From NCBI GenBank assembly GCA_030550615.1, contig JAUQPA010000010.1:1-38148 (forward strand): a stretch of DNA of 38,148 nt, read 5' to 3'. The stretch is from Thermoproteota archaeon. Its GTDB lineage: Archaea; Thermoproteota; Thermoprotei_A; Sulfolobales; Desulfurococcaceae. Of this stretch, positions 1-38,148 are shown in pieces. The notes beneath the pieces were generated by a model. It was not told where the DNA came from and did not search any database. It worked only from the letters and a program-made list of their open reading frames with translations. A program made the position numbers and the translations under genes. Positions within the stretch are counted from its first letter, which is position 1. Each line of letters begins with the position of its first letter.

Positions 1-1
1 A

Positions 2-341
2 GGTTTTGCAACTATATCTTGGTTGATTGGAACACAGAGCACGAGCACAGACGTGGAACTACTGAGAATTAGAAGCAGCTACATATACTTCAATGAAACA
101 GATGATTCATGGTGGATTAGAGTAAGAGTATTCAACGAGGGATCGAAAACAGCGGAGGTGAAGAGAATAGAGATCCAGGGAGTTGAAACAATAGAGTTAC
201 ACCCAGCACAGGTCATTAAACCAGGTGAGGAAAATGAAGTAAATAAAACTAAGCGGGGAATACCAGCGTGGATCAACATACAATGTAAGAATACTATCAG
301 CATCGGGAACAATATACAGCGTAGTCGTGAAAGCGGATTAA
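2..341 (+). pseudogene. Pilin/archaellin-like gene, 5' end missing, frameshifted
   Basis: The reading frame is open from the left edge, so the start and class III signal peptide lie outside the window. The first visible residues (GFATISWLIG) look like the end of a pilin N-terminal hydrophobic helix, followed by a beta-rich domain with WWIRVRVFNEG. In this frame translation continues to 394, but after about codon 250 it no longer resembles a pilin. The +1 frame from about 255 gives GSTYNVRILSASGTIYSVVVKAD and stops at 341, which closely matches the C-terminus of the next gene (GRAYDVIVSTAAGNSYKTVVRAE). One extra base, most simply in the GGGG run at 255-258, separates the frames. It is either a real mutation or a sequence error. 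Function (surface filament subunit) is inferred from the fold pattern and the neighbouring pilin. Confidence 0.7.
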
Positions 342-480
342 CTCACCCCATCCCCGCCTTAAAGGCCGCGGCTTTCGGTATTGTAAAACATTAACGTAGT
401 TCACTAACATAATTAGCCGAGTAGGTATTAACGAAAACAGTTAAATACGTCAAGAAAGATATCACCTAGGTAAACCCAAA

Positions 481-490
481 AGTTTAAATA
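481..490 (+). promoter_or_regulatory. TATA box of the small pilin gene
   Basis: AGTTTAAATA lies about 40 bases before the ATG at 526, placing the transcript start near 510 and leaving a short leader. Confidence 0.5.
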
Positions 491-525
491 TTAATCATTG
501 AATAATACTATAAACGGGTATAAAT

Positions 526-942
526 ATGAATAGGAAACTAGAAGGAATAGAACCAATCATAGCAGTAGTAATCCTAGTAGCAGTAACACTCGTATTAGCA
601 ATAGCAGTAGTAGGATGGATAATGGGGTGGTGGGGCGCAACAGCAGGACCAACAGAAAGCCTAAAAATAACACCAATAAATGCAACAAATGTAAATAATA
701 ATACTGCAACGATGTATTTGTACGTATGCAATACTGGAACCGCAAAAGCTAATATTACATCAGTTATTGTCAGTGGTATTGGTCAGGGCACAATTCAAAA
801 TAATTATGTAGAAGTGTCTCCTGGAGAATGTAAAACCATTCAAGTAACTTTCCAAACGAACTTTACTTCCGGTAGAGCATATGATGTCATAGTGTCCACG
901 GCTGCTGGCAATAGCTATAAGACTGTGGTTAGAGCTGAATAG
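526..942 (+). CDS. Small type IV pilin/archaellin-like protein
   Basis: A 138-residue secreted filament-type subunit. The N-terminus MNRKLEGIEPIIAVVILVAV is a class III signal peptide: a short basic segment, glycine at the cleavage site (LEG|IEP), glutamate soon after, then about 20 hydrophobic residues that form the assembly helix. The remainder (residues 45-138) is a Thr/Asn-rich beta domain with two cysteines (YVCNTG and GECKT) that could form a disulfide. This matches archaeal pilin-like proteins processed by the preflagellin/prepilin peptidase. No assembly ATPase or membrane platform gene is in the window. The upstream frameshifted gene is a paralog. Codon choice changes within the gene: the first part is dominated by A-ending codons such as GTA and ATA, the rest is mixed. 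Pilus, archaellum or adhesive thread cannot be distinguished. Confidence 0.85.
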   Translation: MNRKLEGIEPIIAVVILVAVTLVLAIAVVGWIMGWWGATAGPTESLKITPINATNVNNNTATMYLYVCNTGTAKANITSVIVSGIGQGTIQNNYVEVSPGECKTIQVTFQTNFTSGRAYDVIVSTAAGNSYKTVVRAE

Positions 943-1052
943 GGTTATCCCTTGTTCGTCTGGATGCTCAGGTAGTAGATTCGATATTTTCCTCTTATTT
1001 TTTATTTCTCCTAATGAGATTAATTATTTCTTGTTGTTTTCTCTAGGTTACT

Positions 1053-2114
1053 ATGGTGGTGTGTTTGAGTATTGATTGGAGCCGTGTTTACAGTGCTAGT
1101 GGTTTCCGCGATGGTGTTTTCAGTGTTTGTGCTTCAAGCGGTATGGTTTACGCTGTGGGTTTTGACGAGGTTCCAGGACCGGGCTTAATGAGGTATAGGG
1201 TTGAATCATACAGGGCTAGTAGCGGTGAGAGAGCTGGAGCGTGGAGTGATGAAAAAGGTTATCCATACGCTACGCTCTCATCGTGCAGCGTGCTCGGGGA
1301 TAAACTATACGTAGCTGGCGCTACCAGCGGGTTCTGGAGTATACTCGAGTTCAATAAGGATTTAAAACTCGGTAGGAGAGCTGATTTCAATGAGCCTTGT
1401 TTTAATCCTTTTTCAATGATAGCGCTGGATAATTACCTGTACCTAGCTGGTGTGTTAATTGAAAATGGCTATGGGAAAAGCATATACGTTGCTAAGATTG
1501 ATTTAAGTGATTTGATAATGGTTAAAAGCAGGGAGATCAAGTTAAATAGCTCTAGTACAGGTGCATACGTAATCGAATACGATGTTAAAACAAATCAACT
1601 AGTCCTCGGCGGATTCACGGAGAGTAATGGTGAACCAGAGTGGCTTATCCTGTATTTGAGCAGAGAATTGGAGCCATTGAAGTACCTGAGACCCGGGTTT
1701 AGAAACGCGATTACCGGTTTAGCAGTAGACTATGATGGCTACATATACGCTGTTGATGGAGCCAGAGTAGTAAAGTTAACGGTTGACGGCAAGGTACTAG
1801 CTGTGAGTGATAATACGCCGGGCGTGAAGATATATGCTGAGAAAAGCAAGGCTTCACCGTTGAGACAATATGTAATCGTGGCATCAAATGATTCTATATA
1901 TATCCTGGCGAGTCGTGATTTGAAAACAATAGCTAGTTTGAAACTACCTAGCGAAAAACCACTGCAGGCTAATCCTGGGAGAATTAGCTCTGAAAGCAAC
2001 CATGTTTACCTAGCTTTAACTCAAATAGCTTCGAGAAATAACTGGAATTGGGCAGTATACGCTCTCGGGATCAAACCCCAAGGTTTATTCGCGAGGATTT
2101 TTAGGAAGCATTGA
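1053..2114 (+). CDS. Beta-propeller-like protein of unknown function
   Basis: A 353-residue protein without signal peptide or membrane segment, so probably cytoplasmic. It consists of repeated beta-strand units with short hydrophobic strands ending in turns: VYAVGFDE, LYVAGATSG, LYLAGVLIENG, LVLGGFTESNG, YIYAVDGARV, IYILASRDLK and VYLALTQ. The pattern resembles SBBP/delta-60-type propeller repeats with six or seven blades, though exact boundaries cannot be set by eye. No catalytic motif is visible. It lies between two groups of pilin-like genes and ends five bases before the convergent pilin-like gene, but no functional link is shown. ATG 1053 was chosen. The GTG codons directly after it are possible alternatives because no strong ribosome site decides. 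Confidence 0.65.
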   Translation: MVVCLSIDWSRVYSASGFRDGVFSVCASSGMVYAVGFDEVPGPGLMRYRVESYRASSGERAGAWSDEKGYPYATLSSCSVLGDKLYVAGATSGFWSILEFNKDLKLGRRADFNEPCFNPFSMIALDNYLYLAGVLIENGYGKSIYVAKIDLSDLIMVKSREIKLNSSSTGAYVIEYDVKTNQLVLGGFTESNGEPEWLILYLSRELEPLKYLRPGFRNAITGLAVDYDGYIYAVDGARVVKLTVDGKVLAVSDNTPGVKIYAEKSKASPLRQYVIVASNDSIYILASRDLKTIASLKLPSEKPLQANPGRISSESNHVYLALTQIASRNNWNWAVYALGIKPQGLFARIFRKH

Positions 2115-2119
2115 AGATA

Positions 2120-3259
2120 CTATTGGGTTGTCCAGTAAACAGTGTAGCCTGCTCCGACAACCGCTATGTACTCCAATCTAATTCCAGTTATCTCAATGCT
2201 TTGAGCAGTCATCTCCATTCTGATAACTAAGTTGTAATTACCCTGAGGCAACTGCTGGCCAAAGGCTCTTATGGGAAATATAGCTGAACCAAAAATCGTC
2301 GCAACATTTTGTTTAGCACCACCGGTGGTAACCGTTGCAGGTGATTGCAGCGTTGCATTTTCATTAAATATCATTACTGATGGGTAAACAGCGATCTGTT
2401 GTGCTACTCCTCCTCCGCTACTTACGACTAATATCTTAAAGTATACTGTTAGAATATCAATGTATTCTGTGACATTCAAAATGTTTCTGAACACGAAGAC
2501 TATGGTACCATTTTTGAAGTTGTTAGCACTCCACTCTTTGTACGTAGAAGAAGATGTGCAGTCACTCGCTGTTGTAATTATTAGTTCATTAATACCATTA
2601 CCGTCGGCATCTGAGTTTATGTTTTGTCCTGGAATAATATTTTTATTGAACATGCTACTACAGTACCAGGTATTCGTGTAGTTATATATTACAGCATACG
2701 TGCTTCCAGATATATTAGCATAGATGTACATTTGTTTTAATCCCCGCACTATTTTAGTAGTATTCAATATATCTTCGCTTGTAAACATTCCCCCAGATGA
2801 GTAATAGATGTTTATTTGTGATTGCTGTTGCTGAATACACATTGACTCCACGGGGAACACGTTTCCACGAGATGAAACGGCATAGTCTATTTTGTCAATG
2901 TTTAAAATAGATTTAATCTCAGTTATGCTTTTATTTCCTCCTGGCTGAAGAGTCATCGTTGAGTATAAGCTAGGTGGGATATCAATGGGTTTACCTGCAA
3001 ACCATATTCTCGTAATTGTTAAGGGGATGTTACCGGTATTTCTAATATAGCAAACCCCTCCAGAAACCAATGCATCCAGTTGCTCAAATGATTTTTCTGT
3101 TTCGAAGAGCGTTCTCCTGGATATTCCGGTTACAGATGAAGATGATAGTTTACCAAGACTCGTTAACACAAAGCCCATTGATATTATCAACGCTGTTAAT
3201 ACTATTATTCCACCTATTACTTCTGATTGACCCCTGAGTTTTCTACGTTTTCTAAGCAT
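2120..3259 (-). CDS. Large pilin-like surface protein with class III signal peptide
   Basis: About 379 residues. The N-terminus MLRKRRKLRGQSEVIGG is a basic segment followed by RG|QSE, the archaeal prepilin cleavage pattern, then a hydrophobic helix to about residue 40. A long beta-rich, Ser/Thr/Asn-rich exterior domain follows. The chosen ATG at 3259 has an excellent ribosome site (GGAGGTG) directly upstream and overlaps the stop of the preceding gene as ATGCTTAG. An ATG at 3283 would lengthen the basic tail but has no such site. The two genes are therefore translationally coupled. The domain is much larger than in filament-forming pilins, so this could be a minor or tip subunit. I do not recognise the exterior domain. 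Confidence 0.75.
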   Translation of the reverse strand: MLRKRRKLRGQSEVIGGIIVLTALIISMGFVLTSLGKLSSSSVTGISRRTLFETEKSFEQLDALVSGGVCYIRNTGNIPLTITRIWFAGKPIDIPPSLYSTMTLQPGGNKSITEIKSILNIDKIDYAVSSRGNVFPVESMCIQQQQSQINIYYSSGGMFTSEDILNTTKIVRGLKQMYIYANISGSTYAVIYNYTNTWYCSSMFNKNIIPGQNINSDADGNGINELIITTASDCTSSSTYKEWSANNFKNGTIVFVFRNILNVTEYIDILTVYFKILVVSSGGGVAQQIAVYPSVMIFNENATLQSPATVTTGGAKQNVATIFGSAIFPIRAFGQQLPQGNYNLVIRMEMTAQSIEITGIRLEYIAVVGAGYTVYWTTQ

Positions 3260-3815
3260 ACACCTCCACCCTTCCAACCTCATATAGCTTTGAATCGACA
3301 GTAACGAAGAATAATAACCTAGCGTTCGATGACTGCTTAATAACGCAGACTAAGCCAGGTGCTCCTCCGGCAACGTAGTTCTCAACTACCTCGCTGGGTA
3401 AGTAGATTACGCTGTCTATTCGCTCAAGGCATGGATAGTAGTCTCCGTTAATTAAGCAATATGTCTTCGGAAAATAGCTTACTGTTCCTTGGCTAGCTCC
3501 CTGGGGCAGAGGAAACGATATAGCGCTATTATTGACTTTATCGCCAACAATATATGCTAATGCATAGGATACCTTCCCGGGCTCTATTCTCAGGAAGCCT
3601 ATGCATACGTGCGTGTTGTTCTCGTACTCCTTATATAGTACTAATAGGCTTTGCTCATTGTAAAGAGTTGTTCTAAGGTTGTTTTGGTAAACTAGATCAT
3701 TGATGTTCGGGTAAACTAGCCCCAGGAACCCCACACCCACCACTATTGTTGTTGCAATAAGCACCATAACAGCTAGTAAATCTGCTTGCCCCCTCAATAA
3801 TCTAAAAAGATACAT
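3252..3815 (-). CDS. Pilin-like protein, first gene of the two-gene surface operon
   Basis: A 187-residue protein starting MYLFRLLRGQADLLAVMV: a basic N-terminus, the RG|QAD cleavage pattern and a hydrophobic helix to about residue 34, then an exterior domain with several cysteines (HVCIG, TYCLI, YPCLE, LVCVI), unusual for an extracellular archaeal protein and compatible with two disulfides. It overlaps the next gene by eight bases. TATA-like TTTATAATA lies upstream near 3858-3866 on this strand. It probably forms a complex or minor pilin pair with the downstream product (inferred from coupling). Function beyond surface location is unknown. Confidence 0.7.
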   Translation of the reverse strand: MYLFRLLRGQADLLAVMVLIATTIVVGVGFLGLVYPNINDLVYQNNLRTTLYNEQSLLVLYKEYENNTHVCIGFLRIEPGKVSYALAYIVGDKVNNSAISFPLPQGASQGTVSYFPKTYCLINGDYYPCLERIDSVIYLPSEVVENYVAGGAPGLVCVIKQSSNARLLFFVTVDSKLYEVGRVEVYA

Positions 3816-3945
3816 GAAAACTATGCACCTATGTATATTATAACGACTTAGTATTATAAATACATTATTTAGTTAGATAAAACGAAGAAAGATAAAATAT
3901 GTTTAACCAATATTCATCGACTCTAACAATACACAGCACGTTAAC

Positions 3946-4914
3946 CTAGTTGAAATCACCATGTACAATGTACTTAGCGATCTCCAATGAGCCTACTTTA
4001 TACCTGGGTTTCACCAATCTCCTAGCTTTCTCGAGTGCCTCGTAGAGCTTATCCGGTGTAGGTTCCTCTAAGTACGCAGCGTTGAGCTTACTGGCGAGAG
4101 CTTTAACTTCTTCTCTAATAAATAGCTTTGAGTGCCTTTTAGTATATACTAGTACGAGTGGTTTGCCATAGGCTAATCTAGCTGTTGCAGCTGTTACCCC
4201 TGGGTGAGTTACTACAACATCCGCGCCAGCTATCCACTTGTATAGATCACTCGTATACTTGAAGAAAACCCATTGTGGTTTTCTTTCAAAATACTGCTCG
4301 GGTTCAACATCACCTGTTTGAACAACTGCTTTTTCTAATTCAAGCTGTACTAATGCATCGAAGACCTCACGTGCTCCGAGAGTGCCAGTAGTAACGAGCA
4401 CGTATCCTTCGTTTCTCGGTTCATATAAAGCTGGTTCATAAACAGGGCCCGCAACTACTCCATCCGGGTACATTTTCAACTGCTCCTCCCAGTGTAGGAA
4501 AACAACTGCGCCTAGTTTGCTGAGAGCATTTACTGCTTTGCTTTTCGTGTAGATATGATCTACTGCTTCAAGCGTGTAGATCCTCTGGTTCCTGAGAATT
4601 TTTAAGGTAGTTGATGCTGGTATGGAGAAGTTCGACCCGGATGCGAAGACAAAATCGTATTTTCCCCTGAGTAGTTTAAGTGACTCAATGAGGGCTTTGA
4701 TCCACCTGTGTAAACCCCTGTAGAATGGCTCCAGCGGCTTCCTGGGTAACGTAGCGTAGTATACTTCCCCGAGTTTCCTGAATCTATCAGCAAGGTAATC
4801 GTATCCTCTCGGCAGCAGTATATCTAGTTCAACGCCCAGTTTAATTAATTCATATGCTACAGCGTAAGCATATCCAGCGTGGCCACCGTAGCCCGCTATA
4901 ATTAAGCCTCTCAT
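3946..4914 (-). CDS. Alg14/Alg13-like (GT28-type) glycosyltransferase
   Basis: A 322-residue protein with two Rossmann-like halves as in GT-B enzymes. The N-terminal half (GYGGHAGYAYAVAYEL, then a segment like KYDFVFASGSNFSIPA) resembles Alg14/MurG acceptor domains. The C-terminal half has VLVTTGTLGAREVFDALV, then YTSDLYKWIAGADVVVTHPGVTAATARLAYGKPLVLV, which is the Alg13/MurG nucleotide-sugar site with its ADVVVTHxG signature. In eukaryotes the two halves are separate proteins; here they are fused. The likely role is adding an N-acetylhexosamine-type sugar to a lipid carrier on the cytoplasmic side for surface glycans or N-glycosylation. Sugar and acceptor are not determinable. It is monocistronic, starting at ATG 4914. 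Confidence 0.75.
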   Translation of the reverse strand: MRGLIIAGYGGHAGYAYAVAYELIKLGVELDILLPRGYDYLADRFRKLGEVYYATLPRKPLEPFYRGLHRWIKALIESLKLLRGKYDFVFASGSNFSIPASTTLKILRNQRIYTLEAVDHIYTKSKAVNALSKLGAVVFLHWEEQLKMYPDGVVAGPVYEPALYEPRNEGYVLVTTGTLGAREVFDALVQLELEKAVVQTGDVEPEQYFERKPQWVFFKYTSDLYKWIAGADVVVTHPGVTAATARLAYGKPLVLVYTKRHSKLFIREEVKALASKLNAAYLEEPTPDKLYEALEKARRLVKPRYKVGSLEIAKYIVHGDFN

Positions 4915-4977
4915 GGTGCTTCACGCTTAATCAATATATTTCCCGTTAATTAACTATGATTTCGAATAGTTAGTTTT

Positions 4978-6345
4978 CTATTCACGTGAAAACCTGCTCA
5001 GTTTCTCTAGAAACGCTTCTGTTACTTCGAGTAGTCTACTTATTTCTCGTTTACCATGTATAAGTGAAGGTAGATAGTGTACATGTGTTTCAGACATGTA
5101 TAATACGCCGTTTACTCTACTGTAGAGGTGCAGTGCTTTCTCAGCAAGGTTACTCCACCTGTATTCTACGGCTTCCCCCGCGTTCCTCGGCTTTCTCCTA
5201 GTGAAATGTATGCCTGTTAATGTTCCGTCACCCGTTGTCCAGCAGTCTACGGATAGACTACTACATGTATCAGTGATCCTCCTCCTGAAGTAACTCCAAA
5301 TGCTATTTGCTTCACTATAAATACCTCTATTTGAAGCTAGGTACTTAATCAACGCGTGACCAGATGCAATTGCTAGTAGGTTAGCTGTGTATGTTCCACC
5401 GTGAAATACGGATTCACGTGGTTTAACGTGCTTAACGTGGTTTAAGAGATCCATTATTTCACTTCTACCTCCAAAACCACCTATGCTTCCAACACCACCG
5501 CTGAGCGCTTTACCCAAGACGACTATGTCTGCTTTGACACCATAGTATTCTTGTGCACCACCAGGTGCGAGCCTGAATCCCGTTATAACTTCGTCAAATA
5601 CTAGTAGTGAACCATGTTCATCAACCACTCTTCTAACTTCCCTCAAGTAGTTTTCACGTGGTTCAATGCAGCCAGCTGCACCCATAACGGGCTCCACGAT
5701 GACTGCTGCTACATCATGATTCCTCATTGCGTTCTCGAGGGCATCTACATCGTTAAATGGAATAGCAATAGTGTACTTTACATACTCTTCGAGGATACCC
5801 GCGGATTCCGGTTTACCATTGAAACTCCTTACTGCAACGTGAAGCGGGTCATAGCTACCGTGCCAGCCTCCCTGCATTTTCACAATGTATTTTCTGCCCG
5901 TGTACGCTCTCGCTAATCTCACAGCGTACATGTTTGCCTCGGTGCCGCTATTAGTGAACCTCAACTCCTCGAGTCCAGGTACTATTTTAGAAAGTAGATC
6001 AACGTACTCCAGAGCATACGGGTGTTCGAAACCAAAATGTGTTCCAGCTTCAAGTGCTTCTTTAACAGCATTTACCACCACGTCAGGAAGATGTCCTAGT
6101 AAATGAGCTCCGTGACCCATCCAGAAATCAATGTACTCGTTTCCATCTACATCCCATACGCGTGTACCTTTCGCTTTCGCTATGTAAAGTGGGTAGGGGT
6201 GGAAATATCTTAGTGAATAAGTTACGCCAGCTGGCAGCTTGTTAATAGATTTCCCGTATAACTCCATGCTTTTCCTTGTTTTAGCACGGTATTCAGCTTC
6301 TAGTTCTTTAATTAATTCACTCAACTTGAGATCTATGTTTTGCAT
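4978..6345 (-). CDS. Class III PLP aminotransferase, glutamate-1-semialdehyde aminomutase-like
   Basis: A 455-residue fold-type I PLP enzyme. Family marks: FTNSGTEANMYAVRLARAYTG (phosphate-binding region, residues 130-150), GGWHGSYDP (159-167), VFDEVITGFR with the PLP aspartate near 251, and VVLGKALSGG with the Schiff-base lysine at 279. It most resembles glutamate-1-semialdehyde 2,1-aminomutases, but no other tetrapyrrole gene is nearby. It starts two bases after the stop of the diaminopentanoate-dehydrogenase-like gene, so the pair is co-transcribed. This suggests an amino-acid catabolic or aminomutase role rather than heme synthesis, which is an inference. The family is certain, the substrate is not. 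Confidence 0.8.
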   Translation of the reverse strand: MQNIDLKLSELIKELEAEYRAKTRKSMELYGKSINKLPAGVTYSLRYFHPYPLYIAKAKGTRVWDVDGNEYIDFWMGHGAHLLGHLPDVVVNAVKEALEAGTHFGFEHPYALEYVDLLSKIVPGLEELRFTNSGTEANMYAVRLARAYTGRKYIVKMQGGWHGSYDPLHVAVRSFNGKPESAGILEEYVKYTIAIPFNDVDALENAMRNHDVAAVIVEPVMGAAGCIEPRENYLREVRRVVDEHGSLLVFDEVITGFRLAPGGAQEYYGVKADIVVLGKALSGGVGSIGGFGGRSEIMDLLNHVKHVKPRESVFHGGTYTANLLAIASGHALIKYLASNRGIYSEANSIWSYFRRRITDTCSSLSVDCWTTGDGTLTGIHFTRRKPRNAGEAVEYRWSNLAEKALHLYSRVNGVLYMSETHVHYLPSLIHGKREISRLLEVTEAFLEKLSRFSRE

Positions 6346-6347
6346 AG

Positions 6348-7337
6348 CTACACCGAGAACTTTATCTTGAAAGGTAAAAGCTCCGTCATTAATCTTAAAC
6401 CAGGCGGGATCCGATTTATTTTCTCAGCAATACTTAGCACTATTGAAGCTGTCCCAATGTCTCCGGGCGTACCCGTGCTTCTCCACTTTAAATTGAAATC
6501 ATCGCTTTCAATAGTTACTTCCTCGTATTCCGGTGCACCAACATAAGCATGAAACTCTATTCTAACTACTTCCCTATCACCCACGTATCCCGCTCCATAA
6601 CCAGTAATCCCCTTACTCAATCCTTTATCAACTTTAATACCAGCTGATTCTACGGGTTCCTCCGCTACCAGTGGTTCCTGTTTCTCCACCACGTGACTTA
6701 ATTCGAGATCACCCGCGTATGCAATTAGGTAAATTGACTCAGCATATCCAACATGCCCCGTTAATTCACCTCTAGCTATCTTCTCTCTCACTACGGACGG
6801 GTCTTCGCCAACTCCTATTTTCCTCCTGAAAGACTCCCTTCGTTTAGCAGCATCAAGACTTCTAATTGCTCTTATTTTCCTCACTGTAGGTAGTGTAGAT
6901 GATAAAACTACAAGCAGCGAGTCTAGTAGGAAGCCAGGGTTTATACCTGTTCCAATAACTACAACACCCATAGCTTCAGCCAACTCATCCAGCTTCCTCG
7001 CTAGAACAGGGTATCTGTAGTAGGGGTATGCGAGTGTTTCACAAGTAGAAACAACGTTGACTCCTAGATTAATTATGGATGCTATTTGAGAATATACTTT
7101 ATCTAAGTATGAACCAGTAGCGTGTAAAACAACGTCAGCTTCAGCAAGGGATTCAATATTTTTAGTTACCGTGATACCTAGTTTCTTAACCCCTAGTAAT
7201 TCACCTACATCTCTACCCACTATTTTTTCATCGATATCAACAACTCCTATTAACTCGTGGTTTCTTTTCAAGGCTGTTTTCGCGAGGAGTCTTCCAATTG
7301 AACCGAAACCGTAAATACCGATCCTCAAGTTGTTCAC
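6348..7337 (-). CDS. DapB-like dehydrogenase, 2,4-diaminopentanoate dehydrogenase-type
   Basis: About 329 residues. The N-terminal Rossmann domain has GIYGFGSIGRLLAKTAL (dinucleotide loop), VVDIDE, and VVLHATGSYLDKVYSQIASI followed by GVNVVSTCETLAYP. A second alpha/beta domain begins at IGTGINPGFLLDSLLVVLS. This arrangement fits the dihydrodipicolinate-reductase-like family that includes 2,4-diaminopentanoate dehydrogenase, which oxidatively deaminates an amine with NAD(P) in clostridial ornithine breakdown. It is the first gene of the pair with the aminomutase-like enzyme. TATA-like TTTAAATTT about 30 bases upstream suggests a near-leaderless transcript starting at GTG 7337, with TTG 7340 possible. 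Enzyme class is fairly sure, exact substrate inferred. Confidence 0.7.
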   Translation of the reverse strand: MNNLRIGIYGFGSIGRLLAKTALKRNHELIGVVDIDEKIVGRDVGELLGVKKLGITVTKNIESLAEADVVLHATGSYLDKVYSQIASIINLGVNVVSTCETLAYPYYRYPVLARKLDELAEAMGVVVIGTGINPGFLLDSLLVVLSSTLPTVRKIRAIRSLDAAKRRESFRRKIGVGEDPSVVREKIARGELTGHVGYAESIYLIAYAGDLELSHVVEKQEPLVAEEPVESAGIKVDKGLSKGITGYGAGYVGDREVVRIEFHAYVGAPEYEEVTIESDDFNLKWRSTGTPGDIGTASIVLSIAEKINRIPPGLRLMTELLPFKIKFSV

Positions 7338-7437
7338 CAACGATTGTGAATATTAATTTACGAAAATTTAAATGCTTATGTAAATTCAGCTCTGATTTTT
7401 ATTCAACACTATATCCGTGTTACTTTGCTTTCTGCTA

Positions 7438-7468
7438 TGCGATATTCGCATAAATGGTTTCTACCATT
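7438..7468. promoter_or_regulatory. Two adjacent dyads in a divergent intergenic region
   Basis: TGCGA-TAT-TCGCA (7438-7450) and AATGGT-TTCT-ACCATT (7453-7468) are two perfect inverted repeats, two bases apart, just upstream of the UPF0016 gene's TATA region (7485-7494). Operator sites for a dimeric regulator are possible. No regulator is identified. Confidence 0.35.
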
Positions 7469-7484
7469 AGCGGGTTCACGATAT

Positions 7485-7494
7485 GTTTTTAAGT
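7485..7494 (+). promoter_or_regulatory. TATA box of the UPF0016 gene
   Basis: GTTTTTAAGT places transcription start near 7514-7518, which leaves a leader of about 40 bases before ATG 7559. Confidence 0.45.
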
Positions 7495-7513
7495 AATTTA
7501 ACGAGGTTAATTT

Positions 7514-7552
7514 AACCGGTGGCTGAGCCGGGTTAACGGCTGTTGCCGAGGT
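7514..7552 (+). promoter_or_regulatory. GC-rich structured 5' leader of the UPF0016 gene
   Basis: In otherwise AT-rich intergenic DNA this segment can form two hairpins: AACCGG (7514-7519) with CCGG-G-TT (7528-7534, one bulged G), and CGGC-TGTT-GCCG (7537-7548). The second directly abuts and partly includes the ribosome site GAGGT (7548-7552), six bases before the ATG. Control of translation is possible. It does not match the bacterial yybP-ykoY manganese riboswitch as far as I can see. Confidence 0.35.
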
Positions 7553-7558
7553 TTAATA

Positions 7559-8128
7559 ATGAATAGTGAAATCTATACATTAGCAACTACAATAGCACTT
7601 GTATTTATTGCCGAGCTCGGCGATAAAACAATGATATCTACAGCTATATTTGCTGTTCAAACCCGTAGATTTTTAGCTGTTTTTCTAGCTTCCATCCTGG
7701 GTTTTACACTTGCTAACGTAATATCGGTTGTAGCGGGTTTTATTGTAAGGCAGGCTCTTGACTTAAGCATTGTTCAATTAGTTGCAGCTTTATTATTTAT
7801 AGTAGTTGGTTTATGGATGCTGCTGTGGGATAGGGATCACGTTGATGAAAAAGCAAAATATGGGATAACAGCTTGTTTCCTAGCGGTGTTTTTATCGGAA
7901 ATGGGTGATAAAACTCAATTAGCAGTATTTTCATCAGTTATTCTCCACGGTTTACCTTTAGTTACATTAACAGGGGGAATTGTAGGATACGCTCTAGCAA
8001 ATCTAATTGGCTTAATCATAGCTAGAGTAGCGAGTAAGAAAGTTAAGTGGAGTCAAGTTAAGAAATACGCTGCGTTAGTAATGATTACTATTGGTGTATG
8101 GATAGCTTTATCGGTTCTCGTGGATTAG
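7559..8128 (+). CDS. UPF0016/GDT1 family cation (Mn2+/Ca2+) transporter
   Basis: A 189-residue integral membrane protein with six predicted helices in two homologous halves. Each half carries the family motif E-x-G-D-K-T: AELGDKTMIS near residue 19 and SEMGDKTQLA near residue 113. Both acidic motifs are intact, so it should be active. Characterised relatives (yeast Gdt1, human TMEM165, bacterial MneA) exchange Ca2+ or Mn2+ for protons; bacterial members mostly export manganese. Length is normal for prokaryotic two-repeat members. It is a single gene with its own promoter, two upstream dyads and a structured leader, so metal-responsive control is plausible though unproven. Confidence 0.9.
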   Translation: MNSEIYTLATTIALVFIAELGDKTMISTAIFAVQTRRFLAVFLASILGFTLANVISVVAGFIVRQALDLSIVQLVAALLFIVVGLWMLLWDRDHVDEKAKYGITACFLAVFLSEMGDKTQLAVFSSVILHGLPLVTLTGGIVGYALANLIGLIIARVASKKVKWSQVKKYAALVMITIGVWIALSVLVD

Positions 8129-8135
8129 TAATTCA

Positions 8136-8966
8136 CTATGTATTATCAACTAGCTGTTCTACTTGTTTTATTACTATTCCGTCTCCTTGTTTAACTCTGA
8201 GTTTTGCAGCTGCATTACCTTTATTAACAGCTATTTCGAAGTAACCCCATGAGTTAATGTAGCAAGCTAACTCGCCTTCAGGAACTCTGCTGAAGCTTGC
8301 TTCGAAAACGCATGTATGTATTGATGCTCCTGCTTCAATGTTTATTTTTGAACCAAAAGACGGGTTTAGCTTTGATAAATCCATGTTGCTTATGTTGGTC
8401 ATGATGTTTCCAAACACATCTATGTATACCACGGTTGCTTTAATTGACTTATCGCGTTCATTAACTATTGGTTTTTCAAATGTTAACTTCACTATTTCGC
8501 TATAGCTGATTTCCTCCCCCACTTCTTCTAATGGTACTCCTTTACTAATCCACGCAGCTACAGGAGCGAATATATCTCTTCCATGGAAAGTATAGGAGAC
8601 TTCAGGTAACTTATACTTCGAGTTAGATATATCAAATACTCGTTTAACACCGTCTTGTTCAGCAAGTAGTGTTAGGCAACCGTTATCTGGACCTAGTAGA
8701 ATATAGTTACTTGTCTCTATTAAAATAGATCTCCTTGAGCTACCCACCCCTGGATCCACCACGACTACGAAAACAGTGTTCCTCGGGAAATACTTGGCTG
8801 AAACAGCTAGGATTACAGCTGCCTCCAGGATGTTGTGTCTTTCAACTCCATGTGTTAAATCAATAACCTCAGCTTCTGGATTAATGGATTTAATGACTCC
8901 TTTAACTACTCCCACGTATGGATCTCTGTAGCCGTAGTCAGTCAATAGCACAATTAATTTCTTCAA
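8136..8966 (-). CDS. SAM hydroxide adenosyltransferase (DUF62)
   Basis: A 276-residue cytoplasmic enzyme. It begins KKLIVLLTDYGYRDPYVGVVKG, the DUF62 signature, then has VVVDPGVGSSRR and TFHGRDIFAPVAAW. The Asp and Arg of the second motif and the His of the third are the conserved triad of this family, which hydrolyses S-adenosylmethionine to adenosine and methionine. Fluorinases and chlorinases are relatives, but their substrate-specific insertions are not apparent. The C-terminal beta domain (from about residue 170) binds the adenine. Start TTG 8966 follows AAGGTTG. The gene converges with the UPF0016 gene seven bases away. Physiological role is uncertain, perhaps SAM turnover. Confidence 0.85.
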   Translation of the reverse strand: MKKLIVLLTDYGYRDPYVGVVKGVIKSINPEAEVIDLTHGVERHNILEAAVILAVSAKYFPRNTVFVVVVDPGVGSSRRSILIETSNYILLGPDNGCLTLLAEQDGVKRVFDISNSKYKLPEVSYTFHGRDIFAPVAAWISKGVPLEEVGEEISYSEIVKLTFEKPIVNERDKSIKATVVYIDVFGNIMTNISNMDLSKLNPSFGSKINIEAGASIHTCVFEASFSRVPEGELACYINSWGYFEIAVNKGNAAAKLRVKQGDGIVIKQVEQLVDNT

Positions 8967-9031
8967 TTTTTCAACCTTTCAGGGGGTTTGTAGTTATTTA
9001 TAATAATCCTTAAATGTAATAATTATTTAAC

Positions 9032-9137
9032 GCCGGGGATGGAGTCGACGGGCGGCCTGATGCGTGATGATTGTTGACGCGTTCAACCCGGCTATTGTTC
9101 CGATGATTAACAGCGGATAAGCTGATGCCCGTGATGT
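9032..9137 (+). ncRNA. Candidate C/D box guide RNA or related structured RNA
   Basis: A GC-rich island in AT-rich intergenic DNA, about 25 bases downstream of a TATA-like CTTAAATG (9009-9016). It contains CTGA (9057-9060), a three-base spacer, then GTGATGA (9064-9070), the exact D'/C' box arrangement of archaeal C/D RNAs. The 13 bases before this CTGA are complementary over 10 contiguous bases to the universal 16S helix 44 sequence CCGCCCGTCG, and the base five positions from the box pairs with C1402 (E. coli numbering). A second CTGA (9122-9125) with TGCCC and GTGATGT follows. An upstream C box is only approximate (GGGATGG, 9036-9042). GCCGGG (9032-9037) can pair with CCCGGC (9087-9092), and GTTGA-CGCGT-TCAAC (9073-9087) forms a hairpin. 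RNA ends are estimates. Confidence 0.5.
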
Positions 9138-9214
9138 ACCAGCTCTTAATGAGGTTTTTAAATGCTTAATTCTATTTCATACTTGATGATTCAATGGTTA
9201 ATGAGGTGTTTTAA

Positions 9215-10162
9215 TTGTCATCTGGTTTAACTACTAGGTGCTTATTCAAGAACACCTGGTATTTATCAAGTAGCGGCTTTAAGTACGGTTATGTATTCGT
9301 CTATGGAACGAGGATTCAGGATGATGGTGAAGGCGAACCAGATCCCGAGCTTGAGTTATCCGAGCTAGTATATGATTTCAATGGAGATGCTGTTATAGCT
9401 CACGGTTATAGTTTACTAGTAGATATTGTTGAATACGTTGTAAGAGGACTCAGCGGCATCGATCTAAGCGTATTCACGAGGGAAGAGCTTAGGAAAATAG
9501 CTAAAGCTGGATTAGTAAACGCATATATGAATGGTATAACTCTACCTGTAGCACGGACAAACCACCCGGAGGTCATAGTGGATATTGCAAGAGAAAATAG
9601 CTTCAGAATAGGAATCATAGCTGATAGAGGAACTGTTGCAAGAAACCCATTCATTGTTCTACTTGAATTAGATGGTCAATGGGTTTACTTAGATGACAGG
9701 AAAATAGGTGAGTATTCAACAGTAATTTGTAAGCCCAGTGAACCCAGAAACACCTGTATACTCCCGGATGCTAGAGGATACGGTAACATCACTACAGCTA
9801 TTGAAGAAACATACACTACAGCTCGTGACCCATTATTATCATTCAGAATACTAACAAACTTCTATAGGACAACTGGAATAGACAATGGTTTCGTTGAGAA
9901 AGGATCTGCATCAGATTTAATCATATATGATTTGAAAAACCCATTGAAAACAATGCCGTTGATAACTCTAGAGCATCCATATAAACTACTCGCGAGGTCG
10001 CAGCAACCCGATGTAGTTTTCATTGGGGGAGACGTGTTTTACGAGCAAGGAGAAAACCTAGCTATACCAGTTGTAAAAATAAATGAAATAATAAAAAAGA
10101 AATTGAGAAAAGAGAATTCACTACTCAACCAAACGGAACTTCTATCAAATAAATCCACTTAA
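9215..10162 (+). CDS. Degenerate amidohydrolase-like protein
   Basis: A 315-residue protein. The C-terminus (GSASDLIIYDLKNPLKTMP, then QPDVVFIGGDVFYEQGENL) is the composite beta domain of the amidohydrolase superfamily (guanine deaminase/chlorohydrolase type). An N-terminal part (REELRKIAKAGLVNAYMNGIT) fits the first barrel helices. The metal-binding HxH that should follow the first strand is replaced: AVIAHGYSLLVDIVEYVVRGL sits where families have NAHTHL. The protein is about 100 residues shorter than usual and the later barrel histidines are not recognisable. It is probably not a classical metal hydrolase. TTG 9215 is preceded by GAGGTG (9203-9208) and a TATA-like TTTTTAAATG near 9155. Function unknown. 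Confidence 0.6.
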   Translation: MSSGLTTRCLFKNTWYLSSSGFKYGYVFVYGTRIQDDGEGEPDPELELSELVYDFNGDAVIAHGYSLLVDIVEYVVRGLSGIDLSVFTREELRKIAKAGLVNAYMNGITLPVARTNHPEVIVDIARENSFRIGIIADRGTVARNPFIVLLELDGQWVYLDDRKIGEYSTVICKPSEPRNTCILPDARGYGNITTAIEETYTTARDPLLSFRILTNFYRTTGIDNGFVEKGSASDLIIYDLKNPLKTMPLITLEHPYKLLARSQQPDVVFIGGDVFYEQGENLAIPVVKINEIIKKKLRKENSLLNQTELLSNKST

Positions 10163-10200
10163 AACACTATATTAATACCACGATGAATTCGCATCCTACA

Positions 10201-10228
10201 TGAAAACCTGATTTCATAGGGGTTTTCA
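10201..10228. repeat. 8-bp inverted repeat downstream of the amidohydrolase-like gene
   Basis: TGAAAACC (10201-10208) and GGTTTTCA (10221-10228) form a perfect 8-bp stem with a 12-base loop, 38 bases after the stop. It may act in transcript 3' end formation. The rest of 10163-10324 shows nothing else. Confidence 0.4.
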
Positions 10229-10324
10229 ATAAAGACAATCAGGAGTAGTAGCAAACTATATTGAACACTCGATGACATAGTTAAGTTCTATGTGGAGAAC
10301 AAGCTGAACCTTGAAGAGTGGATG

Positions 10325-10398
10325 TGGGCCCGCGGGGATTTGAACCCCGGACCTCCCGGTTATCAGCCGGGCGCTCCACCAAGCTGAGCTACGGGCCC
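10325..10398 (-). tRNA. tRNA-Ile(GAU)
   Basis: A 74-base cloverleaf on the minus strand. The acceptor stem GGGCCCG pairs with CGGGCCC, discriminator A. The anticodon loop CTGATAA carries GAU with U33 and is closed by CCGG pairs. The T arm is GGGGTTCAAATCCCC. CCA is not encoded and there is no intron. A TATA element (GTTTTTAAAT on the plus strand, 10423-10432) lies about 30 bases upstream. Confidence 0.95.
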
Positions 10399-10501
10399 CT
10401 GATTCAAGTATTATTTAACCGAGTTTTTAAATCTAGTTGTTCCTAGTTGCTAATTAAAGTATTTTTAATTGCTTGTTCATTTAAATTCTTGGTGTATACT
10501 T

Positions 10502-12328
10502 TTGCATGGCTGGTGGGGTAAAGTACTATATGTAGATCTTAGTGGTAAGAAAATTAAAGAAATAACGCTTGATCCTTCGTATTACACAGACTACCTTGGT
10601 GGTAGAGGGCTTGCTGCGAGATTACTGTGGGATTTGAATCCCCGCGGAGTAGACCCGTTTTCACCATATAATCATCTCGTGATTGCTAATGGGCCATTAT
10701 CTTCTCTACCTTTACCCAGCAGCGGCAAGGTGCAAGTTGCATCAAAAAGCCCTCTTACTCTCGGCTATGGTGATGGGAATCTCGGATCCATGGCTAGTTT
10801 CCACTTGAAGAGAACAGGGTATGATGCAATAGTTATAGCAGGATCCTTTAGAAAACCGGGATATCTCTACGTTGAGAACAATAGAGTTGAGTTTAGGGAT
10901 GCAGAGGACTTATGGGGACTAGATACGTTCGCAGCCGAGGATAAACTAGTAAGAGAACACGGTAGAAACACAGGTATGTTGCTAATTGGACCAGGCGGCG
11001 AGAACCTCGTTAGATACGCTACTATTGTATCCCAGAAAGGCAGAAGTGGAGGTAGACCAGGATTAGGAGCAGTTATGGGTAGTAAGAAGTTGAAAGCAAT
11101 AGTATTGAAGGGTTCACTTGAACCATCAATAGCTAATAAAGAGGAGTTTCGTAAGCTAGCAGAGGAAGCATATGGCAAGATCCTGAAGAGCGATAACTAC
11201 GACTTCTGGATTAGACAGGGAACAATGAGCACAATTGTATGGAGTCATCAGAATAGCTGCTTACCAACAATGAATTTCAGGGAGGGAGTATGGGATGAAT
11301 ACGAATCCATCAGCGGGGATTTAATGGAGAAACTCAAGGTCTCTAGACGTGGATGCCCCTTCTGCAACATGGCCTGTGGTAACGTAATACTTGATGATTC
11401 AAATGAAGAAAGCGAACTAGACTACGAGAATGTTGCAATGCTTGGAAGCAATATACTACTGGGGGACCTGCGGAGAGTGGGTGAAATAAATAAATTAGCT
11501 GATAAACTAGGCGTAGATACAATTAGCCTCGGAAACTCACTGGGGTTCTACATGGAGGCAAGTGAGAGAAACCTAGTGAGTGATAAACTGGAATGGGGAG
11601 ACTACAGGGAGATAAGAAGACTAGTAATTGACGTAGCATATAGAAGAGGGCTGGGAGCATTCATTGCTGAAGGAGTTGCAAGAATGTCCAGGAGCCTAGG
11701 TAGGGAAGCAGAAGAATTCGCGATGCACGTCAAGGGACTAGAGGTTTCAGCATACGACTGTCACGCTGCACCAGCAATGGCACTAGCATACGGTACCTCA
11801 CCTATTGGTGCACATCACAAGGATGCGTGGATCATAAGCTACGAGGTTAGAACGAACAGGCTTGGATACACAAGGGATAAAGTTGAGAGACTAGTGTTCC
11901 TGCAGGATATTCGAGGAGGCATGTTCGAGTCTCTAACTACTTGTAGATTACCATGGGTTGAGGTAGGATTAGACTTGGAGTACTACCCGAAGCTACTATC
12001 AGCAGCTACTGGTTTAACCTGGAGTATTGATGACATTAGAGTAATCGGCAACAGAATATACTCGTTGATTAGAGCTTATTGGATACGTGAACATGGGGGT
12101 TGGGGGAGGGAAATGGATTACGCGCCAGTGAGGTGGTTTAAACACCCGTTGACGAAAGGTCCATATACTGGTCATAAATTAGACATTGAGAAATACGGTG
12201 AAATGCTTAACGCATACTACGATCTACGCGGCTGGGATGAAAGAGGTGTTCCCAAGAAAACCACTCTCGAGAAACTTAAATTAAACTTCGTAATACCTGT
12301 CCTCGAGCAAATAATAGAATTAAAATAA
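10502..12328 (+). CDS. aor: Tungsten-dependent aldehyde:ferredoxin oxidoreductase
   Basis: About 608 residues, normal for the family. It oxidises aldehydes, typically from 2-keto acid breakdown in peptide fermentation, to carboxylic acids with reduction of ferredoxin in the cytoplasm. The N-terminal domain (HGWWGKVLYVDLSGKK, LGGRGLAARLLWD, NGPLSSLPLPSSGK) binds the bis-tungstopterin. The [4Fe-4S] ligands start with CPFCNMAC (Cys 285, 288 and 292) with a fourth Cys further on in TTCRLPW. TTG 10502 was chosen because family members begin MxGWWG and GGTG lies seven bases upstream. A TTG at 10469 would add 11 residues but would sit upstream of the TATA-predicted transcript start. Paralogs (FOR, GAPOR) cannot be fully excluded. 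The riboflavin kinase gene follows 74 bases later. Confidence 0.9.
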   Translation: MHGWWGKVLYVDLSGKKIKEITLDPSYYTDYLGGRGLAARLLWDLNPRGVDPFSPYNHLVIANGPLSSLPLPSSGKVQVASKSPLTLGYGDGNLGSMASFHLKRTGYDAIVIAGSFRKPGYLYVENNRVEFRDAEDLWGLDTFAAEDKLVREHGRNTGMLLIGPGGENLVRYATIVSQKGRSGGRPGLGAVMGSKKLKAIVLKGSLEPSIANKEEFRKLAEEAYGKILKSDNYDFWIRQGTMSTIVWSHQNSCLPTMNFREGVWDEYESISGDLMEKLKVSRRGCPFCNMACGNVILDDSNEESELDYENVAMLGSNILLGDLRRVGEINKLADKLGVDTISLGNSLGFYMEASERNLVSDKLEWGDYREIRRLVIDVAYRRGLGAFIAEGVARMSRSLGREAEEFAMHVKGLEVSAYDCHAAPAMALAYGTSPIGAHHKDAWIISYEVRTNRLGYTRDKVERLVFLQDIRGGMFESLTTCRLPWVEVGLDLEYYPKLLSAATGLTWSIDDIRVIGNRIYSLIRAYWIREHGGWGREMDYAPVRWFKHPLTKGPYTGHKLDIEKYGEMLNAYYDLRGWDERGVPKKTTLEKLKLNFVIPVLEQIIELK

Positions 12329-12402
12329 GCTCAATTAGTATTTTTCACTACTACTTAGAATACGATATTGAAATACCTTCCATGGAATAGGGATTGCTAA
12401 AT

Positions 12403-12774
12403 ATGATTACTGTAATACGCGGGAAAGTTATTTCTGGAGTCGGAGAGGCGTCTAAGTACGTGGAGGAGTATGGCTCGGAGTTCGAGAAAATACTTGGAGT
12501 CAAACCATATCCTGGTACATTAAATATAGAACTAGGTGAATGCATTGAGGAAATAATTGGTAACATGAGGCCAACCATAATACAGCCTCCGAGAAAGGGT
12601 CTTGGAGTTGTTTATGCTTATCGGGGTTTTCTTCGAGGTATTCAAGTACTTGTTGTTAAACCAGCATTAACCAAGCATGATTGCAGAGTAGTTGAATTAG
12701 TATCAGCTGTTAAGCTGAGAGAAGTACTTGGTTTAAATGACGGTGACATAGTTGAGGTTGAGCTATACGCGTAG
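12403..12774 (+). CDS. ribK: CTP-dependent riboflavin kinase (RibK, DUF120)
   Basis: A 123-residue archaeal riboflavin kinase, converting riboflavin to FMN with CTP as phosphate donor. It starts ITVIRGKVISGVGEASKYV, the glycine-rich nucleotide region, then KPYPGTLNIEL, the family's hallmark, then a segment ending in VSAVKLREVLGLNDGDIVEVEL. The usual GEG of the first motif reads GEA here. The N-terminal winged-helix domain found in some archaeal homologs is absent, so this is the minimal catalytic form. ATG 12403 was chosen with GGGAT about 10 bases upstream. TTG 12394 is an alternative. Confidence 0.85.
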   Translation: MITVIRGKVISGVGEASKYVEEYGSEFEKILGVKPYPGTLNIELGECIEEIIGNMRPTIIQPPRKGLGVVYAYRGFLRGIQVLVVKPALTKHDCRVVELVSAVKLREVLGLNDGDIVEVELYA

Positions 12775-12859
12775 TCACGGGGTTAAAGCGTAGATAAGCG
12801 GGTTTAAAACTAGTATTGCATCTAGGAAATTAGCAATGAATTTGAATTAATGCTTTTCA

Positions 12860-14407
12860 CTATGGTTTAATAAAAGTGTTCTCTACGTACTCAACATAGT
12901 TTTCAATGTTGATAGTTGACTGTAATGCAGCTGATCCTATGATGCTCTGAGTTACTTCGGGAATAAATAGGAACACTGTTCCAACAATTATTATTGTAAC
13001 TGTGAGTATTAATAACGTAGCTTGAGCTAGCTTCATGTCAACTTTTCTGAATAAGCTAATGGGGGCTCCAAATAATACAATGTACAGTAGCTTCATGTAA
13101 GCCAATAAACCTATTGCGCTTGTAACCACCATTAAAATAGCTAGTGCAATATTATACTCGAAGAGAGCCTCGTAAAGCAGTAGTTTAGCTAGAAAACCCG
13201 GTAGCGGAGGTATTCCCGCAAGCGTTAAAGTAGATACTGCGAAAGCAACACCTGCAGCTTTATACTTCATACCGGAACCAGATAAATTGTCCAGTAGCCG
13301 AGATCCAGAGGCTTTAATGAACACACCTGTGCTGAGGAATAATGTTGCTTTGGCTAAGGAATGTGTAATTACGTAATACAATGTTGCTTGTAGACCCTTG
13401 AAAGTCAAGCATCCAATACCCATGAACAAGAACCCTAGATTCATAACAGTTGAATACGCTATTAACCTCTTGACGTCTCTCTGAATATTCATTAATAATG
13501 CTCCGAAAACACCTGATAAAGAACCCATTAAGATTACTGCGAGTGATGCGAGCTCCATGATTGAATTCAGAGGTGTTCTATAGGAATTCCAGGATGCGAT
13601 GTACAGGAACTTATATAATCCAATAACACCTGTGTTAACAACAAGCCCACTAAGCAGCGCTGATATAGGGGTGGGAGCTGCTGGATGAGCATCGGGTAAC
13701 CAGAAGTGATTAGGAAACACACCGCTTTTAATGCTAAAGGTCCACAGAGCTAGTATCATTATTAAACCATACGCAAATAAGTGCAGTGTGTCAATATAAT
13801 TCGTTACTTTATATGAGAAATCAACAAGGTTTAGTGTACCGTAGAAGCTATAGGTTAATCCCATCGCTAAGAGGTACAACGACGTACCTAGAGAACCTAT
13901 GAAAGCGTATTTTAACCCGGAAACTATGGCTACTGGCCTATTCCTATAGTACATTACAAGTGCATATGCTGATACACCTGTTACCTCCAGCATAACGAAT
14001 AAGTTGAATAGATCACCTGTGTATGCTACACCGAGTATTCCCGCACTATTACCAAGCACTAGGATTACGTACCATGGATATGCTTCATCGGTGATGTAGC
14101 TAATGCTATAGAGCAGTATAGATAGTATTATAAATGACGTTAATAACCCGATCAACGCACAGAATCTATCCACAATGTATGTTATTCCAATCGGAGCCGG
14201 CCAACCACCAGCTCTGAAAACGAAAGGGTGTTCAACTCTAAATGCTTCATATGCAACAATAGCTGATAAAACAGTTGTAATAGCTAAAATTATCGTCGCG
14301 TACCCCATAACAACAAGTCTCTTCCTGGATACGAGATACACTATTGGTATCGTGAACCCTGCGAAAGCCGGAAGGAACGGAATTACACCTATTATGATGT
14401 CGATCAT
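12860..14407 (-). CDS. Mrp/Mbh antiporter subunit D (MrpD/MbhH-like), module 1
   Basis: A 515-residue polytopic protein of the NuoN/MrpD family, about 14 helices. Ion-path residues are intact: Glu141 in VMLEVTGVSAY (TM5), Lys166 in SGLKYAFIGS (TM7), Lys227 in SIKSGVFPNHFWLPDAHPAAPTPISALLSG (TM8 and the following family motif) and Lys353 in THSLAKATLF (TM12). It should conduct cations or protons within a multi-subunit Na+/H+ antiporter. It is the last gene of a seven-gene operon, 14 bases after the MrpE gene. Unlike its paralog in the right-hand module, no key residue is missing. Confidence 0.9.
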   Translation of the reverse strand: MIDIIIGVIPFLPAFAGFTIPIVYLVSRKRLVVMGYATIILAITTVLSAIVAYEAFRVEHPFVFRAGGWPAPIGITYIVDRFCALIGLLTSFIILSILLYSISYITDEAYPWYVILVLGNSAGILGVAYTGDLFNLFVMLEVTGVSAYALVMYYRNRPVAIVSGLKYAFIGSLGTSLYLLAMGLTYSFYGTLNLVDFSYKVTNYIDTLHLFAYGLIMILALWTFSIKSGVFPNHFWLPDAHPAAPTPISALLSGLVVNTGVIGLYKFLYIASWNSYRTPLNSIMELASLAVILMGSLSGVFGALLMNIQRDVKRLIAYSTVMNLGFLFMGIGCLTFKGLQATLYYVITHSLAKATLFLSTGVFIKASGSRLLDNLSGSGMKYKAAGVAFAVSTLTLAGIPPLPGFLAKLLLYEALFEYNIALAILMVVTSAIGLLAYMKLLYIVLFGAPISLFRKVDMKLAQATLLILTVTIIIVGTVFLFIPEVTQSIIGSAALQSTINIENYVEYVENTFIKP

Positions 14408-14421
14408 AACCTACACCTCTA

Positions 14422-14907
14422 TCACTCGAATATTTTGTAAGCATAGTATTCGAATTCTTCGCTAATTATCCTCCTAGCTTCCACGGGCTCGAACGTAGTG
14501 ACCTTTATCCAGTTGACGTAGAAGTAGTTGTTTTTTTCATCCACGACAACTGTTCCAGGGGTATTCGTAATAGAACCCATTACTAGTAGTCTTGCGTATC
14601 TTGATTTGACGTTTACAGGTACTTTTACTATTCCCGGATCTATATCCATGTTTATTATTCTTTTAACAACATCCATGTGAGCCTTGATCTCGATGATAGT
14701 CATGTATTTCACGAAGTAGTAAACAGCGTACAGTAACCTCTTTAGATCAAAAAGCTTTTTCTCATCAACCACCAAGTATTTCGCAGACATGATACTCAGT
14801 ACTGTTGAAACAAGTAACCCTGTCATAACAGTGTATGTTGAGAGAGAACCAGCGAACGTAATGTAAACTATGAATACTAATAATCCTACTACAATGTATT
14901 TTATCAT
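14422..14907 (-). CDS. Antiporter subunit MrpE/MbhA-like, module 1
   Basis: A 161-residue protein with two or three N-terminal membrane helices and a cytoplasmic C-terminal domain containing SITNTPGTVVVDEKNNYFYVNW, the PF01899-type hallmark. MrpE is a structural subunit required for full antiport activity. ATG at 14907 shares its first base with the stop of the preceding MrpC gene (TAATG), so translation is coupled. The product is paralogous to the gene at 22140, which has the same NTPGTIVVD core. Confidence 0.88.
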   Translation of the reverse strand: MIKYIVVGLLVFIVYITFAGSLSTYTVMTGLLVSTVLSIMSAKYLVVDEKKLFDLKRLLYAVYYFVKYMTIIEIKAHMDVVKRIINMDIDPGIVKVPVNVKSRYARLLVMGSITNTPGTVVVDEKNNYFYVNWIKVTTFEPVEARRIISEEFEYYAYKIFE

Positions 14908-15314
14908 TACTCCACACCCTCCTCGAGGAGCGATTTAACAGCTTTTCTAGCATCAATAGTACCTGTTAAACGGTACACCTGTATTATTCCGAAAGCTATA
15001 AGTGCATTAACAGCTAAACCAATAACGATACCTGTTAGAACAAGTGCTTGTGGAAGAGGATCAGAGGCGTGGTTTAAGAGGAAATCCTTATCAGCACCTC
15101 GTATATCGCTGTATACTGGTGGCACGATAGGATACGTAAAAATGAATCCAGCTAGAATTATTGCCACGAAAACAGTATCTGAAAGTACTGTTAGAGATAA
15201 TAGTTTCTTTGTTAAACTTCTCCTATATACTATGCCGTATATTGATATCAATGCATTGATGATCAAAACGCAGATTATTAGTACATATGTGAATTCCTCA
15301 ATCACGAACTTCAC
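14907..15314 (-). CDS. Antiporter subunit MrpC/MbhG-like (NuoK family), module 1
   Basis: A 135-residue protein with three membrane helices. The third begins after ASDPLPQALVLTGIVIGLAVNALIAF, the DPLPQALVLTAIVI signature of MrpC/MnhC. NuoK-type subunits form the hydrophilic axis next to the antiporter-like subunits. There is a loop insertion between helices 2 and 3 (YSDIRGADKDFLLNHA). GTG 15314 overlaps the end of the upstream gene by 17 bases and is preceded by GAGGAG. Confidence 0.88.
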   Translation of the reverse strand: MKFVIEEFTYVLIICVLIINALISIYGIVYRRSLTKKLLSLTVLSDTVFVAIILAGFIFTYPIVPPVYSDIRGADKDFLLNHASDPLPQALVLTGIVIGLAVNALIAFGIIQVYRLTGTIDARKAVKSLLEEGVE

Positions 15315-16032
15315 CTTTATAGAGCTCCTCTGGTATAGATAAATACAAAGCTACAGCTGTGAAACCAGAAGCAACAGCTAGGAATTCAAGTAAGTTATAC
15401 AAGGATATACTTCCGCTGATTACCACTCCATTCAAAAACCCAGGATAAAACTTCTGGTTTGTAACAATCTCTAATCCTTTAACAACAGGTAATAAAGCCA
15501 CGAGGCCTAAACCAGTTAGAGCAAATCCACGTATTGCTACAAGTTTTGTTGAAGTAATCCCTTTCTCTAGTAGTATATTAACAGAGTAAACCGGTATGAT
15601 AAGCATTGTTGCAACAGCTAGAGCAGATCCCCCTGGGAATCCTCCTCCCGGCGTTAAATGACCGTGGAAAGCTATTGCAGCTGATACCGTAGCTATGAGT
15701 AGAACAATGATTTTAGTTGCGTTTCTAGATAACTCCGTTAATCCCATTGGTTCTCCACGTGGAAACCCTCCTTTAATCGTAAATATCGCCAATCCACCCA
15801 CAATAGCTAAGTATAGAACCAGGGTTTCATAGACTGTATCTAATCCTCTATAATCCCATACGATAGCCGCGACAGACTCGGGACTCGCCGTATCTATAAT
15901 GGTGTTAGCTATATAGTATTTGCTTAAATCTCTTAGAGATCTAGGAACGGTGATTTCAGCTACGAATGAAATAACTAACGAGGACAATAGTGTAACAGCT
16001 AGTATAGATATTAGAATAATAACTCGCTTCAA
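15298..16032 (-). CDS. MbhE-MbhF (MrpB) fusion subunit, module 1
   Basis: A 244-residue membrane protein. Residues 1-85 correspond to the separate MbhE subunit of Pyrococcus hydrogenase and to part of MrpA (VAAIVWDYRGLDTVYETLVLYLAIVGG). Residues from about 105 correspond to MrpB/MbhF with AIAFHGHLTPGGGFPGGSALA, the invariant GH-x-TPGGGFxGG loop. Fusion of the two is seen in both modules of this window. TTG 16032 overlaps the preceding stop as TTGA, typical of this tightly coupled operon. Confidence 0.85.
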   Translation of the reverse strand: MKRVIILISILAVTLLSSLVISFVAEITVPRSLRDLSKYYIANTIIDTASPESVAAIVWDYRGLDTVYETLVLYLAIVGGLAIFTIKGGFPRGEPMGLTELSRNATKIIVLLIATVSAAIAFHGHLTPGGGFPGGSALAVATMLIIPVYSVNILLEKGITSTKLVAIRGFALTGLGLVALLPVVKGLEIVTNQKFYPGFLNGVVISGSISLYNLLEFLAVASGFTAVALYLSIPEELYKGEVRD

Positions 16033-16289
16033 CGAGAACTCACCTCTTCAAATCTCTCTGTTTTACTAATGACGAAAATCAATAGCGCTGAGTATAATCC
16101 AACCGAGACAGCTACATATGTCATAACAATATCAGCTGCTCCCATTGCTTGAAGTATTACAGCGTAGCAGATGCTTTGCCCAGCTGAGAAAGCAGTTGCT
16201 TTTAGCAAATCTCTCTCCGTGATAGCCATGTAAACGAATACTAGGCTGAGTAAGGAAAAAGCCAGTAGTATTAGAATTGTTATAATCAT
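16029..16289 (-). CDS. MbhD/DUF4040-like subunit, module 1
   Basis: An 86-residue protein with three membrane helices (VFYMAITERDLLKATAFSAGQSICYAVILQAMGAADIVMTYVAVS region split over helices 2 and 3). It corresponds to MbhD and to a C-terminal part of bacterial MrpA; the conserved MGAADIVMTY turn carries an acidic residue in the membrane. ATGA overlap joins it to the upstream MrpG gene. Confidence 0.8.
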   Translation of the reverse strand: MIITILILLAFSLLSLVFVYMAITERDLLKATAFSAGQSICYAVILQAMGAADIVMTYVAVSVGLYSALLIFVISKTERFEEVSSR

Positions 16290-16645
16290 TTTTCCTCATC
16301 CTTTTCAAGTGCATCTACGACAGGACTCCATGGAACACTCTTCGATTTATGTGCTGCATAAGCTAAAACATGGCTTCCAACGGGTGCAACTACGAGTAGA
16401 ATTATAGCTGTTATGAATGAAGCACCGGCAACAGCGTATCTACCTGGAAGCTCCGGTATTCCCAGAGCCATTAATGATATACCTATGAGTGGTAAAACAG
16501 CACCATATATTGCTCCTATAGTTGCAGCATGTAATCTCACGTAGAAGTTCGGAAACCTAATCATTCCAATAGCAGCTAGTAAGTCAAATACCCCTCCTAA
16601 TATGAATAGGAATGCCCCAATCCAAAATAAAACAGCTTCGATCAT
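16286..16645 (-). CDS. Antiporter subunit MrpG/MbhC-like, module 1
   Basis: A 119-residue, three-helix protein. Motifs: GGVFDLLAAIGMIRFPNFYVRLHAAT in helices 1-2 and LLVVAPVGSHVLAYAAH at the end of helix 3, both diagnostic of MrpG/MnhG. ATG 16645 was chosen because AGGAGGTG lies six bases upstream. The frame extends further upstream to 16705 but that part overlaps MrpF coding sequence. It starts within the stop of MrpF (ATGA). Confidence 0.9.
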   Translation of the reverse strand: MIEAVLFWIGAFLFILGGVFDLLAAIGMIRFPNFYVRLHAATIGAIYGAVLPLIGISLMALGIPELPGRYAVAGASFITAIILLVVAPVGSHVLAYAAHKSKSVPWSPVVDALEKDEEK

Positions 16646-16932
16646 TTCCCCACCTCCTTTGATACAAGGTATTTTGAAACATATACGTCTAGGAGGTAAA
16701 CCCATAAAGCCAGCATTATTGATGGAGCCACCAGGAAAGGGGTTTTATAGTATAGTGTTAAAGCCATTAGAAAAACAGCTAAATCATATGAGAGGCAGTC
16801 TGCTGCGAGAACCATGTCAGGTATTGTAGGCCCCTTGAGTAATCTAATGGAATACAATACAATTGCAACTATGTATAAAGGAGCTCCAATAAGCACAATT
16901 AACTCCATGTACTCATGCAAGTTCTCGACCAA
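16642..16932 (-). CDS. Antiporter subunit MrpF/MbhB-like, module 1
   Basis: A 96-residue three-helix protein and first gene of the left module. The segment LLKGPTIPDMVLAADCLSYDLAVFLMAL is the MrpF/MnhF signature: the KGPT-x-D-R/M loop, then an aspartate within the second helix. Start TTG 16932 lies about 23 bases from the centre of an AT-rich promoter core, so the transcript may be almost leaderless. The core is shared with the divergent ABC operon. Confidence 0.88.
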   Translation of the reverse strand: MVENLHEYMELIVLIGAPLYIVAIVLYSIRLLKGPTIPDMVLAADCLSYDLAVFLMALTLYYKTPFLVAPSIMLALWVYLLDVYVSKYLVSKEVGK

Positions 16933-16950
16933 ACTTAATAATTATGTTTG

Positions 16951-16960
16951 AAATTTAAAA
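16951..16960. promoter_or_regulatory. Shared AT-rich core of two divergent promoters
   Basis: AAATTTAAAA lies about 23 bases from the MrpF start on the minus strand and about 30 bases before GTG 16985 on the plus strand. It is nearly symmetric, so TBP could bind in either direction. Only 52 bases separate the two genes. Confidence 0.4.
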
Positions 16961-16984
16961 ATAACTAGCTTAAAGGTGCTCAAA

Positions 16985-17929
16985 GTGAAGTCGAAGGCTG
17001 TTGAAATCGTGAATTTTACGAAGAAATTCGGCGATTTCACAGCTGTGGATAACTTAAATCTTGAAATTTATGAAAATGAAGTATTCGGTTTACTTGGTCC
17101 AAACGGCTCCGGTAAAACAACAACTCTACTAACAATAGCTACGGTGTATAAACCTACTAGTGGTGATATTTACGTATTTGGTCATAGTGTTACACGCGAA
17201 GATTATGTTGTTAGAAAACTAGTGGGTATAGCATTTCAGGAGCCAAAAGCCATGTGGATCGATAAACCATACGATTTATTAACTTGGCACGCGAGAATAG
17301 TAGGTTATTCAATGAGTGATGCGAAGAAAATTGTTCGGGAAGTAATGGAGCTTTTAGGGCTATGGGAGCATAGAAATAAACAATTCTACCAATTAAGCGG
17401 TGGAACAAGGAAAAAAGTTGAATTAGCAAAAGTCCTAATACAAAAACCCAGAGTTGCGATTCTAGATGAACCCACAGCTCAAGTTGATGTTCTTTCAAAA
17501 CATGCTTTATGGGATGTTATCAAAAAACTAAGAGATGAAGGTACAACTGTTATTATAGCTACAAACGACATGTTTGAGGCAGAGAGAGTCTGCGAAAAGA
17601 TAGCTATAATATATAAAGGCAAACTACGCGCTATGGGTACAATAAGCGAATTAAAAGACTCTATACCGAGGGGAGATGTTATAGAAATACAATATGAAGG
17701 AAGCAGGATCCCGGAGAAGCTTTTTGCAAGTCTCGAAGAGTATGGAAGAATTGAAACTCAATCAAGTACTCTTAGAATATACGTGGAGAAAGGCGAGGAA
17801 AAAGTACTGGATGTCATTGATTTATTTAGAAAAAACAACGTGAAAATACTTAGAATAATGGTTAAAGAACCAACTCTAGATGATGTATTTACTTATATTA
17901 CAGGGGCGAAGCTGCGTGAAGAATCCTGA
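16985..17929 (+). CDS. ABC exporter ATP-binding protein
   Basis: About 314 residues. One ABC domain: Walker A GPNGSGKTTTLL, Q-loop AFQEPKA, signature LSGGTRKKVELAK, Walker B VAILDEPTAQVD, and an unusual switch region IIATNDMFEAE where the H-loop histidine is replaced by asparagine (TND rather than TH). The C-terminal 90 residues form the DrrA-type extension ending MVKEPTLDDVFTYITG. It should energise the two ABC-2 permeases that follow with 14- and 10-base overlaps. GTG 16985 was chosen because AAAGGTG lies just upstream. Substrate unknown; drug, lipid or polysaccharide export is typical of the family. Confidence 0.88.
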   Translation: MKSKAVEIVNFTKKFGDFTAVDNLNLEIYENEVFGLLGPNGSGKTTTLLTIATVYKPTSGDIYVFGHSVTREDYVVRKLVGIAFQEPKAMWIDKPYDLLTWHARIVGYSMSDAKKIVREVMELLGLWEHRNKQFYQLSGGTRKKVELAKVLIQKPRVAILDEPTAQVDVLSKHALWDVIKKLRDEGTTVIIATNDMFEAERVCEKIAIIYKGKLRAMGTISELKDSIPRGDVIEIQYEGSRIPEKLFASLEEYGRIETQSSTLRIYVEKGEEKVLDVIDLFRKNNVKILRIMVKEPTLDDVFTYITGAKLREES

Positions 17930-18740
17930 TTTGAGAAATAACTTGAAGATAATACTACTTGTTGCATCATGGGATCTAATGAAACTCAAGAATCAGAAAG
18001 TGTTCTTAGCTATGCGTATAGCTTGGTTTACTCTACAGGTATTAGTTTTCGCTAGAGCTATTTCATACATAGTTAGCCAAGGTATTTTAGCATATACCGG
18101 GGGAGTTGACTATTACTACTTTTATCTACTAGGAATATATACTTCGCTACTCTACTCAACGAGTATTTCCAGAGGATACGTAGTAGCGGATGAATTTGAT
18201 GATGGAATAGTGGAGTATCATCTATCTCTTCCAATTAAAAGAAGCTTATTTGCTGTTGGAAGAGTTCTCGGCTGTAGTTTATCAACCATTATATTCACAT
18301 TGCCAATGATGGCTGTTGTTTATGCTATATTAAAAGTTAGTAATTTTCTAAGCATACTTCTTTCTCTAATTTTCGCATTATTGTTTTCAATAGGAATTGT
18401 TGGTTTTGTATTACTGCTGGTTTTCGCGGTTAGATCAGCGGATTTAACCGATATTCTTGTAGGTGCAATAGATGCTTTACTCGTTAGGTTAAGCACAGTG
18501 TTTTACCCGTTACCAGTTATCGAAGCTACAGGCATAGCACCATACTATGTGGCGGCACTAATGAACCCTATATCTCACTTGTCTGATTTTCTCAGAGTTC
18601 TCGTGTTTCCAGAATACTACCTGGTTCTTAGGCAAGGTATTGTTCCCACAATAGTATACATGGTGGCTTTCTCTATGGGCTTTCTTGTAATCGCGATAGA
18701 ATACTACGAGAGAAAATTAGAGGCGGGGGGATGGAAGTGA
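17916..18740 (+). CDS. ABC-2 type permease, first
   Basis: A 274-residue membrane protein with six hydrophobic segments and the ABC-2 layout: a cytoplasmic N-terminus (NLKIILLVASWDLMKLKNQK), TM1, then a coupling region near DEFDDGIVEYHLSLPIKRSLFAVGRVLG. GTG 17916 was chosen because it overlaps the ATPase gene by 14 bases; upstream codons lie within that gene. It likely pairs with the next permease as a heterodimer. Confidence 0.82.
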   Translation: MKNPDLRNNLKIILLVASWDLMKLKNQKVFLAMRIAWFTLQVLVFARAISYIVSQGILAYTGGVDYYYFYLLGIYTSLLYSTSISRGYVVADEFDDGIVEYHLSLPIKRSLFAVGRVLGCSLSTIIFTLPMMAVVYAILKVSNFLSILLSLIFALLFSIGIVGFVLLLVFAVRSADLTDILVGAIDALLVRLSTVFYPLPVIEATGIAPYYVAALMNPISHLSDFLRVLVFPEYYLVLRQGIVPTIVYMVAFSMGFLVIAIEYYERKLEAGGWK

Positions 18741-19504
18741 AAGAGTGGATTAGAGGAGCTGTTTTAGTTGCCCAGAGAGATCTCTCGAGGTTTTGGCGCA
18801 ACATATATTGGCTTGCTGGACAAGTAGCGATGAATATCGCGGATCTAGTGATATTTGCTGTTATATTCAGGGGATTAGTGAATCCAGCATTCATACCGGA
18901 TTACATTAGGTTCATAACCCCTGGTATTCTCTGCCTTGCAATTTTCATATCTGCTTTTAGCATAGGTAGAGAAGTTGGAATAGAGTTGAGAAGAGAAGTA
19001 ACTCAGTATCTGGTGTCGCTTCCTGTCACGCGAGGAGCATTAGTTGCAGGTAGAATCATGGGGGGTGTTTTAAGAGGATTCTTATACCAGGCGGGTTTTG
19101 TAATACTAGCTGTTGTTCTAATGAGCATGCCTAGCGTTGATAAATGGATATTAATTCTCACTAGTTCTTTCTTATTGGCTTTAACCATGTCCAGTTTATC
19201 AATTACATTGTCTACTTTAACAAGGGATTTTAATCTTCAAGCTGCGATTAGGTCCCTTGTTTACTTCATATTCTTTTTTGTTTCAAATGTTTTCTACCCT
19301 GAGAAAGCGCTAGCAATGAGGCTTGGTTCCGCTGCACCAATAGCGTACTACTCACCTATGAGTATGGCGGTGAACCTGTATAGATTCGGTTTCAATTACA
19401 CAACGTCAGTTGATGTATTGTTCAACTTGGCTGGGCTTATTGCGTGGGCAACGCTCTCATTGTTATTTGCATATAAAGTTTATATCAGGAATCTCACTAG
19501 GTGA
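18731..19504 (+). CDS. ABC-2 type permease, second
   Basis: A 257-residue membrane protein with six hydrophobic segments. The ABC-2 signature region is LRREVTQYLVSLPVTRGALVAGRIMGGVLRG, and the stretch GSAAPIAYYSPMSMAVNLYR resembles the conserved NP-x-Y/PMTY region of DrrB-like exporters. ATG 18731 follows GGCGGGGGG and overlaps the preceding gene by 10 bases. It ends the exporter operon; the S25e gene has its own promoter. Confidence 0.85.
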   Translation: MEVKEWIRGAVLVAQRDLSRFWRNIYWLAGQVAMNIADLVIFAVIFRGLVNPAFIPDYIRFITPGILCLAIFISAFSIGREVGIELRREVTQYLVSLPVTRGALVAGRIMGGVLRGFLYQAGFVILAVVLMSMPSVDKWILILTSSFLLALTMSSLSITLSTLTRDFNLQAAIRSLVYFIFFFVSNVFYPEKALAMRLGSAAPIAYYSPMSMAVNLYRFGFNYTTSVDVLFNLAGLIAWATLSLLFAYKVYIRNLTR

Positions 19505-19512
19505 TTTTTAAA
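19505..19512 (+). promoter_or_regulatory. TATA box of the S25e gene
   Basis: TTTTTAAA directly after the permease stop predicts transcription from about 19535. The ribosome site GAGGTG (19552-19557) then precedes ATG 19564. Confidence 0.5.
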
Positions 19513-19563
19513 CCGGGAATATTGATATTATTAATACGACTCGGTATTGAAGAGGTGCTTAAA

Positions 19564-19848
19564 ATGTCTGCATCTAAAGCTAAGAAAATAGAGAAAATGG
19601 AGGTATCACAGGAAACACAACTAAGATCAACCGTGGAAATAAGTGAACTATTGAGAAAACTGAAGAGCGAAGTAGAAAAAGGAACCGTAAAATACTATAC
19701 CCCTTACTCCCTAGCCGTAGCATATAGTATTAAGGTGAGTGATGCTAAAAAAATACTAAATGAAGCAGTAAAACATGGAATAATGAAGATTTACAGTGGA
19801 GGAAGAAGAGCACCAATATATGTTCCTGCTCATACTAAAGCAAAATAG
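19564..19848 (+). CDS. rps25e: Small ribosomal subunit protein S25e
   Basis: A 94-residue basic protein. The C-terminal winged-helix part (KYYTPYSLAVAYSIKVSDAKKILNEAV, then KIYSGGRRAPIYVP) matches crenarchaeal S25e, which binds 16S rRNA near the head of the small subunit. The Lys-rich N-terminal tail (SASKAKKIEKM) is usual. GAGGTG seven bases before ATG 19564 fixes the start. The frame stays open upstream to 19501 but that part would precede the predicted transcript start. It is placed between the exporter operon and the second antiporter operon. Confidence 0.88.
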   Translation: MSASKAKKIEKMEVSQETQLRSTVEISELLRKLKSEVEKGTVKYYTPYSLAVAYSIKVSDAKKILNEAVKHGIMKIYSGGRRAPIYVPAHTKAK

Positions 19849-20027
19849 TTCTAAATGATCCTCAGGAAATTAAGTAACCTACAGTGTAAAGAACAATACT
19901 TATTCTCTGAAACCTATCTTTGAGATAGAAGAGTAATTTGTCTAATGCATATAATTGCATCTTGATTTCCACTTAGAGGTGTTTTTTAAGCTATCATCAA
20001 TGAGAATAATTAGATAATGCATAACTG

Positions 20028-20312
20028 GTGGCAACGTTGTATATTTCCAAATTAGTGATTGAAGCAGTTATAGTGGTGTACATTACTGCGTTTATTCTCT
20101 ACATGTTTAGATTAGCCAAAGGACCAACAGTATTTGATAGAACAATAGTTGTTGATGCACTTAGTTACGACCTCATCGTATTCATGGCTTTAATAGCATT
20201 TTACACGGGTAACTTCTACATGGCTACCCCAATGGTATTACTCGCTCTATGGGCTTTCGCACTCGATATGTATATATCAAAGCTCGAGGAAACAGGTGAT
20301 ATAAGTGATTGA
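20028..20312 (+). CDS. Antiporter subunit MrpF/MbhB-like, module 2
   Basis: A 94-residue three-helix protein; MFRLAKGPTVFDRTIVVDALSYDLIVFMALIAF carries the MrpF signature, including the KGPT-x-x-D-R loop and the membrane aspartate. It is the first gene of the right-hand module and paralogous to 16642-16932. TATA-like TTTTTTAAG (about 19982-19990) lies upstream. Start GTG 20028; TTG 20037 with GGTG six bases upstream is equally possible. Confidence 0.87.
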   Translation: MATLYISKLVIEAVIVVYITAFILYMFRLAKGPTVFDRTIVVDALSYDLIVFMALIAFYTGNFYMATPMVLLALWAFALDMYISKLEETGDISD

Positions 20313-20664
20313 CATGGGGATTATTTTGCATACACTCATGGAGTTGATAGGTTTAATTCTCCTAATAATAGGCGCAGTATTCGAGCTCATTGGAGCCATA
20401 GGCATTCTACGGCTCCCATCATTCTATACAAGAATGCATGCATTAACAATAACAACTATAGGGGGTGCTGTCGTGCCCCTTATAGGTGTAGCTTTTTTAG
20501 CTATATCGGAAACTAGCGCTGGGTCAGGAGGGCTTTATTTAGCAATGCTTTGCATAGTTTCCGCGATCATGATATTAGTTGTTGCACCGACGGGTAGTCA
20601 TTCATTAATTAGAGCGGCTTATATTCGTGAAAAGAAGGATTCTAATTATACGGGCGATTCTTAG
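20305..20664 (+). CDS. Antiporter subunit MrpG/MbhC-like, module 2
   Basis: A 119-residue three-helix protein: GAVFELIGAIGILRLPSFYTRMHALTITTIGGAVVPLIG and ILVVAPTGSHSLIRAAY are the MrpG hallmarks. GTG 20305 overlaps the MrpF stop (GTGATTGA). Same position and nearly same length as its module 1 paralog. Confidence 0.88.
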   Translation: MIDMGIILHTLMELIGLILLIIGAVFELIGAIGILRLPSFYTRMHALTITTIGGAVVPLIGVAFLAISETSAGSGGLYLAMLCIVSAIMILVVAPTGSHSLIRAAYIREKKDSNYTGDS

Positions 20665-20673
20665 GGAGGTTAC

Positions 20674-20943
20674 ATGCTCATAGTTGCTTTAGCAGCTGTA
20701 ATAGTATCTCTTACGTCTATTGTAGTAGCATACATGGCCGTTATGGAAAAGCGACTTGTGCATTCCATTATCTATCTCTCCACACTTAGCGTGTGTTATT
20801 CAATACTTTACTACGTGTTGATGGCGCCTGATGTTGTTTTAGCCTACATACCTATATCAACTACAATACTGCCACTACTCCTTCTCTCCGTTGCAGCTAA
20901 AATTAAGGAGGGTGAAAAACGCTGTGAAAGAAAGGAAGCTTAG
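20674..20943 (+). CDS. MbhD/DUF4040-like subunit, module 2
   Basis: An 89-residue three-helix protein. YMAVMEKRLVHSIIYLSTLSVCYSILYYVLMAPDVVLAY aligns with the module 1 paralog; the acidic residue in the MAPDVVLAY turn is kept. GGGAGG lies just upstream of ATG 20674. Its last 20 bases overlap the next gene. Confidence 0.78.
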   Translation: MLIVALAAVIVSLTSIVVAYMAVMEKRLVHSIIYLSTLSVCYSILYYVLMAPDVVLAYIPISTTILPLLLLSVAAKIKEGEKRCERKEA

Positions 20944-21730
20944 GAGAACCCCGCTCATAGCTACAGCTTTAATTGTAATTACCGTAGCTTTAAGTATAGT
21001 CATAGTCGAAGGGGGATTCGGGGTTCTTCCACCAAATCAAATAAGAGAACTTGGAAGAACCATTCTGATTAACACTTATAATCCATGGAATACAACACTT
21101 ACTTCTTATTCACTTAATTCTGTATCAGCTATCATATGGGATTATAGAGGTATAGATACTTTGATTGAAACAACGGTTTTATTCGCATCCGTGGTAGGTC
21201 TTTCAATTATTTTCCAGGGTATTAAACCAAAGCCCTTAGGTGCTGGGAAAGGCATGAGTATTATAGCTAAAACAACAGTTAAATTAGTTATCCTGCTAAC
21301 AGTTGCAGCATCTTTATCTATCGCAGTTCATGGTCACATCACACCCGGTGGAGGTTTTCAGGGGGGATCAATACTAGCTATAATAGCCTCTTTAACAATA
21401 GTTGCCTACTCCATTGGAGTTATATTTAGATCCGGAGTTTCACTAGATGTACTATTGAAAATCAGGTACCTGGCTTTACTTACTTTATTGCTAACAGCTA
21501 TAACACCAATTGTTCTAGGCCTGGTTCTAAACACTCGAGCCTATGTTCTTCAAAATATGGCTAAAGAAGATTCCGTGGTATCAATGCCAGCAACATTTCT
21601 GAATACTCCTCTCGCAGGCTCCATATTCTTTTTTAATTTAATAGAGTACATCGTTGTATCAACTTCAATAGTATTCATCATAGTATTATTCACTTTGAGC
21701 TCTAAAATCCTGGGATCAAAGGGGGAGTAG
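20924..21730 (+). CDS. MbhE-MbhF (MrpB) fusion subunit, module 2
   Basis: About 268 residues. The N-terminal third corresponds to MbhE (VSAIIWDYRGIDTLIETTVLFASVVG) and the rest to MrpB/MbhF with IAVHGHITPGGGFQGGSILA. It is slightly longer than the module 1 paralog because of a loop before the last helix (NTRAYVLQNMAKEDSVVSMP). GTG 20924 was chosen with GGAGGGTG about 10 bases upstream. Confidence 0.84.
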   Translation: MKERKLRRTPLIATALIVITVALSIVIVEGGFGVLPPNQIRELGRTILINTYNPWNTTLTSYSLNSVSAIIWDYRGIDTLIETTVLFASVVGLSIIFQGIKPKPLGAGKGMSIIAKTTVKLVILLTVAASLSIAVHGHITPGGGFQGGSILAIIASLTIVAYSIGVIFRSGVSLDVLLKIRYLALLTLLLTAITPIVLGLVLNTRAYVLQNMAKEDSVVSMPATFLNTPLAGSIFFFNLIEYIVVSTSIVFIIVLFTLSSKILGSKGE

Positions 21731-21736
21731 AGCTCC

Positions 21737-22153
21737 ATGGATGTAATGGTGTTTGCATTTACAGCTATAGCGATATCATTCGCGATAAACATAGCTATTG
21801 CAGCGTATGGAATATTTACTGATAAATCATTGTTGAAGAAACTTATTTCATTGATAATATTCTCAGATACGTTAGCAGCATTTGCTGTATTAATTGGATT
21901 TAGATTACCCAGCGTGCTTAGCGATTACCCGAGCCCACCGATACTAACTAATATTCCAGAGTCTGTTGATTATTTAGAAGAAATATCTGCAAAAGCTGTT
22001 GATCCTGTCCCGCAGGCATTTATTATAACTGCTATAGTAATAAACTTCGCGGTATTTTCATTTCTACTTGGGTTATTGTTGTTGAATTACAAGTATTTTG
22101 GTAGCGTGAATGTGAGCGTTATAGAAGAGGAGGCCGGTGATGAAGTATACTAG
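21737..22153 (+). CDS. Antiporter subunit MrpC/MbhG-like (NuoK family), module 2
   Basis: A 138-residue three-helix protein. KAVDPVPQAFIITAIVINFAVFSF is the MrpC signature with conservative changes from the DPLPQALVLT consensus. A loop of about 25 residues between helices 2 and 3 (YPSPPILTNIPESVDYLEE) matches the insertion position in the module 1 copy. Confidence 0.85.
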   Translation: MDVMVFAFTAIAISFAINIAIAAYGIFTDKSLLKKLISLIIFSDTLAAFAVLIGFRLPSVLSDYPSPPILTNIPESVDYLEEISAKAVDPVPQAFIITAIVINFAVFSFLLGLLLLNYKYFGSVNVSVIEEEAGDEVY

Positions 22154-22649
22154 GGATTTGGTTATTTTCATACTGGTTTTCGTATTCTACGTAATGCTAG
22201 CTGGAATACTATCTGGGTTAACGCTGTTCACTGGTTTAATTATAGCAGTGTTCATGACAATAATTACACGTATTTTAATCAGGCGGGGTCATCGCGGGTA
22301 TAGTTTGGGTGATCTTAAGAGAATTCGCTTTATGCTGGATTACGTTATTAAATTCATATACGTTGAATTAGTTGAACATATTAAAATATCGAGAATTATT
22401 CTAAGTAGAAACATGCGCATTAACCCGGATGTGGTCGAGATCCCCGTAGATTTAAAATCAAGAATAGGTTTAACTCTACTTGCTTTAACAATTACTAATA
22501 CACCTGGAACCATTGTAGTGGATCTAAATGAAGAAAAAGGCGTAATTTACGTCCACTTATTAAACAGGGAAACTTATGAAGCCACTAGAATTAAGCACCT
22601 AGTTGTGGGTGATTTTGAAGAATTACTAAGGAAGGTAGTTAAAGAATGA
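22140..22649 (+). CDS. Antiporter subunit MrpE/MbhA-like, module 2
   Basis: A 169-residue protein; two N-terminal helices, then a cytoplasmic domain with LTITNTPGTIVVDLNEEKGVIYVH, the MrpE hallmark. ATG 22140 sits inside the end of the MrpC gene with a GAGGAGG-type ribosome site just upstream; GTG 22137 is the alternative. The 3' end overlaps the next gene (ATGA). Confidence 0.86.
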   Translation: MKYTRDLVIFILVFVFYVMLAGILSGLTLFTGLIIAVFMTIITRILIRRGHRGYSLGDLKRIRFMLDYVIKFIYVELVEHIKISRIILSRNMRINPDVVEIPVDLKSRIGLTLLALTITNTPGTIVVDLNEEKGVIYVHLLNRETYEATRIKHLVVGDFEELLRKVVKE

Positions 22650-24181
22650 ATGCGTTGCCTGCGAGTATATTGATGAACTATTTATTCGCGGCCGTTGCAT
22701 TATCGATCCTTGGGTTAACTAAGCATAGGAAAGTCCTGGATATAATAGCGCTTTCAGCATCGGTTACAGGATTAATGCTCTCTTTAATTTTAATGAGATA
22801 TATTACAAGCAATGGCTCAATTACATATACCTTTGGAGGTTTTAAGCCACCATTAGGTGTTGTGTACTACGCTGACTTTGTGAGTGGAGTGTTTTCTTTG
22901 ATATCTTCTTTTGCACTTTTAATAAGCACAATGTGTGCTTTTGCAACCATGAGCTTTGCAACTAGAAAGTACTTGTATATTTTAGCTTATTTGTTGTTAA
23001 CAGGGGTTCATGGTTTTATTTTCTCGGGTGACGTCTTTCATCTATATGTATCAGTAGAGCTTATCGCTATATCCGCGTACGCTATTACTGCATTATACAG
23101 TAATAGGAGCGGGAATATTAGGGCGGCGTTATTATATGGTATTGCTGGTACATCTATAACGTCTTTCCTCTTCCTAGCTGTAATTATACTATATGGTTCA
23201 TATGGAACCGTGAATATGGCCGATATAGCCCTGAAATCGATATTTAACGAAGAATACGTGCCTTACTCCGGGTATGTTTTTGGCGATGTTTCTACAGCAT
23301 CTATAGTAGCTCTCGCACTCATAACCTGGGTATTTCTTTTCAAGTCAGGTATAATGCCTAATCACTTCTGGTTACCAAATGTTTATAGAGTAACCCCGAT
23401 TGCTGGTTTAATTCTCTTCACGTCTTCTGCGGATTTAATAGGCATATATGGTGTTCTGCGTCTGTACCACGTAGTATTCGGTGATAGATGTATTATTTCG
23501 AGCTTCAGAACCACCATGATGTCTTTACTAACAGCGATGAGCATGATTTCAACATTTTTCTCATCGCTTCTAGTTGCTAAGCAGGTGAGAATTAGAAATA
23601 TAGTAGCTTATAGTACCATAGCACAATTGAGTATTGCACTATCAGGCGTAGTAGCAGGGGTGCCGGAGGCTGTGTCTGGTGCTATACTACATGTTGTTGC
23701 AAACGCGCTGGGGGATGCTTTGGTTTTATGTGGTTTCACTCTACATGCTTGGTCTTCAAATAAACATATGAGAAAACTAGGTATGGTTTCAATATCTATT
23801 GGTTTTGTGAACTTATTTGGATTATTACCCATTGTTCCTGGATTTTGGAGCAAAGCTCTCATGAGCCTGGGGTTTTTAAAGGTAGGTAATTTACTTGGAG
23901 TTATAGTTATATTATTGTCAACGGGTCTATGTGCAATAGGTTACTTCAGGTATCTTACGAGAATAGCTATACGTGAGTTAGCTAAAAGTACACCTCCTCG
24001 AGATTATAGTGAGAAGATGCTTTCGATCCCCATTGTAATTTTAATTACTGTAACTATAGGATTTAGTTTGTCAATTATCTTGAACCCGTATCTATTACCC
24101 ATAGTAATAAATAATACTTTAGACAGCACGAGAAGTGATAGATTCATTTACAACTTACTCGGGATTAAGCCCGGTGAATAA
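22646..24181 (+). CDS. MrpD-like subunit with lost ion-path residues, module 2
   Basis: A 511-residue polytopic protein clearly of the MrpD/NuoN fold, about 14 helices, same operon position as MrpD of module 1. Glu138 (TM5, SVELIAISAY) and Lys233 (FKSGIMPNHFWLP) are kept. However, the TM7 lysine is a leucine (ALLYGIAG), the LPDAHPAAPTPISALLSG motif has become LPNVYRVTPIAGLILFTS, and the TM12 HSLAK segment aligns with NALGD, so His is Asn and Lys is Asp357. These are positions needed for ion transfer in the family. The reading frame is intact over full length, so it is probably a structural or altered-function subunit, not a pseudogene. Confidence 0.85.
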   Translation: MNALPASILMNYLFAAVALSILGLTKHRKVLDIIALSASVTGLMLSLILMRYITSNGSITYTFGGFKPPLGVVYYADFVSGVFSLISSFALLISTMCAFATMSFATRKYLYILAYLLLTGVHGFIFSGDVFHLYVSVELIAISAYAITALYSNRSGNIRAALLYGIAGTSITSFLFLAVIILYGSYGTVNMADIALKSIFNEEYVPYSGYVFGDVSTASIVALALITWVFLFKSGIMPNHFWLPNVYRVTPIAGLILFTSSADLIGIYGVLRLYHVVFGDRCIISSFRTTMMSLLTAMSMISTFFSSLLVAKQVRIRNIVAYSTIAQLSIALSGVVAGVPEAVSGAILHVVANALGDALVLCGFTLHAWSSNKHMRKLGMVSISIGFVNLFGLLPIVPGFWSKALMSLGFLKVGNLLGVIVILLSTGLCAIGYFRYLTRIAIRELAKSTPPRDYSEKMLSIPIVILITVTIGFSLSIILNPYLLPIVINNTLDSTRSDRFIYNLLGIKPGE

Positions 24182-24183
24182 AG

Positions 24184-25686
24184 TTGAATATGCAGGTTGA
24201 GTGGTGGAGCAATATAGCGCTAGCAACATTAATGATCCTGGCGGGCAACGTTATACTACACAAATCAGCATTATTTGGCAATGTTTTCAAGATCATTGGT
24301 TACATTTACATACTACTGTTCACTAAGGGAGTAGATGTTTTTTCAAATACATTGATTGCAGCATCATCTATTACAGGAGTATCTTTAACTTTCTATACAT
24401 ATGCCTATTCAAAGTCGAAGTATTCGAGCATTAGTTTACCTCCATTAATAGATCTATTCCTTATCTCCATGATATTGGTATTTAGATCCGGAACGCTCAT
24501 AGAGTTTATAACCTTTTGGTTATTAACAGAGCTTATTGCGTTCTTCCTAATAGCCTACGACTACATGGTTTCCGAAGATGTAAACTCTATGAGGGCTTCA
24601 GTTAAATACCTCGTGTTTTCAATGATACCAACAGACCTAGCTTTATTCATCATACTGGCCTTAGCAGGTTTCGAGGATGCATTTACAAAACACATATTGG
24701 ATCTTTCAATTAACATAAGTAATCCGCTGGTGCTGGTAGTGATTATTCTAGGGTTCTTCGCTAAAGCAGCAGTAATACCGCTGCATTTCTGGCTACCTGA
24801 TGCACACAGCGTAGCTCCATCGCCGGCCTCCGTGCTACTTTCGGGGTTAATGGTGAAAATGGGAATTTATGCTTTATACCTATTATCTAGTCAAATCGTA
24901 GATGTAGTAGTGTCTTTTACAATGATGACTTTCTTAGGTGGATTAACAGCGGTATATGGCGCTGCTCAAGCATCGCTCCAGAGAGATCTTAAGAGATTAT
25001 TAGCTTATAGTACTACGTCTGAAACAGGGATCTTATCGTTAATAGCTGGATTATACGTTTTGTCAAGGGATGAATCGTTTATTACAGCGATTATTCTCTA
25101 TAGCCTAGCTCACGCTGTATATAAATCCTTCATGTTCATGGACTCAGGGTATATCGAAGTTACGATCCACACTAGGAACATCAATGAACTAGGTTTCGTC
25201 AGTAAGTTGAGTCCAATGCAAACAACATCTACTTTAATGAGTATTATTTCGTATCTTGGTATGCCTCCATCCATAGGTTTTCTAGCTAAGTTGTATGTTT
25301 TCACCACGATCAGCAAGCATCTTGGGGACTCGGTGGTGTATTTCATGGCTCTTCTAGTATTGGTATTAAAAGTTGTTGTATCTGTACTGTATAATGCTAT
25401 TTACCTCAAAGCTCACCTAGGAAAACAATTATCCACGAAGATGTTCACGGGGTGTTCGCGAAGAGATGAGGTTGCTTTGAAAACCTCATGTTTCACGAGC
25501 TCGCTTTATTCCTATGTTATTATAATATATGCTCTGAGCGTGCTTCAAGGTAGAATTATTGTTCAACCCGGGTTAGTGGAGTTACTTTACGCTACTATAG
25601 CGATACTTCTATTAGTTTCACTAACGCTTTACCCGTTGATTTATATTGTATTGAAACGCGGAACCAACGGCGGGGTGTTGACTTAA
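24184..25686 (+). CDS. Second antiporter-like subunit (MrpD/MbhH/NuoL-type), module 2
   Basis: A 500-residue polytopic protein of the same superfamily with all ion-path residues: Glu116 (WLLTELIAF), Lys141 (SVKYLVFS), Lys194 (FFAKAAVIPLHFWLPDAHS, then APSPASVLLSGLMVKMG) and Lys314 (HAVYKSFMF). It has no counterpart in module 1. It directly follows the degenerate D subunit (two-base gap) and is coupled by TAATG to the 285-residue protein, suggesting one assembly. TTG 24184 has GGTGA six bases upstream; ATG 24190 is possible. Whether it is closer to MrpD or MrpA/NuoL cannot be settled by eye. Confidence 0.85.
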   Translation: MNMQVEWWSNIALATLMILAGNVILHKSALFGNVFKIIGYIYILLFTKGVDVFSNTLIAASSITGVSLTFYTYAYSKSKYSSISLPPLIDLFLISMILVFRSGTLIEFITFWLLTELIAFFLIAYDYMVSEDVNSMRASVKYLVFSMIPTDLALFIILALAGFEDAFTKHILDLSINISNPLVLVVIILGFFAKAAVIPLHFWLPDAHSVAPSPASVLLSGLMVKMGIYALYLLSSQIVDVVVSFTMMTFLGGLTAVYGAAQASLQRDLKRLLAYSTTSETGILSLIAGLYVLSRDESFITAIILYSLAHAVYKSFMFMDSGYIEVTIHTRNINELGFVSKLSPMQTTSTLMSIISYLGMPPSIGFLAKLYVFTTISKHLGDSVVYFMALLVLVLKVVVSVLYNAIYLKAHLGKQLSTKMFTGCSRRDEVALKTSCFTSSLYSYVIIIYALSVLQGRIIVQPGLVELLYATIAILLLVSLTLYPLIYIVLKRGTNGGVLT

Positions 25687-26543
25687 TGGGGCAATACATT
25701 GTAGTGTTAAAATTAATTAATGTATTCGTGATCATCGTGGAGTTGTTTTTAGTAATTATTGCGCTTATGAACATGAATCTCTTTTTCATAGAAGCAGTTT
25801 TTAAAGTTGCTTTATTAATTGTTTATCTACAGATCATTAATCACATAATATTAGATGAACACGTGAAGGTTCTTAGAGTTCTTCTATCGATAACTTCCAT
25901 GATCATACTGTTTTATACCATTGTATTCCTAGGAGGAGAATTGTTGTTTGCATTAATAATACTTGCTGCATATTTAATGCTCGTAGTGCTATCTACACCT
26001 AGAAATAAGTTACTACCACCGAACGTAATAGCTTTAATTACCCCCATATTTCTTGTGCCTTTACTGAAGATGAAGAGAATGGATGTTTTATATGCTTTCT
26101 TCCTAGTAGCAACGATTATGGTCTTGCAGACTACCCTGACCTCAACTAAGTTCTACTCAAGCATACTGAGGATCTTTGATGATAAGGTGGCGAAACCAAT
26201 ACTCGATAGATTAAAGGAATCTAAGGTAGGTGATTATATCAAGCCATTGCTTTTAAAACACATTAAATTCTTTTGTATTAAGATCATTAATTCGATAACG
26301 AAAATTAACAACGAAGCCAGGAACTTGGAATTAAAATTATATTCGGCGATTAGAATCCTAGAAGACATACTACAAGTAGCTGTGAGAACTGAAGCGAAAT
26401 TCGAAGAATATATTAGCGAAGCAGCTCGGTTAGTAACTAAACTAGAATTTATCGTTGAACACCATTTCGTGTTAATGCTCATATTAGTTACCATAATGTT
26501 GCTGATAACTATAATATTCTACTTGATCTCTCCGTTGATCTAA
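25686..26543 (+). CDS. Membrane protein with long amphipathic segment and C-terminal helix, unknown
   Basis: A 285-residue protein not recognised as a family. Residues 1-150 hold about six hydrophobic helices. Residues 160-258 form a long charged, mostly helical stretch (KVAKPILDRLKE, then INNEARNLELKLYSAIRILEDIL, and EEYISEAARLVTKLEFI). Residues 259-282 are a final membrane helix. This order (helices, long lateral segment, last helix) recalls the C-terminal end of NuoL-type subunits, whose lateral helix is anchored by a last TM. ATG 25686 shares a base with the stop of the preceding antiporter-like gene (TAATG), so it is part of the complex. Alternatively it is an unrelated operon-specific subunit. 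Confidence 0.6.
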   Translation: MGQYIVVLKLINVFVIIVELFLVIIALMNMNLFFIEAVFKVALLIVYLQIINHIILDEHVKVLRVLLSITSMIILFYTIVFLGGELLFALIILAAYLMLVVLSTPRNKLLPPNVIALITPIFLVPLLKMKRMDVLYAFFLVATIMVLQTTLTSTKFYSSILRIFDDKVAKPILDRLKESKVGDYIKPLLLKHIKFFCIKIINSITKINNEARNLELKLYSAIRILEDILQVAVRTEAKFEEYISEAARLVTKLEFIVEHHFVLMLILVTIMLLITIIFYLISPLI

Positions 26544-26599
26544 TCCACTTAAATTTAATCACATCCATTGATAACTCGATCTTAAACTCCGTGAAAAAC

Positions 26600-26608
26600 T
26601 TTAAATAA
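26600..26608 (+). promoter_or_regulatory. TATA box of tRNA-Gly
   Basis: TTTAAATAA lies 25-33 bases upstream of the mature tRNA 5' end. Confidence 0.5.
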
Positions 26609-26632
26609 ACCTCAATAATAAACAAAATTGAA

Positions 26633-26708
26633 GCGGCGGTCGTCTAGCCTGGACTAGGACGCCGGCCCCCCAAGCCGGAGATCCCGGGTTCAAATCCCGG
26701 CCGCCGCA
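26633..26708 (+). tRNA. tRNA-Gly(CCC) with C33
   Basis: A 76-base cloverleaf: acceptor GCGGCGG/CCGCCGC with discriminator A, D arm GTCT/GGAC, anticodon stem CCGGC/GCCGG with loop CCCCCAA, T arm CCGGG/CCCGG with TTCAAAT. The anticodon is CCC. Base 33, almost always U, is C. No intron, CCA not encoded. Confidence 0.92.
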
Positions 26709-26886
26709 CTCCTCTTCATAACCGAAAACATCGCCTTTTAGGATTGGGTGGAGGTCAGAGCAACTAAAATACTCCTGAATAATAAATTGGTTTAAAGAGA
26801 TGAAGTTTTATTATTTCATGTCATGTGACTACAGCTCTAAACTCGAGGTTTACAATGGTAACATCTGGTTTAATGGTGGTATTTGA

Positions 26887-27834
26887 TTGCGTGAAGTCAG
26901 TTATAGTGAATACCTCGAATTCGTATCAAAATATAATGGAATAGTCATAGAAGATCAGGAGATCAAGCTTGAACCAATCGTAGTTAAAAGACTTAAACCA
27001 ACTTCGGAGGAGCTAACTGATATATCTACTACTGTTTGGAGTTTTCCAAGAAGAGGTTCATGGGCTACTCACAAAGGCGATTACAGAGGTAACTGGGCTC
27101 CGCAAATTCCAAGAGCACTTATAGAAATGTATACTAAGCCTGGTGAATTAGTATTAGATCCCATGGTCGGTTCTGGAACTACATGTATTGAAGCAAGGCT
27201 CTTGGGAAGAAACTGCATTGGAATAGATTTAAATTATAATGCTGTTATTTTAGCTCTTCACAGGCTCTACTGGCTCGAGGAAAATATTAAAAAGTGGAGT
27301 GATTTGGTTAAACCTGTTGAAGTAGAGAACGTTGAAAAAACGTGGAGCAGAATATACCATGGTGATGCTAGAAATCTCCATCTACTAAAAGATAATTCGG
27401 TTGATTTAATTGTCGTGCATCCACCATACTGGAACATTATTAAATACAGTGAGGGCAGCGCGAACAGCGGCGATCTCTCGAGGACTAGATCACTAGAAGA
27501 ATACCTGAGGCTCATGAGTGAGGTCGCGAAAGAGCTGTATAGACTGTTAAAAAACGGAGGGTACTTGGGTATTTTAATAGGTGATACTAGAATTCACAAA
27601 CACTATGTTCCAGTATCTCACTACGTACTACGAGTGTTTTTGAAAACTGGGTTTTTACTGAAGGAAGAGATAATTAAAATTCAACATAAGATGAAAACAA
27701 CGAGAGAAGTATGGAGTAAAATAGGCAAAAAGAACTTCTTGCTGATCTACCATGAAAAACTGTATGTATTTAGGAAACCTTTGAGTGGTGAAGACTTAGA
27801 TAAGTACAAGTATAGTAGTGAAGTATCAATATAA
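26887..27834 (+). CDS. DNA N4/N6 amino-methyltransferase-like protein
   Basis: A 315-residue SAM-dependent methyltransferase. Motif X-like APQIPRALIEMY (residues 71-82) is followed by motif I DPMVGSGTTCIEA (91-103), LGRNCIGIDLN (motif II), and motif IV VVHPPYW (176-182) where DNA amino-methyltransferases normally have DPPY, NPPY or SPPY. This is the alpha/gamma motif order. Histidine in the first position of motif IV is unusual. No restriction endonuclease or specificity gene is adjacent, so it is an orphan. It could also act on RNA. TTG 26887 is preceded by GGTGG eight bases upstream. Confidence 0.75.
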   Translation: MREVSYSEYLEFVSKYNGIVIEDQEIKLEPIVVKRLKPTSEELTDISTTVWSFPRRGSWATHKGDYRGNWAPQIPRALIEMYTKPGELVLDPMVGSGTTCIEARLLGRNCIGIDLNYNAVILALHRLYWLEENIKKWSDLVKPVEVENVEKTWSRIYHGDARNLHLLKDNSVDLIVVHPPYWNIIKYSEGSANSGDLSRTRSLEEYLRLMSEVAKELYRLLKNGGYLGILIGDTRIHKHYVPVSHYVLRVFLKTGFLLKEEIIKIQHKMKTTREVWSKIGKKNFLLIYHEKLYVFRKPLSGEDLDKYKYSSEVSI

Positions 27835-27986
27835 CCTGATGAACAAGTGCAATATTTATCTCGACTCACTGAATTGATTGTGAAACTGGGGAGAAGAACA
27901 GTAAGTTTAATTCGAGAAGAGAAAGATGTCCACTGTTCGCAAAGACATGATATTGACTAAAAAGTAATTAAGGATCGTAGTTTGAT

Positions 27987-28523
27987 TCATTGTGATGGTG
28001 TTTTTAAATATGTTAACTTCTTGAGTAATTCTTCGTGCCATTCTTCATCTTGTTTGAGTTTACTAAGTACATCTATAACTATGTTTGCTCTATGTTCCTC
28101 TAAGCAACCTAGCTGAATACTTCTGCTTACAAGAGGCATGAGGAGTTTATGATAAGTTTCCTCGCCTATAGCGTTTTCCACCCATTTCTGTTTATTTATA
28201 AATTCATGCAAGTCCATTGGAGTACCTTCATTAATACTAATGATAAGATTTTGCAGGACATTCCAGGGTTCTCCAACGATTTGATCGCAGTTATTAACTC
28301 TTTCATTGAACTCGAAAAACCTGAGTATGAGATCAATCATTTCGGCGTGCTTACTGCTCTCAATAGATAGAAGTGAGAGAATAGTTTTAACCTCATTCAT
28401 CATGGTAAGAAAACCGCTTAGCTTTTCAGAGTATAGTTTTAGAACCATGGATGTTAATGCTTCAAGCTCGCGACTACAATAGAGGTTTCTATATATTAGT
28501 TTACATATGTTCGTGGAATCCAT
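27987..28523 (-). CDS. All-helical, possibly ferritin-like protein
   Basis: A 178-residue acidic helical protein without signal peptide. Four long helices can be drawn, with carboxylate/histidine clusters RELEALTSM, IESSKHAEMIDLI, GEETYHKLL and DEEWHEELLKKL. The last contains an ExxH. That pattern resembles ferritin-like diiron proteins, but the second-helix ExxH is not exact, so this is a suggestion only. Three Cys are scattered. It has its own promoter (TTTATA-like sequence 30-40 bases upstream on this strand) and is not in an operon. Confidence 0.5.
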   Translation of the reverse strand: MDSTNICKLIYRNLYCSRELEALTSMVLKLYSEKLSGFLTMMNEVKTILSLLSIESSKHAEMIDLILRFFEFNERVNNCDQIVGEPWNVLQNLIISINEGTPMDLHEFINKQKWVENAIGEETYHKLLMPLVSRSIQLGCLEEHRANIVIDVLSKLKQDEEWHEELLKKLTYLKTPSQ

Positions 28524-28869
28524 GGATGCTACCTGGCTTTATCTATTGCTATAAATGATATAAACTTTAACTAGTTTAACTAATATACAATACCAGGTCT
28601 CCAAATGTTGAAAACCTTTGGGGAAACAAACACCACGAATCTTCTCTAAGGGGACTTGAAAATCATTGGGTAAACAGAAGAAGTGAAGAATAACCAAGAT
28701 CTAGTAATACCGTGATATGTAAGCACGTGATCCACGAAGCTCAGCTGAGTTAGCGTGTTGATTTAAAAGTACATCATCGCTAAATGAGCCGAGGCGATTG
28801 AGATTAAAAAGAAATTAAATATCATAAGCATTACTCTATCATATAATAATACTCCCTTGGCGGATTCAC
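28524..28869. other. Intergenic, promoters of divergent genes
   Basis: No gene is seen in these 346 bases. The left end holds the promoter of the helical protein. CTCAGCTGAG (near 28739-28748) is a perfect 10-base palindrome. ATATAATAAT (28841-28850) is the TATA box of the GMP synthase gene, about 25 bases before its ATG, which indicates a leaderless transcript. Confidence 0.4.
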
Positions 28870-29976
28870 ATGGCTTATCTCACAGATGTTCAAAAAATGA
28901 TTAATGTGATCCTCGATAACCTGAAGAATATTTCTAGGCAAGTTGACTGCGCCATAGCTTGTATAAGTGGAGGCGTGGATAGCACTGTATCAGCTATTCT
29001 TGCTCAAAGAGCGCTAGGTGAAAAAATCTACCCTATATTCATAGATACAGGGTTTATGAGAATTAATGAAGCAGTCAACGTAGCTCGTACGCTTAGTGAA
29101 TTAGTAAAAATAGAGGTTTATGATTTCTCCGAGGAGTTCATATCTAGACTAGAAGGTATTGAAGACGCCGAGGAAAAACGAATTGTTTTCAGGGATCTCT
29201 TCTACAGATCAGTTAAGAAAATCGCAGATGAAAAAAGCTGTAGCTGGATTGTTCAGGGAACAATAAAAGCTGATGTTGATGAAACAAGGAGAGGGGTAAA
29301 AACACAACATAATGTCTTGAATAGTGATTTAATCGCGAAATATGGATTGAATGTTATTGAACCACTTATTAACTTGTACAAACACGAAGTAAGAGCCTTA
29401 GCGAAATACTTGGGATTACCGAGGTTCATATCTGAAAGACAACCTTTTCCAGGACCAGGTCTCCTGATTAGAACAGTTGGGAAACTCAATAGAAAAAAAC
29501 TCGAATTGGTGAAAAAATTAACAAGTATTGTTGAAAACGCGCTTGGAGATAAAGGTTATAGTCAGTATTTCCCGGCTGTGTGGGAGCATAATATCATAGA
29601 AAGCTCGAATGTTAAAGACATAGAGTTCGATGTATACGAAGTAAAAGTAACTGGTGTAAGCGAAGGCAATAGGAGCTATGGTCACCCCGTAGTAGTTAAT
29701 CGTTGGCCTACTGACGTAGACATATATGATCTCTACAAGTACTTCGATACACTGAGAAATCCACATATTCTTGTAAAACTCGCTGAACGAAACAACGGTT
29801 TGTACTTGGTAGCTTTGAGAATTGTTAAAACCGAGAACTTCATGGTGGCGGAAGTCCCCAGAATGAATTTAAACGAGCTCAAGACTCTCGCTAATGAAAT
29901 TCTCGAGAACTCAGAGGTCAGAGCAGTCGCTTTCGATATAACACCTAAACCTCCTGCAACTATAGAGTACGAATGA
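28870..29976 (+). CDS. guaAB: GMP synthase, ATP-pyrophosphatase subunit
   Basis: A 368-residue archaeal subunit B of two-part GMP synthase, which converts XMP to GMP with ATP and ammonia supplied by a separate glutamine amidotransferase subunit. The ATP-pyrophosphatase loop is CISGGVDST (residues 31-39). Further family signatures are VQGTIKADVDE, RQPFPGPGLLIR and the C-terminal DITPKPPATIEYE dimerisation tail. Length is slightly above the usual 310 residues. The amidotransferase subunit is not in this window. The ATG lies about 25 bases from its TATA box, so the mRNA is probably leaderless. Confidence 0.92.
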   Translation: MAYLTDVQKMINVILDNLKNISRQVDCAIACISGGVDSTVSAILAQRALGEKIYPIFIDTGFMRINEAVNVARTLSELVKIEVYDFSEEFISRLEGIEDAEEKRIVFRDLFYRSVKKIADEKSCSWIVQGTIKADVDETRRGVKTQHNVLNSDLIAKYGLNVIEPLINLYKHEVRALAKYLGLPRFISERQPFPGPGLLIRTVGKLNRKKLELVKKLTSIVENALGDKGYSQYFPAVWEHNIIESSNVKDIEFDVYEVKVTGVSEGNRSYGHPVVVNRWPTDVDIYDLYKYFDTLRNPHILVKLAERNNGLYLVALRIVKTENFMVAEVPRMNLNELKTLANEILENSEVRAVAFDITPKPPATIEYE

Positions 29977-30192
29977 TATATAGATTAAGGATAAAGAACC
30001 TAAAGATCTTTTCACTAATATCACGTATCCACATTAATGATTAAAGAAGCAAAAGTGTAACTTTACTTACAGCGAGTTTATGGATCAACGGGTATATTGC
30101 TCTCTATTCGTGTTCGCAGTATTTGTGATGTATTTGATTAACACTGGGCAATTGATTATTATTGTATTACTCGATTTAAACAGCGAATCTTG

Positions 30193-30855
<663 letters not shown>

Positions 30856-31013
30856 CTAGCTACTTATATTCCGAATTATATACAGTGCATGATTATAAAA
30901 GTAACGTATTCGCCGATCTAGTCAAGTGCATGTTCTGGAAAATAACTTGTATAAGTGAAAAACATCTGCCAAGCAATAGATTGATTACTAACGTGAAGAA
31001 TTTATTAGATCAA

Positions 31014-32150
31014 TTAGAATCCATGTATAAACAATACTTCTTGTGCAACTTTGATGGCCGATCCCGGCTCGATTCTGTAACCGAGTTTCATTAAGGACCT
31101 TTCCAAAGTTGCCAATGTGGCTATTATTTCATGCGCAGTGACTTCCCCCATGTGCCCGATTCTGAAGATTTTTCCCCTTAGAGCACCAAGTCCACCGGCT
31201 ATTTCAACACCTCTAGCGTGCATTTCACCATACAATTTAACCCATTCTATACCATTTGGTAAGTAAGCAGCCGTTACCGTGTTTGCTCTGAATGGTTCTT
31301 CGGCAACTAGTTTTAAACCCAATGCCTCAAGGCCTTCCTGAACTGCTTTTGCGAAAACCTCATGTCTCTTATATCTCGCTTCAAGCCCTTCTTTCATTAT
31401 TCTATTAAGCGATGAGTATAAAGCATATACCATGTTTACAGCTGGTGTTATGTAATAGTTTCTTGTGGATTCCATTTCACTAAGTAATTTCGATACATTA
31501 AAGTATAACGTTTCATTATCGGTTAACGGAATAAATCCACTCCTGTAAGCTACGATTGCTAATCCAGGTGGTGTAGCTAGGCTTTTTTGAGACCCTGTAA
31601 TACAAACATCTACACCCCACTCATCCATTTTCATCTCCATTCCTCCAATTGATGCTATTCCATCCACAATGACTTTTACTCCATACTTCTTAGCCACCTT
31701 GGCTATTTTGTCTACGGGATTATATACAGCTACCGAGGTTTCCACGTGTTGAAGAAGAACAGCATCATATTCACCTCTACTTAGTAATTCTTTCACATTT
31801 TCTTCACCAAACCCTTTTCCTAGAGGTGATTCAATTACGTCAACTTTTACGCCTATTCTCCGAGCCGCCTCGGCAAGGTAATCTCCGAAGAAACCCGTTT
31901 TTAATACAACGGCTTTTTCACCGGGTTTCAGAGATGATCGAACTCCGAGTTCTATACCGGCTGTACCACTACCGGGAATTAATATAACGCTACCGCTTGT
32001 TCCAAATACCTTTTTCAACATCTCCAGGGTCTCTCTGTGTATCTGGTCAAACTCAGCTGAAACATGACTTAGTGTTGGCTTAGCCATATCTAGTAAAGTT
32101 TCATAATTCACTATAGATGGTCCAGGGATCATTAATAAAAATCTACTCAA
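31014..32150 (-). CDS. Class V aminotransferase (serine/alanine-glyoxylate type)
   Basis: A 378-residue PLP enzyme. It starts SRFLLMIPGPSIV, the usual N-terminus of alanine/serine-glyoxylate aminotransferases, with GSGTAGIELG (PLP phosphate region), VDGIASIGGMEMKMDEWGVDV (PLP aspartate) and TGSQKSLATPPGLA (Schiff-base Lys189). It transfers an amino group between serine or alanine and a 2-oxo acid such as glyoxylate or pyruvate. TTG 32150 was chosen: GGTGA lies four bases upstream and GTTTTTAAAC (32181-32190) about 30 bases upstream. The frame is open 39 codons further but that part would precede the transcript start and is absent in the family. Confidence 0.85.
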   Translation of the reverse strand: MSRFLLMIPGPSIVNYETLLDMAKPTLSHVSAEFDQIHRETLEMLKKVFGTSGSVILIPGSGTAGIELGVRSSLKPGEKAVVLKTGFFGDYLAEAARRIGVKVDVIESPLGKGFGEENVKELLSRGEYDAVLLQHVETSVAVYNPVDKIAKVAKKYGVKVIVDGIASIGGMEMKMDEWGVDVCITGSQKSLATPPGLAIVAYRSGFIPLTDNETLYFNVSKLLSEMESTRNYYITPAVNMVYALYSSLNRIMKEGLEARYKRHEVFAKAVQEGLEALGLKLVAEEPFRANTVTAAYLPNGIEWVKLYGEMHARGVEIAGGLGALRGKIFRIGHMGEVTAHEIIATLATLERSLMKLGYRIEPGSAIKVAQEVLFIHGF

Positions 32151-32405
32151 GATTTCACCATAGATTATAAATTCATCTAAGTTTAAAAACATGAAGTCCA
32201 ACTTCTGACCTCCACTCCCAAGGACGATGCTTCCAGGTTGTAATTTAACTAAGGTATTACTAAGCAATGTAAGCTAGTATATGACATTTTGCCGGGGCAA
32301 TGATATATTACGAATAGAGATTGAGTGTAAAAGTATTTAAGGTAATGGTATTCACTATAGTTAACCTATGGTAAATTGGAAATCACAATAGTTAAGGGAT
32401 TTAAA

Positions 32406-32894
32406 ATGAAACTGCTCAGTACAGTAAAAGCAGCTGTAATAGCAGGTTTATACGCAGCGCTAGTTATACTGCTCGCACCAATAAGCTTCTATGCTTTTCA
32501 AATTAGAGTAGCTGATGCACTTCTAATTCTTCCATTCATGGATTTCTTCGGGTTTCCAAGTATAATCGGCCTTACTGTTGGTTGTGCGATTGCAAATATT
32601 TATTCACCTTTCGGGATAATAGACATAGTATTCGGCTCTCTCGCTAATTTCTCGGCCGGTTTAGTAGCGTGGATTATTGGTAGAAGAAGTAAAAGTATAT
32701 GGGCACTAATTGTCGCAGCAATTCTTGAAACCATAGTTATATCAGCAATAATAGGCTACTTCGTTCTTCACTTAATAGGTGGACTAGAACTTACTGTGGC
32801 TTTCCTAGGCGTCCTCGTAGGTAGCGTTGTTAGCATTTGTATATTAGGAGTTACATTAGTGCTGTTTTTAATGAAGGGGTTGGGAATAAATTGA
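32406..32894 (+). CDS. ECF transporter substrate-binding (S) subunit, QueT-like
   Basis: A 162-residue membrane protein with five or six helices. The segment FYAFQIRVADALLILPFMDFFGFPSIIGLTVGCAIANIYSPFGIIDIVFGSLANF matches QueT-type S components, which in bacteria are tied to queuosine precursor import. In archaea the related precursor preQ0 feeds archaeosine synthesis, so a deazapurine is a reasonable guess, not shown. ATG 32406 has AAGGGA six bases upstream; TTG 32376 is possible. The following two genes complete the transporter. Confidence 0.8.
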   Translation: MKLLSTVKAAVIAGLYAALVILLAPISFYAFQIRVADALLILPFMDFFGFPSIIGLTVGCAIANIYSPFGIIDIVFGSLANFSAGLVAWIIGRRSKSIWALIVAAILETIVISAIIGYFVLHLIGGLELTVAFLGVLVGSVVSICILGVTLVLFLMKGLGIN

Positions 32895-33592
32895 TAAAAG
32901 TAGAAGATGTTACAGTAGCATATAACGGGCATAAAATAATAGAGAATATTAATCTAGAGCTCAAGCCCGGGTTACATATTGTTCTAGGTAAAAACGGTTC
33001 TGGTAAGTCTACACTACTGAAAACTATAGCTGGTTTAATTAAGCCCATGAAAGGTAGAGTTTTCATCAATGGAAGAGATGTACATAAAACCCCCAGAAAG
33101 GAAGCAGTAAAACTTGTAGGTTACGCATGGCAGAATCCATATGCAGGATTTGTGGAAACAACTGTTAAGGATGAACTAGAATTTACATCTAAAGTTACCG
33201 GTGTATCATTGAATAATGAAATAGTAGAGATCCTGGTGCCGAAGTATCTTATGAATAGAAATCCATTTACATTGAGTGGAGGAGAAGCAAAAAAAGTATC
33301 GATGGCTAGTATATTAGCTTTAGATCAACCAGTATGGCTTCTTGATGAACCATTCGATTACCTTGATAGCGACGGCGTAGAATCAGTTATTAAAGTCATA
33401 AATTACGGTATTGAAAAAAATAAGACAATAGTGGTAGCTTCCGCTAACTTAGCATATTTACACATGCTTGATGCTGACCAGGTATTAGTACTATCAAGAG
33501 GAGAAGTAGTGTTCAGGGGCTTAATCAACGATTTGAATAATAGTGTTCTCAGGGACCTAGGCATACCATCTAAGATAATGATGTGTGGTTAA
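32891..33592 (+). CDS. ecfA: ECF transporter ATPase (EcfA/CbiO-like)
   Basis: A 233-residue ABC ATPase: Walker A LGKNGSGKSTLLKTIAG, signature TLSGGEAKKVSMAS, Walker B VWLLDEPFDYLD. The H-loop region reads VVASANLAYLHML, where the usual ASHD is replaced, so the switch histidine seems to be missing or shifted. TTG 32891 overlaps the stop of the S gene (TTGA). Only one ATPase is encoded, so a homodimer or a second copy from elsewhere must energise the complex. Confidence 0.85.
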   Translation: MIKVEDVTVAYNGHKIIENINLELKPGLHIVLGKNGSGKSTLLKTIAGLIKPMKGRVFINGRDVHKTPRKEAVKLVGYAWQNPYAGFVETTVKDELEFTSKVTGVSLNNEIVEILVPKYLMNRNPFTLSGGEAKKVSMASILALDQPVWLLDEPFDYLDSDGVESVIKVINYGIEKNKTIVVASANLAYLHMLDADQVLVLSRGEVVFRGLINDLNNSVLRDLGIPSKIMMCG

Positions 33593-34160
33593 ATTGCTGG
33601 AAGAAATAATAGAGTTGCATACTAAGTCAACTGTGTTACATCGTTACGAATATATTTATTTGAAACTGCTTCTTGTGATCTTGACGTTGGCTTCTAGGGC
33701 TGTAAATTTACACGTGATCCTAGCATTTATTGTCGTGAACTCAGTTCTATTGATCTACGTGGGAGCAGGCGCATTACTTGCCCTTGCTTTCATATCATGG
33801 TGTTTTTTAACTTCAATTATTATTTCATTAAATATTCTTTTTTCAACGTTTAAAACAGGTATAGTTGTTAATCTGATCTATGGTTTTGCATCATTTACCT
33901 CTCTTTTCCTCTTTTACTCAACTACTCCTCCAGGTCATATAAGGAAATTACTTGGTTTCAATGTTATTTCATTAACATATTTATATCTAGGATACTCTAT
34001 ACGAATACTACTAGATGCATTAAACGCGTTGAAAGCAAGAGGTTTAAGTCCATCATTTAAATTACTTGATTACAAATATTTGCTTCGATCGTTTACGGTT
34101 TTGTTGATCACAAGGATCATGGAAACAGAGGAGGCTTTGAAAGCAAGGGGTGTGGAATAA
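33585..34160 (+). CDS. ecfT: ECF transporter transmembrane (T) subunit
   Basis: A 191-residue protein with four or five helices and the two Ala-Arg-Gly coupling motifs that define EcfT: LKARGLSP (residues 149-156) and ALKARGVE at the very end (184-191). These contact the ATPase. GTG 33585 overlaps the ATPase gene by eight bases; TTG 33594 is an alternative. The protein is shorter than most EcfT, ending right after the second motif. Confidence 0.85.
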   Translation: MVKLLEEIIELHTKSTVLHRYEYIYLKLLLVILTLASRAVNLHVILAFIVVNSVLLIYVGAGALLALAFISWCFLTSIIISLNILFSTFKTGIVVNLIYGFASFTSLFLFYSTTPPGHIRKLLGFNVISLTYLYLGYSIRILLDALNALKARGLSPSFKLLDYKYLLRSFTVLLITRIMETEEALKARGVE

Positions 34161-34239
34161 TGTTTCTTTAGTGGGAATCTAATTCTAACACTTGCTTTAA
34201 TTTACGGTGTTGTCTAATCACTAAGATCGTCAGCAAGCA

Positions 34240-35634
34240 CTAGTGCTTCTTCTCCGGAGTTAGTATCGATAATACCGCTATCGCGGCTATTGCTAGTATT
34301 AATGCAACTAGAGTGGATATTATGGATGAAACTATTTGTTCTATGGGCGTTGTAGTGTAAATATGAGTTACAGTGAATGTCTCTGTATGCACCTTGGTAG
34401 AGGTTTCGGGAGGCATATTCAGCGTTGTTACAAATGTGATAACAATAGTGGTTGTTATAGTTGTTGAATGCATTACAGTTTCTGTTTTTGTTATAGTAAC
34501 AGCTTCGGGTTTGCTAGTGTAGATAATTGTAGTTGTATATGTTAGAGGCTTAGTAATAGGGTATGTTTCTGTTAGTATTATAGTAGTTGTTTTCGTTAAG
34601 GTTTCTGTGAGAGTAAAAAAGACCGGAGTTGGCGTTCCATTCGTAATGTAGTATTTCAACGGGTAGTAATCTATATTCCATCTCGAATTATCCAACACTA
34701 ACGGTTGATCACATATTCCATCTTCATTCTCATCATTACATGTCTGGGAGAAGCCTGATCCATCAGTTAACAGGTATATATTTCCGCCTAAGATTTTGCC
34801 TCCCATAATGTTTACTCCTTGTGTTGGATTTATACTCCAGCTATTGATCCCCGATCTCACGAAGTAGTTGGTCTCGGAATTGCTAAATATATTGTTGAAT
34901 ATTGAATTATTATCTGATAGTAAGAGAATTATTCCATGTCTTCCTTCAACTAGGTTATGGGCTATAATAGAGTATCTCACTAGGTACAAATTGAATCCAC
35001 AATAAGTTGATTCACCATAAATTGAATTATATATGATCATTAAATTACTTGAGTTTCGAGCAATGATAGCTTGATAACTATTCATGAACGTATTGAATGA
35101 TATTTCAGAGAATTTAGTGTTCAGCATTGAAATACCGTACATGAACGTATTGGAGATAATGTTGTTACTGAATGTAATGTTGTTTGAATCATATATGGTA
35201 AAACCGTAGTCCACTTTATCTACTGCATTATTGATTATTTTTACCATAGTGGAGTTTTCGACATAAACCGCTTCATGAAAAAACTCGATTCTTAAATTCA
35301 TAATTGTAACGTTATATCTATCTATTATTCGAATAGCTGTTTCTTCGTATCCAGACATATATCCACTTAATTTATATCCTCGGCCATCTAGTATTACATT
35401 GTCTTTTTCAATGATGATCTTTCCATATAGATCGCCAATTAAATAGTACAAATTACCAGCTCTACGTAAATTAACAGCAATCCCCGGCGGATCAGTTTTA
35501 ATTGAGCCGTCGCTGGAAACATATATTATTGTGAAAACTCCTTCCTGGCTTTCAACGGTAGTATTAGTGAAAGAAATAATGGGTAGAGTAATGATGATTA
35601 ATACGAGAATAATGATCCAGCGGTTTCTCATCAA
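34240..35634 (-). CDS. NosD-like beta-helix surface protein on a Thr-rich stalk
   Basis: A 464-residue membrane-anchored surface protein. Residues 1-29 are a signal peptide. Residues 60-260 are a right-handed beta-helix of NosD/CASH type with repeats such as VTIMNLRIEF, VKIINNAVDK, ITFSNNIISN, FSEISFNTFMN and SIFNNIFSNS. The NosD closing motif is present (NDENEDGICDQPLVLD, then DYYPL), resembling a calcium-type loop. Residues 335-430 are a Thr-rich stalk, then a C-terminal membrane helix (SSIISTLVALILAIAAIAVL) and a basic end. Such domains bind or process carbohydrates. No enzyme residues are identifiable. Single gene. Confidence 0.8.
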   Translation of the reverse strand: MMRNRWIIILVLIIITLPIISFTNTTVESQEGVFTIIYVSSDGSIKTDPPGIAVNLRRAGNLYYLIGDLYGKIIIEKDNVILDGRGYKLSGYMSGYEETAIRIIDRYNVTIMNLRIEFFHEAVYVENSTMVKIINNAVDKVDYGFTIYDSNNITFSNNIISNTFMYGISMLNTKFSEISFNTFMNSYQAIIARNSSNLMIIYNSIYGESTYCGFNLYLVRYSIIAHNLVEGRHGIILLLSDNNSIFNNIFSNSETNYFVRSGINSWSINPTQGVNIMGGKILGGNIYLLTDGSGFSQTCNDENEDGICDQPLVLDNSRWNIDYYPLKYYITNGTPTPVFFTLTETLTKTTTIILTETYPITKPLTYTTTIIYTSKPEAVTITKTETVMHSTTITTTIVITFVTTLNMPPETSTKVHTETFTVTHIYTTTPIEQIVSSIISTLVALILAIAAIAVLSILTPEKKH

Positions 35635-35722
35635 TTTCAGCCTTATAATTATTGAATATTCGAATACTTATTAAACTTACTTTGTGGCAAATGCATGTGA
35701 TGATCTTAAGTAATATTGCTAG

Positions 35723-35971
35723 TTACCTTATCAACTGATCTGCGGTCTCTGAAGAAATATTTGACTTAGGCAATCCAGGCTCCATGAAAACATTAGTAAT
35801 AACAGTAACGAACTCAGTGTCTACGAACATACGCTGCAGGTAGATTAGATCTATCATTAGCGAAGATTTCAAGGGTAGTGAATACTCTAGGTTTCCTAAG
35901 TGATATGGTTGCTTCGATAACTTCAGAATTAACATTGTTTTTGTGTTTGTATTAGAGCGTTGCCTTGGCAT
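35723..35971 (-). CDS. Small hypothetical protein or gene fragment
   Basis: An 82-residue reading frame in a 560-base gap. The C-terminal part (SLMIDLIYLQRMFVDTEFVT, then NVFMEPGLPKSN) looks protein-like. The frame stays open 15 codons upstream of ATG 35971 without another start, which may point to a decayed longer gene. No ribosome site is evident. The rest of 35635-36195 shows no gene; it includes the promoters of the flanking genes. Confidence 0.25.
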   Translation of the reverse strand: MPRQRSNTNTKTMLILKLSKQPYHLGNLEYSLPLKSSLMIDLIYLQRMFVDTEFVTVITNVFMEPGLPKSNISSETADQLIR

Positions 35972-36198
35972 TCGATCTAGACACCAGCGGGTAATTTCGA
36001 TCTCGTTTTATTCATGGTCATTCTACTTGTACTCGAATTACTGCTTACCGCGTTTATGTTAAGGTAATTATTTGTTGTTTCACCGTTGTATCATAGTGAA
36101 TACCTGCCAGGAGAACGTAATTACATTTGCCCACTCCGAAATAATTTCTCACCTATTATACGCAGGGTTATTTATCAATTATTCAATAACTTATCTTG

Positions 36199-36603
36199 GT
36201 GAATAACGTGGTTTTAGCTCACGGTGTTTTAGTGAGAGTAAATGCTTCGTTTGATCGTGTCGTTGGCACGCTTAAACCAGGTAGAGAGTACTCCAATGTC
36301 TACATCGAAGTATTCGATACTAAACCCAGAGTAGCTATTGCTATTGGTGAAAAGTTTTTCTTTAGAGCAGGGAATTACGCATCTATTACGTTAATATTAA
36401 TTGAAGAAGACAACTCAACGATCATCAGAGCCATCGCTTCGGGTAGTAGAAAAGGTCCACTAGATTTCACTGATCTAGGCGTGTCAAGAGACTATGTGAA
36501 AGATTCAATTAACACTATTTGCGAATTGGCGAGGGCAACTTGTGAAATTATAAGAGAAGTAGAGCATCTTGATGCATCGAGATCAGAGCTACTTAGAATA
36601 TGA
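36199..36603 (+). CDS. Conserved-looking small protein, unknown
   Basis: A 134-residue soluble alpha/beta protein. The N-terminal 75 residues are strand-rich (VLVRVNASFDRVVGTLKPG, then VAIAIGEKFFFRAGNYASITLILIEE); the rest is helical, with two cysteines (INTICELARATCEIIREVEHL). I do not recognise it. GTG 36199 is preceded by TATA-like GTTATTTATC about 30 bases upstream, so a leaderless start is plausible; TTG 36196 or GTG 36208 are alternatives. Confidence 0.65.
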   Translation: MNNVVLAHGVLVRVNASFDRVVGTLKPGREYSNVYIEVFDTKPRVAIAIGEKFFFRAGNYASITLILIEEDNSTIIRAIASGSRKGPLDFTDLGVSRDYVKDSINTICELARATCEIIREVEHLDASRSELLRI

Positions 36604-37204
36604 CAATTATAATTCTAAACTCCATGGTATAAATGCCGCGTAGAGCGAGTTAATTGAAAAGACGGGGTCGCGAAATTCCAGCATCGAGAAGAAGCATTAG
36701 AGAATACAAAAAGAACTAAGCATTATAATGGCTTCCATTGAAAATAATGGAGATTACTCTTTATGCCTCCTAACATGGGGATTTTTCAATTATGGAGCTT
36801 TATAATCGTATTGGATAACAATGTGAGAAATGAACTAGCGTTCATATGCTCAGGAAGCCGCTATTTGCGAGAGGGCTGCCTTTAACTCCTCAAATGATTG
36901 ATCGTGTTAATGCAGTATTCTACTTAATGCTTGCTTTTTTCCACATGGACCTGGAATAATGTTAGAGTGTTCAATCAAGGAATAGAAGAGAAACCATGTA
37001 TTGAAGCCCCTTCGGGAAACACCAATTCCAGTGATCTCAGTTGATTAATCTGATAAAGTACCAGTGGTTAAATTAGGAAAGCGTGTAAGAGAAAAAACTC
37101 ATGAAAACTATGGGTGCAGTATTCGAATACAAAGATCTGAACAAGAACACAATGTATTAAAACTTATAAATAACTAGAGTAAACAATTAAAGCGGTGTAA
37201 GTAT
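36604..37204. other. Gene-poor region before the amino acid transporter
   Basis: About 600 bases with no intact gene, only short open frames. The right end holds the promoter of the transporter: CTTATAAATA (37163-37172) and ribosome site GGTG (37194-37197). A possible pilin relic lies within (36928-37044). Confidence 0.4.
36928..37044 (+). pseudogene. Possible pilin-gene relic
   Basis: This short open segment without a start codon encodes TWTWNNVRVFNQGIEE, which resembles WWIRVRVFNEGSKTA of the pilin-like gene at the left edge. It stops at 37044, and later frames are broken. Similarity is over about 12 residues only. Confidence 0.25.
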
Positions 37205-37981
37205 TTGAATTTGTCTAAAATAACTATAATTGCCCTATTAATTGTAGTTGCAATAGCCGTGAGCATGATAGTTTACTATTTCTACCTGAAACCTACACCA
37301 GTTAAAAAGGTTCTAAGAGTTGGCACCAGCCCTGATTTTCCACCTTTCGAGTTCATTAATGAAACAACAAATGAAATAGTGGGAATAGATATTGACTTGG
37401 TTAAATTAATAGCAAAGAAAATAGGTTACGAAGTTGAGATAGTTCCAATAGATTTCGATGGTTTAATACCAGCTCTGCAGGCTGGTCAAATAGACCTAAT
37501 CGCGTCAGGTATGACTATTACCGAGGAGCGCGCGAAAGTCGTGGATTTCTCTATACCGTATTGGGAGGCTAATCAAGCAATAATAGTTGTGAGAGGAGGA
37601 CAATTTAAACCCAGAGGTCTAGAGGATCTGGTAGGAAAAACTGTAGGAGTTCAAACAGGTACTACGGCTGAGATCCTCATTACAGATTACATTAATAAAA
37701 CAAATGCTAATATCCAAGTGAAGAGTTATTCCAGTTATATTCTGGCTACGCAGGATCTCTTAAACGGCAGATTAGATGCAGTTATCGTTGATGAACCAGT
37801 TGCTCAGGCATTGCAAAGAAAGTATAATGTTGAAATATCGGCATCAATAGAAACAGGAGAAAAATATGGTTTAGCTATTAAAAAAGGCAACGCGGAGTTA
37901 CTAAATGCTGTAAATAAAGCACTGAACGAAATACTAAATAGTCAAGAGTGGTATGATATTATCTCAAAGTACACGGGCTAA
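37205..37981 (+). CDS. Polar amino acid ABC transporter substrate-binding protein
   Basis: A 258-residue lipid- or helix-anchored extracellular binding protein. Residues 5-27 are a hydrophobic N-terminal anchor. The mature part has the family-3 solute-binding marks LRVGTSPDFPPFEF, GIDIDLVKLIAKKIGYEVEIV, FDGLIPALQAGQIDLIASGMTITEERAKVVDFS (signature), GKTVGVQTGTTAE and LNGRLDAVIVDEPVA. There is no lipobox cysteine. Start TTG 37205 has GGTG seven bases upstream and a TATA box at 37163. The permease gene follows five bases later. Confidence 0.88.
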   Translation: MNLSKITIIALLIVVAIAVSMIVYYFYLKPTPVKKVLRVGTSPDFPPFEFINETTNEIVGIDIDLVKLIAKKIGYEVEIVPIDFDGLIPALQAGQIDLIASGMTITEERAKVVDFSIPYWEANQAIIVVRGGQFKPRGLEDLVGKTVGVQTGTTAEILITDYINKTNANIQVKSYSSYILATQDLLNGRLDAVIVDEPVAQALQRKYNVEISASIETGEKYGLAIKKGNAELLNAVNKALNEILNSQEWYDIISKYTG

Positions 37982-37986
37982 AGCAA

Positions 37987-38148
37987 ATGAGCTTAATTGA
38001 ACAAACACTAGTAGCTTTCATTGTTATAGTGAGATACGGATTAGCTAATACTATTTTAGTTTCTACACTAGCTTTTTTTCTGGGGCTCGCCCTAGGCTTA
38101 ATTCTCGTATTCGTACAGGTTCTCGGTGGACGTTTGGCATCATCAACT
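37987..38148 (+). CDS. Polar amino acid ABC transporter permease, 5' part
   Basis: Open from ATG 37987 to the window edge, 54 codons. It reads MSLIEQTLVAFIVIVRYGLA, then a hydrophobic segment ANTILVSTLAFFLGLALGLI, the typical N-terminus of HisM/GlnP permeases (GLxNTLxxSxxA). It is the second gene of the amino acid transporter operon; the rest, and probably an ATPase, lie beyond the edge. Confidence 0.8.
   Translation, partial: MSLIEQTLVAFIVIVRYGLANTILVSTLAFFLGLALGLILVFVQVLGGRLASST

Follow-up and report, generated by a model that had tools for sequence, protein, structure and literature searches.

The C1402 base of the 16S rRNA lies at the ribosomal P site, and in bacteria its ribose is methylated by proteins. 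In yeast, human and plants the equivalent position carries a Cm guided by snR70/SNORD43/AtU43 (PMC3511168, PMC11542601), and in the 16S of P. abyssi the equivalent residue is also a Cm, Cm1376 (PMC7005279). Hoeppner and Poole, after Gaspin et al. 2000, gave the archaeal sR12 of Pyrococcus and Sulfolobus as the counterpart of snR70 (PMC3511168). The original prediction for the DNA studied here had set a guide RNA against the bacterial protein route; this contrast is less striking than it was presented, because eukaryotes use a C/D snoRNA and P. abyssi has Cm there (PMC3511168, PMC7005279). Regarding the architecture of the particles, published work describes the C/D RNPs of archaea as symmetric and dependent on both motifs, and most yeast guides as keeping C/D without a functional C'/D' (PMC7994747, PMC8413462).

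The window, that is, the whole stretch of DNA analysed here, comprises 38,148 nucleotides from a Thermoproteota archaeon of the Desulfurococcaceae (GenBank assembly GCA_030550615.1, contig JAUQPA010000010.1). We hold it highly likely that its interval 9032-9092, here called RNA A, is the descendant of a double-guide box C/D sRNA and guides the methylation of C1402, mainly or only via D', and that 9099-9154, here called RNA B, is independent of it. The guide kind itself is already known; what is new is a predicted C1402 guide RNA that is closed by a stem and has no box D. The features are the following:

8997-9004, plus strand: TTTATAAT, a candidate promoter for RNA A that resembles a TATA element, taken from the consensus of 33 upstream regions
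9032-9092, plus strand: RNA A, putative C1402 guide RNA closed by a terminal stem, based on BLAST and covariance-model homologs and on the alignment A1
9032-9037, plus strand: 5' arm GCCGGG of the terminal stem of RNA A, six pairs, all with compensatory changes
9038-9041, plus strand: GATG, remnant of box C, flush with the stem, the 3-nt bulge being absent; invariant in A1, and flush in the family
9046-9055, plus strand: D' guide core CGACGGGCGG of RNA A, which matches the organism's own 16S; antisense to 16S C1399-1408, with C1402 at N+5
9057-9060, plus strand: box D' CTGA of RNA A, invariant in A1
9065-9070, plus strand: box C' TGATGA of RNA A, predicted to form a k-loop with D'; invariant in A1
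9071-9082, plus strand: second guide slot TTGTTGACGCGT, in place of the family guide CCATTGTAGC; it pairs with the own 16S, its function being uncertain without box D
9083-9086, plus strand: TCAA in the place of box D; 31 of 31 family copies are without CTGA in this slot
9087-9092, plus strand: 3' arm CCCGGC of the terminal stem of RNA A, covarying
about 9099-9154, plus strand: RNA B, a separate C/D-like sRNA with conserved homologs, variable spacing to RNA A and a weak match to Rfam sR58
9100-9106, 9122-9125, 9132-9137 and 9149-9152, plus strand: boxes of RNA B, namely CCGATGA, D' CTGA, C' TGATGT and a D-like ATGA
9111-9120, plus strand: D' guide core CAGCGGATAA of RNA B, conserved

The D'/C' pair noticed in the original prediction is found at 9057-9070 as CTGA-TGCG-TGATGA, after the antisense stretch CGACGGGCGG, and it is invariant in the homologs. 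The 10-base complementarity to helix 44 that had been claimed was borne out by the organism's own 16S, where CGACGGGCGG forms 10 Watson-Crick pairs with CCGCCCGTCG. Opposite the fifth base upstream of CTGA (N+5) sits the equivalent of E. coli C1402, in a numbering that we anchored on the ACCGCCCGTC block, which we take to be universal. As a single sequence the match is suggestive and modestly better than chance, with 14 of 600 composition shuffles of the guide also reaching 10 pairs somewhere in the own 16S and 23S. These modest statistics are what speaks for a chance resemblance with no function, a reading that the conservation and the covariation over many genera make extremely improbable. 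The observation is settled by the homologs and their conservation, and not by the 10-base match, which is weak when taken alone.

Within the window's genus, BLAST gave matches to the segment with E values down to 4e-47 and identities up to 90%. A covariance model of RNA A built on 21 sequences had matches in 36 of the 40 family genomes and in 124 of the 229 class genomes (E<=0.01). The D' and C' boxes and the guide core are invariant in the 21 aligned homologs (A1), save one C/T in the guide that keeps the pairing with 16S as G.U. Furthermore, an unbiased scan for the pattern ACGGGCGG-N-CTGA-N3-6-TGATGA across a collection of 84,980 species showed a strong archaeal enrichment, with 32 archaeal loci among the 80 listed. 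Nearly all of these archaeal loci are recognisable C/D sRNAs, Sulfolobales and Altiarchaeota included, and four-box forms occur there. The proposal of a C/D-type guide aimed at C1402 is thus supported by the geometry on the own 16S, the conservation, the covariation of the stem and the presence of fibrillarin and Nop5 genes; likewise, the covariance and box search with the host's 16S (10 pairs, C1402 at N+5, homologs in more than half of the class genomes) came out in its favour. It is very probable that RNA A guides the methylation of C1402 in the decoding site, and the distribution of its homologs suggests that this base is methylated via a guide RNA in many Thermoproteota.

We also made some observations on individual loci. 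In the Altiarchaeota loci L046, L058 and L110 the C1402 guide at D' is the same and the second guide is a different one (GATGAACAACCA), therefore the D' guide is the part conserved across phyla. In four loci of Sulfolobales type (L280, L290, L291 and L294) the four-box ortholog begins within about 10 bases downstream of the 3'-end of a tRNA gene, which suggests a tRNA-sRNA dicistron. Near the RNA A homolog of L215 there is a sub-threshold match to Rfam HgcC (2098-2229, minus strand, 34.1 bits against a cut-off of 50).

Regarding the terminal stem, all six of its pairs have changed on both sides and 96.8% of the cells are paired, a covariation that the shuffle and slid controls came nowhere near. 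Its sequence is mostly GCCGGG/CCCGGC, and elsewhere GTGAGAA/TTCTCAC, TACCCC/GGGGTA or CCCC/GGGG. The bulge between the stem and GATG is 0 nt in the window's family, whereas a kink-turn would need 3 nt; the stems of the copies in L007 and L009 are flush as well. All 26 family copies that were scored have an A adjoining the 3' arm. CTGA stands in the D slot of 11 of 11 copies from family f2 and of none of the 31 distinct copies in the window's family. In f2, in both f7 copies and in most of f11, families of the same taxonomic order, RNA A is a double guide that ends in a box D CTGA. Flush stems are also present in f5, f6 and f8, where the D position sometimes reads ATGA, CGGA or CTGA, and for this reason the flush stem probably arose first and the decay of box D came later. 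The strict D'-C'-D pattern retrieved only three other C/D genes in the window's genome. A separate observation concerns the copy of L263 (f6), which has intact GATGA and CTGA boxes together with a 7-bp flush stem, TTGGACC/GGTCCAA, and may be a transitional form linking the kink-turn and stem-closed states.

As to the class of RNA A, it has D' and C' in k-loop spacing and an rRNA guide with an N+5 target, both proper to a C/D sRNA, but neither the box C RUGAUGA, nor the box D CUGA, nor a terminal kink-turn with a 3-nt bulge. By homology it belongs with accepted four-box members, in which its D' guide and boxes recur along with the second guide known from most of the family. Since it falls two boxes short of the strict four-box definition, we regard it as derived from the C/D sRNAs and as probably still working like one. 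The four-box orthologs (for example L251, L280 and L273, from Sulfolobales and other Desulfurococcales) have the D' guide, D' and C' of RNA A and a second guide to the 16S site that most of the window's family has but, unlike this family, keep a box C RUGAUG with bulge (f2) and a box D CTGA.

Among the described RNAs, archaeal sR12 has the same predicted target base and belongs to the same RNA class as RNA A, whereas the window copy is without box D and bulge and has a covarying stem. We did not adopt the name sR12, the consensus of Rfam sR12 (RF01147) being without the GGGCGG guide. The target of SNORD43/snR70/AtU43 is equivalent to the predicted target of RNA A, although they belong to a different domain of life and convergence is possible. 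The consensus of Rfam snoR07 (RF01585) contains CGAUGGGCGGACUGA, which is nearly the guide of RNA A plus the D' box, a similarity due to the same target; nevertheless, snoR07 is a longer snoRNA and matches RNA A weakly (19.6 bits, the cut-off being 44).

Other kinds of feature were considered for the same interval. An H/ACA k-loop hairpin was rejected on inspection, since CTGA/TGATGA is not enclosed by a continuing stem and the sequence after 9092 is without the 3' ACA. A protein-coding reading was rejected with no ORF of at least 80 aa across the interval, and another known RNA was rejected as well, the Rfam gathering matches in the window being two tRNAs only.

The second guide is more variable than the first. 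In the window, the 12 nt of TTGTTGACGCGT all pair with positions ~1353-1364 of the own 16S (10 Watson-Crick pairs and 2 G.U), a grade of pairing that 6 of 600 shuffles matched. The guide CCATTGTAGC pairs 10/10 with 16S ~1233-1242, which none of 600 shuffles equalled. This sequence, or a close form of it, is the second guide of the four-box orthologs. It is retained by the majority of family members from other genera, and the window's genus has other sequences instead. The spacing from the second guide to the stem is also variable in the window's family. Two other genomes, G002 and G004, have TTGTTGACGCGT too, with one mismatch each against the 16S of the window's organism; a search for 16S in the assemblies of G001, G002 and G004, all with a changed second guide, gave no match. 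Since box D is absent, no methylation site can be firmly assigned by the N+5 rule to the second arm of the window, which may be a case of re-targeting or of drift.

An arm that pairs 12/12 with the nearby h43 of 16S, yet has no box D, would also suit a 16S assembly chaperone that does not methylate; chaperone roles have been proposed for archaeal C/D sRNAs (PMC4644070, PMC7994747). We consider this unlikely for RNA A, whose D' and C' are invariant beside the guide, as catalysis requires, and whose predicted target carries a methylation in each of the three domains (PMC7005279).

From the sequence we infer the transcription of RNA A, its assembly into an RNP and the methylation of C1402, and we propose the following course. 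RNA A would descend from an archaeal double-guide box C/D sRNA. L7Ae would bind its C'/D' k-loop, Nop5 and fibrillarin would then join, the D' guide would pair with helix 44 of 16S, and fibrillarin would methylate C1402 at its ribose. A GC-rich stem abutting the GATG...A remnant would have taken over from the terminal box C/D kink-turn in the window's family. The second guide would have been lost or re-aimed in the window's genus, so that RNA A would act mainly or only through D'.

Given the reported need for both motifs (PMC8413462), the fact that boxes C and D are off consensus in the window's family counts against a guide. One way in which RNA A could still be a guide is an RNP with a single internal k-loop, where L7Ae would sit only at C'/D', a straight GC helix would take the place of the kink-turn and the second arm would be free; we put the chances of this somewhat under even. 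If true, such an RNP would mirror the arrangement of most eukaryotic C/D snoRNAs, and the both-motifs rule for archaea would no longer hold. The asymmetry of the window's family is the opposite of that of most yeast guides, in which C/D is kept and C'/D' is non-functional.

Alternatively, RNA A might be an ordinary C/D sRNA whose terminal part becomes a non-standard kink-turn on L7Ae binding, the stem being a clamp and both guides being active. Base 1n is always A, the GA of the C strand is invariant, and a kink-turn whose position 2n is A can still be bound by L7Ae (PMC3985660). Furthermore, beyond the window's genus the family has mostly kept CCATTGTAGC with its perfect 16S match. However, beyond the tolerated A at 2n, RNA A is without the 3-nt bulge too, and the would-be bulge bases are part of a covarying helix; the D slot has no CTGA in any of the 31 copies, the spacing between second guide and stem varies, and the window's genus dropped that guide. 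We regard this alternative as possible, although we lean against it. Returning to RNA A as a stem-closed descendant of a double guide, its family has kept the C1402 guide unchanged despite a dropped box D and kink-turn bulge, and it thereby offers a test case in nature for the need of archaeal C/D RNPs for two L7Ae sites.

The original prediction had also noticed a second D/C-like pair at 9122, from which a longer or double guide with internal hairpins was considered. The pair is real but belongs to the separate RNA B, and the interval 9032-9137 in our reading holds two neighbouring genes, 9099-9154 being an independent sRNA. In favour of one longer RNA, only about 7 nt separate A from B in the window, and co-transcription of the two is conceivable. 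Nevertheless, the A-B spacers vary among the relatives, G016 has A and B on opposite strands, and each element is found without the other, with no B found beside A in L006 and no A found beside B in L022. The joint fold of the 138-nt stretch is no better than that of shuffles (z -0.21), and it pairs the guide of A with GCCCGT of RNA B, a segment absent in the closest relative. We thus rejected the single longer RNA as very improbable.

Homologs of RNA B were found in L002-L023, L070, L081, L101 and L059, and its guide core CAGCGGATAA is conserved as strongly as the C1402 guide of RNA A. The search for a target of this guide gave no good site in the own 16S or 23S. Against the tRNAs read by ARAGORN, the only match was one of 8 bp to the anticodon stem of tRNA-Leu(UAA/CAA), with U39 at N+5 and mismatches adjoining D'; we take this tRNA as a weak lead for a target. 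The ends of Rfam sR58 (RF01308), CCCGAUGA...CUGAGG, are similar to those of RNA B (20.3 bits against a cut-off of 55), but the guides differ and the boxes alone carry the similarity. In several genomes a tRNA-Ile follows B, whereas the window has a tRNA-Ile on the opposite strand at a distance of about 1.2 kb.

Regarding the genomic setting, the upstream neighbour is a divergent SAM hydroxide adenosyltransferase gene (8136-8966, minus strand), and the downstream neighbour is an ORF of 315 aa (9215-10162, plus strand) with no Pfam match. An AT-rich block is common to 33 distinct upstream regions, where it precedes the stem by about 27-35 nt, which suggests that RNA A has its own candidate promoter. 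The genome has archaeal-type 16S and 23S genes, and fibrillarin and Nop5 genes that are adjacent on C29. A search of the genome, which is 93% complete, gave no enzyme of the RsmI type, and therefore the RsmI protein route is without support here. Finally, the match of the own 16S gene (L001, 1501-3308) spans 1,808 bases against a model of 1,478 positions, and 16S matches of 2,000-2,570 bases occur in some relatives (also in L130, L131, L132 and L133), which suggests insertions or introns in the 16S genes of this organism and of these relatives.
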